Assembly (NCBI RefSeq): GCF_003591005.1
Contig: NZ_QYYD01000027.1
Location: 1 to 64,000 of the forward strand
Length of the DNA stretch: 64,000 nt
From: Rhodopseudomonas palustris
GTDB taxonomy: Bacteria > Pseudomonadota > Alphaproteobacteria > Rhizobiales > Xanthobacteraceae
Direction: 5' to 3'
Below, in pieces: positions 1-64,000 of the stretch; positions within the stretch are counted from its first letter, which is position 1; every line of letters starts with the position of its first letter. Made by a program: the position numbers and the translations under genes. The notes under the pieces were generated by a model. It had not been told where the DNA came from and made no database searches. It was given only the letters and a program-made list of their open reading frames with translations.

Positions 1-92
1 TAACCCCCCACCCCCGCCCCCTCCCCCCCCCCCCCCCCGGCCCCCCCCCCCCCCCCCCCCCCCCCGCCCCCCCCCCCGCCCCCCCCCCCCCC
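1..92. repeat. Poly-C low-complexity run at the window edge
   Basis: Almost pure cytosine with a few interspersed g, a and t. Nothing else in the window resembles it. A tract like this at a sequence end is most likely a sequencing or assembly artefact; a real homopolymer tract cannot be excluded from one strand of consensus. Confidence 0.8.
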
Positions 93-232
93 GGGGCGCG
101 CGCCCTGGGCGCGCGAACCCGGAATCCCGACGTGATAAGTACGACCTGGCTCGCCCCGCATGTCGGGATTCCAGGTTCGCGCGCCAACGGGTCCAGCCTT
201 CGGCCGGCCCCTTCGGCCCGCCCCGGAATGAC
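93..232. repeat. Degenerate family-A palindromic repeat
   Basis: Contains the arms gaacccggaatcccg and cgggattccaggttcg and ends in cgccccggaatgac. These are the signature pieces of the CATTCCGGGGCG...CGCCCCGGAATG repeat seen complete at 1731, 3071, 5161, 24849 and 50609. The left arm is lost in the poly-C edge. Confidence 0.6.
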
Positions 233-274
233 TCGCGGAGGGGCGATGCAACGTTCGCTCGCGTAGAGAGGCTC

Positions 275-359
275 GTAGCCCGGGTGAGCGCAGCGAGACC
301 CGGGGAGCATTGCGCGGCGGTACATCGGTCCCGGATGTCGCTGCGCTCATCCGGGCTAC
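275..359. repeat. Family-F palindromic repeat (gtagcccggg...cccgggctac type)
   Basis: Begins gtagcccgggtgagcgcag and ends with its imperfect reverse complement, ctgcgctcatccgggctac, about 85 bases overall. It lies just downstream of the DUF2336 gene (which is read leftwards) and can fold into one long hairpin. Confidence 0.65.
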
Positions 360-374
360 AGATGAGGCACGGAA

Positions 375-1550
375 CTACGCCGCCATCCGCTCGAGCCGCG
401 AGACGAAATTCTCGGCGATCAGGTCGTCGCACAAGGCGCTGGCTTCTTCGCGGGCGGATTCGGTGGCGAAGCGGCGCAGCAGAATGAGCAGCGGCGCGGC
501 GGCGTCTTCGCTGGTTTCGCAGCGGGTCAGCACGCGTTCGACCATCAGCCGGCGCAGATGCGCCGCGCCTTGCTCGCTGCCGACGTACCCGATCTCGTGG
601 ATCGCCTCGATCGCGGCGCGGAACGCCGCGAACGTCGTCTGCGGCAGCCCGGCACGCGACAGCAACGCGCTGATACTCGTGCCGCGGCGATCGTGCAGCA
701 GCGCGCCGACGCGGGCGAGCGGCAGACCTGATAGTTCGGCCAGCGCGTGCTCGAACAATTCGAGATTGCCGGACAACAGCGCGCGCAGGATCAGCCCGGT
801 GGTGAGCTGGCCGGTGGCGCGCAGATGCTGCATCAGGGCACACATGTCGTCGCCGCGCGAGCGTGCTGCGACCGCAACGGTCGAGCGATCGACCGCCTCC
901 GCAGTGGCCCGTTCGGCGCGATCGGCCGACAGCCAGCCGCGCGCGACGACGAATTGCTGCAGCGTGCCGGCGAGTTTGGCGACCAGCGCCAGCCGCGTCG
1001 CGGCCGGCAGATCCTCCAGCACCAGCATCGACTCGCGGATCGCCGCGAGATGGCCGTGGCGTTCGACGATGCGATCCCACGAGAACGGCGCCAGCTCGGC
1101 GTGGGGATTTTCGATCAGTTCGAGTGCGGCGGAGGCGCAGCCGACTTCCGCGATCGCCGCGCAGACCGAGGCCGGCAACCGGACCCGGCGCGCCACCGCG
1201 CATTGCACCGCGTCGTCGCCGGTAGCGACGAGGTCGACCAGGTCGGCGTCGATCAGCAGCGGCGAGAATTCCAGCACCGGCGCAGCCACCGAGGGCTGAT
1301 CGGCCGCCAGCGCGCGCACGATCGCGGCCGGCGCCTGCGCACTGCGTGAGAAAACTTGCGCCATCGCCTGGCGCACCAAGGGGGAGACGTCGTCGAGCAT
1401 CAGCAGCAGCGCGCCTTCGGCGGCGGCGCGATCGTCCGAGGACAGATCGGAGATCAGCCAGGCCCGCGCCAGCGCCCTGGTCGCCTCGGCGCGCTCGCTC
1501 GCGGGTGCGTGACGGATCCAACTAATGAACTGCCGAACGATCATGGCCAT
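375..1550 (-). CDS. DUF2336 domain protein
   Basis: A 391-residue soluble alpha-helical protein with repeated leucine/alanine-rich helices and no signal peptide or membrane segment. The pattern (HEAT-like helices, 'DDVSPLVRQAMAQVF' near residue 55, 'IVRALAADQPSVAAPVLE' after it) is that of the DUF2336 family, which is confined to alphaproteobacteria and has no established biochemical activity. It starts at an ATG. A near-CtrA box (TTAA-N7-TTCA) lies about 60 bases upstream, so cell-cycle or motility-linked expression is possible. Monocistronic by position. Family assignment is by recognition only. Confidence 0.75.
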   Translation of the reverse strand: MAMIVRQFISWIRHAPASERAEATRALARAWLISDLSSDDRAAAEGALLLMLDDVSPLVRQAMAQVFSRSAQAPAAIVRALAADQPSVAAPVLEFSPLLIDADLVDLVATGDDAVQCAVARRVRLPASVCAAIAEVGCASAALELIENPHAELAPFSWDRIVERHGHLAAIRESMLVLEDLPAATRLALVAKLAGTLQQFVVARGWLSADRAERATAEAVDRSTVAVAARSRGDDMCALMQHLRATGQLTTGLILRALLSGNLELFEHALAELSGLPLARVGALLHDRRGTSISALLSRAGLPQTTFAAFRAAIEAIHEIGYVGSEQGAAHLRRLMVERVLTRCETSEDAAAPLLILLRRFATESAREEASALCDDLIAENFVSRLERMAA

Positions 1551-1610
1551 TCCGGCTGAGTGACTGACGCGATCACCTGACGCTGTGTCACCATTCGTAA
1601 ACCATGCGGC

Positions 1611-1625
1611 TTAACAAAGGGTTCA
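1611..1625. promoter_or_regulatory. Near-consensus CtrA box upstream of the DUF2336 gene
   Basis: Reads TTAA-CAAAGGG-TTCA, one mismatch from TTAA-N7-TTAA. It lies 61-75 bases upstream of the start at 1550. One of five such sites in this window; weaker than the perfect copies at 3025, 26742 and 36530. Confidence 0.35.
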
Positions 1626-1730
1626 CTATGATACAGTTGAGGAATGGTTAAGTTCAGACGTTGTTAACCGGCAACCGAAAACGCCACGAGCTGCTGTTCC
1701 AGCGGGAAGCTTGACATGGCCTCTCCGCGA

Positions 1731-1850
1731 GTCATTCCGGGGCGACCGCCGCGCAGCGGCGGGCGAACCCGGAATCTCGCGCGGTGAAGCACGGTGCACA
1801 ACAACATCGGGATTCCGGGTTCGCTCGCTACGCGAGCGCCCCGGAATGAC
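1731..1850. repeat. Family-A palindromic repeat, copy 1
   Basis: Starts gtcattccggggcg and ends cgccccggaatgac, with inner arms gaacccggaatc and gattccgggttcg. About 120 bases, intergenic, between the DUF2336 gene and the lytic transglycosylase gene. The outer and inner arms are complementary, so the element can fold into a long branched hairpin. Confidence 0.85.
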
Positions 1851-1927
1851 GTGCTCGGGGCTGACGGCGCGTTGGCGTAGGTTGCGGCGCGTGGGCTCGC
1901 TGCGCTTTGCCAAACCTAGGGAAGTGA

Positions 1928-2947
1928 TCAGCTCGCGAAGCTGCCGGTGCGGTCGCTGAACAAATCGAGCGGGGTTGGGGCGCGGACGGTTGGCGCGTAG
2001 GACAGGCCGGGCATCGCTGGCGCCGCGGATGCCGGCGGCGCGCCGACGGGCGTCACCGGGTTGGTCCACAGCTGCTGCACGGCCGGCGAGATCGGCTCGT
2101 TGCGGTCGCCGCCGAGGAACAGGGTGCGGAACATCGGCTCGCTGCTTTGCTGCGTCGGCGACGGCGTCGCGCTTCCGCCGCTGGCCGGGGCGACGTGGCG
2201 CACGTCCGGAAAGCTCGACAGATAAGCGGCGTTGTCGACCGGCGCCGCGGCCAGCACCAGCGGCGCGCCGCCGGCGGCGACCAGCGCGCTCTGCGTCGCC
2301 GGCGAGTTCGCCGCGGAATTGTAGCGTGCGCTGAGATTATCGTAGACCTGCGCGACGCTGCGGGCGTTGCCGGTGCGGTCGTAGAAGATCGATGGATTGG
2401 CGGCGGCGGCGCTGGGAAACAGCGATGCGGCGACCGCGTTCGGACTGTCCTGCGCGGTGCCGATCAGCTTGGCGGCGCCGCCGGCGCCCATGAAATGCGC
2501 CATGTACAGTTCAGCGTCGCTCGGGCGGCGGCCGAGCTCGGCGGTGAGCTTCGAACTATTGGACTGCGTCAGCGCGCCGGCCATCGCCGAACTGATCACC
2601 GGATCATTACGCAGATCCATGATGGCCTGCTTGGCCGCCGGATCGCTGACCGAGTAGCTGCCGGACGGCGACTTGCTGATCGCGTCCGCATAGGCGCCGT
2701 AACCGAATTGCGCGCCGGCTTCCTTGACGGTGCCGAGCCAGGTCTGATCGATGAACTGATACAGGCCCTTGGCCGACGAGGTCGACGCCGCCGCCTGCGG
2801 GTTGAAGTCCGACTCCATCTTGGCGGTGGTGAGCAGGTATTCGAAGCTGGCGCCGGTCGCGCCGGCGGCCTGCTTGATGGCGCCGGCGATCCTGCTGCGG
2901 GCCTGATCGACGATCGTGACCGCGGATGTGACGATGTCGGCCGACAT
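1928..2947 (-). CDS. Lytic transglycosylase (SLT domain)
   Basis: A 339-residue protein read from ATG 2947. Upstream in-frame codons add 13 residues without a better ribosome site. Residues about 30-150 form an SLT/lysozyme-like domain: the probable catalytic glutamate is E45 in 'TAKMESDFNP', followed by 'SSAKGLYQFIDQTWL' and a later 'YMAHFMGAGGAAKLI', as in peptidoglycan-cleaving transglycosylases. The C-terminal 150 residues are proline/alanine-rich and probably disordered. No classical signal peptide is seen, which is usual for alphaproteobacterial members that act with secretion, flagellar or pilus assembly. A perfect CtrA box lies 78-92 bases upstream of the start, arguing for cell-cycle control. 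Confidence 0.85.
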   Translation of the reverse strand: MSADIVTSAVTIVDQARSRIAGAIKQAAGATGASFEYLLTTAKMESDFNPQAAASTSSAKGLYQFIDQTWLGTVKEAGAQFGYGAYADAISKSPSGSYSVSDPAAKQAIMDLRNDPVISSAMAGALTQSNSSKLTAELGRRPSDAELYMAHFMGAGGAAKLIGTAQDSPNAVAASLFPSAAAANPSIFYDRTGNARSVAQVYDNLSARYNSAANSPATQSALVAAGGAPLVLAAAPVDNAAYLSSFPDVRHVAPASGGSATPSPTQQSSEPMFRTLFLGGDRNEPISPAVQQLWTNPVTPVGAPPASAAPAMPGLSYAPTVRAPTPLDLFSDRTGSFAS

Positions 2948-3024
2948 AACGGAGCCCCCGCTCCCCGAGCGCATAGCGCGCAGCATGTCTGCGCGGACTG
3001 CGGCCGACCCTGCGGCGGTTATGG

Positions 3025-3039
3025 TTAACGGGGGGTTAA
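3025..3039. promoter_or_regulatory. Perfect CtrA box upstream of the lytic transglycosylase
   Basis: TTAA-CGGGGGG-TTAA, an exact match to the alphaproteobacterial CtrA consensus TTAA-N7-TTAA. It lies 78-92 bases upstream of the transglycosylase start. Consensus is established knowledge; use at this gene is inferred. Confidence 0.55.
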
Positions 3040-3070
3040 TCCGAGGTCGAAGTCCCTTTGCCCCACACCG

Positions 3071-3187
3071 TCATTCCGGGGCGCGCCTCTTGGCGCGAAC
3101 CCGGAATCCAGAGGTTGTGGAAACGCCGGAGTCGCAGAACCCATCGAGATTCCGGGTTCGCTCGCTGCGCGAGCGCCCCGGAATGAC
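3071..3187. repeat. Family-A palindromic repeat, copy 2
   Basis: tcattccggggcg at the left end and gcgccccggaatgac at the right end, with inner gaacccggaatcc and gattccgggttcgctcg. Sits between the transglycosylase promoter and the 3' end of hisI. Confidence 0.85.
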
Positions 3188-3220
3188 GTGCTTGGGGGTT
3201 AGAAGAAGGAAACGGCGTCG

Positions 3221-3667
3221 CTATTTGCCGTACACCTTGTCCGGATCGAACTGCCGCTCGGCATCGACCTTCGTCAGCAGCGGCTCGCCAGAGGGGTCAC
3301 GGTCGATGCGGCGGTAGAAGCAAGACATGCGGCCGGTGTGGCAAGCGGCGCCGCCGGCCTGGTCGACCTTGATCCAGACCGCGTCCTGGTCGCAGTCGAT
3401 CCGCATCTCCAGCACCTTCTGGACGTGGCCGGAGCTCTCGCCCTTCTTCCACAATCGCTTTCGAGAACGGCTGTAGTACCAGGCGTCGCCGCTCTGGATG
3501 GTTTTCTCCAGCGCTTCCGAGTTCATATGGGCGACCATCAAGACGTCGCCTGAACGCGCGTCGGTGGTGACGCAGGTGATGAGGCCGGCCGCGTCGAATT
3601 TCGGACGCAGCGCGATGCCCTCCTCGACGTCGTCGAGCGCGGGCGCTGAGCCGGCAGATGAAGTCAC
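3221..3667 (-). CDS. hisI: Phosphoribosyl-AMP cyclohydrolase
   Basis: Histidine biosynthesis enzyme opening the purine ring of phosphoribosyl-AMP; cytosolic, zinc and magnesium dependent. The 148-residue chain carries the family signatures: 'VLMVAHMN', '[19 protein letters not shown]', the acidic metal site '[13 protein letters not shown]', and '[12 protein letters not shown]' with zinc-binding cysteines. It is a stand-alone HisI without the HisE pyrophosphohydrolase half. GTG 3667 is preferred over TTG 3673 because an AGAGGA site sits at the right distance only from the former. It follows folE on the same strand with about 30 bases between, so the two probably share a transcript. Confidence 0.95.
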
Positions 3668-3695
3668 GGGCAATTCCTCTCGCAGAACCGCCGAC

Positions 3696-4385
3696 TTAGC
3701 GGTGGTTGCGAATCATCGACATGAACCGCGCCTGCTCCGCCGGATTGTCGCGGAACATGCCGGTGTAGCGGCTGGTGAAGGTCGAGGCGCCCTGCTTGCC
3801 GATGCCGCGCACCGACATGCAGGTGTGCTCGGCCTCGATCATCACCGCGACGCCGCGCGGCTTCAGCACCTCGTCGATCGCCGCGGCGATCTGCGCGGTG
3901 AGATGCTCCTGGGTCTGCAGCCGGCGGGCAAAAATCTCCACCAGCCGCGCCAGCTTCGACAGCCCGACGACGCGCTCGACTGGCGTGTAGGCGATATGCG
4001 CCTTGCCGTAGAACGGCATCACATGGTGCTCGCAATGCGAGGTGAAGCTGATGTCGCGGACCAGCACGAAGTCGTCATAGCCGGCCGTCTCGCCGAAGGT
4101 GCGGTCGAGCACTTCGGCCGGGCACTGGTGATAGCCCTGGAACAATTCGTCATAGGCCTCGACCACCCGGCGCGGGGTGTCGAGCAGGCCTTCGCGATCG
4201 ACGTTCTCGCCGATATAGGCGAGCATAGTCTTGACCGCGGCCTCGGCCTCGGCGCGCGATGGCCGCGGCTGATCGGGCTGCACCGCGACGGCGAGGAATT
4301 CCGACGGGTCGAGCTCGGCGGGCTGAAAATCGGAGCGGGCCTCCGGCAGCTTGCCGGTCCGCAGCGGCTTGATCTTGGCGTCCAT
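3696..4385 (-). CDS. folE: GTP cyclohydrolase I
   Basis: Converts GTP to dihydroneopterin triphosphate, the first step of tetrahydrofolate synthesis. The 229-residue protein has the GCYH-I core in its C-terminal two thirds: '[18 protein letters not shown]' and '[15 protein letters not shown]' supply the zinc-binding Cys/His/Cys, and 'QEHLTAQIA' is the conserved helix. The start is ATG 4385 (MDAKIKPL); the frame stays open far upstream but that stretch is non-coding and overlaps the opposite-strand scaffold gene. Upstream of hisI on the same strand and divergent from the scaffold gene. Confidence 0.95.
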
Positions 4386-4649
4386 CTTCACTCCGTTCGA
4401 CCGGCCTCCAGGGCCGGATGTGTCACCGGGCAGACGGGCGGCCGATCGCCTTGCGTCTTGATCCCTTCGGCAGGCCGGCTTGCGCAAGTCGCTGCGCGGG
4501 CTCGGCTTCGCCAGTTTTGCCGGCGGTTTCGCGCCGCGGCCAGACTGTTTTTCACAGCCTTGCGTCCTATATAAGATGAGACGCCGGGACCGCCAAGACA
4601 GCTCCGCCGAATCCTCGGCGGCGGACGGGCCGGCCCGGAATCTCCGCGC

Positions 4650-5105
4650 ATGCTGAACGACATCTACAACAAGCGAATCATCGAGCTCGCCGGCAATATT
4701 CCGCGGCTCGGCCGCCTGCCCGATCCCGACGCCACCGCCACGGCTCACTCGAAATTGTGCGGCTCGACCGTCAAGGTCGACCTCAAGATGGACGGCGACA
4801 CGGTCAGCGACTTCGCCCACGAGGTCAAAGCCTGTGCACTCGGCCAGGCGTCGTCCTCGATCATGGCGAGCCACGTGGTCGGGTCGACCGCGGCCGAACT
4901 GCGCGCGTTGCGCGATTCGGTGCGGGCGATGCTGAAGGACAACGGCGCGCCGCCGGCGGACGGCAAGTGGGCTGACATCGCCGTGCTCGAACCGGTCCGC
5001 GACTACAAGGCCCGCCACGCCTCGACGCTGCTGACCTTTGACGCCGTGGTCGACGCGATTGGTCAGATCGAAGCCAAGCGGCAGGGCGCGGAGGCGACGG
5101 CTTAG
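4650..5105 (+). CDS. NifU/IscU-like iron-sulfur cluster scaffold protein
   Basis: A 151-residue protein of the IscU/NifU N-terminal fold, expected to hold nascent Fe-S clusters for delivery to apoproteins. Two ligand cysteines are visible: '[10 protein letters not shown]' near residue 37 and '[14 protein letters not shown]' near residue 62. At the position of the third cysteine the sequence reads '[11 protein letters not shown]', with histidine instead. The lineage-specific form seen in rhizobia-like genomes appears similar, so this is probably a functional variant rather than a broken gene. Divergent from folE. Its exact role (general Isc/Suf scaffold or specialised carrier) cannot be fixed from sequence. 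Confidence 0.85.
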
Positions 5106-5160
5106 CCGTTTAGTCCAGGGTAGGTCGCCTTGCCCGCTTTTGCCCACCGCCTCTCCGCGA

Positions 5161-5281
5161 GTCATTCCGGGGCGCGGCGCGCAGCGACGCGAACCCGGAA
5201 TCTCGCAGTTGTGGAAACGGCAGGGTCCCAGAACAACGTCGGGATTCCGGGCTCGCATCAAGGGGCACGCCCCGGAATGAC
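5161..5281. repeat. Family-A palindromic repeat, copy 3
   Basis: gtcattccggggcgcgg at left and cacgccccggaatgac at right, with inner gaacccggaatctcg and cgggattccgggctcg. Lies between two convergent genes, where the hairpin could serve as a bidirectional terminator. Confidence 0.85.
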
Positions 5282-5306
5282 TCGCGGACAAGGTAGCGCG
5301 AACCCG

Positions 5307-6203
5307 CTAATGCCCCGGTGCCGGCGGCTGGCTTGGTGCCGTGCCGCCCGTCGGCAAAGCTGCTTCGGCGGTCTTGGTCGGCGCGGTCGGGGCCTGAACG
5401 AAGCGGTCCTGGACCGGCTTGGGACCGGCGGCGACCGGTGTCCTGGTCCCCTCGCCCTGTTGCGGCAGTAAGTCGGCGAGCGCCCCGGTCGTCACCAGAT
5501 TGGCCTCGGCGAGTTCCTGCGCCGACATCCGGTGCAAATCTTCCCATGGCGCCACGCTGAGCGCGAGCTGAAGCAGGTCGCCGGTACCGCCCATGTCGAA
5601 GGTGTACTTGGTCAGCCGGCCGATATCGCGCTGGATGATGGTGAGGTCCTGCGCGGTGTAGCTGGCGGCGCGGGCGTCGTCGGCGCGGTCGCCCATCCAG
5701 ATCTGATGCACGCGGACCCGGGCGCCATCGGGCACGTAGCGCGTGGTGCCGGACAGCAGCAGGAACACACACATCGATTCGCAATAAGCTTCGGGCACGA
5801 TGCTGGCGCGCATCCCCGCCGGGGTCCGGGACTGCACGCTGGTGCCAACCGTCGTCCGCAACCCCATTTTTCGCCAGCGCCGGCCGAGCGTGATTGCGTC
5901 GTTGACGGAGCCGCCGCTCGAATCCAGCACCAGCGCGGCGCCCTGGAGCGATCGATCGCGAGCGAAGGCATCGAAATCCTTCGGAGTGTCGGCGGTGACG
6001 ATCCCGACGGCGGTGATCCAGCCGCCGCAATTCGGCTCGCAGGCAACCCAATCGAACCGCATCGGCAATTTGCGCGCTTCAAGCGTGCCGCCAGCTTTGG
6101 CGAACTCCACGGGGGCCGACGCGGCACTGATCAATACCAGGCCGAGAGCCGCCGCGCGAAGCAGCGCGGATCGAGCGAACCGGGACAAGACAGCGGCGTT
6201 CAC
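5307..6203 (-). CDS. Secreted ClpP/crotonase-fold protein (COG3904 type)
   Basis: A 298-residue exported protein: an N-terminal hydrophobic signal segment (residues about 8-30, ending 'SAASA') precedes a ClpP-like domain. 'ALVLDSSGGSVNDAITLGRRWRKMG' resembles the serine-protease ClpP strand/helix unit and 'AYCESMCVFLLLSGTTR' holds the conserved Cys/Ser region of COG3904 predicted periplasmic proteins; 'VRVHQIWMG' may contribute the histidine. The C-terminal 60 residues are Pro/Ala/Thr-rich. GTG start at 6203 has a strong GAGGAGG site 5-11 bases upstream. Substrate and proteolytic activity are unproven for the family. Confidence 0.75.
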   Translation of the reverse strand: MNAAVLSRFARSALLRAAALGLVLISAASAPVEFAKAGGTLEARKLPMRFDWVACEPNCGGWITAVGIVTADTPKDFDAFARDRSLQGAALVLDSSGGSVNDAITLGRRWRKMGLRTTVGTSVQSRTPAGMRASIVPEAYCESMCVFLLLSGTTRYVPDGARVRVHQIWMGDRADDARAASYTAQDLTIIQRDIGRLTKYTFDMGGTGDLLQLALSVAPWEDLHRMSAQELAEANLVTTGALADLLPQQGEGTRTPVAAGPKPVQDRFVQAPTAPTKTAEAALPTGGTAPSQPPAPGH

Positions 6204-6453
6204 CGAGCCTCCTCACATCTTCGTCAGCGACGGCGTGAAAGGTTCCAGTCCGACCGACCAGAAATCTGTCACGCTTGCGTTATCTAATGGTCATGGAAAA
6301 CGCCGGGTTGATCAATCGCAAACGCATCAACTCGTGCTGCGCTGCGCTCAACAAAGTGCGATATCTGTGCGGCTGTTGCGCAAATGCAGTAGCGCATGAG
6401 TTCCGCGCCGAGGAACCCGGCAAATCGCCGGTCAACGACAAGGCATTCTGCTC

Positions 6454-6807
6454 GTGAACCATTCAGCTTCACCGCGACGCGCGATCGCCCGGCTGCCCCG
6501 GCAGGCGGGACGCGGGCTGATCTGGCTGTATCGACATTCGTTCTCGGCGCTGGTCGGCTCCAACTGCCGGCATCTGCCGACCTGCTCGCAATACGGCGAC
6601 GAGGCGATCGCCCGGTTCGGGCTGTGGGCGGGCGGCTGGATGACGCTGGCGCGGCTGCTGCGCTGCAACCCGTGGGGCACGGCGGGCATCGACAACGTCC
6701 CGGCCGCCCTGCCCGCTGGCGCCCGCTGGTACGCGCCGTGGCGCTACGCGCTGTGGCGCGGGGTGAATGCGCCGCCTTGCGGCTGCGGCGAACGCCATCA
6801 GCCGTAG
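6454..6807 (+). CDS. yidD: Membrane protein insertion efficiency factor YidD
   Basis: Small (117 aa) membrane-associated helper of YidC/Sec-dependent membrane protein insertion. The family core spans residues about 18-90: 'GLIWLYRHSFSALVG', the cysteine motif 'NCRHLPTCSQYGDEAI' and 'RLLRCNPWG...DNVP'. Unlike many YidD genes it is not beside rnpA-yidC, which is common in alphaproteobacteria. GTG 6454 is taken as the start; a slightly later start cannot be excluded. Its TAG stop lies inside the left end of a palindromic repeat. Confidence 0.92.
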   Translation: MNHSASPRRAIARLPRQAGRGLIWLYRHSFSALVGSNCRHLPTCSQYGDEAIARFGLWAGGWMTLARLLRCNPWGTAGIDNVPAALPAGARWYAPWRYALWRGVNAPPCGCGERHQP

Positions 6808-6885
6808 GATGGGTTGAGCGCAGCGAAACCCATCAGCGGCGGTGCGTGAGGCTTTATGGGTTTCGCTGCGCTCAACCCATCCTAC
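6804..6885. repeat. Family-B palindromic repeat, copy 1
   Basis: gtaggatgggttgagcgcag...ctgcgctcaacccatcctac, near-perfect arms of about 30 bases around a short unrelated centre. The same element recurs at 49490 and 50744. It starts within the yidD stop codon and probably acts as its terminator. Confidence 0.9.
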
Positions 6886-6904
6886 GAACCACAATCGGTG
6901 AAGA

Positions 6905-7642
6905 TTAAATCGCGCTCAGCCCGATCCGCCCTAGTCCCGGCAGCTTGATGGCCGGGCGGCGCAGGTCGACGCCGAGCACGGCGCCGAGCAGGTTGAGTTC
7001 GATGCCTTCGATCCAGCCGAGCGTCAGGCCGGCATAGCCGCCGAGCGTGGCGCGGATACCGGTGCCGGACGCCGTCCAGCCGATCCACCCGCCGTCCCAC
7101 GGATAGTCCTTGCCGATCGCGGTCGGCGGCAGCGTCGTGCACAGTTCCGGCACGGCGGCGAGCGCGGCGGCCACGAACGTGTTGGAGTTCGGGCCCGGCC
7201 AGGCGCGGTAGTCGCCATAGGCGTTGAGCTTATAGCTTTTAATCGCGGCCTCGATCTTCGGAATCATCGCAGCCGCTTCCTCGCCGTCGGCGGCAGCGAT
7301 CAGCTGCGGCAGATCGCCGAACCAGCGGCCATCGGCGACGAAGCCGTTGACGCGGATCGGATCGCCCCACGCGGTGTAGTCGTAGCGGGTGTAGCGCGTC
7401 GCATGGGCCGGCTTGACCACGATCCAGCTATGCACCGCGAAAATGCCGCGCCAGCGTACGGTCCGCGCGGCAAAGACCCGGACCAGCGCCTCGGGATGCT
7501 CGGCCGCCGGCGGCAACAGGCCGGCACTGGACCGGTCCGCCGACTGCCACGACACGCTGCGATCGCCCATCATGTATTTGCCGGCCGACACCACGATCGG
7601 CACCACCAACAACATCAGAAGTAACAGCACCAATCGTCTCAC
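6905..7642 (-). CDS. DUF3750 domain protein, membrane-anchored
   Basis: A 245-residue protein with an N-terminal hydrophobic segment ('RRLVLLLLMLLVVPIVVSAG') followed by a soluble domain. 'IFAVHSWIVVKPA', 'YTRYDYTAWGDPIRVNGF', 'YRAWPGPNSNTFVAAAL' and 'IELNLLGAVLGVD' are characteristic of DUF3750, whose His/Asn-Ser-Asn pattern recalls NlpC/P60-like folds, though no function is established. GTG 7642 places the signal anchor at the N-terminus; a longer reading to GTG 7711 adds a polar, repeat-free stretch of 23 residues and is less likely. No obvious operon partner. Confidence 0.75.
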   Translation of the reverse strand: MRRLVLLLLMLLVVPIVVSAGKYMMGDRSVSWQSADRSSAGLLPPAAEHPEALVRVFAARTVRWRGIFAVHSWIVVKPAHATRYTRYDYTAWGDPIRVNGFVADGRWFGDLPQLIAAADGEEAAAMIPKIEAAIKSYKLNAYGDYRAWPGPNSNTFVAAALAAVPELCTTLPPTAIGKDYPWDGGWIGWTASGTGIRATLGGYAGLTLGWIEGIELNLLGAVLGVDLRRPAIKLPGLGRIGLSAI

Positions 7643-7957
7643 GGGATTCTTCGGGATCGGGGAAGGTTGTTGATGATGAATATAGGAACGGTGCGCGCCT
7701 TCGCCACCCACGCGCCATGCGACCCGGCGGCGCGATCAAATGAGGCGATCCGGTGCAGGGGGCGCTCCAGAAGAAGCCGGAGGCACGGCTGTGACGGCTC
7801 CAACCATCAAATGCCGGCCTCACCTGACAGCCGGCGGCAAACGCCGGATCACGGAGCGGCGCCGCGATCCGAACGCGTGTTTCAGAGACATGCAAGCGGC
7901 GGAGGCTTCTCGGCAACTCGCGTATCCGCATGGTTGTCTGAGGCCTCCGAACGCGGC

Positions 7958-9166
7958 TCACATGGTGTCGAACCAGATCTTCCACTGCGGCACGGCGGTC
8001 GCGAATGTGCCGCGATGTGTGGTCGGGCCGGTCGAAATCGCCTCGACCCGCGTATTCCCGGCGCCCATGGCGCGCTGATAGGTCATGCCCAGCTGACCAA
8101 GCCCGATGCTGATCGCCTCGTCGCTCTCGCCATAGTAGTTGCGCACCGGTGTCTTGATCACCCAGCGATACGCATGGGTGGCGGCGATCAGCCGGCCATA
8201 GGCCGAGTCGGCGAAGAATTGCGGATCGAAATACGCCGGCCGGATCAATTTGTGCAGATCGGTCGGGACGTCGGCGGCGTTGTAGGGCTGGCGCTGATAG
8301 GCCTTGCGGGCGATGTCGTAGACATCGTCGTTGATCAATGACCGCGCCAAGCCGGGCACGCCGTAGTAATTCTCGAACGAGAACGACGACAGGATGAACA
8401 GCGACGTCACCCAGGCGGCGTCATTCTTGCGCGGAAAGCTGAGGAAGCCGTTGAGCGCGACGCCGACGTCGAGCGGCGCGCTGGCGGTGGCGGCGGCCGT
8501 CACCGGCACGCCGTCGTGCTCCAGTTTTTCCAGCATCGCCATGGTGACGAAGCCGCCCTGCGACCAGCCGGCGAGCAGCAGTTTGGTGGTTGTCAGCTTC
8601 AGATGATCCAGCACAGCGCGGCTCGCCGCCAGCAAGTCGGCGGTCGCCTGCTGATGGCTGGCCTTGACCATGTAGCCTTCCGGCTCGCCGGACGTGCCCA
8701 TGCCGAAATAATCGGCCCCGATCACGATGGTGCCCTGCCCGGCGAACTGCGCCAACATCAGCTGCGTCTCCGGCGACTGCTCGGGGAACGACGGCACCTC
8801 CTGCTTTCCGTATACCGTGCCGTGCTGATACGACAGCAGCGGGAACGACGTCGCCGCGGTATCGGGAATGGCGAGCAGCCCGGTGGCGGCGATCGGCTTG
8901 TTGCCTCGTTCCGGAATCACCGACGCGTAGCTGACGCGATACAGCCGGACTGCATTGACGGCGGGCGTGTAGTCTACTTTGATCCCGGCAAAGGCCGGCG
9001 TGTCGGTGGTCAGAATCTTGTTGAGACGCTCGACGTCCCAGCGCGCGATCAGTTCGTAGGACACGTCCGACGTCGCCCGAATTGGGCCTTGCTGCTGCGC
9101 GCGGCCCGGCGATGCGGCGGCGATCGCCACCCCCAAAGCCAACACGATCCGAATCCACATTGTCAT
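7958..9166 (-). CDS. Secreted alpha/beta hydrolase, lipase-like
   Basis: A 402-residue exported serine hydrolase. Residues 1-25 are a signal peptide ('VLALGVAIAAASPGRAQ'). The nucleophile elbow 'LLLAGWSQGGF' (GxSxG) lies near residue 190 and 'LLSYQHGTVYG' supplies the oxyanion region, as in secretory lipases and related esterases of the alpha/beta fold; a C-terminal 'GPTTHRGTFATAVPQW' offers the histidine. ATG 9166 is chosen because GGGGAG lies six bases upstream and the signal peptide then begins at once; in-frame extension to 9298 has no such support. Natural substrate unknown. Confidence 0.85.
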   Translation of the reverse strand: MTMWIRIVLALGVAIAAASPGRAQQQGPIRATSDVSYELIARWDVERLNKILTTDTPAFAGIKVDYTPAVNAVRLYRVSYASVIPERGNKPIAATGLLAIPDTAATSFPLLSYQHGTVYGKQEVPSFPEQSPETQLMLAQFAGQGTIVIGADYFGMGTSGEPEGYMVKASHQQATADLLAASRAVLDHLKLTTTKLLLAGWSQGGFVTMAMLEKLEHDGVPVTAAATASAPLDVGVALNGFLSFPRKNDAAWVTSLFILSSFSFENYYGVPGLARSLINDDVYDIARKAYQRQPYNAADVPTDLHKLIRPAYFDPQFFADSAYGRLIAATHAYRWVIKTPVRNYYGESDEAISIGLGQLGMTYQRAMGAGNTRVEAISTGPTTHRGTFATAVPQWKIWFDTM

Positions 9167-9588
9167 CGTTACTCCCCGTTCTGGCGCGCCGCGGTTACTG
9201 CAGATCGTGTAGCGCTTGACCGTAAACATTGTATTTTCCGAGCATCCGCCGGGAGGCGGCGCGAACGAAGACCGCGCCAGATGGGGGCTGCCCCTCACCA
9301 GTCCTCGCTTCGCTCAGGCACCTTCGCCCCGGAGAGCGAAAGGAAGGAGGCACGCGTACGATCACGTCGCACGACGGCGCGCCGCTTGCCCAACTAACGA
9401 TTTGCTGATTAGCAACCATCCTGATTGCGCCGCATTGCGAACGCAATATGACGCCGAAAACGCCGCAGGCTGCTCCGCTTGTGTTGGCGGGAGGTTTCAG
9501 GTACAGTGCGGACATTCGATTAGCCGCTGTGCCTTTCTGAACGCGCCCGCGGGCTCCTTCCCAAAGACATCGATTAGTTGAACGACGT
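9167..9588. other. Intergenic stretch without a recognisable gene
   Basis: Between the hydrolase start and the cold-shock leader. No convincing coding region on either strand. It should hold both promoters, but no clear -35/-10 pair can be assigned. Confidence 0.5.
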
Positions 9589-9610
9589 CGTGTGATGGTC
9601 GCACGACACT
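9589..9610 (+). promoter_or_regulatory. Hairpin in the cold-shock gene leader
   Basis: The leader contains gtcgtg and cacgac separated by nine bases, forming a six-base-pair stem about 20 bases before the start codon and before the GGAG ribosome site. Structured leaders are common in cold-shock mRNAs; function here is inferred. Confidence 0.3.
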
Positions 9611-9629
9611 ATGCTTTGGAGAATGGACT

Positions 9630-9839
9630 ATGCCGACAGGCACCGTGAAGTGGTTTAATGGTCAAAAGGGTTTCGGCTTCATTGCGCCGAACGACGGCGG
9701 CAACGACGTGTTCGTGCATATCAGCGCGGTCGAGCGCGCCGGCCTTTCGGGCCTCGCGGAAGGTCAGAAGGTCAATTTCGACCTGAAGACCGACAAGATG
9801 CGCGGCAAGACCAGCGCCGAGAACCTCGAGCTGGCGTAA
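9630..9839 (+). CDS. Cold-shock protein, CspA family
   Basis: A 69-residue single cold-shock domain (OB fold) that binds single-stranded RNA and DNA. RNP1 'NGQKGFGFI' and RNP2 'DVFVHISAV' are both intact, and the length is the family norm. GGAG lies eight bases before ATG 9630. A leader hairpin precedes it and a perfect eight-base-pair hairpin directly follows the stop. Whether it is cold-induced or growth-phase controlled cannot be told from sequence. Confidence 0.95.
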
Positions 9840-9850
9840 TTACCGATCTT

Positions 9851-9875
9851 CCGTTTCACGGATGTACTGAAACGG
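9851..9875 (+). terminator. Hairpin after the cold-shock gene
   Basis: ccgtttca and tgaaacgg form a perfect eight-base-pair stem 12 bases after the stop codon. There is no clear T-run, so it may be an mRNA-stabilising or Rho-assisted end. A second imperfect stem (11 of 12 pairs) lies at 9902-9928. Confidence 0.4.
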
Positions 9876-9901
9876 CGATCTGTTGACGCGAATTGCCCCC
9901 C

Positions 9902-9928
9902 CCCGCTCGATCGGACCGATCGGGCGGG
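9902..9928. repeat. GC-rich inverted repeat
   Basis: cccgctcgatcg and cgatcgggcggg are complementary at 11 of 12 positions around a three-base loop. It follows an eight-to-ten-base C run. Either a second cold-shock terminator hairpin or a regulatory site for the next gene. Confidence 0.4.
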
Positions 9929-10029
9929 TGTCGGCATGTCTGGAATTAGCTTTGTTATAATTGTTCGGCCCGGAGCGCAGATCACCACCCTGTTTCATCG
10001 GCACCAGGCCTGCACGTGAGGAGATCGAG

Positions 10030-10266
10030 ATGGTCGACAAGAACGACACCGAACGCTCACCCACCAGCATCGAGCGCGCCCGCAAGAAGCAGCTCGCGCA
10101 GGAAGAAGGCTCGCGGATGATGGCCCAGTTCCAGCAGGAAGCCGTCGCGGTGCGCAAGAACATGGAGCGCCTCCGTGCGCTGCGCCTCGCCAAGGAGTCC
10201 GAGGCTGAAGCACAGGCGGACAGCGAGCCGGCGGCCCCGAAAAAGAAGGCGCGCAAGAAGGCGTGA
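10030..10266 (+). CDS. Small charged coiled-coil protein
   Basis: A 78-residue hydrophilic protein, predicted helical, rich in Lys, Arg, Glu and Ala; 'ARKKQLAQEEGSRMMAQFQ' and 'NMERLRALRLAKE' would form one long helix, and the tail 'KKKARKKA' is strongly basic. AGGAG lies eight bases before ATG 10030, supporting real translation. Similar small proteins are common in Bradyrhizobium-type genomes and have been called regulators without evidence. The basic tail suggests nucleic-acid contact, which is only inference. Confidence 0.65.
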   Translation: MVDKNDTERSPTSIERARKKQLAQEEGSRMMAQFQQEAVAVRKNMERLRALRLAKESEAEAQADSEPAAPKKKARKKA

Positions 10267-10389
10267 CGCCTCGGCCGCATGCCACACCCGCCAACTCAGA
10301 GGCTTCCGAGCGTTGGTGGCGACGCCTCCCCCGTCGTTTCGGGGGCGCGCGATGCGCGACCCCGAAATGACGAATGCCAGGACTCGAGA

Positions 10390-10587
10390 ATGGCCGTGCC
10401 CGACGATTTCCGACTGATCCGCGAGATTCGCGACGCGGGCGGTCGTGTGCAGATGTTCGGCACGCGCGATCAGAAGCGCTATGACGATCTCGTCGCGCTC
10501 GGCTGGCTGCAGCGGCTTTCGACCGATGCCAGATCGACGCATTATCGGATCACCGAGCGCGGCACCGCTGCGGCGATCAGAAGCTGA
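10390..10587 (+). CDS. Small winged-helix-like protein of unknown function
   Basis: A 65-residue protein, 'MAVPDDFRLIREIRDAGG' followed by 'DLVALGWLQRLS' and 'HYRITERGTAAA'. The last part resembles the recognition wing of small winged-helix proteins ('Y.ITe.G'), so a DNA- or RNA-binding role is possible. Start at ATG 10390; a run upstream stays in frame but crosses a short palindrome. It overlaps the opposite-strand DUF3574 gene by 11 bases, tail to tail. Confidence 0.55.
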   Translation: MAVPDDFRLIREIRDAGGRVQMFGTRDQKRYDDLVALGWLQRLSTDARSTHYRITERGTAAAIRS

Positions 10588-11005
10588 CGCAGCTCGGCCG
10601 CACCGCCACCAGCACGCTCTGCTGACTGAAACGCTGCTTGTAGACCTCAGCAATGTCCGAGAGCGCCGCGCGCTTTGCTGGGTTCTCGGCGAATACGATC
10701 ATCACCAGCTTGGCCTTCTCGCGAACCACGCGGTGCCGCTTCGGATCGTGCCATTGCCCGGTCCCATCGAGCACCGTGAAGCCATCCGGGAAGCGCGGCG
10801 TGATCTCCTCGGTGGCGAACCGCTTGAACTCCGCATCGCTGACGCCGGGCCGGTCGCCGATGTTGCGACCGAAGGCGAGCTCCGCGGTCAGCATCGGCTG
10901 CGCCGGGGGCGAGCACACCGGTGCCGACAACGAGGCGCATCCCGCCAGCATCGTTGCGACGGCGCAGAGGATCGGCATGCGGATCATCACGCCCGCGCTT
11001 TGCAT
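10577..11005 (-). CDS. DUF3574 lipoprotein
   Basis: A 142-residue predicted lipoprotein: the signal ends in the lipobox 'MLAGC', so the mature protein would start at that cysteine and sit on a membrane. The rest matches DUF3574 ('ELAFGRNIGDRPGVSDAEFKRF', 'PRFPDGFTVLDGTGQW'), a small domain of unknown function. ATG 11005 follows the TetR gene stop by one base and has GAGG six bases upstream, so the two genes form an operon with coupled translation. The final codons overlap the convergent small gene. Confidence 0.8.
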   Translation of the reverse strand: MQSAGVMIRMPILCAVATMLAGCASLSAPVCSPPAQPMLTAELAFGRNIGDRPGVSDAEFKRFATEEITPRFPDGFTVLDGTGQWHDPKRHRVVREKAKLVMIVFAENPAKRAALSDIAEVYKQRFSQQSVLVAVRPSCVSF

Positions 11006-11006
11006 G

Positions 11007-11639
11007 TCATCCTCGCCGCAGCGTCAGCAGATACGCACACAGCATATCGGCGACCGCGTCCGCATAGGCGGTGATCTCGGCCGCGCTGCGCGGACGGCTG
11101 GAGAAATCCTTGCCGAGCGCGGCGAGCGTGCGGCCGATCAGCTGCGCGGCGCGGGCCCGCGTCGCATCGGCGCTGCGCGGCGCCGCCTCGCGCAGGAACG
11201 CCGCCATCGTGCCATCCATAGCCTTGCGGACTTTGCGGGCTTCAGGCGCGTCGCGATACAGCGGCGCGGCGTCGTTCAGCGCGCCGCGCACATCCGCCTC
11301 CTCGCATTCAGAGCGGATGAAGGCATGCACCAGCCGCCGCAGCCGCTTCAGCGGCGGATCGCCGCGATCCTCGAGGATGTCGCGCAGCATTTCCGAGGTC
11401 TGCCGCCACTCGTCGCTCTGCAGCCGGAACAGGATGGCGGCCTTGTTGGGAAAGTACTGATACAGCGAGCCGACGCTGACACCGGCCTTCTCGGCGACCC
11501 GCGCGGTGGTGAAACGCGGCGCGCCTTCCTTTGCCAAAACCTGAACAGCGGCCTCGAGAACGGCTGCGACCAGCTCCGCCGAGCGCGCCTGCTGGGGCTG
11601 CTTTCGCGTGGAAAGTGAACCACTTCGGCGTTCGGCCAT
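11007..11639 (-). CDS. TetR/AcrR-family transcriptional regulator
   Basis: A 210-residue one-component repressor. Residues about 20-65 hold the TetR helix-turn-helix: 'FTTARVAEKAGVSVGSLYQYFPNKAAILF' is the canonical H2-H4 pattern. The C-terminal ligand domain has no recognisable specificity. Start at ATG 11639. The gene is divergent from an O-methyltransferase across a 90-base region containing an AT-rich palindrome at 11666-11687, the likely operator for both directions. It is followed without a gap by the DUF3574 lipoprotein gene. Confidence 0.92.
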   Translation of the reverse strand: MAERRSGSLSTRKQPQQARSAELVAAVLEAAVQVLAKEGAPRFTTARVAEKAGVSVGSLYQYFPNKAAILFRLQSDEWRQTSEMLRDILEDRGDPPLKRLRRLVHAFIRSECEEADVRGALNDAAPLYRDAPEARKVRKAMDGTMAAFLREAAPRSADATRARAAQLIGRTLAALGKDFSSRPRSAAEITAYADAVADMLCAYLLTLRRG

Positions 11640-11665
11640 GGTCGCCTCGGGGAATGCGAATAGCG

Positions 11666-11687
11666 AATGCGAATGTTTATTCGTATT
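11666..11687. promoter_or_regulatory. Probable TetR operator (AT-rich inverted repeat)
   Basis: aatgcgaat-gttt-attcgtatt: nine-base arms matching at eight positions, centred between the divergent TetR and methyltransferase genes. A further tandem gaatgcgaata lies just left. Placement and symmetry fit a TetR-family operator. Confidence 0.5.
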
Positions 11688-11729
11688 TTTGCAAGCGCGC
11701 AACAACGCGCCCAAGATCCCGGAGCAATC

Positions 11730-12392
11730 ATGACGACCCTCACCACCGCCCCGCTCGCGCCGTTGCTGGCGCGCCTGTTCGACGATGCGGACACGCGTTC
11801 GCCGGCCGACGATCCGGCGCTTGCCGATCTGATAAACGATCGGGACCGGCTGATGCGCAGCAAGACCGATTACTTCACCTTCTACGAGCGTATGAAGGAG
11901 CAGCCGCTCGCGGTCTCGCGCGACACCGGCGCGCTGCTCTACATGTTGGCGCGGAGCATCCACGCCAACAGCATCGTCGAATTCGGCACTTCGTTCGGCA
12001 TCTCGACGCTGCATCTGGCCGCCGCGCTGCGCGACAATGGCGGCGGCCGGCTGATCACCACCGAGTTCGAGCCGTCGAAACTGGCGCGCGCCAAGGCCAA
12101 TCTCGCGGCTGGCGGGCTCGCCGATCTGGTCGAATGCCGCGAGGGCGACGCATTGCAGACGCTGCGCGCCGATCTGCCGGAGCGGATCGATCTGGTGCTG
12201 CTCGACGGCGCCAAGGCGCTTTACCCGGAGGTACTGGCGCTGTTGGAAGACCGCCTGGCGCCGGGCTCGCTGATCGTCGCCGACAATGCCGATTACGCGC
12301 CGGACTATCTGGCGCGGGTGCGCGATCCGGGCTGCGGCTATCTCTCGGTACCGTTCGCCGAGGATGTCGAGCTGTCGATGCGACTGCACTAA
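11730..12392 (+). CDS. SAM-dependent O-methyltransferase
   Basis: A 220-residue class I methyltransferase of the Methyltransf_24/O-MTase type. 'IVEFGTSFGISTLHLAAAL' is motif I binding S-adenosylmethionine, 'GRLITTEFEPSKLARAKANL' follows with the acidic ribose ligand, and 'IDLVLLDGAKALYPEVLALL' is the motif containing the catalytic-site aspartate seen in the catechol O-methyltransferase group. Start at ATG 11730 with ggagcaatc just before. Divergent from and probably controlled by the TetR regulator. The substrate may be an aromatic or xenobiotic hydroxyl compound, by inference only. Confidence 0.88.
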   Translation: MTTLTTAPLAPLLARLFDDADTRSPADDPALADLINDRDRLMRSKTDYFTFYERMKEQPLAVSRDTGALLYMLARSIHANSIVEFGTSFGISTLHLAAALRDNGGGRLITTEFEPSKLARAKANLAAGGLADLVECREGDALQTLRADLPERIDLVLLDGAKALYPEVLALLEDRLAPGSLIVADNADYAPDYLARVRDPGCGYLSVPFAEDVELSMRLH

Positions 12393-12723
12393 CCATCGCC
12401 CACTTGGGGCACACGCCAGCCAGGCTGGCCGTAAGCGTTCGACGTCAGCCAACGCGCTCACGATCCCCTGCGATCGGAGTGCGTCGGCTGCGCTCTCCGG
12501 TCGTTCGGGACCACGACCGAGACGCATTATGGCTTTCATTTCGATCCTTCTGCCGCGCCGCGCCGTTTTACGCGCCGCCTGTCATCGTCTGGCGTTCTGC
12601 GTCGGCGACGCGCTGATCACGCTGATCGCCGGCTTGCCGCCGCATGCTCCGCCGACAACGCTGCCGGCCCTCGCGGGCGTTCGAGTGTTGCTGACACTGG
12701 CACGCGCGCTGCTTGCTTGCGGA
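12393..12723. other. Intergenic stretch without a recognisable gene
   Basis: Between the methyltransferase stop and the MFS stop, which converge. The frame reads open on the plus strand but with no family resemblance and biased composition. No terminator hairpin with a T-run was found. Confidence 0.5.
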
Positions 12724-13878
12724 TCACGCGCGCTGCGGCGGATCGCGCGTCGCGAACACCAGCATGAGCAGCGCGAAGCTCATCACCGCAGTGGACACGT
12801 AGCCATTGGCGTGCAGCAGGCCCGCTGCGAACAGCACGCCGCCAATCGCCGAGCCGACCGCCTGGCCGAGATACAGCACCGAGGTGTTGAGCGACACGGT
12901 GGCGCCGGCGAGCGCCGGATCGGCGGTCACAAGCCGCACCTGCTGCATCGAGTTCGACGCCGCGAAACCAAGCCCCCAAATTGCCACTGCAGTGGCCATC
13001 ACGGCGAAATGCCCGGCCCCGAAGGTCCAACCGGCGATGCCGGCGAGCATCAGCGCCGTGAACAGCGCCGAGGTTTTGTACGAGCCCCAGCCATCGACGA
13101 TGCGGCTGGCGATCACGCTGCCGATGAAGCCGCACACCCCGTAGACCGCGAAAACCAATCCGATCTCGGCGGGACCGGCGCCGGTCAGCCCGGTCAGCAA
13201 CGGCCCGAAATAAGTGAAGACGACGAACTGCGCGGAGGTCTGCAGCGACGACAGGCCGAGCAGCTTGAGAACTCGCCGGCTGCGCCCGACTGCCGCCCAG
13301 GTGGTCAGGTCGACCGGCGCGGCGGTCAGCCCGCCGGGCAACCGCGCCCACAGCAGCGCGAAGCTGACCAGGCCGATCACGCCGACGCCCGCGAACGCCG
13401 CGCGCCAGCCGAAATGGCCGGCCGCGAAGGTGATCAGCGGCACGCCGATCGCCACCGCCAGCGACCAGCCGAGAAACACATAGGCCATGGTGCCGCCGCG
13501 CTTCTCGACCGGGACGATCAGCGCCGCCGCGCCGGCAGCCTGCGGCGTGTACAGCGCGCCGACCGACAGCATCGCCAGTCGCAGCACCAGCAGCACGGTG
13601 TAGTCCGACGCCAAGGCCGAGCCGAGATTGCCGAGCGCCAGCACGAGAAGCGTCGTCGTCAGCAGCAGCCGGCGGTCGATCCGGCTGGTCAGCCACGCCG
13701 TCAGCGGCGACCCGATGCACAGCACCACCGCGCCGAAGGTGATCAGCAGCCCGGCATCGCGCACGCTGACGCCGAGCCCGTCCGACAATTCGAGCAGCAT
13801 GCCGGCCGGCGCCAGAACCGACGTTCCGGTGACGAAATTGCCGAGCATCAGGGCGGTGGGCGCGAAACGGCGGGACAC
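12724..13878 (-). CDS. MFS transporter, DHA1 (arabinose efflux/drug exporter) type
   Basis: A 384-residue inner-membrane protein with about twelve hydrophobic segments. The loop 2-3 motif of the superfamily is seen as 'GSPLTAWLTSRIDRRLLLTTTL', and 'LRLAMLSVGALYTPQAAGAAALIVP' fits DHA1 exporters of the AraJ/YdhP type, which extrude drugs or sugars by proton exchange. GTG 13878 is the start. The gene stands alone between a convergent methyltransferase and the bacteriophytochrome gene ending downstream on the same strand side. Substrate not predictable. Confidence 0.88.
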   Translation of the reverse strand: MSRRFAPTALMLGNFVTGTSVLAPAGMLLELSDGLGVSVRDAGLLITFGAVVLCIGSPLTAWLTSRIDRRLLLTTTLLVLALGNLGSALASDYTVLLVLRLAMLSVGALYTPQAAGAAALIVPVEKRGGTMAYVFLGWSLAVAIGVPLITFAAGHFGWRAAFAGVGVIGLVSFALLWARLPGGLTAAPVDLTTWAAVGRSRRVLKLLGLSSLQTSAQFVVFTYFGPLLTGLTGAGPAEIGLVFAVYGVCGFIGSVIASRIVDGWGSYKTSALFTALMLAGIAGWTFGAGHFAVMATAVAIWGLGFAASNSMQQVRLVTADPALAGATVSLNTSVLYLGQAVGSAIGGVLFAAGLLHANGYVSTAVMSFALLMLVFATRDPPQRA

Positions 13879-13912
13879 GCCGCGAGCCTAGCAAGGTTTC
13901 AATGCAGGTGCA

Positions 13913-16399
13913 TTAACTTTCGAGAGACCTGTCCGGACGCGGCGGCACGGCCTCGGCTGGTTGCGGCTCAAAGAACCGATAGCCTTTGCGTCCGTCGGAC
14001 TTCACCGCATAGAGCGCAACGTCGGCCATCTTGACCAGGGCTGCGGCGTCCGTTCGGGGATCGTTCGCCATCGCGATCCCCACACTGACCCCGACCGAGA
14101 CGGTGACGCCGTCGATGTCGAAGGGCTGGGCAATCAGCCGAACGATCCGCTCAGCCAGCCCCTTGGCGGCTCTGGAGCGCCCCTTCGCGCCGAACTGGAT
14201 GATGGCGAATTCGTCGCCGCCCAGGCGGGCGAGCAGGTCGGTCTTGCGCAGCGAGGACCGGAGCCGCTGCGCGGTCTCCCGCAGCAAGCGGTCTCCCGCG
14301 GGATGCCCGAGCGTGTCGTTGACCTGCTTGAACTTGTCGAGATCGAGCAGGAACAGCGTGAAGGCCTGGCCGTCGCGCTGCAGCCGCGCCACCGCGGCCT
14401 CCATCGCCTGCTCGAAGGCCGCGCGATTGGACAGTCCGGTTAATAGGTCGTGGTGCGCGAGGAATAGAATTTCGGCCTCACGCCGCTGCTGCTCGGTGAT
14501 GTCCTCATGCGTGCTGACCCAGCCGCCGTCCGGCAGAGGCTGCCGGGTCAAATTGATCAGCCGCCCGTCCGCCAGCTTCTGAATGCGGCTGCTCGGGCCA
14601 TCGTTGGTTCGACTATAAAGTTTCAGCCATTCATCGCGGCTGTCCGCGTCACCGGCGACAACGCCGCTTTCGACGCAGAAGGTGACGATCTCCCGGATAT
14701 GCGTTCCGACCTGCTGCAGCGCGGGCGGCAACTGATACAGCTGTGCGTAAAGATTGTTGCACATCACCAGCCGGCTATCGGCATCGAACATCGCGACGCC
14801 GTCGCCGAGATTCTCGAGCGCGACCTTCAGCCGTGCCGCCTGAACGACCTGCTCCCGTTCGCGCGCGAGGCGCAGCTCCTTCAGTTCGGCCCTGGTGCGC
14901 CTGGCCATGTCGGCTTCGATCAGTTCGCGGAATTCCTGCGCGATCGCGAGATCGCCGTCGAGCCAGGGCGCCGAGCAGCCGCTCACGGTTTCAACCCAGA
15001 CGGCGAAGGATGTGCGCGGCGAAATCGCTCCGGTCGCGGCATCGGCGATGGCGGGCTCGGCCGGGTTGCCGCCCCAGCGGGTGGTGCGCGACTGCTCCGG
15101 GCGAAACCACAGGATGGCATCGTCGGCGCCGCCAGCCAGCGGCAGCAGCAGCACGCCGCTGCCGTCACGCCTGCATTCCGGAAGTTCGGGATGCCGCAAG
15201 CCGAAATCGTCGGAGGCCAGCATCTTGCCGGCGCATTGGTCGCGCAACAGCGCCAGCGCGCGGCCGGCCTGGTCCGGCGGCGGCGTCCGTCCGATGCAGT
15301 GCACCGCCCCGGCGACATCGATGATCGCGCCCGCGGCATCGACCAGATCGAGCAATTCGGATTCCACCGCCCCCAATCCCTCGGGGATCGACGCTGCGGA
15401 CGCAAGCTGCGCCGCGATCTTGGTCATCGCGGCGTCGCGCTCGGCTCTTTTCTTGGCAGCCTCGGCCTCGTTCAATGGGCCAAGCAGGGCGGACACGAAC
15501 CGGCCCAGAATATCGGCCGCCGCGCGCAGATCCGGCCCCGGAATCCGCGGCGTCCGGTGGTGACAGACCAGCATGCCCCAAAGCTCCGGTCCGACCGCCA
15601 GGCCGATCGTCAAACTCGCCGCGGTGTGCATATTCTGCATGTAGGCGAGATGATAGGGCGAGATGCTGCGTAACGTGCTGTGGGTCAGATCGAGCGGCGT
15701 CCTGTCATCGATCGCCGGATCGGTGAGCAACGGCACCGGCCGATAGCGCGCATCGACAATGGCGCCGACGCGTTGGCGCAGATAGAGACGCCTTGCCTGG
15801 GGCGGGATGTCGGTAGCGGGATAATGCAGCCCGAGATACGTTTCCATATCGGCACTGCGGGCCTCCGCGATGACCTCGCCGTGGCCGTCCCGATCGAAGC
15901 GGTACGCCATCACCCGATCGTAGCCGGTGATGTCCTTCAGGCTGCGCACCGCCAGCGCACATAGCTCGCGCTGTCCCTCGGCGGACTTGAACGCCTCCAG
16001 CACCGCCCTGACCCGATGTACAGGCGAGATCGACTCGTGGCTCGCCGACGCGAATTCGATATCGATGCACACCGCCGGCCCGACCCTGTGGGCAGTCAGA
16101 TGCAGATCCTTGCCGAACCGGTCGGACAGTTGATACAGCGCGCTCTGGTCGCAGGAGAGCGCGCGCAGAATGGTCTCGCTCGGCAGCGCCCCGATCGCTT
16201 GCTGGATCGGTCGCCCCAGCGCCGTCCCTGCAGCCATTCCCAGCATCTCGGCGAGATTGGCGCTCGCATGCGTCACGACATGATCGTGCAGCCGAAACGC
16301 GAGCAAGGCGCCGTGCGGTTGGATCGCACCGGGGACGTGGATCGCCTCTTCACCGCAGATGGAATAGTCCAGATTTGACTGCACGGTGCCGCTCGTCAT
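13913..16399 (-). CDS. Bacteriophytochrome with PAS and GGDEF output
   Basis: An 828-residue red/far-red light sensor. Order: N-terminal PAS with Cys15 in 'YSICGEEAIHVPGAIQPHG', the usual biliverdin attachment site; GAF (about 140-300) with 'HYPATDIPPQARRLYL', the Asp-Ile-Pro chromophore motif, and 'LVCHHRTPR'; PHY (about 320-500); a PAS domain (about 540-640); and a GGDEF domain with 'ARLGGDEFAII' near residue 726. The product-inhibition site RxxD is present five residues before it ('RKTDLLARL'). No histidine kinase or EAL domain follows. It should therefore convert a light signal into cyclic-di-GMP synthesis. Start at ATG 16399; longer in-frame readings lie upstream of the phytochrome fold. 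No heme oxygenase gene is adjacent. Confidence 0.93.
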   Translation of the reverse strand: MTSGTVQSNLDYSICGEEAIHVPGAIQPHGALLAFRLHDHVVTHASANLAEMLGMAAGTALGRPIQQAIGALPSETILRALSCDQSALYQLSDRFGKDLHLTAHRVGPAVCIDIEFASASHESISPVHRVRAVLEAFKSAEGQRELCALAVRSLKDITGYDRVMAYRFDRDGHGEVIAEARSADMETYLGLHYPATDIPPQARRLYLRQRVGAIVDARYRPVPLLTDPAIDDRTPLDLTHSTLRSISPYHLAYMQNMHTAASLTIGLAVGPELWGMLVCHHRTPRIPGPDLRAAADILGRFVSALLGPLNEAEAAKKRAERDAAMTKIAAQLASAASIPEGLGAVESELLDLVDAAGAIIDVAGAVHCIGRTPPPDQAGRALALLRDQCAGKMLASDDFGLRHPELPECRRDGSGVLLLPLAGGADDAILWFRPEQSRTTRWGGNPAEPAIADAATGAISPRTSFAVWVETVSGCSAPWLDGDLAIAQEFRELIEADMARRTRAELKELRLAREREQVVQAARLKVALENLGDGVAMFDADSRLVMCNNLYAQLYQLPPALQQVGTHIREIVTFCVESGVVAGDADSRDEWLKLYSRTNDGPSSRIQKLADGRLINLTRQPLPDGGWVSTHEDITEQQRREAEILFLAHHDLLTGLSNRAAFEQAMEAAVARLQRDGQAFTLFLLDLDKFKQVNDTLGHPAGDRLLRETAQRLRSSLRKTDLLARLGGDEFAIIQFGAKGRSRAAKGLAERIVRLIAQPFDIDGVTVSVGVSVGIAMANDPRTDAAALVKMADVALYAVKSDGRKGYRFFEPQPAEAVPPRPDRSLES

Positions 16400-16749
16400 G
16401 ACTGACCAGGTCTCTCCAGGATCGGGCCCGGGGCAGCAGCCATGATGTTCGACGTGCCTCCAGCCACGGATTTGGACGAGTCGCCTGCCGCCCGAGGGCA
16501 CTCCACCCTGAAGCCGCTGACGGGAATGCTGACTGAAGACGCGCAGATGCTGTGCGTCGCGACCGGCCCCAACACACCGAAACAAGCACACCACTGCTTA
16601 CCGGACAATTGCAGCCCTGGTGATTTGTTCCCCGCCGCACCGGCAGGCGCCGCCGCGGCAGGGTTCATGCACCGACATCCAGCAACTGCGCCGGCCGGCG
16701 ACTTGTCGGGTTTTGCCGGAACCGGAGCCGGCACTCCGCCTCAGCTTGG
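16400..16749. other. Intergenic stretch between phytochrome and thrS
   Basis: About 350 bases between divergent genes. Open frames exist on both strands but show no family resemblance, and no T-box-like leader is apparent for thrS. It must contain the phytochrome promoter. Confidence 0.5.
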
Positions 16750-16777
16750 TTGCATCGCCCGAATCGCCTGCTATATC
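16750..16777 (+). promoter_or_regulatory. Candidate sigma-70 promoter of thrS
   Basis: TTGCAT and TATATC separated by 16 bases, ending about 50 bases before the thrS start codon. Spacing and hexamers fit a housekeeping promoter; not otherwise supported. Confidence 0.4.
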
Positions 16778-16829
16778 GCTCGTCCGCTTACCTGCGCTCG
16801 TGTGCAGGAGTGAGCCACAGGAGAAATCG

Positions 16830-18899
16830 ATGACCGACAAGCCTTCTGCCGACAAGCCCGCCGCCGACAAGCCCGCTTCCGGCTTCCAGTTCACCCTGTC
16901 CAATCTCAAGCCGGCCACCCACGCCGCACAGGTGACCGTCACGTTTCCGGACGGCAAGACCCGCGACTATCCGCGCGGCACCACCGGGCTCGACATCGCC
17001 AAGGGGATCTCGCCGTCGCTGGCCAAGCGCACCGTGGCGATGGCGCTGAACGGGCGCCTGACCGACCTCGCCGATCCGATCGAAGAGAACGCGGCGATCG
17101 ACTTCGTCGCCCGCGACGACGCGCGCGCGCTCGAATTGATCCGCCACGACTGCGCCCATGTGCTCGCCGAAGCGGTGCAGAGCCTGTGGCCGGGCACCCA
17201 GGTGACGATCGGCCCGACCATCGAGAACGGCTTCTACTACGACTTCTTCCGCAACGAACCGTTCACGCCCGAGGATTTCGCCGCGATCGAAAAGCGGATG
17301 CGCGAGATCATCCAGCGCGACAAGCCGTTCACCAAGGAAGTCTGGACCCGCGACGAGGCCAAGCGGGTGTTCGCCGACAATGGCGAAGCCTTCAAGGTCG
17401 AACTGGTCGACGCCATTCCGGAAGATCAGACCATCAAGATTTATCGCCAGGGCGAGTGGTTCGATCTGTGCCGCGGCCCGCACATGACCTCGACCGGCAA
17501 GATCGGCACCGCCTTCAAGCTGATGAAGGTGGCCGGCGCGTATTGGCGCGGCGACAGCAACAATCCGATGCTGACCCGGATCTACGGCACCGCCTTCGCC
17601 AAGCAGGAAGACCTCGACGCATACTTGAAGCAGATCGAGGAAGCCGAGAAGCGCGACCATCGCCGGCTCGGCCGCGAGCTCGACCTGTTTCACTTCCAGG
17701 AGGAAGGCCCCGGCGTCGTGTTCTGGCACGCCAAGGGCTGGAGCATCTTCCAGTCGCTGGTCGGCTATATGCGCCGCCGCCTCGCCGGCAATTACGACGA
17801 GGTCAACGCGCCGCAGATCCTCGACAAGGTGCTGTGGGAGACGTCGGGCCACTGGGACTGGTATCGCGAAAACATGTTCGCGGCGCAGTCGGCCGGTGAG
17901 GACGCCGAGGACAAGCGCTGGTTCGCGCTGAAGCCGATGAACTGTCCGGGTCACGTGCAGATCTTCAAGCACGGCCTGAAGAGCTATCGCGACCTGCCGT
18001 TGCGCCTCGCCGAATTCGGCGTGGTGCATCGCTACGAGCCGTCGGGGGCGATGCACGGCCTGATGCGGGTGCGCGGCTTCACCCAGGACGACGCGCATGT
18101 GTTCTGCACCGAGGCGCAGCTCGCCGACGAGTGCATGAAGATCAACGACCTGATCCTGTCCACCTACTCGGACTTCGGCTTCGAGGGTGAACTGACGGTG
18201 AAGCTCTCGACCCGTCCGGAGAAGCGCGTCGGCACGGATGAGATGTGGGATCACGCCGAACGCGTGATGGCCACGGTGTTATCCGAGATCAAGGCGAGCG
18301 GTGGCAACCGCATCAAGACCGAGATCAACCCCGGCGAAGGCGCGTTCTACGGGCCGAAGTTCGAATACGTGCTGCGCGACGCGATCGGCCGCGACTGGCA
18401 GTGCGGCACCACGCAGGTCGACTTCAACCTGCCGGAACGCTTCGGCGCGTTCTACATCGACGCCGACGGCGCCAAGAAGGCGCCCGTCATGGTGCACCGC
18501 GCGATCTGCGGTTCGATGGAGCGCTTCATTGGCATCCTGATCGAGCACTACGCCGGCAACTTCCCGCTGTGGCTGGCGCCGGTGCAGGTGGTCGTCACCA
18601 CGATCACGTCGGAAGGCGACGACTACGCGCAGAAGGTTCTTGCCAGCTTGCGCAAGGCCGGCCTGCGCGCCGACATCGATCTGCGCAACGAGAAGATCAA
18701 CTTCAAGGTGCGCGAGCACTCGCTCGCCAAGGTCCCGGCCCTGCTGGTGGTCGGCAAGAAGGAAGCCGAGACCCATCAGGTCTCCGTCCGCCGCCTCGGC
18801 AGCGACGGCCAGAAGGTGATGCCGACCGACGAGGCGATCGCCGCGCTTGTCGATGAGGCGACGCCGCCGGACGTGCGGCGGGCGCGGGAGGCGGCGTAG
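16830..18899 (+). CDS. thrS: Threonyl-tRNA synthetase
   Basis: Charges tRNA-Thr with threonine; essential cytosolic enzyme. The 689-residue chain has a short Lys/Ala/Asp-rich N-terminal extension, a TGS domain ('[21 protein letters not shown]'), the tRNA-SAD editing domain ('[18 protein letters not shown]', '[12 protein letters not shown]'), the class II catalytic core, and an anticodon-binding domain at the end. Zinc ligands are seen in 'MNCPGH', 'DDAHVF' and '[12 protein letters not shown]'. CAGGAG lies seven bases before ATG 16830, deciding the start. Flanked by an independent nitroreductase gene. Confidence 0.98.
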
Positions 18900-19022
18900 A
18901 AGCACACGACGCGAGGCGGTCGGCGAGCGGATCACAATCGCTCCAATCCGCGCCGCTTCGCCTCGCCTGGGCAGGCGTGGTGCGGTAACACGCGGGGACC
19001 GTATCTGCTCGAAAGCCTGTCC

Positions 19023-19586
19023 ATGCCCGACACCATCGACTTCCTGAAGACCCGCCGCTCGGTCAAGCCGCGCGAGATGACCGAGCCGGGGGCCTCGCCC
19101 GAGGAGCTGGAGACGATCCTGACGATCGGCGCGCGGGTGCCGGATCATGGCAAGATCGCGCCGTGGCGGTTCATCGTGTTCGAGGGCGAGGCGCGGGCGC
19201 GCGGCGGCGCGGTGATCGCCGAGGTGTTCGCCCGCAAGCATCCGGAGGCGACCGCCGCGGAGATCGCCACCGAACAGGGCCGGCTGTCGGAAGCGCCGCT
19301 GGTGATCGCGGTGGTGAGCTCGCCGAAGCCGCATCCCAAGGTGCCGGTTTGGGAGCAGGAATTATCCGCCGGCGCCAGCTGCATGAACATCGTCGCCGCC
19401 GCCACCGCGCTCGGCTACGGCGCCAACTGGCTGACCGGCTGGATCGCCTATGACCGCGACGTGCTCGCCGGCCTCGGCCTCGCGGCGCATGAAAAGCTCG
19501 CCGGCTTCATTCACATCGGCACGCGAACACGCCCGAACGACGACCGCCCGCGCCCGGCGCTGTCGGACGTGGTGACGCGGTTCTGA
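19023..19586 (+). CDS. Nitroreductase family protein
   Basis: A 187-residue FMN-dependent NAD(P)H oxidoreductase of the nitroreductase fold (YdjA/TdsD-like). 'TRRSVKPREM' is the conserved FMN-phosphate-binding start, 'RVPDHGKIAPWRFIVFEG' the next conserved block, and 'NIVAAATALGYGANWLTGW' the glycine-rich dimer/FMN segment near residue 130. The length is that of the short subfamily. Possible roles include reduction of nitro compounds or quinones; none can be assigned. Followed by a palindromic repeat. Confidence 0.9.
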   Translation: MPDTIDFLKTRRSVKPREMTEPGASPEELETILTIGARVPDHGKIAPWRFIVFEGEARARGGAVIAEVFARKHPEATAAEIATEQGRLSEAPLVIAVVSSPKPHPKVPVWEQELSAGASCMNIVAAATALGYGANWLTGWIAYDRDVLAGLGLAAHEKLAGFIHIGTRTRPNDDRPRPALSDVVTRF

Positions 19587-19597
19587 GGCGTTGCCGT

Positions 19598-19672
19598 CAT
19601 TGCGAGAAGCGAAGCGACGAAGCAATCCACGCCGCGCGCGTGGCGCTGGATTGCTTCGCTGCGCTCGCAATG
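19598..19672. repeat. Family-C palindromic repeat, copy 1
   Basis: cattgcgagaagcgaagcgacgaagcaatcca type arm at left and tggattgcttcgctgcgctcgcaatg at right. Recurs at 37344 and 39958. Follows the nitroreductase stop. Confidence 0.85.
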
Positions 19673-19789
19673 GCGGAAGGGTCGGCGAAACTGCGCCGCC
19701 TCTTAAAGCGTCGTTGCCGGGCTCGCAATCCGACACGATGGCGTCCGGATGACGCCGAGATCCAGCGACTCGCGGCGCCCTCACCCCAC

Positions 19790-19813
19790 CCCTCTCCCGC
19801 AAGCGGGAGAGGG
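19790..19813. terminator. Perfect 11-base-pair hairpin between convergent genes
   Basis: ccctctcccgc-aa-gcgggagaggg, followed by aacgcg and not by a T-run. This small palindrome is itself widespread in alphaproteobacterial intergenic DNA, so it may be a mobile repeat co-opted as a terminator. Confidence 0.5.
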
Positions 19814-19849
19814 AACGCGCTGTGCTTGACGCAACCACCTTGCTAGTGA

Positions 19850-22318
19850 CTACGCCGCCCTCGACGCTGCATGCCCGTACTTCGCCAGGAGCCCGGCGAT
19901 CTCCGACGCCGGGCGTGCCGGGCTGAACAGGAAACCCTGCACCTCGTGGCAGCCTTCGGCGCGCAGCGCGCCGAGTTGCTCTACCGTCTCGACGCCTTCG
20001 GCCAGCGTGGTGATGTCGAGGCTGCGGCCGAGGCCGGCGATGGCGCGGACGATGGCGAGGCAGTCCGGGCGCGCGGTGACGTCGCGCACGAACGAGCGGT
20101 CGATCTTGATCTTGTCGAACGGGAAGCTGCGCAAGTAACTGAGCGACGAATAGCCGGTGCCGAAATCGTCCATCGAGATCCGCACGCCGAGCGCGCGCAG
20201 CTGATGCAGCGTTGCCAAATTAGCTTCGCTGTCGGCGAGAAACAGCGACTCGGTAATCTCCAGCTCCAGCCGCCGCGGCGCCAAACCCGACTGCGCCAGC
20301 GCCGAAATCACCACCTGCACCAGATTGCGGCTGCGGAACTGCACCGGCGATAGATTGACTGCGACCTTGATATCATTCGACCAGCGCGCCGCCTCGAGGC
20401 ACGCCTCGCGTAGCACCCATTCGCCCAGCCCGACGATCAGCCCGATGTCTTCGGCGACCGGGATGAAATCCGCCGGCGAGATCATGCCGCGCTCGGGATG
20501 GCGCCACCGCAGCAGGCTCTCGAAGCCACTGACGCGGTCGTCGGCAAGATCGATCAGCGGCTGATAGTGGAGTTCGAACTCGCCATGCGCGAAGGCGTGG
20601 CGCAGATCGATCTCCATGTCACGGCGGATCTGCGCCTGGCGGTCCATCTCCTTCTCGAAGAAATGGTGGCAGCCGCCGCCGGCCGCCTTGGCGCGGTACA
20701 GCGCCATGTCGGCGTTGCGCAGCAGCGCCTCGCAATCGTCGCCGTCGCCGGGCGCCAGCGCGAGCCCGATCGAGGCGCCGATCACGACTTCGAGCCCGTC
20801 CATGTCGTACGGCGCGCTGACGATCGCGATCAGCCGCGCGGCGACATCGCTGGCCTCGTTGGGTGAGCCGACCTGGCTCAGGACCAGCGCGAATTCGTCG
20901 CCGCCGAGCCGCGCCACCAGATCACCGCCGCCGATCGCGCCGCGCAGCCGCTCGGCGACGCAGCGCAGCAGCCGGTCGCCCATCGGATGACCGAACGAGT
21001 CGTTGACGTTCTTGAACAGGTCGAGGTCGAGGCACAGCACACCGACATGGCCATGGCCACTGCGGCGCTGGTCGAGCGCCTGCTGCAGCCGCTCCTGATA
21101 CAGCACGCGGTTCGGCAGATTGGTCAGGCCATCATGATGCGCCATATGGGCGATCTTGGCCTCGGCCTTGCGCCGCTCGGTGATGTCGACCACCGCGACC
21201 AGAAATCCGTCGCGGCCGTCGAACACCACGCGGCGACCGAACGTCAGCACTTCGATCAGCGACCCATCGGCCTTGAGGTGGCGCCAATTGCCCTGTGACT
21301 GATAACTGTCCCCGATGCTGAGCAGCGCGTGGCTGTGCGCGGCCCATTCGTCGCGCGGCCAGATCTCACGCAACGTCATCCCGAGGAAGGTCTCGCGATC
21401 GTAGCCATAGTGCTGCACGGCGGCGTCGTTGACGCTGAGAAATTCGGTCGTGGCGGAATCGAACACCCACATCGGCATCGGATTGCCGTCGAACAGCAGC
21501 CGGAACGACTCCTCGCGCTTCTTCAGCGAAGTGATGTCGGAAATCGTCAGCGACACGATATCGCCGAAGCCGTTGGCGCCGAGGCTGAGATTGCGATCGA
21601 TGGTGTCGATCGCGATGGTATCCTGGCCGCCATTGTCGACCAGCGCCAGCAGCCGCGCGACCACGGCCGGATCGCACAGCAAATGCTTGCCGGCCGACAG
21701 CCGGCTCCATTGCAGCGCGGAGGGCGCCTCGCCGAGCAGCTCCGAAGCGCCGTCGTTGAGATGCACGATCTGGAAGTCGAACGGCCGCTCGTCGGAGTCG
21801 CGGATCGCGGCGAGCGAGACGATGCCGTCGTCGGTCGACGAAAAGATCGCATCCAGCAGATTGTAGCGGAAGCCGTCTTCGTTGATGTAGACCCCGATCA
21901 GCGTCGCACCCCAGCGCGACGCGGTCGGCAGCGCCAGCAGCACATATTTCTGCACGATGCCGTCCCGCACCACATGCGCCGTGCCGAGATAAGGCTGCTG
22001 GTTCTGCAGCGCGCTGCGCGCCGTCTGCATCAGCGCCGTGGCGCAATCCGGCGACAGTGCGTCGAGCGGAATGTCCCAGCGCGCGTCGCCGAGCCATTGC
22101 TGCACGTAGCGGCCGGTGCGCGACACGCCGGGCTTGTCGCCGGTGATCTGAAGCAGCGCCATCTGGTCGGCGAGCCGACCGAGACTGCCGAGCATCACCT
22201 CTTCATAGCTCGGCAGCGACTGTCCAGGCTGGACCGCCGCGTACCACTTGCGCTGCAAAATTGCGAGATCGGCAGAGAGCTGAGTCCGCAACGTCTCCCG
22301 ATTGAGTCTGGCCGTCAC
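19850..22318 (-). CDS. PAS-GGDEF-EAL cyclic-di-GMP signalling protein
   Basis: An 822-residue cytosolic protein with a divergent N-terminal sensory region, PAS domains (about 260-390, 'FRLLFDGNPMPMWVFDSATTEFL'), GGDEF (about 400-560) and EAL (about 575-815). The GGDEF signature 'ARLGGDEFAL' near residue 472 is intact but the inhibition site is GGGD rather than RxxD. The phosphodiesterase motifs are complete: 'FESLLRWRHP', 'VAVNLSP', 'ELEITESL', 'MDDFGTGYSSL', 'KIKIDRSF', 'EVQGFLFSP'. It can thus probably degrade, and perhaps make, cyclic-di-GMP. GTG 22318 has GGGGAC upstream; TTG 22408 is a weaker alternative. No signal peptide or membrane segment. Confidence 0.9.
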   Translation of the reverse strand: MTARLNRETLRTQLSADLAILQRKWYAAVQPGQSLPSYEEVMLGSLGRLADQMALLQITGDKPGVSRTGRYVQQWLGDARWDIPLDALSPDCATALMQTARSALQNQQPYLGTAHVVRDGIVQKYVLLALPTASRWGATLIGVYINEDGFRYNLLDAIFSSTDDGIVSLAAIRDSDERPFDFQIVHLNDGASELLGEAPSALQWSRLSAGKHLLCDPAVVARLLALVDNGGQDTIAIDTIDRNLSLGANGFGDIVSLTISDITSLKKREESFRLLFDGNPMPMWVFDSATTEFLSVNDAAVQHYGYDRETFLGMTLREIWPRDEWAAHSHALLSIGDSYQSQGNWRHLKADGSLIEVLTFGRRVVFDGRDGFLVAVVDITERRKAEAKIAHMAHHDGLTNLPNRVLYQERLQQALDQRRSGHGHVGVLCLDLDLFKNVNDSFGHPMGDRLLRCVAERLRGAIGGGDLVARLGGDEFALVLSQVGSPNEASDVAARLIAIVSAPYDMDGLEVVIGASIGLALAPGDGDDCEALLRNADMALYRAKAAGGGCHHFFEKEMDRQAQIRRDMEIDLRHAFAHGEFELHYQPLIDLADDRVSGFESLLRWRHPERGMISPADFIPVAEDIGLIVGLGEWVLREACLEAARWSNDIKVAVNLSPVQFRSRNLVQVVISALAQSGLAPRRLELEITESLFLADSEANLATLHQLRALGVRISMDDFGTGYSSLSYLRSFPFDKIKIDRSFVRDVTARPDCLAIVRAIAGLGRSLDITTLAEGVETVEQLGALRAEGCHEVQGFLFSPARPASEIAGLLAKYGHAASRAA

Positions 22319-22491
22319 TTGTCGCGTCCCCGCGCCCACACAGTTCCAGGCGCAGTCGACGTATTCCAGATTAAGACGATGTAAACGTCGCGGTACCAGG
22401 GCGCGCAACGCCTGATTATGATAGTTTTATGTCGTGCGATGGTTAGTTGGCGTTAGGGAATATGACGCCGGCAACCGACGCAAGGCGACCG

Positions 22492-23547
22492 TCAGCGCGC
22501 CAGCACTTCGATCTCGCCGTCAACGCCGTTGACGACGTTGAAGCCGCGCTCGAACATCTTGCCTTCGTTCTTGGCGATGGCGCGGTATTCGCCTTCGGAC
22601 AGGATGACGCGGGGAAACGCGCCGATCGATTCCTTGACGACGTCGCCGCCCGGAGTGAGCACCGACCAGGCGGTGTTGGCGAGCGCTTCGCCGCCTTTGT
22701 CCGACACCAGCTTCAGCGTGATCACCGCGGCGCGGTGGGTGACGGTGACGTCGGTGAGCTTGCCGGCGGTGACGCGGATGTCGGATCGGACCACCGAGTT
22801 GGCGTCGCCGTAGTTCGAGACGATGTAGTACGTGCCTTCCGGCACCAGCACGACATCGCCGGCGGCGGCGTTCGGTACCAGCGGCGCGCGCTGGGCGTTG
22901 TCGAACTGGCTGCCCTTGAAGATCGAGAACGAGATCTGGTTCTGCGGAATCCGCGTGCCGCCGACGCGGCCCTCGATCCGCAGCCCGCCGGCCGGCAGCA
23001 CAAAGGCTTCGCGATCGGTGTCGGCCTTCAGGCTCACAGGCCGCACGGCGCTGACCAGGCCGTGGGCGACGTGCACCACGTAGTTGCCTGGCGGCAGCAC
23101 GATGTTCGGCGTCGCGCCGTGATCCTCGCGTACCAGCTTGATCACACCGGTCTCGTCAGGCCGGTCGGAATAGACCCGCCACACCAGGCCGCTGTTGATG
23201 GTCGGCAGATCCTTGCCGTAGCGCGCGGTCAGTGCCAGCACGCCCTGCGGCGCAGCGGCGGGGGCCGGCAACGGCGACGTGACAGGCGAGGTCACCGCGG
23301 CGACGGGCGGCTGCGTGAGCGGAGCCGGCAAGGTCGGTACGGCCGCTGGTCCCGCGGAGGGCGCGAGGCTGATGGCACCGCCGGCCGGCGGCTCCGGCAC
23401 CGAGGCAGGCGGGATCGGCGGCGGCCGATCGCTGAAGAACTGCGCCGATGCCGGCTGCAGCAGGAGAGCGGCCCAGCACACGGACGCACAGGCGAGCGTC
23501 AGCCGTGCGCGCGGCCCTGCCCGGCCAATTTTACCCCTGCAAATCAT
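22492..23547 (-). CDS. Secreted proline-rich beta-sandwich protein of unknown function
   Basis: A 351-residue exported protein. The signal peptide covers residues about 1-36 ('LACASVCWAALLLQPASAQ'). Residues 37-100 are Pro/Ala-rich and probably span a disordered linker. The remainder contains repeated beta-strand units, for example 'PPGNYVVHVAHGLVSAVRPVSL', 'VPEGTYYIVSNYGDANSVVRS' and 'LSEGEYRAIAKNEGKMFERGF', resembling carboxypeptidase-regulatory-like or prealbumin-like modules ('p.G.Y.v....g'). Three such 'G.Y' repeats are visible. Homologues seem limited to the Bradyrhizobium group. Function unknown; probably a cell-envelope protein. Confidence 0.7.
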   Translation of the reverse strand: MICRGKIGRAGPRARLTLACASVCWAALLLQPASAQFFSDRPPPIPPASVPEPPAGGAISLAPSAGPAAVPTLPAPLTQPPVAAVTSPVTSPLPAPAAAPQGVLALTARYGKDLPTINSGLVWRVYSDRPDETGVIKLVREDHGATPNIVLPPGNYVVHVAHGLVSAVRPVSLKADTDREAFVLPAGGLRIEGRVGGTRIPQNQISFSIFKGSQFDNAQRAPLVPNAAAGDVVLVPEGTYYIVSNYGDANSVVRSDIRVTAGKLTDVTVTHRAAVITLKLVSDKGGEALANTAWSVLTPGGDVVKESIGAFPRVILSEGEYRAIAKNEGKMFERGFNVVNGVDGEIEVLAR

Positions 23548-23803
23548 GTCCGTTGGTTTTCACTGAAAACGCGGCAAATTCAAGCCTCCGCCGGACGCAC
23601 GGTCCGCGACACACAGCCTAAGCGGTATCGTGGTCATTTTCGCCGGATTGTCACGATTTCCCCCTAGTTCGGACCCGCGCAGCGCTCCATGATGCGGCGC
23701 AAGGCATGCTGGCACAGATCAATGGATCGCGCTTCGATGCCGACTGATTTACACCGCGCAGGCCTTCTTTCGCAGAAGGGCTTGCCGGTTCGAGGAGACT
23801 ACC

Positions 23804-24829
23804 GTGCTGGAAAATCTGATTGGTCGCGGGTCCAGCAGCCCGCCGGTGCCCGGAAAGGTCGGGCTCGACACCATCCGTCGGCCGGTGATCGGCCTGGCGC
23901 TCGGCGGCGGAGCGGCGCGCGGCTTCGCCCACATCGGTATCCTGCGGACCTTGCTCGGCGCCGGCATCACGCCGGACGTCGTGGTCGGCACGTCGATCGG
24001 CGCGGTGGTGGGCGGCGCCTATGTGGCCGGCCACCTCGATACGCTGGAGGACTGGGCCCGCCAGCTGCAGCCGCGCAATATTCTCGGCTATCTCGACATC
24101 CGGCTGAATGGCTCGGGCCTGATTGGCGGCAGCAGGCTCGCCGCGCAGCTCGAGGCGACGCTCGGCCAGATTCAGATTCAGGACCTCAAGCAGAAATTCG
24201 CCAGCGTCGCGACCGAGATTCGCACCGGCCACGAGATCTGGCTGACGCATGGCCGGGTGGTCGACGCGGTGCGGGCGTCCTACGCACTGCCCGGCATCTT
24301 CTCGCCGGTGCTGATCGGCGATCGCTGGCTGGTCGACGGCGCGCTGGTCAATCCGGTCCCGGTGTCGGCGGCGCGCGCGCTCGGCGCCGAGATCGTGATC
24401 GCCGCCAACGTTTCCAGCGATATTTTCGGCCACGGCACCACCATCTTCTCGCACGGCGCCATCGAGGAGACCATCGAGCCCGCGCCGGAGCCGGCGCCGA
24501 AGCGCGGCTTCGGCCGGTTTTTCTCGCCGGAGCGGTTCGTGAAACAGGAGCTGTTCGGCAGCGACAGCCGGCCGGGCATCTCCAAGGTGATGGTCGATGC
24601 CTTCAACATCATGCAGGACCGCATCACGCGCGCCCGGCTCGCCGGCGATCCGCCCGACATGCTGATCTCGCCGCGGGTCGGCCGGATCGGCTGGTTCGAC
24701 TTTCATCGCGCCGACGAAATGATCGCCCACGGCGCCCGCGCCGCCGAACGCGCCATCGATTCGATCCGCGAAGCGATCGAAGAGGTTTCTCCGGACGCCG
24801 CGAAGGCCGAAGTGCCGGTCGAGACCTAA
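23804..24829 (+). CDS. Patatin-like phospholipase, RssA type
   Basis: A 341-residue lipid acyl hydrolase with a Ser-Asp dyad. 'LALGGGAARGFAH' is the oxyanion loop, nucleophile Ser64 sits in 'VVGTSIGAVVGG', and Asp178 in 'WLVDGALVNPVPV'. The C-terminal part ('FNIMQDRITRARLAGDPPDMLI') is shared with bacterial NTE/RssA proteins. No signal peptide, so intracellular or membrane-peripheral. GTG 23804 is the start, with GAGGAG eight bases upstream. Followed by a family-A repeat; no operon partner. Confidence 0.9.
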   Translation: MLENLIGRGSSSPPVPGKVGLDTIRRPVIGLALGGGAARGFAHIGILRTLLGAGITPDVVVGTSIGAVVGGAYVAGHLDTLEDWARQLQPRNILGYLDIRLNGSGLIGGSRLAAQLEATLGQIQIQDLKQKFASVATEIRTGHEIWLTHGRVVDAVRASYALPGIFSPVLIGDRWLVDGALVNPVPVSAARALGAEIVIAANVSSDIFGHGTTIFSHGAIEETIEPAPEPAPKRGFGRFFSPERFVKQELFGSDSRPGISKVMVDAFNIMQDRITRARLAGDPPDMLISPRVGRIGWFDFHRADEMIAHGARAAERAIDSIREAIEEVSPDAAKAEVPVET

Positions 24830-24848
24830 CGCGCTCAACTTTCCGCGA

Positions 24849-24968
24849 GTCATTCCGGGGCGCCCGCACTTCGCGGGCGAACCCGGAATCCAGCGGTTGT
24901 GGAAATGCCGGAGTGCAGAACCCATCGAGATTCCGGGTTCGGTCGCTTCGCGACCGCCCCGGAATGAC
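24849..24968. repeat. Family-A palindromic repeat, copy 4
   Basis: gtcattccggggcgcccgc at left and gaccgccccggaatgac at right, inner gaacccggaatcc and gattccgggttcggtcg. Between two convergent genes. Confidence 0.85.
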
Positions 24969-25022
24969 GTGCTTGGGGCAGGAACGCGCTACTTTAGGCC
25001 GATGCGGGGGGGCAAGAACGCG

Positions 25023-25451
25023 CTACGCCGACTTGATGTAGTCGTGCAGGGCCTGCTGTTCGTGTTCGTATTCGCTGAGCCGCCACTTCACGATGTCGCC
25101 GATCGAGATCAGGCCGACGACGCGGTCGCCGTCGAGCACCGGCAGGTGACGGAACTTGGAGTTGGTCATGACTTCCATGATGCTGCCGACGAGGTCGGTC
25201 TGCCGACAACTGACGACGTCGTGGGTCATCACCGTGTGCACCGGCTGCTCCAGCGCCGCCGGGCCGCGATCGGCCAGCACGCGGACGATGTCGCGCTCCG
25301 ACAGGATGCCGTCGAGCCGCGCACCGCGCATCACCAGTACGGCGCCGACGCGCCGCTCCGCCAGCGTCTTCACCGCAGCCGACAACCGCTCGTCCGGCTC
25401 GACGCTGTAAATGTAGCGACCTTTGGATTCCAGAATTGCCTGCACCGTCAT
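25023..25451 (-). CDS. Tandem CBS domain protein
   Basis: A 142-residue protein made of two CBS motifs forming one Bateman module that binds adenine nucleotides or similar ligands. First CBS: 'TLAERRVGAVLVMRGARLDGILSERDIVRVL'; second: 'MTNSKFRHLPVLDGDRVVGLISIGDIVKWRL'. The single-module, DUF-free layout is common in alphaproteobacteria; sensing of cellular energy is a general inference. ATG 25451 has GGGAGG seven bases upstream. Confidence 0.93.
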   Translation of the reverse strand: MTVQAILESKGRYIYSVEPDERLSAAVKTLAERRVGAVLVMRGARLDGILSERDIVRVLADRGPAALEQPVHTVMTHDVVSCRQTDLVGSIMEVMTNSKFRHLPVLDGDRVVGLISIGDIVKWRLSEYEHEQQALHDYIKSA

Positions 25452-25661
25452 CGTCGCCTCCCTGATTGGCCACGCTTTTCGGGAGCGCGGCGCGTCGTTA
25501 GTTCATGTGGTCAAGACCCGAGGCCGAGGCAAGGGTTCTACGTACCAGAACGCCCGAACTGATCAGCAAGGATATGCAGGAATAAGGCAAATCCGCGTTG
25601 CCGTGCGGGCGTCGCAACAAACCTGTCGCAACGCAACGGTGCATCTCGCAGCTGCTAACTG

Positions 25662-26492
25662 TTAGTTCGGCCCGGCTGTTACTGCGTTGCGGCGCGGCAC
25701 CGGATCGAACAGCGAGAACAGCAGCAGACCAGTGAAGAAGCCGCCGATATGCGCCTGCCAGGCGACGCTCGCGCCTTCGTTGCCGACCGCGATCGAGCCG
25801 ACGCCGAAGATGATGTTGATGCCGAACCAGATGCCGAGGAACGCCAGCACCCGCGGATCGCGCAGCGCGCGGGTCAGCGGCTGCGCCGGCACCCGTGCTG
25901 CCGCGTCGGCATCGCCGCGCCGCAGCGACAGAAAGCCACCGCGCGCAAAAGCAAACCGGATCGCCGCCGCCATCGCGCCGGACACCGACGCCGAGGCGCC
26001 GATCATCGGGGCGATCTCGTGCTCATGGGTGACCAGATGGGCGAGCGCGCCGCCGACCGCCGCGACCGCCATGAACAGAAAGAAGCGTGCCGCGCCGAAC
26101 CTTCGTGCCACCGCGCTGCCGAACGGCAGCAGCCAAAGGACGTTGAAGACGATATGGCTGAGATTGGCGTGCAGCAGCGAATAGCTGACGAAGGTCCAGA
26201 TCTCGGCGCCGGCGCCGCCCGGGAATGGCGCGGCCAGCAGCGTGGCGTCGTAGCGCTTCGGGATGAAGCCGAACACCTCGATGGTCCAGTATTCGAGGTC
26301 CGGCGGCAGCAGCACGCGCAAATGAATGATCGCGAGCAGCGCCACATAAGCCGTCAACGCGCCCGGCAGGTTGAGGATCGGCTCGCGCGGCGGCTCCGGC
26401 GGAGACGGCAGCGGCGGCTGGGCGGGCTGAGATTCCAACGGGATACGACCTGTTGCGGAAAGGCCCGCCGCGGCGCGGCCCGGACCGGACAT
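25662..26492 (-). CDS. Rhomboid-family intramembrane serine protease
   Basis: A 276-residue polytopic membrane protein with a proline-rich cytosolic N-terminus (residues 1-42) and about six membrane helices. Rhomboid marks: 'LLHANLSHIVFNVLWLLPFG' (HxxxN region after helix 1), 'PMIGASASVSGAMAAAIRF' holding the likely nucleophile serine, and 'AWQAHIGGFFTGLLL' holding the catalytic histidine. The usual GASG is GASA here, so activity should be tested rather than assumed. ATG 26492 has AAGGGA just upstream. Confidence 0.88.
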   Translation of the reverse strand: MSGPGRAAAGLSATGRIPLESQPAQPPLPSPPEPPREPILNLPGALTAYVALLAIIHLRVLLPPDLEYWTIEVFGFIPKRYDATLLAAPFPGGAGAEIWTFVSYSLLHANLSHIVFNVLWLLPFGSAVARRFGAARFFLFMAVAAVGGALAHLVTHEHEIAPMIGASASVSGAMAAAIRFAFARGGFLSLRRGDADAAARVPAQPLTRALRDPRVLAFLGIWFGINIIFGVGSIAVGNEGASVAWQAHIGGFFTGLLLFSLFDPVPRRNAVTAGPN

Positions 26493-26741
26493 GTGATCCC
26501 TTAGAGCATTTCCCGATGGAGTGAAATGCAATCGGGCTGCGCTCAGACCGAAACGGCAAAGGGGACGCCCTGAGAAAGCGCCCCCTCCGATCCTGCCGTG
26601 CGATCCGCTGCGGTGACCCCCGCGCGACGCCGGTTTTGTTTTGCAGCCACCCTGCCCGTCTGCCCGGATGCCTGGAGCTCATCCGCGCCGAAGAAGAACG
26701 AGCCCACCATAGCAACCGCGCGGCCGATGCAAAGCGCGTAG
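26493..26741. other. Intergenic stretch upstream of the rhomboid gene
   Basis: No gene seen. Contains the short imperfect palindrome gcatttcccgatggagtgaaatgc (26506-26529) next to the rhomboid start. Confidence 0.45.
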
Positions 26742-26756
26742 TTAACTTAGGGTTAA
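26742..26756. promoter_or_regulatory. Perfect CtrA box upstream of the PAS_5 gene
   Basis: TTAA-CTTAGGG-TTAA, followed by C as in the full consensus. It lies about 150 bases before the PAS gene start. A further ggttaacc half-site is at 26771. Confidence 0.55.
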
Positions 26757-26904
26757 CGCCACAAAACAGGGGTTAACCGGGACTCCTTGGGCTTCCGGCA
26801 TGGACGCTGCAATGCCCCTCCGGCACAACAATTCATGGGCCGGCGCCGCGCGGATCCGGGACAGACCTGTCCCGAGACGCGCTGGACGTGGGCCAGGGAC
26901 CGGT

Positions 26905-27465
26905 ATGAAGCATCCGTCGAGTCGCGCCTTTTTTGCGTATTGGGACAGCCAGCGCGGCACCGCGCTGGCGCCCGAGCGCGGCGCTATCGAGCCGAGCGCG
27001 GTCCGCGGACTGCTCGGCGATATCTTCGTGCTGTCGTGCGACGCGGCAGCCGGCTACCCGTTTCGGGTGGCCGGAACCCGGCTGTGCGCCTTGTTCGGCC
27101 GCGACATGAAGGGCCTGAGCCTGCCTGGCCTATTCGCCACCGACAGCCGAAGCGAGTGCCAGGACCTTCTCGGCGTCGTCGCCGAAGAAGCACTGCCACT
27201 GGTCGCCGGCGTCACCAGCACCCAGCGGGGCGCACCACCGGCGCATCTGGAGCTGCTGCTCCTGCCGTTTGCGCCGCGGCTGCACACTCCGCTGAGCATG
27301 ACCGGCTTGCTCGCCGTGGTCGGCCCAAGGCTCGACAGTCCGCTCGGCGAACTCCGTCTGACCGCGTGGCGGACGCTTGGCCGGCCGTCGCGGCGGTTGC
27401 GGCCGCGGATCTTGCGCAAGTGGGAAGTCGCGCGCGGCCTGATGGTCTATGAGGGGCTGCGCTGA
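26905..27465 (+). CDS. PAS_5-type single-domain PAS protein
   Basis: A 186-residue protein of the short alphaproteobacterial PAS_5 group. 'FFAYWDSQRGTALAPERGAIEPSAV' opens the domain and 'YPFRVAGTRLCALFGRDMKG' is the core ligand strand/helix region; a basic helix-rich tail ends the chain. There is no output domain, so any signalling would be by partner binding. ATG 26905 is chosen because the fold begins immediately; upstream frame is polar and repeat-free. A perfect CtrA box precedes it. The 3' end overlaps the convergent Crp-like gene by 19 bases. Confidence 0.75.
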   Translation: MKHPSSRAFFAYWDSQRGTALAPERGAIEPSAVRGLLGDIFVLSCDAAAGYPFRVAGTRLCALFGRDMKGLSLPGLFATDSRSECQDLLGVVAEEALPLVAGVTSTQRGAPPAHLELLLLPFAPRLHTPLSMTGLLAVVGPRLDSPLGELRLTAWRTLGRPSRRLRPRILRKWEVARGLMVYEGLR

Positions 27466-28205
27466 ATGCTGCATTCGGGCACCGCGCGCGGCGCCAGCGA
27501 CAGCCGCGGGGACGCCAGCGGCCGGATCGACCCATCGGCAAGCTGGCATTCGCACGAACGACTGGCCAGCGCGTCGACATCGATGATCGCCATGCGCCCG
27601 CGGCTGTAACGGATTACGCCCTTCTGCTGCAAGGCGTGCGCGATCAGCGAAATGGTATTGCGCTTCACGCCGAGCATCTGCGCCATGAGATCCTGGCTCA
27701 GCAGCATCGTGTCGCTGCCGCTCAAAGTGCGCGAGTGAAGCAGGCGGCGGCACAGCCGCTGCTCGGCGGAATGCGCCGCGTTGCAGGCGGCGGTCTGCTC
27801 GGCCTTGACCGACCGCGTCCACAGATCCCGCATCACCACGTCGCGCAGCGCAGCGCTGATGCCCATCAGGCTCCGGAACTGGCCGGCCTCGATTGCCGAC
27901 GCGGGACCAGGGAAGCGCACCACAGCGGCAGATGGCGACGGCACGTCGTAGAAGGCCGCACCGCTACCGACGACGCCGCCGCGGCCGATCATGCCGGTTT
28001 CGATCGACTCGCCGCGGCTCAGGATCTCCATCGTCGCGACGATGCCGCCGTGCGGGAAGATGACTTGTTTGACGGGCAATCCGGCCTCGATCAGCGCCGG
28101 ACCGAAGTTCAACTCGATCACGCGCAGATGCGGCCGCAGCAAGTCCCAATCGCGTGACGGCAACTCGGCCAAAAGGTCGTTCAAGGATTGGCGGCTCGTC
28201 AGCAT
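27447..28205 (-). CDS. Crp/Fnr-family transcriptional regulator, copy 1
   Basis: A 252-residue regulator: cyclic-nucleotide-binding-like beta barrel in residues about 10-130 ('VKQVIFPHGGIVATMEIL') and a winged helix near residues 150-225 ('LSQDLMAQMLGVKRNTISLIAHALQQKGVIRYSRG'). The binding barrel lacks the classical cAMP-contact motif and has no Fnr-type cysteine cluster at the N-terminus, so the signal is unknown. Start at ATG 28205. A close paralogue lies 0.5 kb upstream on the same strand with a small gene between them. Confidence 0.88.
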   Translation of the reverse strand: MLTSRQSLNDLLAELPSRDWDLLRPHLRVIELNFGPALIEAGLPVKQVIFPHGGIVATMEILSRGESIETGMIGRGGVVGSGAAFYDVPSPSAAVVRFPGPASAIEAGQFRSLMGISAALRDVVMRDLWTRSVKAEQTAACNAAHSAEQRLCRRLLHSRTLSGSDTMLLSQDLMAQMLGVKRNTISLIAHALQQKGVIRYSRGRMAIIDVDALASRSCECQLADGSIRPLASPRLSLAPRAVPECSIQRSPS

Positions 28206-28371
28206 GGCACCCACCCCGGCAGAGGCCGAATGCGGTGCGACCACGCGCTCCGGCAGGGATTTCGCAGTGCCGCGGGCTGTCACTATCAGAGCGCGGGCGC
28301 AGCAACTATTCGTGCCGCGGACCGCAGAGTCCACTTCGTACAACTACTCACAGCAAGTAGTTGTGCCGTCG

Positions 28372-28572
28372 TCAGCCCGCTTTGGCGAGCCCGGCCATGT
28401 TTGGCGGGGTCAGGTGATGCAATGGCTTGCGGCTGTCCTGCTGACCGGTCGCGTCCTCGGCGACCATGATGCAGCCGATCAGAGCGGTGAGCACACGCAA
28501 TTCCTCTTCGGCATCGGCGAGCGTCTCGCGGCCGTCGCGCAAACCGGCAAGGCTGGTAGTGATGGTGGCCAT
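28372..28572 (-). CDS. Small protein between two Crp-like regulators
   Basis: A 66-residue protein, 'MATITTSLAGLRDGRETLA' with an acidic helix ('DAEEELRVLTALIGCIMVAED') and a polar tail. GAGGAG lies seven bases before ATG 28572, a strong ribosome site, which supports expression. No domain is recognised. Its place between two paralogous regulators on the same strand suggests a linked role, but that is inference. Confidence 0.6.
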   Translation of the reverse strand: MATITTSLAGLRDGRETLADAEEELRVLTALIGCIMVAEDATGQQDSRKPLHHLTPPNMAGLAKAG

Positions 28573-28660
28573 CGGGTTCTCCTCAACGGAGTGTGCAATA
28601 ACGCACGCCGCAATAGGAGGTTTGATCTTGCGCAAAGTCGAAAAAAACTGATGCCCTTTT

Positions 28661-29380
28661 TCACATGGGCGCGGCGGTCGGCCGCACCGGCTGCTGCCTG
28701 AAGGCCACCTCCCGGGCCGTATAACAGCAGCACGCCCGCTCCAATAGGCCTTCTCTATCCAGGATCTGCAAGCTGCCCCGGCTGTAGCGCAGGAGCCCTT
28801 CCCGGCGCAGCGCAATCGCGGCCAGCGAAACGCTGTTGCGCCGCACACCCAGCATCTGGGCGAGATGCTGCTGGGTGAGCGGCAGCCGGTCGCTGCCGGC
28901 AAGATCGCGCAGCATCAGCAGCCGGCGGCACAGGCGTGCCTCGATCGGGTGCGCTGCATTGCAGGCCGCGTTCAATTCCGCGGCGCCGAGTTGCCGCCAC
29001 AGCCAGCCGGTCAACGCTGCGCGCAGTTGCTCGCTCTGCTGCCAAGCGTGCCGGAAGACATCGCGGTCGATGGCCGATGCGGTCCCCGGACAACGCACGA
29101 TCGCAGCCGTGCGCGCGACGTCGGCCTCTGCGGCCGTGATCCCGATCACACCATCCCGACCGACGATGCCGACGTCGATCGCCACATCGTCATCGAGGCC
29201 GAGAACCAGCGAAACCACGCCGCAATGCGGAAACCAGATCCGCCGGAACGCGGTGCCGGCTTCCACCATCACCATGCCGGTGTTGAATTCGACAGTGGCG
29301 AGATGCGGGTGCAGAAGCTCGAAGCAAGCGCGCGGCAATTTGCCGAGAAGCTCATTCTGCGACTGCCGGAACGAGCTCAT
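28661..29380 (-). CDS. Crp/Fnr-family transcriptional regulator, copy 2
   Basis: A 239-residue paralogue of the regulator at 27447: same 'FPHCGVVSLVLGLDDD' barrel segment, same 'ACNAAHPIEARLCRRLLMLRDL' dimer helix and same winged helix 'LAQMLGVRRNSVSLAAIALRREGLLRYSRG'. A C-terminal 'ERACCCYTARE' adds three adjacent cysteines. Ligand unknown. ATG 29380. The upstream 150 bases would contain the promoter; none is obvious. Confidence 0.88.
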   Translation of the reverse strand: MSSFRQSQNELLGKLPRACFELLHPHLATVEFNTGMVMVEAGTAFRRIWFPHCGVVSLVLGLDDDVAIDVGIVGRDGVIGITAAEADVARTAAIVRCPGTASAIDRDVFRHAWQQSEQLRAALTGWLWRQLGAAELNAACNAAHPIEARLCRRLLMLRDLAGSDRLPLTQQHLAQMLGVRRNSVSLAAIALRREGLLRYSRGSLQILDREGLLERACCCYTAREVAFRQQPVRPTAAPM

Positions 29381-29576
29381 GCCAAGTATCCTCGACGTGC
29401 GCGAGCAAAAGCAGATGCATGATGACTACAAACTAATCGGCATCATGATGATCGACGCCCTTCGCAAGATCAATGGGGCGAGGAATGGACCCGGATATCT
29501 CGAACACACGCGCGATCACGCGGCGCGTGTCGGCTCGATCACAGATTGGAACGGGAGCGTGCGCAAATACCGATCG

Positions 29577-29591
29577 CTAACGTGGTGTTAA
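29577..29591. promoter_or_regulatory. Near-consensus CtrA box upstream of the PilZ gene
   Basis: CTAA-CGTGGTG-TTAA followed by C, one mismatch from the consensus. It lies 54-68 bases upstream of the proposed start at 29645. Confidence 0.4.
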
Positions 29592-29644
29592 CCGTGAGCA
29601 GCCTATGGTTGCAGTCATTGCACTCCGGCGAGCAGCGGAAATCC

Positions 29645-30256
29645 GTGGCGTTGCACAAACCAATCCATCTGCCGGCAGCTGCCGAGCGCCGTCGTTTCCA
29701 GCGCGTCAAGGTGCACCTGCTGGGCCGCTACATGCTGCCCGATCGCCGGGAATATCCGTGCCAGGTGATCAACATGTCGCCCGGCGGCCTGGCGATGCTG
29801 GCGCCCGGCATCGGCAATGTCGGCGACCGCGTCGTCGCCTATCTCGATCACATCGGCCGGGTGGAAGGCAAAATCACCCGTATCATCGACAACGGCTTCG
29901 CCATGACGGTGGGTGCCACGCCCCGCAAGCGCGACAAGCTGGCGGCGCAGCTCACCTGGCTGGCCAATCGCGACATCCTCAACCTGCCGGAAGACCGCCG
30001 CCACGACCGCATCGTGCCGCGCAATCCGATCGCGGTGCTCACCCTGGAGGACGGCAGCCGGATGAGCTGCCGGATCATCGACATGTCGCGCTCCGGCGCG
30101 GCGATCGCGGCCGAGAGCCGCCCGCCGATGAACTCGATGGTGTATCTCGGCCGGGTGCAGTCCCGCGTCGTTCGCGCCCTCGACGACGGCTTCGCGCTCG
30201 AGTTCGTCCACGAACAGCTCGAAGAAACGCTCGAAGACAGCGTTACCGCCCGGTGA
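29645..30256 (+). CDS. Tandem PilZ-domain protein
   Basis: A 203-residue protein with two PilZ domains. First (about 15-105): 'RRRFQRVKVHLLGRY' and 'CQVINMSPGGLAM' carry the RxxxR and [DN]xSxxG cyclic-di-GMP motifs; second (about 115-190): 'DRRHDRIVPRNPIAVL' and 'CRIIDMSRSGAAI' repeat them. It is a likely effector for the cyclic-di-GMP enzymes elsewhere in the window. GTG 29645 follows 'cggaaatcc'; an in-frame extension to 29546 is possible. A near-CtrA box lies upstream and a BTLCP peptidase gene 330 bases downstream. Confidence 0.85.
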   Translation: MALHKPIHLPAAAERRRFQRVKVHLLGRYMLPDRREYPCQVINMSPGGLAMLAPGIGNVGDRVVAYLDHIGRVEGKITRIIDNGFAMTVGATPRKRDKLAAQLTWLANRDILNLPEDRRHDRIVPRNPIAVLTLEDGSRMSCRIIDMSRSGAAIAAESRPPMNSMVYLGRVQSRVVRALDDGFALEFVHEQLEETLEDSVTAR

Positions 30257-30448
30257 ACGGTCGCGGCCTCGAGGCCGCTTCACCGCCCCAATTTTCCGTG
30301 CCTCCCACAGCGCAGCGACGCCCCATCCCGGCCTCTTCGCGGGGCCGAGCGATGGTTAATGCAGCCGAGCGCTGGATCGATTAGCTGCCTTTCCGCAATG
30401 GCTTGTCGCTTAACCGGTCGCATTTGAATCAAATCCGATTGCATCAAA

Positions 30449-30476
30449 TTTTACGCAAATTCGATTCAAGTATAAA
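30449..30476 (+). promoter_or_regulatory. Candidate promoter of the BTLCP gene
   Basis: TTTTAC and TATAAA separated by 16 bases in an AT-rich patch (30421-30480) unlike the surrounding DNA, about 110 bases before ATG 30588. The 330-base gap (30257-30587) holds no gene. Confidence 0.4.
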
Positions 30477-30587
30477 TCGAACACGCTCCAGGTTTTACGA
30501 GTATTCGCCTCGACTTTGCTTCGTTGATTTAGCGGCCCTGCAAATCGTTTGTGCAAAACATGGTCCCAACAAGAAACGGGGGCCACA

Positions 30588-31211
30588 ATGTTTGGTAGCA
30601 GGGGATTTCGGACGGGACTACTCATCGCCGCGGCGATCACCGCAATGACCGCGACGGCACAGGCAACGGAGAAAGTTCGCTACGCCAGTATCGGTGATAC
30701 CACGCGCGCACCGATCGGCTGGATCGAATTCTGCGCAGACAATCCCGCGGATTGCCGCGGCGGCCGCACCCAGGCGCGCGACATCGTGTTGACGCAGACC
30801 GCCTGGCGCGACCTGCTGAAGGTCAATCGCTGGGTCAACGACACGATCAAGCCGCTGACCGACATGGACCATTGGGGTGTGGTCGAGAAGTGGTCGCTGC
30901 CGAACGACGGTTACGGCGATTGCGAGGACTACGTACTTCTCAAGCGCAAAATGCTGATCGACGCCGGATGGCCGCGCGAGGCGCTGCTGATCACCGTCGT
31001 CCGCGACAAGAAGAATGAAGGCCACGCGGTGCTGACGGTGAAAACCGACAAGGGCGAATTCATCCTCGACAATCAGAACGAGGAAGTCGTCGCCTGGACC
31101 GAGACCGGCTACCGCTTCGTCAAGCGCCAGTCGCAGACGGACGTCAGCGAGTGGGTCGCTCTCGGCGACAATCGCCCGGCCGTCGCCACCGCCAGCGCAC
31201 AGCAGCGCTGA
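30588..31211 (+). CDS. Transglutaminase-like cysteine peptidase (BTLCP/DUF920)
   Basis: A 207-residue exported protein: signal peptide residues 1-27 ('GLLIAAAITAMTATAQA'). The papain-like triad is visible: Cys112 in 'GYGDCEDYVLLK', His146 in 'NEGHAVLTVKTD' and Asp161 in 'FILDNQNEEV'. Members of this family include LapG, which cleaves surface adhesins under cyclic-di-GMP control; whether this paralogue does so is unknown, as no LapD or adhesin gene is near. It follows a PilZ gene on the same strand, consistent with a cyclic-di-GMP-linked envelope role. Confidence 0.88.
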   Translation: MFGSRGFRTGLLIAAAITAMTATAQATEKVRYASIGDTTRAPIGWIEFCADNPADCRGGRTQARDIVLTQTAWRDLLKVNRWVNDTIKPLTDMDHWGVVEKWSLPNDGYGDCEDYVLLKRKMLIDAGWPREALLITVVRDKKNEGHAVLTVKTDKGEFILDNQNEEVVAWTETGYRFVKRQSQTDVSEWVALGDNRPAVATASAQQR

Positions 31212-31402
31212 TACGTTTACCGAGCAACAGCTCACGCAAAACAGGACTCACGATCCGGTCGAATCCCCACCCCTCCCCGTCCCAGATCGGATCGTGCGCG
31301 GCCAGCCTCCCCCAGGGCTGGCCGCAACTTTTTCGGGGCGGCATCGAGCGACGCCGCCATCCCGAGAGCTCGGATCAAATCTGACACCTTCCGATTCAAC
31401 GC

Positions 31403-31500
31403 GTCATGCCCGGCCTCGTGCAGGCTCGTGCCGGGCATCCGCGCCTTGCTCGAGGAAATGCGGAAGAGGCGTGGATGGCCGGGACAAGCCCGGCCATGAC
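31403..31500. repeat. Family-D palindromic repeat, copy 1
   Basis: gtcatgcccggcctcgtg...gccgggcatccgcg...cgtggatggccgggacaagcc...cggccatgac. Recurs at 34257 and 37514. It occupies the gap between the BTLCP gene and the convergent MarR gene; the rest of that gap (31212-31402) holds nothing recognised. Confidence 0.8.
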
Positions 31501-31541
31501 GGAGCAACTAAGCGAATTGGAAGCAGCTGATAATCTCGCGC

Positions 31542-32072
31542 TCAGTCTTCCGCTACGCGCTGCATTGCGATCTTGGTACGACGCTTGAGCATTTCGAGCT
31601 TGGCTTTGACGTCGTGCAGCGCAGCGGCGTCGAAGTCGCTGAAGATGTAAGCGTGCAGCGCCTCCCAGCGCGGCGTCAGCTCGGCCATCTTGGCCTGCGC
31701 CGTTTCCGACAGCGACATCAATACAACGCGGGCGTCGTTCGGCGAGGTGACGCGATTGATCAACCCGAGACGCTCGAGGATCTTGGTCTGCGTCGTCACG
31801 AAGGTCGAGACGGCGTGGATCTTGTCGGAGACCTCGCCGACGGATACGCCGTTGCCCTTGTCGAGATCGCTGATCGCCATCAGGATCAGCCATTGCGATC
31901 CGCTGATGCCGAACAGCTTTGCCCAGGATCGGCGCATGTCCTCCAAATTGTTGCTGATCGAAACGAAATCCCAGATCACCTGATACGACAAGCAATGATC
32001 AGGACGCGCGGTCGCGTCGCCGAGATCAATCTCGGTTGGTTCGAGCTTCTGCGCGCTGTGCCTTGCCGGCAT
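31542..32072 (-). CDS. MarR-family transcriptional regulator
   Basis: A 176-residue dimeric winged-helix regulator. The DNA-binding module spans about 55-130: 'LLLMAISDLDKGNGVSVGEVSDKIHAVS' helix pair, 'VTTQTKILERLGLINRVTSPNDARVVLMSLSE' recognition helix and wing, which is the MarR hallmark. ATG 32072 has GGAGG eight bases upstream, better than GTG 32102. It is divergent from the porin gene 0.5 kb away but no operator palindrome is clear. Ligand unknown, aromatic acids being common for the family. Confidence 0.88.
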   Translation of the reverse strand: MPARHSAQKLEPTEIDLGDATARPDHCLSYQVIWDFVSISNNLEDMRRSWAKLFGISGSQWLILMAISDLDKGNGVSVGEVSDKIHAVSTFVTTQTKILERLGLINRVTSPNDARVVLMSLSETAQAKMAELTPRWEALHAYIFSDFDAAALHDVKAKLEMLKRRTKIAMQRVAED

Positions 32073-32606
32073 ACCCTGGACCTCCAATCGCCGTTTCCCC
32101 ACGCCTGCCGAGCATCGATTCGCCCTGTGGTGAGGGACTGAATGTATTTTGATAAGCTATTTGTTCCGCCCGGCGGCGACCAAAGTATTACCTTCAGTGC
32201 GCAAGAATGTAGCGTCTCCCGGAGTTTCACGCCACCTTCACAAAGCCGCATATTCTGAATCCGCTTGAGATTCAGAGGATTATGCCAACTTCGAGAACTT
32301 TGCTGCGCACTTTTGTTCATCGGCAAGGTGCGTGCCAGTTCAACGAGGTGTGACAGATCCGTGACACAGTGTTGCGGTGCGGCCACAAGTTCCCCGAATG
32401 ACGGCGTGCCCCCTGGTTAGGTCCTTCCAATAGCTAACTTTGTTATGTATCGAATCTGAGATCGACGGAGGGGGGCACCTCAAAGTCGTCCCTGCCCACC
32501 GGGCGCCCTGCAGACATGCCGGCGCTCAGCGGGTGGTTCGCGGGCAGACCGTGCGGCGATCTTTGAAGCCAACGGTGTGCCCAACCGGCAAACTTGGAGG
32601 TTTCAA
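32073..32606. other. Long leader and regulatory region of the porin gene
   Basis: No gene seen. About 530 bases, AT-richer than average, with a tandem gtgacagatcc/gtgacacag near 32350 and an AT-rich stretch tagctaactttgttatgtatc near 32432. These could form the porin promoter and a regulator site, but none can be pinned down. Confidence 0.5.
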
Positions 32607-34094
32607 ATGAATTTCGTCAAGGGCCTGATGCTGGGCAGCACGGCCGTTCTGATGGCAACCAGCGCGCAAGCCGCCGACCTGCCGCTCAAGGCCAAGGCAG
32701 TCGAATACGTTAAGGTTTGCTCGCTCTACGGCGCGGGCTTCTACTACGTTCCGGGTACTGACACCTGCATCAAGCTCGGCGGTTACATCCGCGCCGAGTA
32801 CGCGACCAACGCGTCGGGCATGACCGAAACCCCAGCCTGGAACGGCAACGCCGGCCAGCAAAACCGTCTCGCGAACCAGACCATTTACCGCTCGCGCGCC
32901 GACGTGAACATCGACACCCGCACCGCCACCGAATACGGCGTTGTCCGCACCTACTTCGACTCGGTGTTCACCTGGACCAGCGGAGACGCGGTCGCCGGCG
33001 GCAGCCTCGGCGTTTACTTCGCCTTCGTGCAGTTCGCCGGTTTCACCTTCGGTAAGGCGGTGTCGCAGTTCTCGACGCCGTGGAACGGCTCCCCCGGCAA
33101 CATTACCTCGAACCTGCTCGGCGGCGATGACACCTCGACCGGCGTCAACCAGGTTTCGTACACTGCCGAATTCGGCAACGGCGTGTCGGGCTCGATCTCG
33201 CTCGAAGACCAGAGCAGCTACCGCCAGGCGCAGGGCGTTTCCAACGTGTTCAACGTCGCCGGTCTCGGCGCCACCAACACCGCGGCAACCTGGCTGTCGG
33301 GTGCTGGCGTCGGCACCAGCTACACCGCCGGCACGCAGATCCCCGACATCGTCGGCAAGATCCGCGTCGACCAGGCCTGGGGTCTGTTCCAGGTGTCGGC
33401 CGCGGCGCACCAGATTCGCGCCAGCTACTACAACCCGTCGCTCGAGACCACCGGTCATCCGGACGACAAATGGGGCTACGCGGTGCTTGCCGCGCTGTCG
33501 ATCAAGAACCTGCCGACCGGCCCGGGCGACACCATCAACTTCGACGCGACCTATGCTGACGGTGCGATCCGCTACGTGATCGGCGGCACCAGCCCGAACA
33601 ACTTCTCGATGTTCGGCAACAACTCGATCCCCGGCACCTACCAGTCGATCGCGTTCGGCTCGGCGGTCGACGGCGTGTTCACCACCGGCGGCGGCATCGA
33701 AACCACCAAGGCCTGGGGCATCCGCGGTGCCTTCAACCACAACTGGACCCCGCAGTGGGCCACGTCGTTGTTCGGTGCCTACACCTCGGTCGACTTCGGC
33801 AGCACCGGTGGCGCCCTTTACACCGCCGGCCTGCGCGCTGCGGTCGGTGGCGCGGCGTCGAACTTCACCGGCACGCCGAACTTCAACATCGCGCAGATCG
33901 GCACCCGCACTTCGTGGACGCCGGTCAAGAACCTGACGTTCTCGGGCGAAGTCCTCTACACCCGGATCGACCAGAACTACGAAGGTGTGACCGGTCCGGC
34001 TGTAAATCCGGGCTCGACCAAGCCGGTTGCGCGCTATCAGTTCAAGGATCAGGACACCTGGACCGGCGCCGTCCGCGTCCAGCGCACTTTCTAA
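32607..34094 (+). CDS. Major outer membrane porin (Porin_2 family)
   Basis: A 495-residue outer-membrane beta-barrel for passive diffusion of small solutes. Signal peptide residues 1-23 ('LMLGSTAVLMATSAQAA'), then 'VEYVKVCSLYGAGFYYVPGTDTCIKLGGYIRAEY', the conserved N-terminus of rhizobial and Rhodopseudomonas porins with its cysteine pair. The chain ends 'TGAVRVQRTF' with C-terminal phenylalanine, as required for barrel assembly. GGAGG seven bases before ATG 32607 and favoured codon use indicate high expression. A rho-independent terminator follows the stop. Confidence 0.97.
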   Translation: MNFVKGLMLGSTAVLMATSAQAADLPLKAKAVEYVKVCSLYGAGFYYVPGTDTCIKLGGYIRAEYATNASGMTETPAWNGNAGQQNRLANQTIYRSRADVNIDTRTATEYGVVRTYFDSVFTWTSGDAVAGGSLGVYFAFVQFAGFTFGKAVSQFSTPWNGSPGNITSNLLGGDDTSTGVNQVSYTAEFGNGVSGSISLEDQSSYRQAQGVSNVFNVAGLGATNTAATWLSGAGVGTSYTAGTQIPDIVGKIRVDQAWGLFQVSAAAHQIRASYYNPSLETTGHPDDKWGYAVLAALSIKNLPTGPGDTINFDATYADGAIRYVIGGTSPNNFSMFGNNSIPGTYQSIAFGSAVDGVFTTGGGIETTKAWGIRGAFNHNWTPQWATSLFGAYTSVDFGSTGGALYTAGLRAAVGGAASNFTGTPNFNIAQIGTRTSWTPVKNLTFSGEVLYTRIDQNYEGVTGPAVNPGSTKPVARYQFKDQDTWTGAVRVQRTF

Positions 34095-34129
34095 ACAACC
34101 ACGAAAGGACCCATGTAAACCTCCAGGAA

Positions 34130-34159
34130 CCTCCGGCGATGCCCCGCCGGAGGTTTTCC
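34130..34159 (+). terminator. Rho-independent terminator of the porin gene
   Basis: cctccggc and gccggagg form a perfect eight-base-pair stem over an eight-base loop, followed by ttttcct. It lies 36 bases after the porin stop codon. Confidence 0.85.
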
Positions 34160-34256
34160 TGATTCTGGAGGCTGACAGGGTCAGGGCTGTCGCGGGTTCG
34201 CGATGAGCAGGACGACGTTTGAGGGCAAAACAAACGGCGACGAACTTCGCCTACCT

Positions 34257-34339
34257 GATGCCCGGCCTCGTGCTGGGCGTTCGCGTTTCATCGATGGACC
34301 GCGCCACGATGCAACTGACCGGACAAAGCCGGCCATGAC
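34257..34339. repeat. Family-D palindromic repeat, degenerate copy 2
   Basis: gatgcccggcctcgtgctgg at left, ggacaaagccggccatgac at right; the middle has drifted relative to 31403 and 37514. Between the porin terminator and the convergent glycine-rich gene. Confidence 0.65.
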
Positions 34340-34420
34340 GGCGTTGGTGAGCGGACCAGCGCTTCCGCATCGTCGCAGCGGACGCGGCGTGCCGATTGCG
34401 AGCACGCCGCCGAACCGGGC

Positions 34421-34906
34421 TTAGTAACAGACCTCGACGCGGCGCAGCCGCCAGCCATAAGGCGTCCAGACGCGCTGGGTCCTCAGATAGCAGCCGCCGT
34501 CATCGTAGCCGACCGCGTAGGGATAGCCGTAGCCATAGCCATTGTAGTAGCCGGGGTATCCGTAACCACCCCACGCGTAAGGCGCTGCGGCGAGGCCAAG
34601 GCCGACGCCGAGACCGACCGCGCCCCAGCCCGGCCCACGCCATCCGCCACGCCAGCCGCCGCCATGCCAGCCACCGCCATGCCAGCCACCGCCATGCCAG
34701 CCGGCTGCCCGGAAGCCGCCGCCGGGAAAACCACCGCCGCGGAAACCACCACCGTGGAAGCCGCCACCATGAAAACCGCCGCCATGAAAGCCGCCGCCCC
34801 CGTGGAAGCCGCCTCCGCCAAATCCGCCGCGCGCCGACGCAACGCTAGGCACGGCCAGCGCCGTCAGCGCTGCGACCGATAAAGCCACGATTGCCTTACG
34901 AATCAT
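34421..34906 (-). CDS. Secreted glycine/histidine-rich repeat protein
   Basis: A 161-residue exported protein. Signal peptide residues 1-26 ('AALTALAVPSVASA'), then about twelve short repeats of the GGGFHGG and GGGWHGG type (residues 27-90), then a Gly/Tyr-rich stretch ('GYGYPGYYNGYGYGYPY') and a C-terminal module 'YLRTQRVWTPYGWRLRRVEVCY' with two cysteines. The repeat array is low-complexity and visible in the DNA as a ccgccatg period. Such proteins are common in this family; the histidines could bind metal, but function is unknown. ATG 34906 with GGAG upstream. Confidence 0.75.
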   Translation of the reverse strand: MIRKAIVALSVAALTALAVPSVASARGGFGGGGFHGGGGFHGGGFHGGGFHGGGFRGGGFPGGGFRAAGWHGGGWHGGGWHGGGWRGGWRGPGWGAVGLGVGLGLAAAPYAWGGYGYPGYYNGYGYGYPYAVGYDDGGCYLRTQRVWTPYGWRLRRVEVCY

Positions 34907-35079
34907 TCTGCAACTCCATTCCGAAAGACCTCGCCCCGCCTCCTAACATGCGCTCTCCTGTCGCAGTTTGTTCGGCAGCAGAGCCTTCCGGGTTTTCAAA
35001 TTTGCGCGATTAGGCCCGATGATACTGGCAGCGGAACGATTTGGCCAGGCGACGGCTTGTGCTCGCGGGAGATCCATCG

Positions 35080-35292
35080 ATGCGCAAGCTGATCGGATTC
35101 GACGAAGACACCTTCGACAAGCTGAAGCAGCTTGGCCGCGACCGCATGGCGACATTGCAGGAGCTGGCGGACGAAGCATTCGCCGATCTGCTGAAGAAGC
35201 ATGGCGTACCGATCGATCTGAAGGATGCGCTCAAGAAGAGCGCCAGGGCCACGAAGCGCCCGGCGTCAGCCGAGCACCGCGGCAAACATTGA
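35080..35292 (+). CDS. Small ribbon-helix-helix-like protein
   Basis: A 70-residue protein, 'MRKLIGFDEDTFDKLKQLGRDRMATLQELADEAFADLLKKHG' with a basic tail. The first 45 residues have the strand-helix-helix pattern of CopG/Arc-type DNA-binding proteins ('I.fD.dtfdkLk.lg....t.qelad.A...LL'), so an antitoxin or transcription-factor role is possible. GGGAGA lies nine bases before ATG 35080. It is followed 12 bases later by another small gene; no toxin is adjacent. Confidence 0.6.
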   Translation: MRKLIGFDEDTFDKLKQLGRDRMATLQELADEAFADLLKKHGVPIDLKDALKKSARATKRPASAEHRGKH

Positions 35293-35304
35293 AAGGACGA
35301 CGAC

Positions 35305-35463
35305 ATGGCTGACGACCCGTTCGAACTCGGCGAGCGAGCCGCGCGCGAGAACATCCCTGCCGAAGCCAATCCCTTTGCCGAAGGCACCGAGGAGTTCGCG
35401 CTGTGGGCGGCCGGCCACGAGCGGATCGCGACCGCGGTCGAAGCCAGCGAATCGGAAGGCTGA
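35305..35463 (+). CDS. 52-residue Rmf/CrpP-like small protein
   Basis: Starts at ATG 35305 with AAAGGA upstream. 'MADDPFELGERAARENI' then 'EANPFAEGTEEFALWAAGHE': the spacing G..AAR..........NP.......FALWAAG resembles the ribosome modulation factor/CrpP fold (G..A...G.....NP......aW..G). It is smaller than Rmf, so the match is suggestive only. It sits 12 bases after the small ribbon-helix-helix gene and probably shares its transcript. No other domain. Confidence 0.5.
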   Translation: MADDPFELGERAARENIPAEANPFAEGTEEFALWAAGHERIATAVEASESEG

Positions 35464-35511
35464 TCTGTGACCCTCGCCGCGCCCCTCATCGCGGCGAGGC
35501 GGATCGGCCAA

Positions 35512-36042
35512 TCAGTCGATCTTCTTCAGTCCCTTGGCGTAACGTTTGCCATTGGCGACGTAGAAGCCCGCCCCCATCAGCATCGCCTTGACCTGCTCGG
35601 GCGTCAGCGTCCGCGCGACTTTGGCGGGCGCGCCAAGAATCAGCGAGTTCTCTGGGAAGGTCTTGCCTTCGGTGATGACGGCGCCCGCGCCGACCACGCA
35701 GCCGTTCGCCAGCTTGGCGCCGTTCATGACGATCGAGCCCATGCCGACCAGCACATTGTCGCCGATGCTGCAGCCGTGCAGGATGACGTTGTGGCCGATC
35801 GTGCAGTTCTTGCCGACGGTCAGCGGAAAGCCCGGATCGGTATGGCAGGTCGAGCCGTCCTGGACGTTGGAGCCTTCGCCGATCTCGATCCACTCGTTGT
35901 CACCGCGTAGCACGGCGCCGAACCATACACTGGCTGAAGGATGAAGCCGCACCTTGCCAATCACCGATGCGGTGTCGGCAATGAAGTAGTTTCCATCCTG
36001 CGGAAGATCAGGCTTGTTGCCGTCCAGCTCGTAGATCGCCAT
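35512..36042 (-). CDS. Gamma-class carbonic anhydrase family protein
   Basis: A 176-residue left-handed beta-helix protein (hexapeptide repeats through residues 20-150) forming trimers. The three zinc histidines are visible in '[11 protein letters not shown]' and '[15 protein letters not shown]', and '[33 protein letters not shown]' is the family block. It may hydrate CO2 or act as an acyltransferase-like structural protein, as often for YrdA/PaaY relatives. ATG 36042 has AGGAG nine bases upstream. Confidence 0.93.
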
Positions 36043-36115
36043 CTCGGTCTCCTGTTGCAGGGCCAGTCATGGCAATGCGGGCAGCCGAGGGCAATTGTTT
36101 TTAGGGTGGCAGCCG

Positions 36116-36454
36116 TCAGGCGATAACGCCGGCGGCGTGCAGCCCCATCAGCAGCACGGTGCCGGACATCATGCTCCAGGTGCCGGCCAGCACCGTCGCC
36201 AGCATCACGAACTCGGCGCGCCGCCGCGGCTTCCGTTCCAGGCGCGGGCCGAGCAGCGTGTTGCGCATGATGATGAAAGGCGCAGCGAACATCAGGAACG
36301 GGATCGCCGCGAAGCTTTGCACCACGACGCCCTGCTGCAGCAGCCCGAACCCGGCCGGCCGCCGCAGCATCGCCTGATAACCGCTGGCCAGCGCGCCCGC
36401 GACCGCAAACCCGATCAGCAGCGAGAACAGATTGTTGAACGCATCCGGCGACAT
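36116..36454 (-). CDS. Small membrane protein of unknown function (DUF6949-like)
   Basis: A 112-residue protein with three hydrophobic segments ('LFSLLIGFAVAGALASGY', 'AAIPFLMFAAPFIIM', 'MLATVLAGTWSMMSGTVLLM') and a basic cytosolic loop 'RLERKPRRRAE'. Start ATG 36454 is preferred to TTG 36502. The divergent region holds a perfect CtrA box. Similar proteins occur in Bradyrhizobium-type genomes without a known role. Confidence 0.65.
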   Translation of the reverse strand: MSPDAFNNLFSLLIGFAVAGALASGYQAMLRRPAGFGLLQQGVVVQSFAAIPFLMFAAPFIIMRNTLLGPRLERKPRRRAEFVMLATVLAGTWSMMSGTVLLMGLHAAGVIA

Positions 36455-36529
36455 CGGCCCAATCCCGCTTTCGCAACTCTCCAGCCATTCCTGATGTCGC
36501 AAAAAGTCGGCCCGATCGCTACCGCATGA

Positions 36530-36544
36530 TTAAGTTTCGGTTAA
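36530..36544. promoter_or_regulatory. Perfect CtrA box in a divergent promoter region
   Basis: TTAA-GTTTCGG-TTAA followed by C. It sits between the divergent membrane-protein (start 36454) and anchored-protein (start 36627) genes, 76 and 83 bases from the respective starts. Confidence 0.55.
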
Positions 36545-36626
36545 CGCGGGCGTGCGAGGGATAGGACTCGCGCCGCGACCTCCGCTGCGGCGCGATATTG
36601 TCTCATCGCACGGGTTCTGATCTGCA

Positions 36627-37334
36627 ATGCGTTCGGTTTCGTCAGCGTCCCGCCCTCGCCGCGCGCCCGCGGTGCGGCGCAGCTATCGTGTGCCGGTTGC
36701 CCTGGGCAGCACGATCGCGTGCCTTTCGGTTGCAGCCGTGGTTTATCTGCTGTGGCCGACCTGGCGCGCCCAGGCCGTCGGCGATCCCGATCGCACGCCG
36801 GTCAGTGTCGGCGACACGCTGTTCAACGTCCCGACCAAAGCCTTCCGGGTGAAATTTCAGCGTCATTCCGGGCCGCAGGAGCGCGTCGACCTCGCCTTCA
36901 TGTACCCGTCGCTGCTGCCGCCGGAGAAGCCGAAGCGCGCGACGCCGGAGGACGTCGAAGAGTTTCACCCGATCGACCGCATCTTCGTCTCGATCGCCGC
37001 GCATCACGACGCGCTGGCGCCGGAGACCCGGCTGCGCACCATCCTGCCGCGCTATCTGGCGCCGTCGACCGCTCTGGTCGACGACGGGCTGCGCGTTCGC
37101 CTATTCGTCGAAGGCTCGCCCTACAGCACCGAGGACCTGATCACGGCCGACGAACCACAGCTCGCCGCACGCTGCACCCGCGACCGGCAGACGCCGGGCA
37201 TGTGCATCAGCGAACGCCGCATCGACGGTGCCGACCTCACCTTCAGGTTTCCCCGGCAATGGCTGACCAACTGGCGCGACGTCGCCACCGCGATCGACCG
37301 ACTAACAGCGCAGCTACACGCTGTGCGGGGATAG
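36627..37334 (+). CDS. Membrane-anchored protein of unknown function
   Basis: A 235-residue protein with a basic N-terminus, one membrane anchor (about 22-44, 'ALGSTIACLSVAAVVYLLW') and a presumably periplasmic domain of about 190 residues ('DTLFNVPTKAFRVKFQRHSGPQERVDLAFMYPSL', 'CTRDRQTPGMCISERRI' with two cysteines). I do not recognise a family. Divergent from a small membrane-protein gene and possibly under CtrA control. Confidence 0.7.
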   Translation: MRSVSSASRPRRAPAVRRSYRVPVALGSTIACLSVAAVVYLLWPTWRAQAVGDPDRTPVSVGDTLFNVPTKAFRVKFQRHSGPQERVDLAFMYPSLLPPEKPKRATPEDVEEFHPIDRIFVSIAAHHDALAPETRLRTILPRYLAPSTALVDDGLRVRLFVEGSPYSTEDLITADEPQLAARCTRDRQTPGMCISERRIDGADLTFRFPRQWLTNWRDVATAIDRLTAQLHAVRG

Positions 37335-37343
37335 CTGCCTCGT

Positions 37344-37411
37344 CATTGCGAGCGAAGCGAAGCAATCCAGCGCCGTGCACTGAGCTGGATTGCTTCGCTT
37401 CGCTCGCAATG
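37344..37411. repeat. Family-C palindromic repeat, copy 2
   Basis: cattgcgagcgaagcgaagc...gcttcgcttcgctcgcaatg, near-perfect arms. Immediately after the anchored-protein gene. Confidence 0.9.
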
Positions 37412-37513
37412 ACGAAGTTCAGCAGCTTCTGCGATGCTCGGTTGTGCGTGCTCATTCGGGTACTAACGCATCGGCTGCACGACGAGCGTCGTTAGTTCGC
37501 CGTATCTCCCCAC

Positions 37514-37601
37514 GTCATGCCCGGACTTGTCCCGGGCATCCACGCCTTACGGCGGGAGAGGCAACAAAGACGTGGATGGCCCGGACAAGCCCGGCCATGA
37601 C
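37514..37601. repeat. Family-D palindromic repeat, copy 3
   Basis: gtcatgcccggacttgtcccgggcatccacgcc...cgtggatggcccggacaagcccggccatgac. Fills the gap before the DUF3126 gene. Confidence 0.85.
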
Positions 37602-37670
37602 GAGTTGATAGTTCATTTGCAGAGACGAAGCGCCCCGGCTGCAGCCAAGCAAACGGAGAGCTAACCGCCC

Positions 37671-37886
37671 TCACACGTCGGCGAGGTCGTCCTCGAGGAT
37701 CGCCATCTGGAACTGGAACGAGCGATCGTCGTCCTCGTCATCGACGAACAGCACGCCGACAAATTCCTCGCCGATATACACTTCGGCGGAGTCGTCCTTC
37801 TTCGGCCGCGGCACCACGCGGATCTTTTGATTGCCGAATACCTTTTTCAAATAGGCATCGAGCTTTCTGACTTCCTGAACGTCCAC
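37671..37886 (-). CDS. DUF3126 family protein
   Basis: A 71-residue conserved alphaproteobacterial protein: 'VQEVRKLDAYLKKVFGN', 'IRVVPRPKKDDSAEVYIGEEFVGVLFVDDEDDDRSFQFQM'. The strongly acidic tail is typical. Function unknown. GTG 37886 has GGAGAT six bases upstream. It precedes cysE-like neighbours in related genomes but lies 180 bases from cysE here on the same strand. Confidence 0.85.
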   Translation of the reverse strand: MDVQEVRKLDAYLKKVFGNQKIRVVPRPKKDDSAEVYIGEEFVGVLFVDDEDDDRSFQFQMAILEDDLADV

Positions 37887-38067
37887 GGTGATCTCCAATT
37901 CTGGATGAGGTTCAAATCTGGATGAGGCTCGAGGCTGGCGGCGCTGCGGACGACAAGGTCCGGGACACAACTGCGAGCGGGGCCGCCGTCAGTACGGGGT
38001 CGAGGCGCTCGCCGCAACCCCTCGTGTCAAGTTGCAAACCGCAATCCCGCGATTCGCGTGCGGCGGA

Positions 38068-38895
38068 TCACAATCCGATGGCGTTGAGCATCTGATCCAT
38101 GGTGCGTGACGGCTCGGCGCAGCCCGCCTCGCCCACCACCTTGGCCGGCACGCCGGCCACCGTCATGTTGTGCGGCACCGTCTTCAGCACCACCGAGCCG
38201 GCGGCGATGCGGGCGCAGTGACCAACTTCGATGTTGCCGAGAATCTTGGCGCCGGCACCGATCATCACGCCGCGGCGAATCTTCGGATGACGATCCTCAT
38301 GCTCCTTGCCGGTGCCGCCGAGCGTGACGCCGTGCAGGATCGAGACGTCGTCTTCGATCACCGCGGTCTCGCCGACGACGAGGCCGGTGGCGTGGTCGAG
38401 GAAGATGCCGCGGCCGATTTTCGCCGCCGGATTGATATCGGTCTGAAACACCGCCGAGGCGCGGCTTTGCAGATACAGCGCGAAGTCCTTGCGGCCCTTC
38501 AGATGCAGCCAGTGCGCCAGCCGATGCGCCTGGATGGCGTGGAAGCCCTTGAAGTACAGCAGCGGATCGATGAAGCGCGAGGTCGCCGGATCGCGGTCGA
38601 ACACCGCCACCATGTCGGCGCGGAAGGCGTTGCCGAGGTCGGGATCGTCACGCAGCGCGTCTTCGAAGGTCTGGCGGATCAGATCGCTCGACAGCGCGGA
38701 ATGATCGAGCCGCGACGCGACGCGGTGCACCACCGCGTCTTCGAGGCGGTCGTGATGCAGAACGCTGCCGAAGATGAAAGAGGCGAGTTCGGGCTCGCGG
38801 CGAACGACGTCTTCCGCCTCGCTGCGCACCCGCTCCCAGATCGGATCGAGCGTCGTCAGCGTTGCAGTCTGTGGATTGACCTGATGCATCACCAT
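38068..38895 (-). CDS. cysE: Serine O-acetyltransferase
   Basis: Acetylates L-serine with acetyl-CoA, committing sulfur assimilation to cysteine. The 275-residue chain has the helical N-terminal SATase domain (about 15-135, 'ALRDDPDLGNAFRADMVAVFDRDPAT') and the C-terminal left-handed beta-helix with 'DINPAAKIGRGIFLDHATGLVVGETAVI' and 'HGVTLGGTGKEHEDRHPKI'. Catalytic His lies in 'LDHATG'. Start ATG 38895 with GAGAGAG upstream; ATG 38889 is also possible. Probably cotranscribed with or just before the DUF3126 gene. Confidence 0.96.
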   Translation of the reverse strand: MVMHQVNPQTATLTTLDPIWERVRSEAEDVVRREPELASFIFGSVLHHDRLEDAVVHRVASRLDHSALSSDLIRQTFEDALRDDPDLGNAFRADMVAVFDRDPATSRFIDPLLYFKGFHAIQAHRLAHWLHLKGRKDFALYLQSRASAVFQTDINPAAKIGRGIFLDHATGLVVGETAVIEDDVSILHGVTLGGTGKEHEDRHPKIRRGVMIGAGAKILGNIEVGHCARIAAGSVVLKTVPHNMTVAGVPAKVVGEAGCAEPSRTMDQMLNAIGL

Positions 38896-39107
38896 GCCGG
38901 CTCTCTCGATCTCATCTGTTCCGGTCACTATAGCACGCCGGCGGCGAACCTGTCGCGGCGGCCGAGGGCGGCTTCCGCGGGCTGTCGCCACCAGGGCTAA
39001 GCCGCTGATTCGTCCCAATATTCACAACGCTCGCCGTGTAAGCCTCGCGAAAGTCTTACTTGAGGTGGGGAGCGTCGCAGCGGGATCAACCCGGCGGGCG
39101 ATGGCGA

Positions 39108-39863
39108 TCACGGCCGGCGCGCCAGAAAATCGACCACGCCTTCCTTATAGACACGGTCGCCGACTGCCCGCATGTGGTCGCGGCGCGGGATGTCGAGCAC
39201 TTCGGAGCCAGGGATGATGGCGCTGAGTTCGTGCGCCGAACCGGCGACGTCATCATCGGTGCCGACTGCGATCAGCACCGGCACCGCGATCTTGGCCGCA
39301 TCCTCCCGGCTCATCAGGCCGCGCGACCCGCGCATGCAGGCGGCGAGCGCGGCGTGATCGGACCGGGTCTGATCGGCGAAGGCGCGAAACGTCCGGCCGA
39401 CCGGATCGGTGACGTCGTCGAGCGACGGCGCCAGCAGCGCCTGCGCGACGTTCTCGCCGGGACGGCCCTCGTTGCTGAGCAAGCCCATGCCGAGACCGCC
39501 GAGCACGACCGAGCGCACCCGCTGCGGCTGCCAGCGCGCCAGATTGGCGCTGATCCGCGCCCCCATCGAATAGCCCATCAGGTCGGCGCGCGAGATCGCC
39601 AGATGATCCATCAACGCGGCAACGTCATCAGCCATCTTGGCGAGTTCGTAGTCGGCGGGATCGTACAGCTTGGACGACTCGCCGTGGCCGCGATTGTCGA
39701 GCGCGATGACGCGGCGTCCCGCGCGCTTCAATTCCGACAGCCAGGACGGATACACCCAATTGACGTTCTTGTTCGACGCGAAGCCGTGCACCAGCACGAT
39801 CGGCTCCCCCTCGCCGTCGTCGAGATAAGCGATATCGATTCCGCCGTGGTCAAAGCTCGGCAT
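39108..39863 (-). CDS. Alpha/beta hydrolase
   Basis: A 251-residue cytosolic hydrolase. Ser99 in 'ADLMGYSMGARIS' is the nucleophile, 'IVLVHGFASNKN' the oxyanion segment, the acid lies in 'VGTDDDVAGSA' and the histidine in 'RRDHMRAVG'. The spacing is that of the abhydrolase_1/haloperoxidase-like group that includes ester and lactone hydrolases; no specific substrate. It runs on the same strand as cysE but 200 bases away. Confidence 0.9.
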   Translation of the reverse strand: MPSFDHGGIDIAYLDDGEGEPIVLVHGFASNKNVNWVYPSWLSELKRAGRRVIALDNRGHGESSKLYDPADYELAKMADDVAALMDHLAISRADLMGYSMGARISANLARWQPQRVRSVVLGGLGMGLLSNEGRPGENVAQALLAPSLDDVTDPVGRTFRAFADQTRSDHAALAACMRGSRGLMSREDAAKIAVPVLIAVGTDDDVAGSAHELSAIIPGSEVLDIPRRDHMRAVGDRVYKEGVVDFLARRP

Positions 39864-39957
39864 GCACCATCCGGATGTTGTGAACGGGAAGGTTGGTAGT
39901 TGAAAACGAAGGGCTCAGGTGGGGGTAGCAAGCACGGGCACGGAGCGCGCTCGGCGT

Positions 39958-40040
39958 CATTGCGAGCCGAAGGCGAAGCAATCCAGCCCCGCGCACTGCC
40001 CCGGACGATGGATTGCTTGGTCGCTTCGCTCCTCGCAATG
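39958..40040. repeat. Family-C palindromic repeat, copy 3
   Basis: cattgcgagccgaaggcgaagcaatcc at left and ggattgcttggtcgcttcgctcctcgcaatg at right, between the hydrolase gene start and the next gene's 3' end. Confidence 0.85.
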
Positions 40041-40090
40041 ACGATTGTGAGGCAGACGGCGCATTTTTTCCGCTCGCGGCCATACGCTGG

Positions 40091-41254
40091 CTAAGACGGC
40101 GCCACCAGGCCCCCGACCGCAGCGTCCGCACGGAGCCGTTCGGACTCGGCGCGTTTCGCTGCAGCGATCAGGCGTCGGGCGCGGCGGGCCTTGCGGCGGT
40201 CGATCCAGCTTTGCGTGATGCGTTCCACGCCGGACTTCAGCGACACCACCAGGCCGAACAACGTCATCAGCGCGCCAAAAATCCACCAGGCGAAGTTCCA
40301 CGCCCCCGTCGTCAGCAGCAGCGCACCGCGGCCGAGGATTTTCAGAAACGCGCGGGTCTGGCCGCCCTTCGACTCGGCGAGCTTCGCCGCGCGGGCGACG
40401 TCTTTGGGGCCTTGCGAGATCTTGAGCGTATCTAGGGCGCCGCGGGTTCCCGCCTTCTCGCCGACCTTGCCGACATCCTTGGCGAGCCGCATTAGCCCGC
40501 CCGCTTTGTCCGTCCGGAACGCCGCCTTGACGGCGGTCACCGTTTTGTCCGGACGAACCGACGTGCCATCCGCCACCGCGCGCCTCAGTGCAGGCGTGTC
40601 GACCACCTCCCGCGCCGAGCGGCTGGCCCAGATCGCCAGCCCCTCGCCGAGCCGGCCGACCTTGCGGGCGTCCTTGACCAGCGTCAGGCCGGCCCGCACC
40701 GGGGTGGCGCCGCCGACCGTGACGTAGGTCGCAGCCGTAATGGCAATGCCCGCCGCTGCGAGGCCGAGCACCAGCCTGTCGACCTCGGCGCCGGTCGCGA
40801 GATTGCTGCCCTCGCGCACGACGTCGCGGATGTCGCCGAACACGAACAGATCTCCCGCCATGGTGCCGGACAGGCTGGCGCCGTCGTCGGCCTTGCCGGT
40901 GATCAGGCCGGTCGCGAACCGCGTGGCCACGCCGGTCGCCGAGCGTTCGGCTGTGACCGTCTCGGCGACGCGCTGCTTGAGATCGTCGGGCAGCGCGACG
41001 TTGCGGCTCGCGGCCAGCTGCACCAAGCTGTCGGCGAGTTCAGGGTCGTGCGCGTCGAGCGCTTCGCGGGTGTGCCGCTCGATCAGGCCCGGCTCCTGCT
41101 GTAACGCCGCCCCGAGTTGCAGGTCCGCCAGTTGCGCGGGGTCGTCCTGTGCGGCAAGAAACGTCGCAGCGCGCTGGGCGTGCGGCCACGTCAGCACCAG
41201 CGCGACCGCGCAGAGTGCGATGCCAGCCTTCGCCACGCCCAGCTTCAGACCCAT
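40091..41254 (-). CDS. Membrane protein of unknown function
   Basis: A 387-residue protein with an N-terminal hydrophobic segment ('KAGIALCAVALVLTW'), a central one ('LVLGLAAAGIAITAATYVTVGG') and a C-terminal one ('GAWNFAWWIFGALMTLFGLVV'), ending in a highly basic tail 'RKARRARRLIAAAKRAESERL'. Between them lie Lys/Ala-rich helices. Similar proteins are annotated only as hypothetical in the Bradyrhizobium group. ATG 41254. No signal for function. Confidence 0.65.
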   Translation of the reverse strand: MGLKLGVAKAGIALCAVALVLTWPHAQRAATFLAAQDDPAQLADLQLGAALQQEPGLIERHTREALDAHDPELADSLVQLAASRNVALPDDLKQRVAETVTAERSATGVATRFATGLITGKADDGASLSGTMAGDLFVFGDIRDVVREGSNLATGAEVDRLVLGLAAAGIAITAATYVTVGGATPVRAGLTLVKDARKVGRLGEGLAIWASRSAREVVDTPALRRAVADGTSVRPDKTVTAVKAAFRTDKAGGLMRLAKDVGKVGEKAGTRGALDTLKISQGPKDVARAAKLAESKGGQTRAFLKILGRGALLLTTGAWNFAWWIFGALMTLFGLVVSLKSGVERITQSWIDRRKARRARRLIAAAKRAESERLRADAAVGGLVAPS

Positions 41255-41462
41255 GACGTTTCAACCCTCATCTGTCGCATGTGGGGGCGTCACACCTCGG
41301 ACACAACCGATCCGACCAAAGAAGGGCTTCTCCAACATCATGGGATTGTGTCGAATTTCGACGGGCAAAGCCTGTCCGGGCGGTCTAGGAATCATGCAGC
41401 GACGCCGGTATGGTGCGCTGCACCGTGATGTGCCCTCTCCGTCGCGAGCAAAGGTGAGCTGA

Positions 41463-41708
41463 ATGTCCGACCATGTGGTTCCACATTTCCAGAACGATGC
41501 CGGCGTTGCCATGATCGAGATCGGCTCGAAGGAATTCATGTGCGTCGGCGCCAACCCGCCGTTCGATCATCCGCACGTGTTTCTCGATCTCGGCAACGAC
41601 AACGAGATCATCTGCCCGTACTGCTCGACGCTGTATCGCTACGCGCCGGATCTCGCGCCCGGCGCGGCCCGGCCGCCCGAATGCGTGCTGAAGGACAAGG
41701 TCGCCTGA
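41463..41708 (+). CDS. Zinc-finger CHCC protein
   Basis: An 81-residue protein with the zf-CHCC fold: 'KEFMCVGANPPFDHPHVFLDLG' and 'EIICPYCSTLYRY' give Cys-His-Cys-Cys zinc ligands. The domain is shared with the NDUFS6 subunit of mitochondrial complex I, and alphaproteobacterial free-standing copies are common. Its stop precedes the monooxygenase start by seven bases, so the two are cotranscribed. Confidence 0.9.
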   Translation: MSDHVVPHFQNDAGVAMIEIGSKEFMCVGANPPFDHPHVFLDLGNDNEIICPYCSTLYRYAPDLAPGAARPPECVLKDKVA

Positions 41709-41715
41709 ACCGGCC

Positions 41716-42915
41716 GTGACGGCGACCCGCACCATTGTCGTTGCAGGTGCGGGCATCGGCGGACTGACGGCCGCGCTGGCGCTGGCCGCGAACGGCTTCC
41801 GCGTCATCGTGCTGGAAAAAGCCGAGCGGCTGGCCGAAGCGGGCGCCGGCGTGCAACTCTCCCCCAATGCCAGCCGCGTGCTGGTCGATCTCGGCCTCGC
41901 CGATCAGCTGGCGCCGCTGGCGCTGGCGCCCGATGCGGTGACCGTGATGAGCGCCCGCAGCGGCGAAGCGTTGGTGCGGTTGCCGCTTGGCGCACAGGCG
42001 GCGGAGCGGGCCGGCGCGCCATATTGGGTGATTCACCGCGGCGATCTGCAGGGCACGCTGGTCGCCCATGTCCGCGCCAATCCGGCCATCGAGCTGCGGC
42101 TCGGCTGCGTGGTCGAGAGCTTCGCTGACCAAGCCCACGGCACAACAGTCGTGTATCGCCACCGCGGCGAGCGCGGCGAAATGCAGGCGCAGGCGCTGAT
42201 CGGCGCCGACGGCATCTGGTCGGCGGTGCGTCGGCAGTTGTTCCCGCAGCTGCAGCCGCGCTTCAGCGGCCTGATTGCCTGGCGTGGCACCGTCGACGTC
42301 TCGGCTCTGCCGCCCGGCTTTGCGCTGGGCGGAGTGCAGCTGTGGATGGGGCCGCAGGCGCATCTGGTGGTGTATCCGATCTCCGGCGGACGGCTGATCA
42401 ACCTGGTCGCGATCGTGCCGGGGGACTGGCAGCGCGAGGGCTGGAGCGCGCCCGGCGAACCGCGCGAGCTCCGCGACCGCTTCGCCGCGGCCGGCTGGGC
42501 GGCTCCCGCGCGGTTGCTGATCGATACGGTCGAGAGCTGGAAGACATGGGCGCTGTTGGCAATGCCGGACGGCGGTGCCTGGACATCCGGCGCCACCGCC
42601 CTGCTTGGCGATTCAGCGCATGGCATGCTGCCGTTCGCGGCCCAGGGCGCCGGCATGGCGATCGAAGATGCCGCGGTGCTGGCGCGATGCCTTGGCGACG
42701 CCGGCAATGACATGCTGGCGATGCCAGAAGCGTTGCAACGCTACGCGAACGCTCGCCGTAACCGTGTCGCCCGGGTGCAGCGGCTGGCCCGGCAGAACGG
42801 CCGAATCTATCATCTGACCGGACCGCTGGCGCTGGCGCGCGATGTCGCCATGCGGGCGCTCGGCGGCGAACGGCTGCTGGCGCGGCAGGCCTGGATCTAC
42901 GACTGGAAACCGTAG
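41716..42915 (+). CDS. FAD-dependent monooxygenase (salicylate/3-hydroxybenzoate hydroxylase type)
   Basis: A 399-residue flavoprotein of the class A monooxygenase fold. 'VVAGAGIGGLTAALALAANG' is the dinucleotide-binding motif, 'LIGADGIWSAVR' the DG motif that touches NAD(P)H and FAD, and 'ALLGDSAHGMLPFAAQGAGMAIEDA' the GD motif. Such enzymes hydroxylate aromatic acids; the particular substrate is unknown. GTG 41716 follows the zinc-finger gene stop by seven bases. Confidence 0.92.
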   Translation: MTATRTIVVAGAGIGGLTAALALAANGFRVIVLEKAERLAEAGAGVQLSPNASRVLVDLGLADQLAPLALAPDAVTVMSARSGEALVRLPLGAQAAERAGAPYWVIHRGDLQGTLVAHVRANPAIELRLGCVVESFADQAHGTTVVYRHRGERGEMQAQALIGADGIWSAVRRQLFPQLQPRFSGLIAWRGTVDVSALPPGFALGGVQLWMGPQAHLVVYPISGGRLINLVAIVPGDWQREGWSAPGEPRELRDRFAAAGWAAPARLLIDTVESWKTWALLAMPDGGAWTSGATALLGDSAHGMLPFAAQGAGMAIEDAAVLARCLGDAGNDMLAMPEALQRYANARRNRVARVQRLARQNGRIYHLTGPLALARDVAMRALGGERLLARQAWIYDWKP

Positions 42916-42928
42916 TGGGCGACCTCGC

Positions 42929-43333
42929 TCAGCGCGCGGTGCGGCCGCGCGGCGCCGGAGCCGGCGGCACGGCTGGCGCCGCAGCCGCAGCCGGCGTCTC
43001 GGTGCACTTGTTCTCGCGCCAGGTCTGTTCGGCCAGCCGCGACTGCGCCTTCACGTTGATGTAGTCGTTGCGATAAGCGACCTCTGAGACGACCGACCCG
43101 GCGACGCCGGTCTGCGCCTTGCGCATCAGCCCGTCGAGCTCCGCGAGCCGCGCATCCAGCCCCTTTCGCTCGGCGGCGAGTTGCTCGCAGTTGAACAGCT
43201 CATAGCGGGCAGGATCGACGAACGCTTGCGACATCGCGCTGTCGCCGATCGCCGCGCAGCCGGACACGCCCGCGCCCGCCATCAGCAGGGTGCCGAGCAC
43301 AGCAAACCGGGAAAGCCTGGAAAAATTCGTCAT
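42929..43333 (-). CDS. Predicted lipoprotein with coiled coil
   Basis: A 134-residue protein whose signal ends in 'GVSGCAA', a lipobox, so the mature protein starts at the cysteine. A coiled-coil-like helix ('CEQLAAERKGLDARLAELDGLMRKA') and a Pro/Ala-rich tail follow, with a C-terminal cysteine in 'WRENKCTE'. No family recognised; likely attached to the outer membrane. Convergent with the monooxygenase gene, stops 14 bases apart. Confidence 0.75.
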   Translation of the reverse strand: MTNFSRLSRFAVLGTLLMAGAGVSGCAAIGDSAMSQAFVDPARYELFNCEQLAAERKGLDARLAELDGLMRKAQTGVAGSVVSEVAYRNDYINVKAQSRLAEQTWRENKCTETPAAAAAPAVPPAPAPRGRTAR

Positions 43334-43553
43334 GAGCCGCGTCTATAGACAGAAACCAGGCCCTCGTACAATCAGCCGGCCATGTCCGGAGTATGGCGGT
43401 TGACGTGATTGGAGGCGGCGCCACCCGGCCCACCCTCGCGGCTGGCTTGATAGAAAGTGCTGTGGTCGCTGCACAGCTTGCAAAAGCCCGTTCGGTCGGC
43501 CATTCATCGCGGCTTCTTATTGCCTGCCGATCGCCGGACACGGAGCGACGGAA

Positions 43554-44408
43554 ATGCCGAGCTTCAAAGACCTGTTGCGCGCGCCGTTCGTGTGGCGCGC
43601 CCGCGCGCTGGACCGCGCCGTCGCGAGCCGCGACGTGCCGACGCTGGCCGTCGTCGCGATCTTCCGCGAGGAAGCCCCGTTCCTCGACGAATGGCTGCGC
43701 TTCCACGAAGGCGTCGGCGTCGGCCACTTCTATCTCTATAACAATTTCAGCACCGACCATTTTCGCGACGTGCTGGCGCCGTGGATCGCGCGCGGGCTGG
43801 TGACGCTGACCGATTGGCCGGTCGATGTCGGGCAGCTGCCGGCGTATCGGCACTGCATCAAGCAGCACCGGCTCGACGCCAAATGGATGGCGTTCATCGA
43901 CATCGACGAGTTCCTGTTCTCGCCGGTGGCCGACAAGGTCACCGACGTGCTCGGCCGCTTCGACGGCGCGCCGGCGGTTGGGGTGTTCTCGCCCTATTTC
44001 GGCTCCGCCGGGCACGAGCAGCGCCCGCCGGTGCCGATCACCCGCGCCTTCACCAAGCGCTCGCCGCTGTCGAAAATCTCCGCCAAGACCATCGCCAACC
44101 CGCGCTGGATCCGCGCCATCCGCAACGTGCACCTCTACAAATACTGGCGCGGCGAAACCATCGATACGAGCGGCCGCCCGTTCGACGGCGATCGCCCCGT
44201 CCTCGACCTGCTCCGCCTCAATCACTACTGGTCACGCTCGCTATCCGACCTGCAAACCAAGATCCAACGCGGCGACGCCTCGACCCCCGTCCCGCGCGAC
44301 AGCGACTGGCACTTCGCCGCCGAAAAGGACATGAACGCGGAAGACGATACGTCGATTTTGCCGGTGCTGGAGAGGGTGTTTGGGAAGGGAAAGACACTCT
44401 ACCCCTAG
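43554..44408 (+). CDS. Glycosyltransferase family 92 (GT-A fold)
   Basis: A 284-residue protein of the GT92/DUF23 type. 'TLAVVAIFREEAPFLDEWLRFHEGVGVGHFYLYNN' is the family's N-terminal strand-helix block and 'KWMAFIDIDEFLF' contains the D-x-D motif binding nucleotide-sugar and metal. 'LLRLNHYWSRSL' near residue 215 is the conserved C-terminal histidine segment. It probably transfers a sugar to cell-surface glycan; acceptor unknown. Last core gene before the AT-rich island on its right. Confidence 0.9.
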   Translation: MPSFKDLLRAPFVWRARALDRAVASRDVPTLAVVAIFREEAPFLDEWLRFHEGVGVGHFYLYNNFSTDHFRDVLAPWIARGLVTLTDWPVDVGQLPAYRHCIKQHRLDAKWMAFIDIDEFLFSPVADKVTDVLGRFDGAPAVGVFSPYFGSAGHEQRPPVPITRAFTKRSPLSKISAKTIANPRWIRAIRNVHLYKYWRGETIDTSGRPFDGDRPVLDLLRLNHYWSRSLSDLQTKIQRGDASTPVPRDSDWHFAAEKDMNAEDDTSILPVLERVFGKGKTLYP

Positions 44409-44562
44409 CCATCCCTTCCCTTTGGCAAACGCTGCAATCGAATTGCGACTGACGTCTGAACAACTAATACTATTGGTCAACAAATGCCAAGGCCACACAA
44501 ATTGCTTCCATGAAGCACATGTGTATTCTTTCGCTGTTCCTTTACAGCGATTGAGCTACTCC

Positions 44563-46287
44563 GTGACTACCACATCATCAACATACACTAGCTACGCAGA
44601 CGCGATATTCGCAGCTAAGCGTGGTTTTGTTGTGATTGGACTAACTGGTTTCACGGGATCTGGATGCACAAAAACCGCTGAAATCCTAAAGAAAGACAAG
44701 GCTTTTTCACTCCCACCTGCGTACGACGACAGAGCGTCTTCGACAGATCAGCTCGCATCCCTGCAGTATAAAAACCTGAGGCGAATTTGGAATCAGACAC
44801 CTTGGCATTCTTACACTGCAATTGAAGTCGCCGTTGTGATTATGGCTTTACTTCTAGAACAGGCACTCAAAGGTGAACGACCGCAAGGCTTTCCGGACGA
44901 AGTCAGTACCGCAGCAGACGCAAACGTTAGCAAGCTGGAATCACTGACGCTTCTCCGCCGTCCAGGCTCTATGAGCCAGGACGAATGCCATCAACTAATC
45001 GAGTCTTATGAAGAGTCCGCAAACATTTTGCGTGGAATTAAGAAGGCCATCCCGCTCGGTCAGTTCATTTCGATGATGCAGCAAGCTGGTGACAAAATCC
45101 GCCTATATGGCGGCTATCGAAGCTACACACCTCACCCTGATCACATGATCGTGCTTCCCGAAGCGATGCGTAAGATCTTGCGCGCCTATCGTACGGCCCA
45201 AGCACGCCGCCGATTTGTTATCGATGCTTTTAGAAATCCGTTTGAAGTCGAATATTTCAAACGACGCTATGCAGAATTCTACCTTGTTTGCCTTTATCGA
45301 TCTCCAGAAAACCGCGGCCGATCGCTAGCAATGAGAATGCCGCGAGGTGAAATCGAGAGCATCTGGGAAAAGGAGAGCGGACGCCATCCAGCCGACGGCC
45401 GAAGCGAAACCGATATTCCGAAAAATAGAGAGAACATTGCCTGGTGGATCACTGGACAGGATATTCCCGCATGCGCCCAGAAGGCAGACGTTTTCATTAG
45501 TCCCAGAACAGGCGAACCCGTGCATTTAAAATATCAAATCGCCCGATTACTCACGTTAGTTCACAAGCCAGGCTCTCTCACACCTAGCAGAGATGAGCAT
45601 TCTATGCAGATTGCCGCGACAGCGAGAAGAATGTCCGGCTGCCTTTCTCGACAGGTTGGCGCAGCGGTGGTCAGTCCCTCTGGATATGTCCTAGGCATCG
45701 GATGGAACGATCCTCCCGACGGGCAAATCCCTTGCTCTCTTCGATCCTGTGAGGGTCTTCTAGAGGTGAGCGAGACTAACAATCGGGACTACAGCGATTA
45801 CGAGAAGGCCGAACGTTTCCGACAACATATCGAACTAAAGAATGGCGGAGAAACCCCGTTCTGTTTTCGCTCGGAGCTTGCTCTCATCCTGAAAGAGCGC
45901 AAGGCAGAATACACTCGAGCCCTCCACGCAGAAGAAAACGCGTTTCTCCAGACTGCTAAAATGGGTGGCGTTTCTCTTGTCGGCTCAACGCTTTACACCA
46001 CAGCCTCAACCTGCACCCTTTGTGCTAAGAAGGCGTATCATTTGAGGATCGAGCGCATCGTATTTATCGATCAGTACGACGACATGGCTCGCGATCAAAC
46101 TCTCCGCGGGGGGCACTACAATATCACTTATGAACAGTTCGAAGGCATTACGGGCGCGGCTTATTGCAGTTTGTATTCGCCTCTGATTCCCGAGAAAGAT
46201 TTACTCGAGGATTTCGGAACTGGGCAGAAATCGAACGCGGAATCTTGCTTACCTGGCCAACCTCCTACCGAAGGACATTCAGAGTGA
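44563..46287 (+). CDS. Anti-phage dCTP/dC deaminase-like protein (P-loop plus deaminase)
   Basis: A 574-residue protein from GTG 44563; TTG 44551 is an alternative start and there is no in-frame ATG nearby. Residues 20-75 hold a kinase-like P-loop, 'IGLTGFTGSGCTKTAEIL', in which Cys35 replaces the usual Walker A lysine. Residues about 350-520 are a deoxycytidylate-deaminase fold: 'MSGCLSRQVGAAVVS' and 'GIGWNDPPDGQ', then zinc and catalytic residues His455-Ala-Glu457, and Cys484 and Cys487 in 'TTASTCTLCAKKAY'. This P-loop-deaminase architecture is that of the published anti-phage deaminases, which deplete dCTP in infected cells; the assignment is by architecture only. The DNA is clearly AT-richer than its neighbours and lies between a glycosyltransferase gene and a tRNA gene, suggesting transfer. 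Confidence 0.85.
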   Translation: MTTTSSTYTSYADAIFAAKRGFVVIGLTGFTGSGCTKTAEILKKDKAFSLPPAYDDRASSTDQLASLQYKNLRRIWNQTPWHSYTAIEVAVVIMALLLEQALKGERPQGFPDEVSTAADANVSKLESLTLLRRPGSMSQDECHQLIESYEESANILRGIKKAIPLGQFISMMQQAGDKIRLYGGYRSYTPHPDHMIVLPEAMRKILRAYRTAQARRRFVIDAFRNPFEVEYFKRRYAEFYLVCLYRSPENRGRSLAMRMPRGEIESIWEKESGRHPADGRSETDIPKNRENIAWWITGQDIPACAQKADVFISPRTGEPVHLKYQIARLLTLVHKPGSLTPSRDEHSMQIAATARRMSGCLSRQVGAAVVSPSGYVLGIGWNDPPDGQIPCSLRSCEGLLEVSETNNRDYSDYEKAERFRQHIELKNGGETPFCFRSELALILKERKAEYTRALHAEENAFLQTAKMGGVSLVGSTLYTTASTCTLCAKKAYHLRIERIVFIDQYDDMARDQTLRGGHYNITYEQFEGITGAAYCSLYSPLIPEKDLLEDFGTGQKSNAESCLPGQPPTEGHSE

Positions 46288-46396
46288 CGTCGCGCATGCA
46301 ATCTTCTGGAGCAGCAAAATCTCAGCCTTTTAAATGGACGTAGAACATCGCAGCTGCGTGGTCGGAAATCGGCGATCCAAAGATCGCTCAGCCAAT

Positions 46397-46483
46397 TGGT
46401 GCGGACGGCGGGGGTCGAACCCGCACGACGTTGCCATCGAGGGATTTTAAGTCCCTTGCGTCTACCAGTTTCGCCACGTCCGC
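46397..46483 (-). tRNA. tRNA-Leu (anticodon TAA)
   Basis: 87 bases, with acceptor arms GCGGACG/CGTCCGC, discriminator A and an encoded CCA 3' end (46397-46399 complement). The anticodon loop reads CTTAAAA between AGGGA and TCCCT, giving TAA (codon UUA). The long variable arm is of the leucine type and the T loop is GGTTCGACC. Its 3' end faces the AT-rich deaminase gene. Confidence 0.97.
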
Positions 46484-46890
46484 ATCGGCGCAGTCAGCTC
46501 AATCGAGCGAGCGACATCGTCTGAACGGGAGCAAGCCGAGGCGGCCCCCATCATTCGATGCCGCAGCGCATCATGCCGACGGCCGGCTCGGGGCGGCAGC
46601 GCAATGCCTGCTTCCGCGCCAGAGCGCCGCATTCATAGTCGAGCGCGCGGCGCAACGCAAAGCGGGGTTGCGGCGGCGACGCAGCTTCGCCGGCCGCGCG
46701 CTTTGACATCACCCCCGACTTTCGAGTGAGATGCGCGCAGTGCCTGCATGCTCGGGCGCGGTCGGCTGCAGCGGTGCCCCTGGACGTTGTCCAACCCACC
46801 CTGGCCGCCTCGCAACTTCGGTCTGAAGCCTTGCATGCGGCGCGCCGACACGTCCCGCCTCAACCTGCGACCGCAAGGGTAATCCCTCAC
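46484..46890. other. Intergenic stretch without a recognisable gene
   Basis: About 400 bases between the tRNA gene and the M20 hydrolase. No coding region is convincing. It must hold the tRNA promoter (right side) and the hydrolase promoter. Confidence 0.5.
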
Positions 46891-48063
46891 ATGCCGACCA
46901 TCGACCGCATCGACGCTTTCGCCGACGAGCTGACCGCGATCCGCCGCGATCTGCACATGCATCCGGAGATCGGCTTCGAGGAAGTCCGCACCTCCAATAT
47001 CGTCGCCGAGAAGCTCGACCAATGGGGCATCGAGGTGTTTCGCGGGCTCGGCGGCACCGGCGTGGTCGGCGTGCTGAAGGGCAAGGGTGACGGCGGCCGC
47101 CGTATCGGCCTGCGCGCCGACATGGACGCGCTGCCGATGGAGGAGCACACCAACCTCGGCTGGCGCTCGACCATTCCCGGCCGTTTCCACGGCTGCGGCC
47201 ATGACGGCCACACCACCATGCTGCTCGGCACCGCGCGCTATCTCGCCGAGACGCGCAATTTCGACGGCACCGTGCATTTCATCTTTCAGCCCGCAGAAGA
47301 AGGCCTCGGCGGCGCGCGGGCGATGCTGAAGGACGGGCTGTTCCAGAAGTTTCCGTGCGACGAACTCTACGGGCTGCACAACGCGCCCGACCTCGCCCAT
47401 GGCGAGATCGCGATTCTGCCCGGCCCGGCGATGGCCGGCGCCGACTTCTTCGACATCACCATCTCGGGCTACGGCGCGCACGGCGCGATGCCGGAGCGCT
47501 CCAAAGATCCGGTGGTGATCGCGATGACGCTGGGCCAGGCGCTGCAGACCATCGTCAGCCGCAACGTCGATCCGCTGCATTCGGCGGTGCTGTCGATCAC
47601 CCAATTCCATTCCGGCTCGGCCTACAACGTGATCCCCGGCGAAGCGCGGCTCGCCGGCACCGTGCGCTGCTTCTCCGACGACATCCGCAAGCTGGTGCGC
47701 GAACGCATGCGGGCGCTGGCGGCGGGCATCGCCGCGGCGTTCGACGTCGAGATCCACGTCGATATCCGCGACATCTTCAGCGTACTGGTGAACCAGCAGG
47801 AGCAGAGCGACGTCGTCGCCGAGGTGGCGCGCGGCGTCGTCGGCGACGCCAACGTCAAGCTGCGCGAGCAGCCGAAGATGGGCAGCGAGGATTTCGCCGA
47901 CATGCTGCAGGCGATCCCTGGCGCGTATTTCTGGGTCGGCCACGACGGCGACGTGCCGGTGCACAATCCCGGCTACGTGCTCGACGACAAGATCCTGCCG
48001 ATCGGCGCCAGCATGTTCGCCCGCATCGTCGAGACCCGCCTGCCGGTGGCCGCCAATGTCTGA
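46891..48063 (+). CDS. M20-family amidohydrolase (hippurate hydrolase type)
   Basis: A 390-residue zinc-dependent hydrolase of N-acyl amino acids. 'IRRDLHMHPEIGFEE' opens the fold; 'GRFHGCGHDGHTTMLLG' and 'FIFQPAEEGLGGA' supply the metal cysteine/histidine and glutamates; a dimerisation lid domain ('ITISGYGAHGAMPERSKDPVV') is inserted at about 180-290. The amidase gene begins inside the last codons. Substrate by family: hippurate, N-acetyl amino acids or similar. Confidence 0.93.
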   Translation: MPTIDRIDAFADELTAIRRDLHMHPEIGFEEVRTSNIVAEKLDQWGIEVFRGLGGTGVVGVLKGKGDGGRRIGLRADMDALPMEEHTNLGWRSTIPGRFHGCGHDGHTTMLLGTARYLAETRNFDGTVHFIFQPAEEGLGGARAMLKDGLFQKFPCDELYGLHNAPDLAHGEIAILPGPAMAGADFFDITISGYGAHGAMPERSKDPVVIAMTLGQALQTIVSRNVDPLHSAVLSITQFHSGSAYNVIPGEARLAGTVRCFSDDIRKLVRERMRALAAGIAAAFDVEIHVDIRDIFSVLVNQQEQSDVVAEVARGVVGDANVKLREQPKMGSEDFADMLQAIPGAYFWVGHDGDVPVHNPGYVLDDKILPIGASMFARIVETRLPVAANV

Positions 48064-49471
48064 CGGCATCAGCAGCAAGGCCATCGCCCTCAACGATCTC
48101 TCCGCCACCGAACTCCTCGCCGGCTACTACGGCAAGCAATTCTCGCCGAGCGAGGTGATGGACGAAGTGATCGCCCAGGCCGAGCGCTGGGAGCCGCATA
48201 TCAACGCGCTGTATGCGTTCGATCCCGACGGCGCCCGGCGCGCCGCGCGGGCATCGACCGAGCGCTGGGCGAAGGGTGAGCCGCAGGGCGTGCTCGACGG
48301 CATTCCGGTGACCATCAAGGAGAACGTCGCGACCAGAGGCACGCCGGTGCCGCTCGGCGTGCCGATCACGCCGCTGACCCCGGCTGCCATCGATGCCCCG
48401 CCGGCGGCGCGGCTGCGCGAGGCCGGCGGCATTCTGTGGAGCAAGACGACGATGCCGGATTTCGGCATGCTGTCGTCCGGACTCTCCAGCTTCCACGGCG
48501 TCACCCGCAATCCCTGGGATCTGACGCAGAACACTGGCGGCTCCTCCGCCGGTGCGGGCGCCGCGGGGGCGGCCGGCTACGGGCCGCTGCATCTCGGCAC
48601 GGACATCGGCGGCTCGGTGCGGCTGCCGGCGAACTGGTGCGGCATCTTCGCGCTGAAGCCGTCGCTCGGCCGCGTGCCGATCGATCCGCCCTATGTCGGC
48701 CGCTGCGCCGGACCGATGACCCGCACCGTCGACGACGCGGCGCTGATGATGAGCGTGCTGTCACAGCCCGATGCGCGCGACAGCATGAGCCTGCCGCCGC
48801 AGGACATCGCCTGGAGCGAACTCGACGGCGATGTACGCGGCAAGACCATCGGCCTGCTCACCGATCTTTCTTTCGGCATGGCGCTGGATGACGACGTCCG
48901 CCGCGTCGTCACAGACGCGGCGCGGCTGCTGGAGCAGCAGGGCGCGATCGTCAAGGAGGTGCAGCTCGACTTCACCCGCGAGGTGATGAACGGGCTCGAC
49001 ATGTTCTGGCGCGCGCGGATGTGGGACGACGTCAGCAAGCTCAGCGACGCGCAGCGCGCCCAGGTGCTGCCCTACATCGTGCGCTGGGCGGAAGGTGGCG
49101 CGAATCTCTCCGGCGTCGACGTGGTGCGCGGCTTCAACCAGACCATGGCGATCCGCGCGATGGGAGCGAAGCTGTTCGCCGATATCGACTACCTGATCTC
49201 GCCGGTGGCGCCGGTGGTCAGCTTCGCCGCCGATGTTGCTTCGCCACTCGACGATCCGGATATCCCGTTCGATCACATCCTCTATACCGTTGTGTGGAAT
49301 ATGGCGGAAAATCCAGCCGCCTCGATCAACGGTGGATACAGTTCGAAGGGTTTTCCGATCGGCGTGCAGATCGTCGGCCGCCGCTTCGACGATCTCGGCG
49401 TGCTGCGCATGGCGAAAGCGTTCGAAGGCCTGCGCGGCCCGCAGCAGCCGTGGCCGCAATCGCCGCGCTGA
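48056..49471 (+). CDS. Amidase (amidase signature family)
   Basis: A 471-residue serine amidohydrolase with the Ser-cisSer-Lys triad: Lys88 in 'IPVTIKENVA', Ser163 in 'NTGGSSAGAGAA' and nucleophile Ser187 in 'GTDIGGSVRLPANW'. Spacing of 24 between the two serines is as in characterised members. ATG 48056 overlaps the upstream M20 gene by eight bases, so both are cotranslated and may act in sequence on amide-containing compounds. Substrate unknown. Confidence 0.93.
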   Translation: MSDGISSKAIALNDLSATELLAGYYGKQFSPSEVMDEVIAQAERWEPHINALYAFDPDGARRAARASTERWAKGEPQGVLDGIPVTIKENVATRGTPVPLGVPITPLTPAAIDAPPAARLREAGGILWSKTTMPDFGMLSSGLSSFHGVTRNPWDLTQNTGGSSAGAGAAGAAGYGPLHLGTDIGGSVRLPANWCGIFALKPSLGRVPIDPPYVGRCAGPMTRTVDDAALMMSVLSQPDARDSMSLPPQDIAWSELDGDVRGKTIGLLTDLSFGMALDDDVRRVVTDAARLLEQQGAIVKEVQLDFTREVMNGLDMFWRARMWDDVSKLSDAQRAQVLPYIVRWAEGGANLSGVDVVRGFNQTMAIRAMGAKLFADIDYLISPVAPVVSFAADVASPLDDPDIPFDHILYTVVWNMAENPAASINGGYSSKGFPIGVQIVGRRFDDLGVLRMAKAFEGLRGPQQPWPQSPR

Positions 49472-49489
49472 GTCATCTCACCTGACCTC

Positions 49490-49569
49490 GTAGGATGGGT
49501 TGAGCGCAGCGAAACCCATCACCACTCGCGAAAATCGTGATGGGTTTCGCTTCGCTCAACCCATCCTAC
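49490..49569. repeat. Family-B palindromic repeat, copy 2
   Basis: gtaggatgggttgagcgcag...cgcttcgctcaacccatcctac, near-perfect arms, directly after the amidase stop. Confidence 0.9.
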
Positions 49570-49676
49570 GAAGTTCGCAGGCTCGACCTGCGCGCTCATC
49601 TCCTTCATAAGGAATGCATGGCCGGGCCGAGCCGGCCGCGACGTCCCATAAACAAAAACACGCTGGAGGAAACCAG

Positions 49677-50567
49677 ATGCCGTTCGAGACCATCAAGTAC
49701 GAGGTCGCCGACCAGATCCTCACCATCACGCTGAACCGGCCGGAGAAGCTCAACGCCTTTAATCCGAAGATGCAGGCCGAGCTGATCGAGGCGTTCGACA
49801 ACGCGGATGCGGACGACAACGTGCGCGCCGTCATCGTCACCGGCGAAGGCCGTGCATTCTGCGCCGGCGCCGACCTGTCGTCCGGCGCCGATACGTTCGA
49901 CCGCGACGCGCGACGCGGCCCGGTGCGGCGCAATGCCGACGGATCGATCGATTACTCCGATCCGCAGGTCCGCGACGGCGGCGGCCAGGTGACGCTGCGC
50001 ATCTTCAAGTGCCTGAAGCCGGTGATCGCGGCCGTCAACGGCCCGGCGGTCGGCATCGGCGTCACCATGCAGCTGGCGATGGATATCCGCATCGCGTCGG
50101 AAGCCGCGCGGTTCGGCTTCGTGTTCTCACAGCGCGGCATCGTGCCGGAAGCGGCGTCGAGCTGGTTTCTGCCGCGCATCGTCGGCATCGCCCAGGCGCT
50201 GGAGTGGTGCTACACCGGCCGCGTCTTCCCGGCGCAGGAAGCGCTCGCCGGCAAGCTGGTCAGCCGCGTGGTGCCGGCCGATCAGTTGCTGGACACCGCG
50301 CGCACGCTCGCCAAGGAAATCGCCGCCAAGACCGCACCGGTGTCGGTGGCGCTAATCCGGCAGATGATGTGGCGGATGCTCGGCGCCGATGATCCGATGG
50401 AAGCGCACAAGATCGACAGCCGCGGCATCTACGAGCGCGGCCGCTCCGACGACGTCAAGGAAGGCGTCACCTCGTTCCTGGAAAAGCGCCCGGCGCAGTT
50501 CAAGAACAAGGTCACCGCCGACATGCCGGCGTATTTCCCGTGGTGGGACGAGCGCGAGTACAAGTAA
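49677..50567 (+). CDS. Crotonase-family protein (enoyl-CoA hydratase/isomerase)
   Basis: A 296-residue crotonase-fold protein. 'RPEKLNAFNPKMQAELI' and 'RAFCAGADLSSGAD' are the CoA-binding and oxyanion signatures. At the first glutamate position of classical hydratases the sequence has 'VNGPAVGIGVTMQLAMD', lacking it; the glutamate of isomerase-type members is present in 'RGIVPEAASSWFLPRIVG'. It therefore fits a delta-isomerase-type or unassigned crotonase rather than a canonical hydratase. GGAGG lies eight bases before ATG 49677. Confidence 0.88.
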   Translation: MPFETIKYEVADQILTITLNRPEKLNAFNPKMQAELIEAFDNADADDNVRAVIVTGEGRAFCAGADLSSGADTFDRDARRGPVRRNADGSIDYSDPQVRDGGGQVTLRIFKCLKPVIAAVNGPAVGIGVTMQLAMDIRIASEAARFGFVFSQRGIVPEAASSWFLPRIVGIAQALEWCYTGRVFPAQEALAGKLVSRVVPADQLLDTARTLAKEIAAKTAPVSVALIRQMMWRMLGADDPMEAHKIDSRGIYERGRSDDVKEGVTSFLEKRPAQFKNKVTADMPAYFPWWDEREYK

Positions 50568-50608
50568 GCGCCCGACTGCGCGGCCTCACGCGATCCAGCC
50601 CCACACAC

Positions 50609-50705
50609 GTCATTCCGAGGCGCGAGCACTTGCTCGCGAACCCGGAATCCCGACATTGTTGCAAAGAGAGATTCCGGGTTCGCGCTTCGCGCGCCCCGGA
50701 ATGAC
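50609..50705. repeat. Family-A palindromic repeat, copy 5
   Basis: gtcattccgaggcgcgag at left and cgcgccccggaatgac at right; shorter (97 bases) with one arm change. Confidence 0.8.
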
Positions 50706-50743
50706 GAACGAGAGGGCGCTATGCGCCCCGCCGTCGAGAACTC

Positions 50744-50826
50744 GTAGGATGGGTTGAGCCGAAGGCGAAACCCATCGCCGCACGTCCCCGCCGCTGATGG
50801 GTTTCGCTGCGTTCAACCCATCCTAC
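50744..50826. repeat. Family-B palindromic repeat, copy 3
   Basis: gtaggatgggttgagccgaagg...ctgcgttcaacccatcctac, 38 bases from copy A5. The two together fill the gap between convergent genes. Confidence 0.9.
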
Positions 50827-50829
50827 GGA

Positions 50830-52548
50830 CTAATCGTCCTTGGCGGGCGCGGCTTTCAATTCCGGAAAATCCTCTTCGCGAAACTCGAGGCCGCGCAGCG
50901 TGTCGGACTGGTCCTGCTGATGCTCGATGCGGCGCAGCTGCACGCGGCGGATCTTGCCGGAGATCGTCTTCGGCAGTTCGGTGACGATCTCGAGCTTGCG
51001 GATGCGCTTGAACGGCGCCATCCGCGCCTCCATGTGGCGGAAGATCGACAGTGCGGTGTCGCGCGAGCGGTCCGCCTCCGCCGTCAGCAGCACATAGGCT
51101 TTCGGAATCGCCAGCTTGATCGGATCCGGGCTCGGCACCACCGCGGCCTCGGCGACGGCATCGTGTTCGAGCAGCACGCTCTCCAGCTCGAACGGCGAGA
51201 TGCGATAGTCGGAGGACTTGAACACGTCGTCGGTGCGGCCGACGAAGGTCAAGTAACCATCCTCATCGGCAAAAGCGACGTCGCCGCTGCGATACACCTC
51301 GCCGTCGGCGCCCGACAATTTGCCACCCTCGCCCTGATAGCCCTGCATCAGCCCGGCGGGGCGCGCGTCGCCGAGCTTGAGCGTGATCTCGCCTTCCTTC
51401 GCCGGATGGCCGTCCGCATCGGTGATGGCGACGACGTAACCCGGCAGCGGCCGGCCCATCGAGCCGATCTTCACCGCCTGCCCCGGCGAATTGCCGACCA
51501 TCGCGGTGGTCTCGGTCTGGCCGTAGCCGTCGCGGATGGTGAGGCCCCAGGCTTCCTTGACCTGATCGATCACTTCCGGATTGAGCGGCTCGCCGGCGCC
51601 GCAGACCTCGCGCAGCGAAACTTGGTAGTCTGCCAGCTTCTCCTGAATGAACATCCGCCACACTGTCGGCGGCGCGCACAGCGTGGTGACCCCGCAGCGG
51701 CCGATCGTCGTCAGCAGGCTCTTGGCGTCGAACCGCGGCTGATTGACCACGAACACGGTGGCGCCGGCATTCCACGGCGCGAACAGGCAACTCCAGGCGT
51801 GCTTGGCCCAGCCCGGCGACGAGATGTTGAGGTGGATGTCGCCCGGCTGCAGCCCGAGCCAGTACATCGTCGACAACGCGCCGACCGGATAAGAGCGCTG
51901 GCTGTGCCGCACCAGCTTCGGCTTGGCCGTGGTGCCCGAGGTGAAGTACAGCAGCATCGGATCGTCGGCCTGGGTCGGCCCGTCCGGCGTGAAGACGTCA
52001 GACTGCAGCGCGGTGCCGTCGTAATTGAGCCAGCCATCCTGGGCATGGCCGACGACGACGCGCAGCAGATCGTCACCGCCGAGCCCCTTGAACTTGGCGA
52101 TCTGATCCGGAGCCGCGACCACGGCCTTGGCACGGCCGCGGTCGAGCCGGTCGCGCAATTCCTCCGGCGTCAGCAGCGTCGTCGCCGGGATGGTGACGAG
52201 GCCGAGCTTCATCGCCGCCAGCATCACCTCCCACAATGGAACCACGTTGCCGAGCAGCAGCAGCAGATGATCACCGCGCTTCAGGCCCCGGGCACGAAGA
52301 TAGTTTGCGACCTGATTCGAGCGCTTCGACAGATGCGCGAAACTCGGCTTCTCCTCTCTCCCGGTGACACCATCGACGATCCACAGCGCCGGACGATTGC
52401 GATTGCTGTTGGTCGCCAGTTCGGCGTCGAACCAGTCGAGCGCCCAGTTGAACGGCACAGGATCCGGCCAGCGGAAGCCGGCGACGGCGGCCGCGTAGTC
52501 GGTGCGATGGTCGAGCAGGAACGAACGGGCTTGCTGGAACGTGGTCAT
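50830..52548 (-). CDS. AMP-forming acyl-CoA synthetase
   Basis: A 572-residue enzyme of the ANL superfamily, activating a carboxylic acid with ATP and CoA. 'LLYFTSGTTAKPKLVRHSQ' is the ATP/AMP signature, 'RDGYGQTETTAMV' the second motif, 'RSGDVAFADEDGYLTFVGRTDDVFKSSDYRI' the hinge and 'LPKTISGKIRRVQLR' carries the catalytic lysine. It resembles medium-chain (ACSM/PaaK-like) synthetases. It lies 170 bases downstream of mmsB on the same strand, with a palindromic repeat in between, so may be a separate unit. Confidence 0.92.
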   Translation of the reverse strand: MTTFQQARSFLLDHRTDYAAAVAGFRWPDPVPFNWALDWFDAELATNSNRNRPALWIVDGVTGREEKPSFAHLSKRSNQVANYLRARGLKRGDHLLLLLGNVVPLWEVMLAAMKLGLVTIPATTLLTPEELRDRLDRGRAKAVVAAPDQIAKFKGLGGDDLLRVVVGHAQDGWLNYDGTALQSDVFTPDGPTQADDPMLLYFTSGTTAKPKLVRHSQRSYPVGALSTMYWLGLQPGDIHLNISSPGWAKHAWSCLFAPWNAGATVFVVNQPRFDAKSLLTTIGRCGVTTLCAPPTVWRMFIQEKLADYQVSLREVCGAGEPLNPEVIDQVKEAWGLTIRDGYGQTETTAMVGNSPGQAVKIGSMGRPLPGYVVAITDADGHPAKEGEITLKLGDARPAGLMQGYQGEGGKLSGADGEVYRSGDVAFADEDGYLTFVGRTDDVFKSSDYRISPFELESVLLEHDAVAEAAVVPSPDPIKLAIPKAYVLLTAEADRSRDTALSIFRHMEARMAPFKRIRKLEIVTELPKTISGKIRRVQLRRIEHQQDQSDTLRGLEFREEDFPELKAAPAKDD

Positions 52549-52580
52549 GGGGCCCTCACAATGCTTTGCAACGCACTTAA

Positions 52581-52685
52581 CGTCATCCTGAGGAGCCCGG
52601 CGCAGCCGGGCGTCTCGAAGGATGGGCCGCAGGCACTCGGAGCCGCATCCTTCGAGGCTCGCTTCGCTCGCACCTCAGGATGACG
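52581..52685. repeat. Family-E palindromic repeat
   Basis: cgtcatcctgaggagcccgg at left and cgcacctcaggatgacg at right, inner tcgaaggatgggccg and gcatccttcgagg. A different element from A-D, seen only once in this window. Confidence 0.8.
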
Positions 52686-52719
52686 ACGCAGTGCGAGCGG
52701 CACGCGGTGGAAGAGCGAA

Positions 52720-53607
52720 CTACTTTCGCCCCTGCTCGCGCAGGTAGTTGATGATCCCGGAAAAATCCGTACCGCCGTGGCCGGCCTGTTCGAACGCTGC
52801 GTAGAGCTCGGCGGCGTGGGAGCCGAGCGGCGTGGCGGCGCCGGAGGACTTTGCGGCTTCCTGCGACAGATTGAGATCCTTCAGCATCAGCGCGGCGGCG
52901 AAGCCCGGCTTGTAGCCGTTGTTCGCCGGCGACGTCGGCACCGGGCCGGGCACCGGGCAATAGGTGGTGAGCGACCAGCACTGGCCGGACGAGGTCGAGG
53001 CGACGTCGTACAGCGCCTGATGCGACAGGCCGAGCTTCTCGGCGAGCGTGAACGCCTCGCCGACCGCGATCATCGAAATGCCGAGGATCATGTTGTTGCA
53101 GATCTTCGCCGCCTGCCCGGCGCCGGCGCCGCCGCAATGCACGATCTTCTTGCCCATCAGTTCGAGGATCGGCTTGGCGGCGGCGAACGCCGCCTCGCTG
53201 CCGCCGGCCATGAAGGTCAGCGTCGCCGCCTTGGCTCCGCCGGTGCCGCCGGAGACCGGCGCATCGACCGACGCCGCGCCGAGCTTCGCCGCGAGCGCAT
53301 GCGCCTGCACCGCGCTCTCGACGTCGATCGTCGAGCAATCGATGATCAATGCGCCCTTTTCGGCATGCGGCAGGATCTCGTTCCAGACCGCCAGCACGTG
53401 CTTGCCGGCCGGCAGCATGGTGACGATCACGTCGGCGCCTTGCACCGCGTCGATCGCACTCTTGGCGGTGGCGACGCCCCCGGCCTTCACCGCGTCGCAC
53501 GACGCCGCGGCGAGATCGAAGCCGGTGACCTGCTGTCCGGCCTTGGCGAGATTGACGGCCATCGGGCCGCCCATGTTGCCGAGACCAATAAATGCGATGG
53601 CCGTCAT
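52720..53607 (-). CDS. mmsB: 3-Hydroxyisobutyrate dehydrogenase
   Basis: Oxidises 3-hydroxyisobutyrate to methylmalonate semialdehyde in valine catabolism, using NAD. The 295-residue chain has an N-terminal Rossmann fold 'FIGLGNMGGPMAVNLAKAG', the substrate loop 'VDAPVSGGTGGAKAATL' and the catalytic lysine in 'GAGQAAKICNNMIL'. Start at ATG 53607. It is the last gene of the mmsA-acd-hydrolase-mmsB cluster, 36 bases after the hydrolase. Confidence 0.94.
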   Translation of the reverse strand: MTAIAFIGLGNMGGPMAVNLAKAGQQVTGFDLAAASCDAVKAGGVATAKSAIDAVQGADVIVTMLPAGKHVLAVWNEILPHAEKGALIIDCSTIDVESAVQAHALAAKLGAASVDAPVSGGTGGAKAATLTFMAGGSEAAFAAAKPILELMGKKIVHCGGAGAGQAAKICNNMILGISMIAVGEAFTLAEKLGLSHQALYDVASTSSGQCWSLTTYCPVPGPVPTSPANNGYKPGFAAALMLKDLNLSQEAAKSSGAATPLGSHAAELYAAFEQAGHGGTDFSGIINYLREQGRK

Positions 53608-53643
53608 GTCCGTCCCCCTTCGTCCCTCGATGATCCGGTTTCT

Positions 53644-54717
53644 TCAGCCCGGGAATTTAAGCTCGTCGGCGCCGCGGTCGACAAAATAACGCGCCACAAT
53701 CTCAGGCGTCACCTCCGCGATGGTCGCGGGGCGCCATTTCGGCTGGCGATCCTTGTCGATCACCGCAGCGCGCACGCCCTCGACGAAGTCCTCGCTGACG
53801 AACACCTGTAGCGCGGCGCGATATTCGTGGACCAGACACTCCTGCAGCGACGCCGCCTGCCGCGCCATCCGCAGCAGTTTGAGCGTCACCTTGAGACTGG
53901 TCGGCGATTTGATGCGCAGCGTCTGCAGCGCCGCCTGCGCGAACTCAGAGCCGTCCTGCTCCAGCGCCGCGACGATCTCGTCGATGCTGTCCTTGCCGAA
54001 CGCCGCATCGATCTCGGCCTGATGCTGCTGCGCCGGTCCCGGATCCGGTGCGAGGCTGAAGCGGGCGATGATGTCGCGCACCTGCGCGGCGCTGGCTCCT
54101 AGGGGCGCCGCGGTCAACGCTTCGCGCAGATCCGGCCACACCACGCTCGGCACAAAGGCATCGGCGAATTTGGCATGGATCGCATCGGCGCCGTTCATGA
54201 TCTCGCCGGTCAGGCCGAAATACGTCCCGATTTCGCCGGGGGCGCGCGTCAGCAGCCACGTGCCGCCGACATCGGGGAAGAAGCCGATACCGACTTCCGG
54301 CATCGCGATCTTGGTCTTCTCGGTAACGATGCGATGGCTGCCGTGGCCGGCAATGCCGACGCCGCCGCCCATCACCAGCCCATCCATCAGCGCCACATAG
54401 GGCTTGGGATAGGCCGCGATGCGCGCATTCATGATGTATTCTTCGCGCCAGAACACCTTGCCGAGATCGCCGCCCTCGCGTGCACTGTTGTACAGCCCGA
54501 CGATGTCGCCGCCCGCGCACAGGCCGCGCTCACCAGCGCCTTCGACCAGGATCAGCGCGATCTGTGGATCGTCCGCGAACGCGATCAGCGCGCGATCGAA
54601 TTCGCGGGTCATTTCCAGCGTCAGCGCATTGATGGCCTTCGGCCGATTGAGACGAATGACGCCGGCCGCTCCTTCGCGGCGGACGATCAGATCGGGCTCG
54701 CTCACCGGCGCGTTCAT
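53644..54717 (-). CDS. 3-Hydroxyisobutyryl-CoA hydrolase (HIBCH-like crotonase)
   Basis: A 357-residue crotonase-fold enzyme. Length and C-terminal extension fit HIBCH rather than short hydratases. 'ERGLCAGGDIVGLY' is the oxyanion block, and 'IAMPEVGIGFFPDVGGTWLL' carries the catalytic glutamate and aspartate. It should release 3-hydroxyisobutyrate from its CoA ester for mmsB. ATG 54717 overlaps the acyl-CoA dehydrogenase stop by four bases (ATGA), indicating translational coupling. Confidence 0.9.
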   Translation of the reverse strand: MNAPVSEPDLIVRREGAAGVIRLNRPKAINALTLEMTREFDRALIAFADDPQIALILVEGAGERGLCAGGDIVGLYNSAREGGDLGKVFWREEYIMNARIAAYPKPYVALMDGLVMGGGVGIAGHGSHRIVTEKTKIAMPEVGIGFFPDVGGTWLLTRAPGEIGTYFGLTGEIMNGADAIHAKFADAFVPSVVWPDLREALTAAPLGASAAQVRDIIARFSLAPDPGPAQQHQAEIDAAFGKDSIDEIVAALEQDGSEFAQAALQTLRIKSPTSLKVTLKLLRMARQAASLQECLVHEYRAALQVFVSEDFVEGVRAAVIDKDRQPKWRPATIAEVTPEIVARYFVDRGADELKFPG

Positions 54718-55862
54718 CGCGCGCCCTCGATCAGCTTGCGCGCCACGATCAGCCGCATGATCTCGTTGGTGCCTTCGAGGATCTGATGCACGCGCAGATC
54801 TCGGACCAGCTTCTCGACGCCGTATTCGGCCAGATAGCCGTAGCCACCGTGCAGTTGAAGGGCTGCATTGGCAACTTCGAAGCCGGTGTCGGTGCCAAAG
54901 CGCTTGGCCATCGCGCACAGCTTGGTGGCGTCCGGGTCCTTGCGATCGAGCGCCGCGGCGGCACGCCACAGGAACGTGCGCGCGGCCTCCAGCTCGGTCG
55001 CCATATCGGCGAGCTTGAATTGCAGCGCCTGGAATTCGTCGAGCCGTTTGCCGAACGCCTTGCGTTCTTTGGTGTAGTCGAGCGCGCGGTCGAGCGCGGC
55101 CTGCGCGCCGCCGAGCGAGCATGCGGCGATGTTGAGGCGGCCGCCGTCGAGCCCGGACATCGCGATCTTGAAGCCGATGCCCTCGTCGCCGAGCCGGTTG
55201 GCGACCGGCACGCGCGCATTCTCGAAGATCACCGCACGGGTCGGCTGCGCGTTCCAGCCCATCTTGCGCTCGTTGGCGCCGAAGCTGAGGCCGGGCATGT
55301 CCTTGTCGACCACCAACGTGGAGATGCCGCCCGGGCCGTCGCCGCCGGTGCGCACCATCACGACATAGAGATCGTTGGCGCCGGCGCCGGAGATGAACTG
55401 CTTCTGGCCGTTGAGGACGTAATGATCTCCATCGCGCACCGCGCGGGTGCGAAGTGCCGCAGCGTCCGAGCCGGAGCCGGGCTCGGTCAGGCAGTAGCTC
55501 GCGATCAGTTCCATGCTGCACAGCTTCGGCAGCCATTGCTGACGCTGCGCCTCCGAGCCGTAGCTGTCGATCATCCACGCTGCCATGTTGTGGATCGAGA
55601 TGAAGGCCGACACTGCTGGGCACCCGGTCGCCAGCGCCTCGAAGATCAGCGCCGCGTCGAACCGCGTCATGGCGCTGCCGCCGACATCCTCGCGGATGTA
55701 GATGCCGCCGATGCCGAGCCCCGCGGCTTCGCGGATCACGTCAAGGGGCAGGTGCTTGTCCTCGTCCCATTTCAGCGCGTGCGGGGCGATCTTCTCGGCC
55801 GCAAAATCGCGCGCCATGTCGCGGACCGCGCGCTGGTCTTCGTTGAGGTCGAATTGCATCAT
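54714..55862 (-). CDS. Acyl-CoA dehydrogenase (isobutyryl-CoA dehydrogenase type)
   Basis: A 382-residue FAD enzyme. 'YCLTEPGSGSDAAAL' is the FAD-binding signature, 'GFKIAMSGLDGGRLNIAACSLGGAQ' the helical core and 'HQILEGTNEIMRLIVARKL' carries the catalytic glutamate region. In this context it should convert isobutyryl-CoA to methacrylyl-CoA. ATG 55862 overlaps the stop codon of the PIN-toxin gene (TGA at 55861-55859): the two genes share bases, so the enzyme may be translated by ribosomes leaving the toxin frame. Confidence 0.93.
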   Translation of the reverse strand: MMQFDLNEDQRAVRDMARDFAAEKIAPHALKWDEDKHLPLDVIREAAGLGIGGIYIREDVGGSAMTRFDAALIFEALATGCPAVSAFISIHNMAAWMIDSYGSEAQRQQWLPKLCSMELIASYCLTEPGSGSDAAALRTRAVRDGDHYVLNGQKQFISGAGANDLYVVMVRTGGDGPGGISTLVVDKDMPGLSFGANERKMGWNAQPTRAVIFENARVPVANRLGDEGIGFKIAMSGLDGGRLNIAACSLGGAQAALDRALDYTKERKAFGKRLDEFQALQFKLADMATELEAARTFLWRAAAALDRKDPDATKLCAMAKRFGTDTGFEVANAALQLHGGYGYLAEYGVEKLVRDLRVHQILEGTNEIMRLIVARKLIEGAR

Positions 55863-56287
55863 TCGGGGTGCCACTCGGAAAGAAGCGTTACGTATTTCGC
55901 AAGATCGGTGCCGGCGAGCTTATCGGCGAAGCGGCGGTCTGCGGTGATCAGTTGGGCATCGAGCCGACGCGCGGTTTCGAGGTAGATCAGGTCGTAGATC
56001 GGATGGCGGAGTTCGCAGGCAATTTCGAACGCCGGCTCGATCAATGGGTCGACCTCAATAAGAACCGGCAAGTATTGCGGCAGTGAACGGAACTGATACG
56101 AGGCCTCGTCGCGGGTCAGCAAGCCTTGCATGGTCTTCCGGGCAAGAACGTTGGCGATTTCGGTGACGATCAATCGCGGTGCGACGAGATGGTCTCCCGT
56201 TCCGTACAGTTCGATCGCAACATCGGACATCTCCTCAAGCACAAGCCATTTCACGGCGACGCTCGCATCGATGATCCACGTCCTCAC
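55859..56287 (-). CDS. PIN-domain toxin (VapC type)
   Basis: A 142-residue PIN ribonuclease. Acidic metal ligands: Asp7 ('TWIIDASVAVKW'), Glu43 ('VTEIANVL'), Asp99 ('PIYDLIYLETA') and Asp117 ('LITADRRF'). Its ATG overlaps the antitoxin gene end by four bases and its stop overlaps the acyl-CoA dehydrogenase start. It belongs to a type II toxin-antitoxin pair inserted in a catabolic operon; target RNA unknown. Confidence 0.92.
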   Translation of the reverse strand: MRTWIIDASVAVKWLVLEEMSDVAIELYGTGDHLVAPRLIVTEIANVLARKTMQGLLTRDEASYQFRSLPQYLPVLIEVDPLIEPAFEIACELRHPIYDLIYLETARRLDAQLITADRRFADKLAGTDLAKYVTLLSEWHPE

Positions 56288-56511
56288 ATCAGGCCTTCCC
56301 TGATCTCGTCAAGAGTAAGCGAGGGCTGGATGCCGCTGCACCGTGAGTGAAAATACCGCGAAACAGCAACGCCTTCTTCAGGCGTGAATGGTTGCTTGCG
56401 TTCGAGCAGCCATTCAACCTCCTGTTCGAATGTGCGACCATTGGCTCGGGCGCGGCGCTCGAACGATTCTTCCAGCTCTTCCACACGACTGCGGGCTTTG
56501 ATCTCGGCCAT
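56284..56511 (-). CDS. Antitoxin of the PIN toxin (VapB-type or related)
   Basis: A 75-residue protein. 'RSRVEELEESFERRARANGRTFEQEVEWLLER' has the helix-helix pattern of ribbon-helix-helix-type antitoxins (often called FitA-like), and a C-terminal toxin-binding tail ends 'LDEIREGLM'. It precedes the toxin with a four-base ATGA-type overlap, typical of TA pairs. An alternative reading frame of nearly the same extent is noise. Confidence 0.82.
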   Translation of the reverse strand: MAEIKARSRVEELEESFERRARANGRTFEQEVEWLLERKQPFTPEEGVAVSRYFHSRCSGIQPSLTLDEIREGLM

Positions 56512-56569
56512 CGCACGTCTCCTCGAAACCGACCGGCCCGGATCAGGGCCGGTCGGGACGACTATCCTA

Positions 56570-58066
56570 TCACTTCATCAGCGGAATCGAAAACTCCGCG
56601 CCTTCCTTGACGCCGGACGGCCAGCGCGAGGTGACGGTCTTGGTCTTGGTGTAGAATCGCACCGAATCCGGACCGTGCTGGTTGAGATCGCCGAAGCCGG
56701 ACTTCTTCCAGCCGCCGAAGGTGTAGTAGGCGATTGGCACCGGGATCGGGACATTGATGCCGACCATGCCGACATTGACCTTGGCGGCGAAGTCGCGCGC
56801 GGCGTCGCCGTCGCGGGTGAAGATCGCGACGCCGTTGCCGTAATCGTGGTCCGACGGCAGCGCCAACGCTTCGGCATAATCGTGAGCACGAACGACGCTC
56901 AGCACCGGGCCGAAGATCTCTTCCTTGTAGATCCGCATGTCCTTGGTGACGTTGTCGAACAGGCAGCCGCCGAGATAGAATCCGTTCTCGTAGCCCTGCA
57001 TCTTGAAGCCGCGGCCGTCGACCGCCAGCGTCGCGCCTTCCTGGACGCCGATTTCGACGTAGTTCTTGACGCGCTCGAGCGCATCCTTGGTCACCAGCGG
57101 ACCGTAGTCGGCGGTCGGATCGGTCGACGGGCCGATCTTCAGCGACTCGACGCGCGGGATCAGCTTTTCCATCAGCTTGTCGGCGGTGGCCTTGCCGACC
57201 GGCACGGCGACCGAGATCGCCATGCAGCGCTCGCCGGCCGAGCCGTAGCCGGCGCCGATCAGCGCGTCGACGGTCTGGTCCATGTCGGCGTCCGGCATGA
57301 TGATGGCGTGGTTCTTGGCACCGCCGAAGCACTGCGCACGCTTGCCGGTCTGCGCCGCGCGCTCATAGATGTACTGCGCGATCGGCGACGAGCCGACGAA
57401 GCCGACGGCCTTGATGTCCGGATCGTCGAGGATGGCGTCGACCGCTTCCTTGTCGCCGTTGACGACGTTGAGGATGCCGGGCGGTAGGCCCGCTTCGAGC
57501 ATCAGCGCCGCCAGCGCCATCGGCACGCCCGGATCGCGCTCCGACGGCTTCAGGATGAAGGCGTTGCCGCAGGCGATCGCCGGCGCGAACTTCCACATCG
57601 GGATCATCGCCGGGAAGTTGAACGGGGTGATGCCGGCGACGACGCCGAGCGGCTGGCGCATCGAATAGATGTCGATACCCGGGCCGGCGCCCTCGGTGTA
57701 TTCGCCCTTCATCAGATGCGGGATGCCGGTGGCAAATTCGGCGACTTCGAGGCCGCGCTGAATGTCGCCTTTGGCGTCCGGAATGGTCTTGCCGTGCTCG
57801 CGGGCCAGCAATTCGGCGAGCTTGTCGTAGTCGCGCTGCACCAGTTCAAGGAACTTCATCAGCACGCGGGCGCGGCGCTGCGGATTGGTGGCGCCCCAGG
57901 CAGGCTGGGCGGCGGCGGCGTTCTCGACCGCGGCGCGCATTTCGGCCTTGGTGGCAAGCGCGACCTTGGCTTTGACCTCGCCGGTCATCGGCTCGAACAC
58001 GTCGGCGAAGCGTCCCGACTTGCCCTCGACTTCCTTGCCGCCGATGAAGTGCCCAATCGTGCGCAT
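56570..58066 (-). CDS. mmsA: Methylmalonate-semialdehyde dehydrogenase (acylating)
   Basis: A 498-residue CoA-acylating aldehyde dehydrogenase turning methylmalonate semialdehyde into propionyl-CoA. 'GVVAGITPFNFPAMIPMWKFAPA' and 'NGDKEAVDAILDDPDIKAVGFVGSS' are cofactor-binding blocks and 'GSAGERCMAISVAV' contains the catalytic cysteine. AGGAGG six bases before ATG 58066 decides the start; the frame reaches further upstream without support. First gene of the valine cluster. The region upstream (58067-58236) holds no other gene. Confidence 0.96.
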   Translation of the reverse strand: MRTIGHFIGGKEVEGKSGRFADVFEPMTGEVKAKVALATKAEMRAAVENAAAAQPAWGATNPQRRARVLMKFLELVQRDYDKLAELLAREHGKTIPDAKGDIQRGLEVAEFATGIPHLMKGEYTEGAGPGIDIYSMRQPLGVVAGITPFNFPAMIPMWKFAPAIACGNAFILKPSERDPGVPMALAALMLEAGLPPGILNVVNGDKEAVDAILDDPDIKAVGFVGSSPIAQYIYERAAQTGKRAQCFGGAKNHAIIMPDADMDQTVDALIGAGYGSAGERCMAISVAVPVGKATADKLMEKLIPRVESLKIGPSTDPTADYGPLVTKDALERVKNYVEIGVQEGATLAVDGRGFKMQGYENGFYLGGCLFDNVTKDMRIYKEEIFGPVLSVVRAHDYAEALALPSDHDYGNGVAIFTRDGDAARDFAAKVNVGMVGINVPIPVPIAYYTFGGWKKSGFGDLNQHGPDSVRFYTKTKTVTSRWPSGVKEGAEFSIPLMK

Positions 58067-58236
58067 CCATTCCTCCTGAAGGGGTGTTTTGTGGCCCCCC
58101 TTGAACAGCCTTTTTCGGGCTTTGGGAAGAGCCTGGACGCGGACGGGCCCCCGACAAACTGCAGGGATTGCCAAAAGCGGCGAAACGCCACCGCTCGCCG
58201 CCATGTTCGCGGAGATCCGGCGGACCAGCCGAAGCC

Positions 58237-58920
58237 TTACAGGGCGGCCTTCGCCTTGGGCGTGGCGGATGCTTTCGCGGCCGACTTGCCGGCGGCCTTC
58301 TTGGCCGGCCGGGCGGCGCTTTGCTTGCCGAGCCGCTTCACGGGTGCGGCGCGGCCGAGCACCGCCTCGCGTCCGGCGTCGAGGATCGTGTCGGAGAGTT
58401 CCCCCGTGCCGGCGATCCGCGCCATCAGCAACCCGCCCATCATCGTGGCCAGCGCGGCGATCGCCTGCTTTCGTGCAACCTTTGGTGGCGCGTCGACATA
58501 TTCGGACGCGATCGCGTCGATCATGGCGTCGAGTTTGGCGGCGAAAGCCTTGCGGGTCTTGGTACTCTCCCGAGCGACTTCGGCGCCGAGCGCCGGCACT
58601 GCACAGCCGCGTCCGGGATCGTCGCGATGTGAGGCGGACAGATAATGATCGACGATCAGCGCCAGTCGCTGCTCGCGCGGCGTATCGGCCGCGAGCTTGC
58701 GCCAGCGCGCGGTCGAGCGATCCATCGCGTAGGTAAAGGCTTCGATCAGCAATTGCTCGCGCGAGGCGAAATGCGCGTAAAAGCCACCGTGGGTAAGGCC
58801 GGCCTCCTTCATCAGGTCGGCGACGCCGATGCCATGGGCGCCTTTCTCACGCAACCTCACCGATGCTTTCTGCACGATGCGGGCATGGGTTTCGAGCTTA
58901 TGTTCCTTGGAATAGCGCAT
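58237..58920 (-). CDS. TetR-family regulator with Lys/Ala-rich tail
   Basis: A 227-residue regulator. The TetR helix-turn-helix lies at about residues 18-60 ('IGVADLMKEAGLTHGGFYAHFASREQLLIEAF'). The C-terminal ligand domain is followed by an unusual 35-residue basic tail, 'AARPAKKAAGKSAAKASA', resembling histone-like extensions. An inverted repeat (58949-58970) lies upstream. It sits downstream of the PaaI-like gene, same strand; whether it controls mmsA or the thioesterase/hydratase genes is open. Confidence 0.88.
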   Translation of the reverse strand: MRYSKEHKLETHARIVQKASVRLREKGAHGIGVADLMKEAGLTHGGFYAHFASREQLLIEAFTYAMDRSTARWRKLAADTPREQRLALIVDHYLSASHRDDPGRGCAVPALGAEVARESTKTRKAFAAKLDAMIDAIASEYVDAPPKVARKQAIAALATMMGGLLMARIAGTGELSDTILDAGREAVLGRAAPVKRLGKQSAARPAKKAAGKSAAKASATPKAKAAL

Positions 58921-58948
58921 GGCGATCCAGCCGTGTCCCAGATAGTTG

Positions 58949-58970
58949 CCCGGACCAAGATATGTCCGGG
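58949..58970. promoter_or_regulatory. Inverted repeat upstream of the TetR gene
   Basis: cccggac-N8-gtccggg, perfect seven-base arms, 29 bases upstream of the TetR start. A candidate autoregulatory operator. It differs from the 59602 palindrome. Confidence 0.45.
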
Positions 58971-59019
58971 ATCATATTATGCCATCGAACGCGGCGCTGC
59001 GCTGCAAGTTTCAACCGCC

Positions 59020-59586
59020 TCAGGAGTCTTGCGGAGGTGAGCGGTGCTGAGGTCCGGCGCCGATCATCGCGAAGGTCGCGGTGGCGTGCACAGCGAGCTT
59101 GCCACCGCCGTCATACACGAAGTCTTCGGTATAACTGGACTGCCGGCCGAGCTTCACCACCCGCCCTTCGGCGCTGATCGTACCAGAACGTACCGAGAGC
59201 GGCCGCAGATAGGTCAGTTTGAGATCCATCGTCACCGAGCCTTGCCCGGCCGGCAGTTCGGTGGAAATCGCACACCCCATTGCGGTGTCGAGCAGAGCAG
59301 CCGCTACCGCGCCGTGCAGCATCCCGACGGTGTTTTCAAGACTCTGCTCGGGGTCGAGCCGCATCACGATCCGTCCGGGGTGCACTTCGGCCATCTTAAA
59401 GCCGATCAACTTGGCGAGCGGCGGCGGCGGCAGCCGTCCGTCTCGGATCGCGGCCATCACCTCGATGCCGGGCATCGTCGAGGCCGCGCGGGCGACCGGT
59501 CCGGGTTCCTGCCAGTCGATTGTGCGGCTGCGACGCTGCGACGGCGCGAACAATTCCGCAGATCGAGGCTCATCCAGCAGGCTCAT
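59020..59586 (-). CDS. PaaI-type hotdog thioesterase
   Basis: A 188-residue thioesterase with one hotdog fold in residues about 60-180: 'VGMLHGAVAAALLDTAMGCAI' holds the helix with catalytic aspartate and 'VTMDLKLTYLRPL' the strand typical of PaaI/HGG proteins. The N-terminus (1-50) is longer than usual. It should hydrolyse acyl- or aryl-CoA. Divergent from the hydratase gene across a perfect 10-base-arm palindrome. Confidence 0.9.
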   Translation of the reverse strand: MSLLDEPRSAELFAPSQRRSRTIDWQEPGPVARAASTMPGIEVMAAIRDGRLPPPPLAKLIGFKMAEVHPGRIVMRLDPEQSLENTVGMLHGAVAAALLDTAMGCAISTELPAGQGSVTMDLKLTYLRPLSVRSGTISAEGRVVKLGRQSSYTEDFVYDGGGKLAVHATATFAMIGAGPQHRSPPQDS

Positions 59587-59601
59587 CGCACGCTCCGTCT
59601 A

Positions 59602-59625
59602 GTTATATGATAGACATCATATAAC
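59602..59625. promoter_or_regulatory. Perfect palindromic operator between thioesterase and hydratase genes
   Basis: gttatatgat-agac-atcatataac: ten-base perfect arms around a four-base centre. It sits 16 bases upstream of the thioesterase start and about 105 bases upstream of the hydratase start. The half-site ttatatgat recurs before the MFS gene at 60546. Confidence 0.7.
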
Positions 59626-59730
59626 GGAAGTGCCGCCCCGGCAAGTTCCGGCCGCCGACGGCTTGACAGGCATGGGCTCTTGCTCGCCAAGATGCCGCAC
59701 CTCCCCCGCCCGAGCCTCGCGAGACAGTCG

Positions 59731-60501
59731 ATGCAGATGTTCAATTCCCACTGCGGCATCATCCGCGATCCCCGCGGCGTCGCCACGTTGACGATCTGCG
59801 GCGCCGGGTCGCTCAACATTCTGAACTCTGTGGTGATCGATGCGGTGCGCGAGGGCCTGACGTGGCTCGCCGCGGACGACACCCTCCGCGTGCTGATCAT
59901 CGCCGGAGAGAGCAGCCGCAGTCTGATCGGCGGCGCCGACATCAAGGAGATGGCAACGCTCGATCAGGCGTCCGCCGAGCGCTTCATCACCGGCCTCGGC
60001 AATCTATGTGAGACCGTGCGTACCATGCCTTGCCCGGTGATCGCGCGTATTCCGGGCTGGTGCCTCGGCGGCGGACTGGAATTCGCCGCCGCCTGCGACT
60101 TCCGCGTCGCCGCCGACAACGCGAAATTTTCCATGCCCGAGGTGCGCGTCGGCATCCCCTCGGTGATCCATGCCGCGTTGTTGCCGCGGCTGATCGGCTG
60201 GAGCCGAACGCGCTGGCTGCTGATGACCGCCGAGACAATCGACGCGCCAACTGCGTTGGCCTGGGGGCTTGTGGACAAGCTCGCCGCTCCGGCCGAACTC
60301 GACGCCGCCGTCGAGAGTGTGGTCGCCTCCCTGCTCGCCGCCGCGCCGCAGGCATTGCGATCGCAGAAGGCGCTGCTCACCGCCTGGCACGACATGCCGC
60401 TGGGGGAAGCCGTCGCGCATTCGGTCGGCGTGTTCGGACAGGCTTATCTGACCGGCGAGCCGCAGCGGCTGATGGGCGAGTTCCTGCAGCGCAAACGCTG
60501 A
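59731..60501 (+). CDS. Enoyl-CoA hydratase
   Basis: A 256-residue classical crotonase. 'IPGWCLGGGLEFAAACDF' and 'AKFSMPEVRVGIPS' retain both catalytic glutamates of the hydratase type. 'SRSLIGGADIKEM' is the oxyanion loop. ATG 59731 is chosen because the fold starts there; ATG 59692 would add 13 residues. Divergent from the thioesterase gene and followed by an MFS gene. Confidence 0.9.
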   Translation: MQMFNSHCGIIRDPRGVATLTICGAGSLNILNSVVIDAVREGLTWLAADDTLRVLIIAGESSRSLIGGADIKEMATLDQASAERFITGLGNLCETVRTMPCPVIARIPGWCLGGGLEFAAACDFRVAADNAKFSMPEVRVGIPSVIHAALLPRLIGWSRTRWLLMTAETIDAPTALAWGLVDKLAAPAELDAAVESVVASLLAAAPQALRSQKALLTAWHDMPLGEAVAHSVGVFGQAYLTGEPQRLMGEFLQRKR

Positions 60502-60545
60502 CGACCATGCCGCACGCAACCCGGCGGCTTGCAATGCGGGCGGCG

Positions 60546-60569
60546 CATTATATGATGACTGTAATATTT
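60546..60569. promoter_or_regulatory. Partial copy of the 59602 operator upstream of the MFS gene
   Basis: Contains ttatatgat identical to a half-site of the palindrome at 59602, followed by an imperfect second half (gtaatatttta), about 50 bases before the MFS start. Supports joint control of hydratase and carrier. Confidence 0.45.
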
Positions 60570-60613
60570 TACAGCCGGCGCTTGCCGGCCTTTGCTGCAT
60601 CGGGACTCAGCCC

Positions 60614-61897
60614 ATGATGTCGACCTGGCTTTCCTCCACCCTCGCCCGCCGCGACATCCATTACGGCTGGGTGATGGTGGCGGTGACGTTCCTCACCGCG
60701 CTGGTCTCGGCCGGCGCCGTCGGGGCGCCGGGCGTGTTCATCGTGCCGCTGCAGCAGGAATTCGGCTGGACCACCGCGGAGATCTCTTCGGCGCTGTCGA
60801 TCCGCTTCATCCTTTTCGGCCTGATGGCGCCCTTCGCCGCCGCGCTGATGAACCGCTACGGGCTGCGCAATGTCGCGCTGGCCGGGCAAGTGATCATCGC
60901 GCTGGGTCTGATCGGCTCGGTGGCGATGACGCAGGTCTGGCAACTCGTCGTGCTGTGGGGCGTCGCGGTCGGGATCGGCACCGGCCTCACCGCCATGGTG
61001 CTGGGCGCCACCGTCGCGGCGCGCTGGTTCAACCATCGCCGCGGGCTGGTGGTCGGCATCCTCACCGCCAGCGTCGCCACCGGGCAGCTGGTGTTCCTGC
61101 CGATGCTGGCGGCGCTCACCGAACGGTTCGGCTGGCGCATCGCGTTGCTGCTGCTGTGCGTCGGGCTCGGCGTCGCTGCGATGGGCGTGTTGCTGCTGAT
61201 GCGCGACCGGCCGAGCGACGTCGGCCTGCGTCCGTTCGGCGACACCGGCACCGAGCCGCTGCCGCCGCCGCCCCCGACCAACGCGCCGATCATGGCCGCG
61301 GCGCTCGGAGCTCTCCGCGATGCGGCGAAGACCCGCGTATTCTGGATCCTGTTCGCAACCTTCTTCATCTGCGGCGCATCGACCAACGGACTGATCCAGG
61401 TCCACCTGATCCCGCTCTGCGCCGATTTCGGCATCCCGCAGGTGCAGGCCGCCGGGCTGCTGGCGGCGATGGGTATTTTCGACTTCGTCGGCACCATCCT
61501 ATCGGGCTGGCTGTCGGATCGCTACGACAACCGCTGGCTGCTATTCTGGTACTACGGGCTGCGCGGTCTGTCGCTGCTGTTCCTGCCCTACAGTGACTTC
61601 ACCTTCTACGGCCTGTCGCTGTTCGCGGTGTTCTACGGGCTGGACTGGATCGCCACCGTGCCCCCGACGGTGCGCCTGACGGCGCAGAAATTCGGCGCCG
61701 AGCGCGCCGGCCTGGTGTTCGGCTGGATCTTCGCCGGCCACCAGCTCGGCGCCGCGACAGCGTCGTTCGGCGCAGGCCTGTCGCGCACCGTGCTGCTGAG
61801 CTACCTGCCGGCGTTTTTCGCCGCCGGCGCGCTGTGCATCATCGCCGCCGTGATCGTGCTGACCATCGCCAAGCATCCGCGGCCGGCAGCCGCGTAG
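60614..61897 (+). CDS. MFS transporter (monocarboxylate/oxalate-type)
   Basis: A 427-residue membrane protein with about twelve helices. 'GWVMVAVTFLTALVSAG' opens the chain and 'LNRYGLRNVALAG'-like loop 2-3 ('AALMNRYGLRNVALAGQVI') and 'LSDRYDNRWLLFWYY' the second loop fit the OFA/monocarboxylate porter group. A Pro-rich central loop (about 215-230) separates the halves. Context with CoA-thioester enzymes suggests uptake of an organic acid. ATG 60614. Confidence 0.88.
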   Translation: MMSTWLSSTLARRDIHYGWVMVAVTFLTALVSAGAVGAPGVFIVPLQQEFGWTTAEISSALSIRFILFGLMAPFAAALMNRYGLRNVALAGQVIIALGLIGSVAMTQVWQLVVLWGVAVGIGTGLTAMVLGATVAARWFNHRRGLVVGILTASVATGQLVFLPMLAALTERFGWRIALLLLCVGLGVAAMGVLLLMRDRPSDVGLRPFGDTGTEPLPPPPPTNAPIMAAALGALRDAAKTRVFWILFATFFICGASTNGLIQVHLIPLCADFGIPQVQAAGLLAAMGIFDFVGTILSGWLSDRYDNRWLLFWYYGLRGLSLLFLPYSDFTFYGLSLFAVFYGLDWIATVPPTVRLTAQKFGAERAGLVFGWIFAGHQLGAATASFGAGLSRTVLLSYLPAFFAAGALCIIAAVIVLTIAKHPRPAAA

Positions 61898-61906
61898 CTC
61901 AAAAAA

Positions 61907-61939
61907 CATCCCCGAGCCGCGAGGCGGCCCGGGGGATGA
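61907..61939. terminator. Hairpin between MFS and IclR genes
   Basis: catccccg...cgggggatg with an inner gccgc/gcggc stem; aaaaaa precedes it on the plus strand. Placed between convergent genes, it may terminate both, although the T-run is present only for the leftward direction. Confidence 0.5.
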
Positions 61940-61986
61940 ACGATCACGCAGCGCGACGATGTGGAGCGCGCTTGCGGACAGGCCAA

Positions 61987-62949
61987 TCAGGCAGGGGCCT
62001 GCCCTTGCCGGCGTCGCAGCTCCGCAGCTGCCAAATTGTGGGCGGGGGCCGCCGGCCGCCGCACTGCGGACAAGCCCTTCGCCGCCGCCGGGCGCACGGG
62101 CCGCTTGGCGCCCGCGCCGACCGCCACCAGACCGCTCTCCGCGTTCTGCACCAACCCGTCGATTGCATCCTTCAAGCGCAGCAGCACCGGCGCGACTTCG
62201 TCGTGCAGCCGCTGCTCGTCATACATCGCCGCCAATAGCCCGATATTGACGACGACGTGAGTTTGATACTGCGGCGACCACATCGGCACTGCGATGCCAT
62301 TGACGTGCGGGTTGAACAGGCCACAGGAGATCACATAGCCGCGCTGGCGCAGCATCGTGCGGCTCGCTTCAAGGCGTTCACGAAGCGGCGGCGCCTGGCT
62401 CGGCTCCTCCCGCTCGATCTCGGCGAGAAACCCCTCAGCGACCTCGGGCTCGAGCGCGGCGAGATAAGCATGGCCGCCGGCGCTCTGCGCCATGGCGATC
62501 CGGCTGCCGGTGGTGGAATGCAACCCCACCGTCTGCACCGCGCGGGCGTACTCGAAGTACACGAGGTGGAATCGATCCGGGATCAGGAAGCCGATCGTGC
62601 CGGGGATCTGTTCGGCGACTTCCTGCAGGCGCGCCCGAACGAGGTTTCGGAACTGCAGTCCGCGCATCATGGCGGTGCTCATCGCAACGGCGCTCGGGCC
62701 GATCCGATACTTCTGGTCGCGGGGCAGATAGACGAGCTGCCCCATTCGCGTGAGCGTATGCGTCAGCCGCGACACTGTGGAACGCGGCAAACCACAGCGA
62801 TTGGAGATCTCGAGGTTGCCGAGCCGCGCGTCCGCGCTTTCGAAACAGCGCAACACGTCGAAGGCGCGTGATACGACTTGTATCACATCACTGTCGCCGC
62901 CGATGTCGCCGAGGCCTTGTCTGCAGAGTCGCTCCGAGCGTCGTCCCAT
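61987..62949 (-). CDS. IclR-family transcriptional regulator
   Basis: A 320-residue regulator. The N-terminal winged helix is at about 20-90 ('VSRAFDVLRCFESADARLGNLEISNRCGLPRSTVSRL'), and the C-terminal effector domain (about 100-270) includes 'SRIAMAQSAGGHAYLAAL' and 'GLFNPHVNGIAVPMW'. A 45-residue Ala/Arg/Pro-rich tail ends the chain. ATG 62949 has GAGAAG upstream. IclR proteins usually control adjacent catabolic genes: here the MFS carrier (convergent) or the acyl-CoA synthetase upstream. An imperfect palindrome ggaatattattcc lies at 63035-63050. Confidence 0.9.
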   Translation of the reverse strand: MGRRSERLCRQGLGDIGGDSDVIQVVSRAFDVLRCFESADARLGNLEISNRCGLPRSTVSRLTHTLTRMGQLVYLPRDQKYRIGPSAVAMSTAMMRGLQFRNLVRARLQEVAEQIPGTIGFLIPDRFHLVYFEYARAVQTVGLHSTTGSRIAMAQSAGGHAYLAALEPEVAEGFLAEIEREEPSQAPPLRERLEASRTMLRQRGYVISCGLFNPHVNGIAVPMWSPQYQTHVVVNIGLLAAMYDEQRLHDEVAPVLLRLKDAIDGLVQNAESGLVAVGAGAKRPVRPAAAKGLSAVRRPAAPAHNLAAAELRRRQGQAPA

Positions 62950-63352
62950 TTTTTCTTCTCGCTTTGGTTCTTGGTGCCCAATGCGCCGCCCGAAGCAACT
63001 CCGACCGGCGCACATTTCTTGTTTTGCTGTGCGGAATATTATTCCACTTGACGGCAACGCTACATCACGGCTTCGCAGTTAACAACAGCAGTTGGTGGGC
63101 ATTGCAGACCTGCACATGACTACTTGGCGCAAGATTTCCGTCGCCGTCCGTAGATCCACAAGATCCCCGCGCGTGCGCGACACGGAACTGCTATCGGGGA
63201 TTGTCGAGCGACGCGGGCGATCTGCGAACGTATTGCGCTTGCCTGATAATCCGCAAGCCGTTCGAAACTTCGGAGCTGATAGCGCAATGCCGTTCGAGCC
63301 CGTGGCCTAAGCGGCCTCGACGGCGGCGTATTGCCGCACATGCTGAGCCGCG
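62950..63352. other. Intergenic region upstream of the IclR gene
   Basis: No gene seen. Contains ggaatattattcc, a GGAAT-ATT-ATTCC palindrome at about 63035-63050, a possible IclR or other operator. Confidence 0.4.
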
Positions 63353-64000
63353 TCAGACCGCGTGGAACACCACAGCATCGACGACCACGGATCCCTCACC
63401 CACGCTCCCCAGCATGACCGGATTAAGATCGATACTGACGATGCGTGCAGCCGGATCCCGCATCAACTCGCCGACATGCACCACCATTTCGGCAAGCGTA
63501 TCGATATCCATCGGCGCTTCTCCGCGGACGCCGGCGAACAGCGGCGCGACCCGTAGGGCCTGCAGCGCGGCACGGACGTCGTCCGCTGTGAATGGCGACA
63601 GCAGCAACTTGGTATCACGGAAGACTTCGACGTACTTGCCGCCATCGCCGACCACCACGACCGGCCCGAACACCGGATCGCGATGCGCACCGATCATCAT
63701 CTCGCGGCGGCCACTCGCCATCGCCGCAACGATCACGCCGTCGAACCGCGCGCCGGCCTTGGCGATGATCTGCTCCATCTCGGTATAGATATCGCCGGTC
63801 ATGTCCGCCGAAGTAATGCCGACCCGCACCAGACCGAGTTCGGATTTGTGCGCGATATCGGCCGAGCAGCCCTTCACCACCACGGGCCCGTCGATCAGCG
63901 TGAACGCCGCGACCGCCTCGCTGCGCGACAGGCACAGCCGATGCGGCACCACCGCGACGCCGCGCGACGCCAGCAGCCTCAGGCTGTCGGCCTCGTTGAG
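63353..64000 (-). CDS. NDP-forming acyl-CoA synthetase, C-terminal ATP-grasp part (truncated by window)
   Basis: Continues beyond the right edge, so only the last 215 residues are seen. 'LNEADSLRLLASRGVAVVPH' opens the ATP-grasp_5 domain, followed by 'GPVVVKGCSADIAHKSELGLVRVGI' (ATP-grasp lysine block) and 'GARFDGVIVAAMASGRREMMIGAHRDPVFGPVVVVGDGGKYVEVF'. This is the C-terminal half of acetate-CoA ligase (ADP-forming)-like proteins such as pimeloyl-CoA ligase or Pat-type synthetases. Stop at 63353. It belongs to the CoA-thioester cluster on its left. Confidence 0.9.
   Translation of the reverse strand, partial: LNEADSLRLLASRGVAVVPHRLCLSRSEAVAAFTLIDGPVVVKGCSADIAHKSELGLVRVGITSADMTGDIYTEMEQIIAKAGARFDGVIVAAMASGRREMMIGAHRDPVFGPVVVVGDGGKYVEVFRDTKLLLSPFTADDVRAALQALRVAPLFAGVRGEAPMDIDTLAEMVVHVGELMRDPAARIVSIDLNPVMLGSVGEGSVVVDAVVFHAV

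Follow-up and report, generated by a model that had tools for sequence, protein, structure and literature searches.

The window analysed here is a stretch of 64,000 nucleotides from Rhodopseudomonas palustris (contig NZ_QYYD01000027.1). It carries an insert of about 2.0 kb (44389..46396) between the last bases common to the glycosyltransferase genes of relatives and the 3' end of a tRNA-Leu(TAA) gene (46397..46483, minus strand), which is an integration hotspot of the genus. The left border is formed by the glycosyltransferase gene (43554..44408, plus strand; PF01697/PF13704), and a conserved neighbour of the M20 peptidase/amidohydrolase type (46726..48063, plus strand) lies to the right of the tRNA. 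Inside the insert are an AT-rich leader of 154 nt with stable stem-loops (44409..44562, plus strand), which is not common to the relatives, and a P-loop/deaminase fusion gene of 574 aa with a GTG start (44563..46287, plus strand). As the tRNA gene is on the minus strand its 3' end faces the fusion gene, which ends 109 nt away from it. The GTG at 44563 is a provisional start codon because in-frame TTG codons occur further upstream; the alignment of the copy in G014, another genome of the genus, begins at this same point.

The sequence-only reading of this DNA had described a P-loop domain followed by a deaminase with intact HAE and Cys-x2-Cys motifs, in a gene AT-richer than its flanks, and both descriptions hold. 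The P-loop motif GLTGFTGSGCT (44638..44670, plus strand) occupies residues 26-36, with Cys35 at the position of the Walker A lysine. The HAE zinc/catalytic motif (45925..45933, plus strand; residues 455-457) and the zinc motif T-C-T-L-C (46009..46023, plus strand; residues 483-487) are in frame, the latter with Thr where most relatives have Pro, and both the HAE and the zinc ligand pair Cys484-x2-Cys487 are intact. Residues 342-501 match the deaminase family PF00383 with 55.5 bits (Pfam cut-off 25), while the Pfam scan gave no match at cut-off for the P-loop half. The GC content of the gene is 50.6%, roughly 7.6 sd below the mean of 65.9% (sd 2.0, minimum 59.8) for equal windows of 1725 nt outside the insert.

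To place the insert, its borders were searched in 15 other genomes of the genus. The glycosyltransferase gene has a nearly full-length DNA match in nine of the 15, is part-deleted in G002 and has no DNA match in G001, G003, G012, G013 and G014; it does form the left border, but the label of a core gene that it had been given was too generous. The M20 gene has strong DNA matches in 13 of the other genomes and weak or split ones in G001 and G003, and the site was compared in these 13 (G013 in part). G007 and G011 were excluded from the breakpoint comparison as their tRNA is interrupted. In all 11 loci compared, sequence shared with the window begins again at the 3' end of the tRNA (46395-46397), and on the left it ends at 44380-44388 in nine of ten loci and at 43775 in G002. 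Horizontal acquisition had been proposed, subject to comparison of the locus in other genomes, and was to be given up if the gene lay at the same place in all close relatives. The deaminase gene was found at the tRNA-Leu site of none of the 13 relatives, and all 15 other genomes of the genus lack it there, which together with the low GC content supports the proposal. In the insert itself a search for ungapped repeats of at least 12 nt showed no duplicate of the tRNA 3' end, the open reading frame list showed no integrase frame, and no other defence gene is present; partial extra copies of the tRNA occur at the site in four of the 13 genomes (G005, G007, G011 and G015). With neither a duplicate nor an integrase in the insert, integration at the tRNA is evidenced for the relatives' site, not for the window's element, and the earlier description of the tRNA as a usual integration point is upheld for the genus.

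When the protein was searched against defence-system profiles, as had been suggested, the PADLOC dCTPase profile (PDLC02373) matched residues 13-550 with 351.9 bits (E 2.2e-105). The NCBIfam scan gave no hit at cut-off to any model of a housekeeping family, and the protein was thus not placed in a housekeeping deaminase family, the outcome that the earlier reading had named as counting against it. The whole of the NCBIfam profile NF041025, 'anti-phage dCTP deaminase', was matched with 280.4 bits, 120 bits short of its curated equivalog cut-off of 400. The claimed kinship with published anti-phage deaminases is upheld by the PADLOC match but, by the NCBIfam cut-off, is weaker than stated, and judged by these profiles the window protein is kin of the published anti-phage enzymes, outside the curated equivalog. 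In a scan of ten proteins NF041025 scored 478.7 and 466.5 for two short-form proteins (from a Klebsiella plasmid and locus L011), 377-433 for four other long-form proteins, and 266 (L071, intact), 222 and 256 (two partial members) for the branch to which the window protein belongs. The profile spans 523 residues in the window protein and about 431-441 in the two short-form proteins. The best PHROG match was phrog_8118, a family of unknown function (257.9 bits), and PHROG dCMP deaminases also match the deaminase half.

AvcD proteins are described, in parts of PMC10511110 and PMC9455884, as dCTP/dCMP deaminases that limit phages. With these anti-phage dCTP deaminases the window protein shares the order of a kinase-like P-loop domain then a zinc deaminase in one chain (seen in the PADLOC match, PF00383 and the alignment), the catalytic residues and a patchy distribution; it differs in having Thr before Cys-x2-Cys, and an RNA partner is unsupported. 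It aligns over nearly its whole length, at about 30-35% identity, with long-form proteins from Pantoea, Aeromonas, Geminocystis, Pseudomonas and others, and the P-loop GLTGxTGSGC is common to it and the long-form plasmid and genome proteins. In sequence searches of the PDB no fusion protein was found; the hits were deaminase chains, to which the profile search added two of a kinase-like type. In the collection of papers searched, none joins 'dCTP deaminase', 'defense system' and 'Rhodopseudomonas'.

The family is sparsely distributed around the window. Within the genus, eight of 16 genomes gave a match at E 0.001, six of them over residues 453-509 only, and the long form is present in two, the window's own and G014, where it lies on another contig and not at the tRNA-Leu site. 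In wider, overlapping samples of genomes, matches at stricter limits were obtained in three of 391 for the bacterial family (the window's own, G014 and one 29% partial match), three of 397 for the order (its own and two 30% partial matches) and six of 398 for the phylum, its own included; for the class only its own was recovered among 385 (E 1e-30). Alignment queries found relatives in genome and viral contigs where single-sequence scans returned none. At least 535 relatives were detected on genome contigs, the highest identity being 39% among the best 80 of these, and five plasmid records cover at least 80% of the query. In IMG/VR 23 of 80 loci are near full length, none of these above 33% identity, and of the 964 phage records that match none does so over 80% of the query. 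A tRNA neighbour was seen in the fetched flanks of four of 60 genome-contig loci; such neighbours are not a habit of the family.

The sequence-only reading had pointed to Cys35 as a possible mark of altered nucleotide binding. The Cys is indeed at the Walker A Lys position, but it is not peculiar to this gene, being found there in 84 of the 87 long-form rows that have the P-loop region (85 others, the window and L071); the three exceptions have X, S and K, the K in a poorly aligned row. The two short-form proteins have Ile (Klebsiella plasmid protein) and Val (L011), and so the Walker A Lys is absent from the anti-phage dCTP deaminase/AvcD short-form rows looked at, as it is from the window protein. 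Elsewhere in this half, Asp221 and Glu228 are identical in 92 of 92 rows, Arg224 is present in 88 with Lys in the other four, and Arg251 is nearly invariant (63 rows). The family profile reaches the AdkA-type kinases 3lw7/3h0k in the PDB search, and AAA_18 matches 30 of 63 family members, the window protein not at cut-off. Phosphoryl transfer normally needs the Walker A Lys. The domain may thus be able to bind nucleotide, but phosphate transfer by it is improbable. In a section of PMC10853773 it is proposed that DndF, which belongs to a different defence system, senses nucleotides through a derived kinase domain. The missing lysine is the rule across the long-form rows examined, and raises the testable question of whether the kinase-like half is a nucleotide sensor.

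In the deaminase half, the HAE motif (with H455 and E457) and C487 are the same in all 92 aligned rows, which include two duplicate pairs, and C484 in 91. The sole exception is a Geminocystis plasmid protein with Trp for the first zinc Cys. The gene for this variant adjoins that of a dGTP triphosphohydrolase, another dNTP-depleting enzyme (L016, 3335-6857). A quick tree of the deaminase half (91 rows, rooted on the two short-form proteins) pairs the window protein with a fragment from G014 (support 98) and L067 with L071 (99), while the remaining 85 long-form rows form a group of their own (support 82) that excludes both pairs. These four proteins appear to branch early in the long-form family, in a little-sampled part of it, though the long outgroup branches leave the root uncertain. 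In each of the four the first zinc Cys is preceded by Thr (Thr483 in the window), where 82 of the 85 other long-form rows have Pro; the PCxxC motif by which dCMP-type deaminases are defined in part of PMC12088426 therefore does not occur in the window protein. The branch also differs from the other long-form rows at residues 447-450 and 504-508. In most long-form proteins the zinc HAE region is preceded by NQVH, and the other two stretches read P-C-E-L-C and D-P-Y-P-G-I; the window protein has K-A-E-Y, T-C-T-L-C and D-Q-Y-D-D-M in their place. Some of these differences are probably ancestral, as Glu-Tyr-x-Arg ahead of the HAE region is common to the window and short-form proteins. As the active-site surroundings (447-450, 483, 485 and 504-508) are unlike those of most long-form relatives, the substrate may differ too.

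The closest relative found with an unbroken frame is that of L071, from Candidatus Magnetaquicoccus, with about 40% identity. It shares the early branch and the Thr-Cys zinc motif with the window protein; it follows BREX genes, however, while the window gene stands alone. In L071 (Candidatus Magnetaquicoccus inordinatus, 5-5668) pglZ, brxL and the deaminase gene stand in one row, and the deaminase gene starts on the last base of brxL, one base being common to both. L066 also shows brxL, with a deaminase the same as that of L071. No second link between BREX and a deaminase was found in 117 loci whose flanks reached a few kb at most (phmmer with PglZ/BrxL, E 1e-6), and a term search of a 2026 BREX survey (PMC12839542) shows 'deaminase' solely in the reference list. 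It is conceivable, though doubtful, that proteins of the early branch act on a different cytosine nucleotide, for example a phage-modified one, with the lysine-less kinase domain as an infection sensor and the member in the BREX row as a nucleotide-depleting arm.

The window gene, a member of the P-loop/deaminase fusion family, probably provides anti-phage defence by itself and was probably brought in horizontally at the tRNA-Leu hotspot. The case for defence is made by the PADLOC and NF041025 matches, the catalytic residues, the patchy distribution and the plasmid and IMG/VR settings of relatives, and also by the position of L071 beside brxL and by the defence-like genes that relatives carry at this tRNA. 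Weighing against it are the score of 280.4 below 400 bits, phrog_8118 as the top PHROG, the differing active-site surroundings, the lone gene in the insert, the tRNA neighbours in just four of 60 loci and the split copies in G014 and G559. Published relatives deaminate dCTP and dCMP and act on infection, being held by RNA in AvcID, according to passages of PMC10511110, PMC9455884 and PMC12409362. Kinship and the catalytic residues make deamination of dCTP/dCMP likely here. The protein would be idle in healthy cells, and its kinase-like domain, without the Lys for phosphoryl transfer, would bind a nucleotide or other infection signal as a sensor. On infection the deaminase would convert dCTP/dCMP to dU nucleotides, and the loss of dC nucleotides would starve phage DNA synthesis. 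We infer the trigger and the substrate, and likewise the anti-phage activity, from the sequence and its relatives.

An alternative means of control is suggested by the leader. The window protein could be the toxin of an AvcID-type (type III) toxin-antitoxin system, with a leader RNA antitoxin that binds the deaminase until infection stops transcription. In sections of PMC10511110 and PMC12409362 the AvcI RNA is described as lying beside avcD, as needing at least about 171 nt, as just under 300 nt long and as lost on infection. In favour of this reading, the window leader folds well (z -3.2 for 172 nt from 44409; the 170 nt that precede the start codon give -3.65). However, it has no match by DNA search in the 15 other genus genomes, making it unique among the 16, and none in Rfam, and the folding of the G014 leader is no more stable than that of shuffled sequence (z -0.04). 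The mean z of 90 family leaders (among them that of the window, those of two short-form rows, and duplicates) is -0.72, against -0.80 for 213 control leaders, 17% of either set fall under z -2, and seven of the 90, window included, are at or below -3.2; this test is blunt, as about a third of the 90 overlap an upstream frame and even the short-form (AvcD-like) loci L011 and L012 have leaders of unremarkable folding. Some pairs of related loci resemble each other in their upstream DNA, and leader alignments gave three invariant columns for ten leaders and 12 for six, with one block in four of ten. An AvcI-like RNA in the leader is thus unsupported by the folding of relatives' leaders, that of G014 included, by Rfam and by the DNA search, and we consider the AvcID-type system unlikely.

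It is quite improbable that the gene is instead a metabolic dCMP/dCTP deaminase of a former mobile element, which served the thymidylate supply of that element and not defence. Phage T4 dCMP deaminase is a metabolic enzyme. The deaminase half (residues 348-508) aligns with its structure, PDB 1vq2 (E 2.9e-9), and resembles the PHROG dCMP deaminases, and long-form relatives occur on the 23 IMG/VR contigs. Yet the chain of 1vq2 has 193 residues and lacks the kinase-like domain, the fused domains and the PADLOC match of the window protein speak for the defence family, none of the matching phage records covers more than 80% of the query, and the 2-kb insert shows no evident gene for phage replication. 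That the gene is a decaying remnant without present function is very unlikely, since its 574 codons are read without interruption, every catalytic residue is in place and all four branch sequences have the Thr-Cys variant, even though the insert lacks an integrase frame, the zinc motif lacks its usual Pro and the G014 and G559 copies are split. These two copies (L065, 3874-5587, and L067, 894-2586) each consist of two overlapping frames, which may be due to decay or to assembly error.

Read as anti-phage, the locus is not unusual in kind, being a defence-type gene of foreign appearance that lies at a tRNA hotspot. What goes beyond the routine is the absence of the P-loop lysine in the long-form family, together with the early branch and its unusual zinc motif. 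To this branch the locus adds an intact, near-basal member of the long-form tree, which the NCBI defence model would leave unnamed at its cut-off.

The cargo of the tRNA-Leu(TAA) site varies between genomes of the genus. It was scanned with ten chosen proteins each for Pfam and PADLOC (nine common to both), taken from frames between the borders. PADLOC identified TerY-P proteins in G011 (459, 195 and 401 bits), PDC-S04 (248 bits) and SoFic (78 bits) in G005, and SoFic in G008 (149 bits). The G011 proteins form a TerY-P type trio of kinase, PP2C and TerY (L060, 2663-7295), with an adjoining transposase-like frame noted by eye, and in G015 a PDC-S28 candidate defence helicase is present at the site (L063, 2581-5151; 960 bits in PADLOC). 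The cargo of G006 and G014 includes nSTAND proteins (37 and 36 bits; Pfam cut-off 34) with weak PADLOC matches; these are long HTH-nSTAND ATPase frames beside the tRNA (L053, 2550-6869; L062, 2011-6300) and candidate defence proteins. The G002 cargo protein had no match in Pfam or PADLOC. The site is therefore a place to seek candidate defence genes, such as those for nSTAND, PDC-S28 and Fic proteins. In G007 an integrase lies beside the tRNA, and four of the five proteins scanned are integrase, terminase, tail or internal virion proteins. They belong to a prophage-like stretch of about 42 kb, with the integrase, located within the same tRNA-Leu gene (L054-L056).
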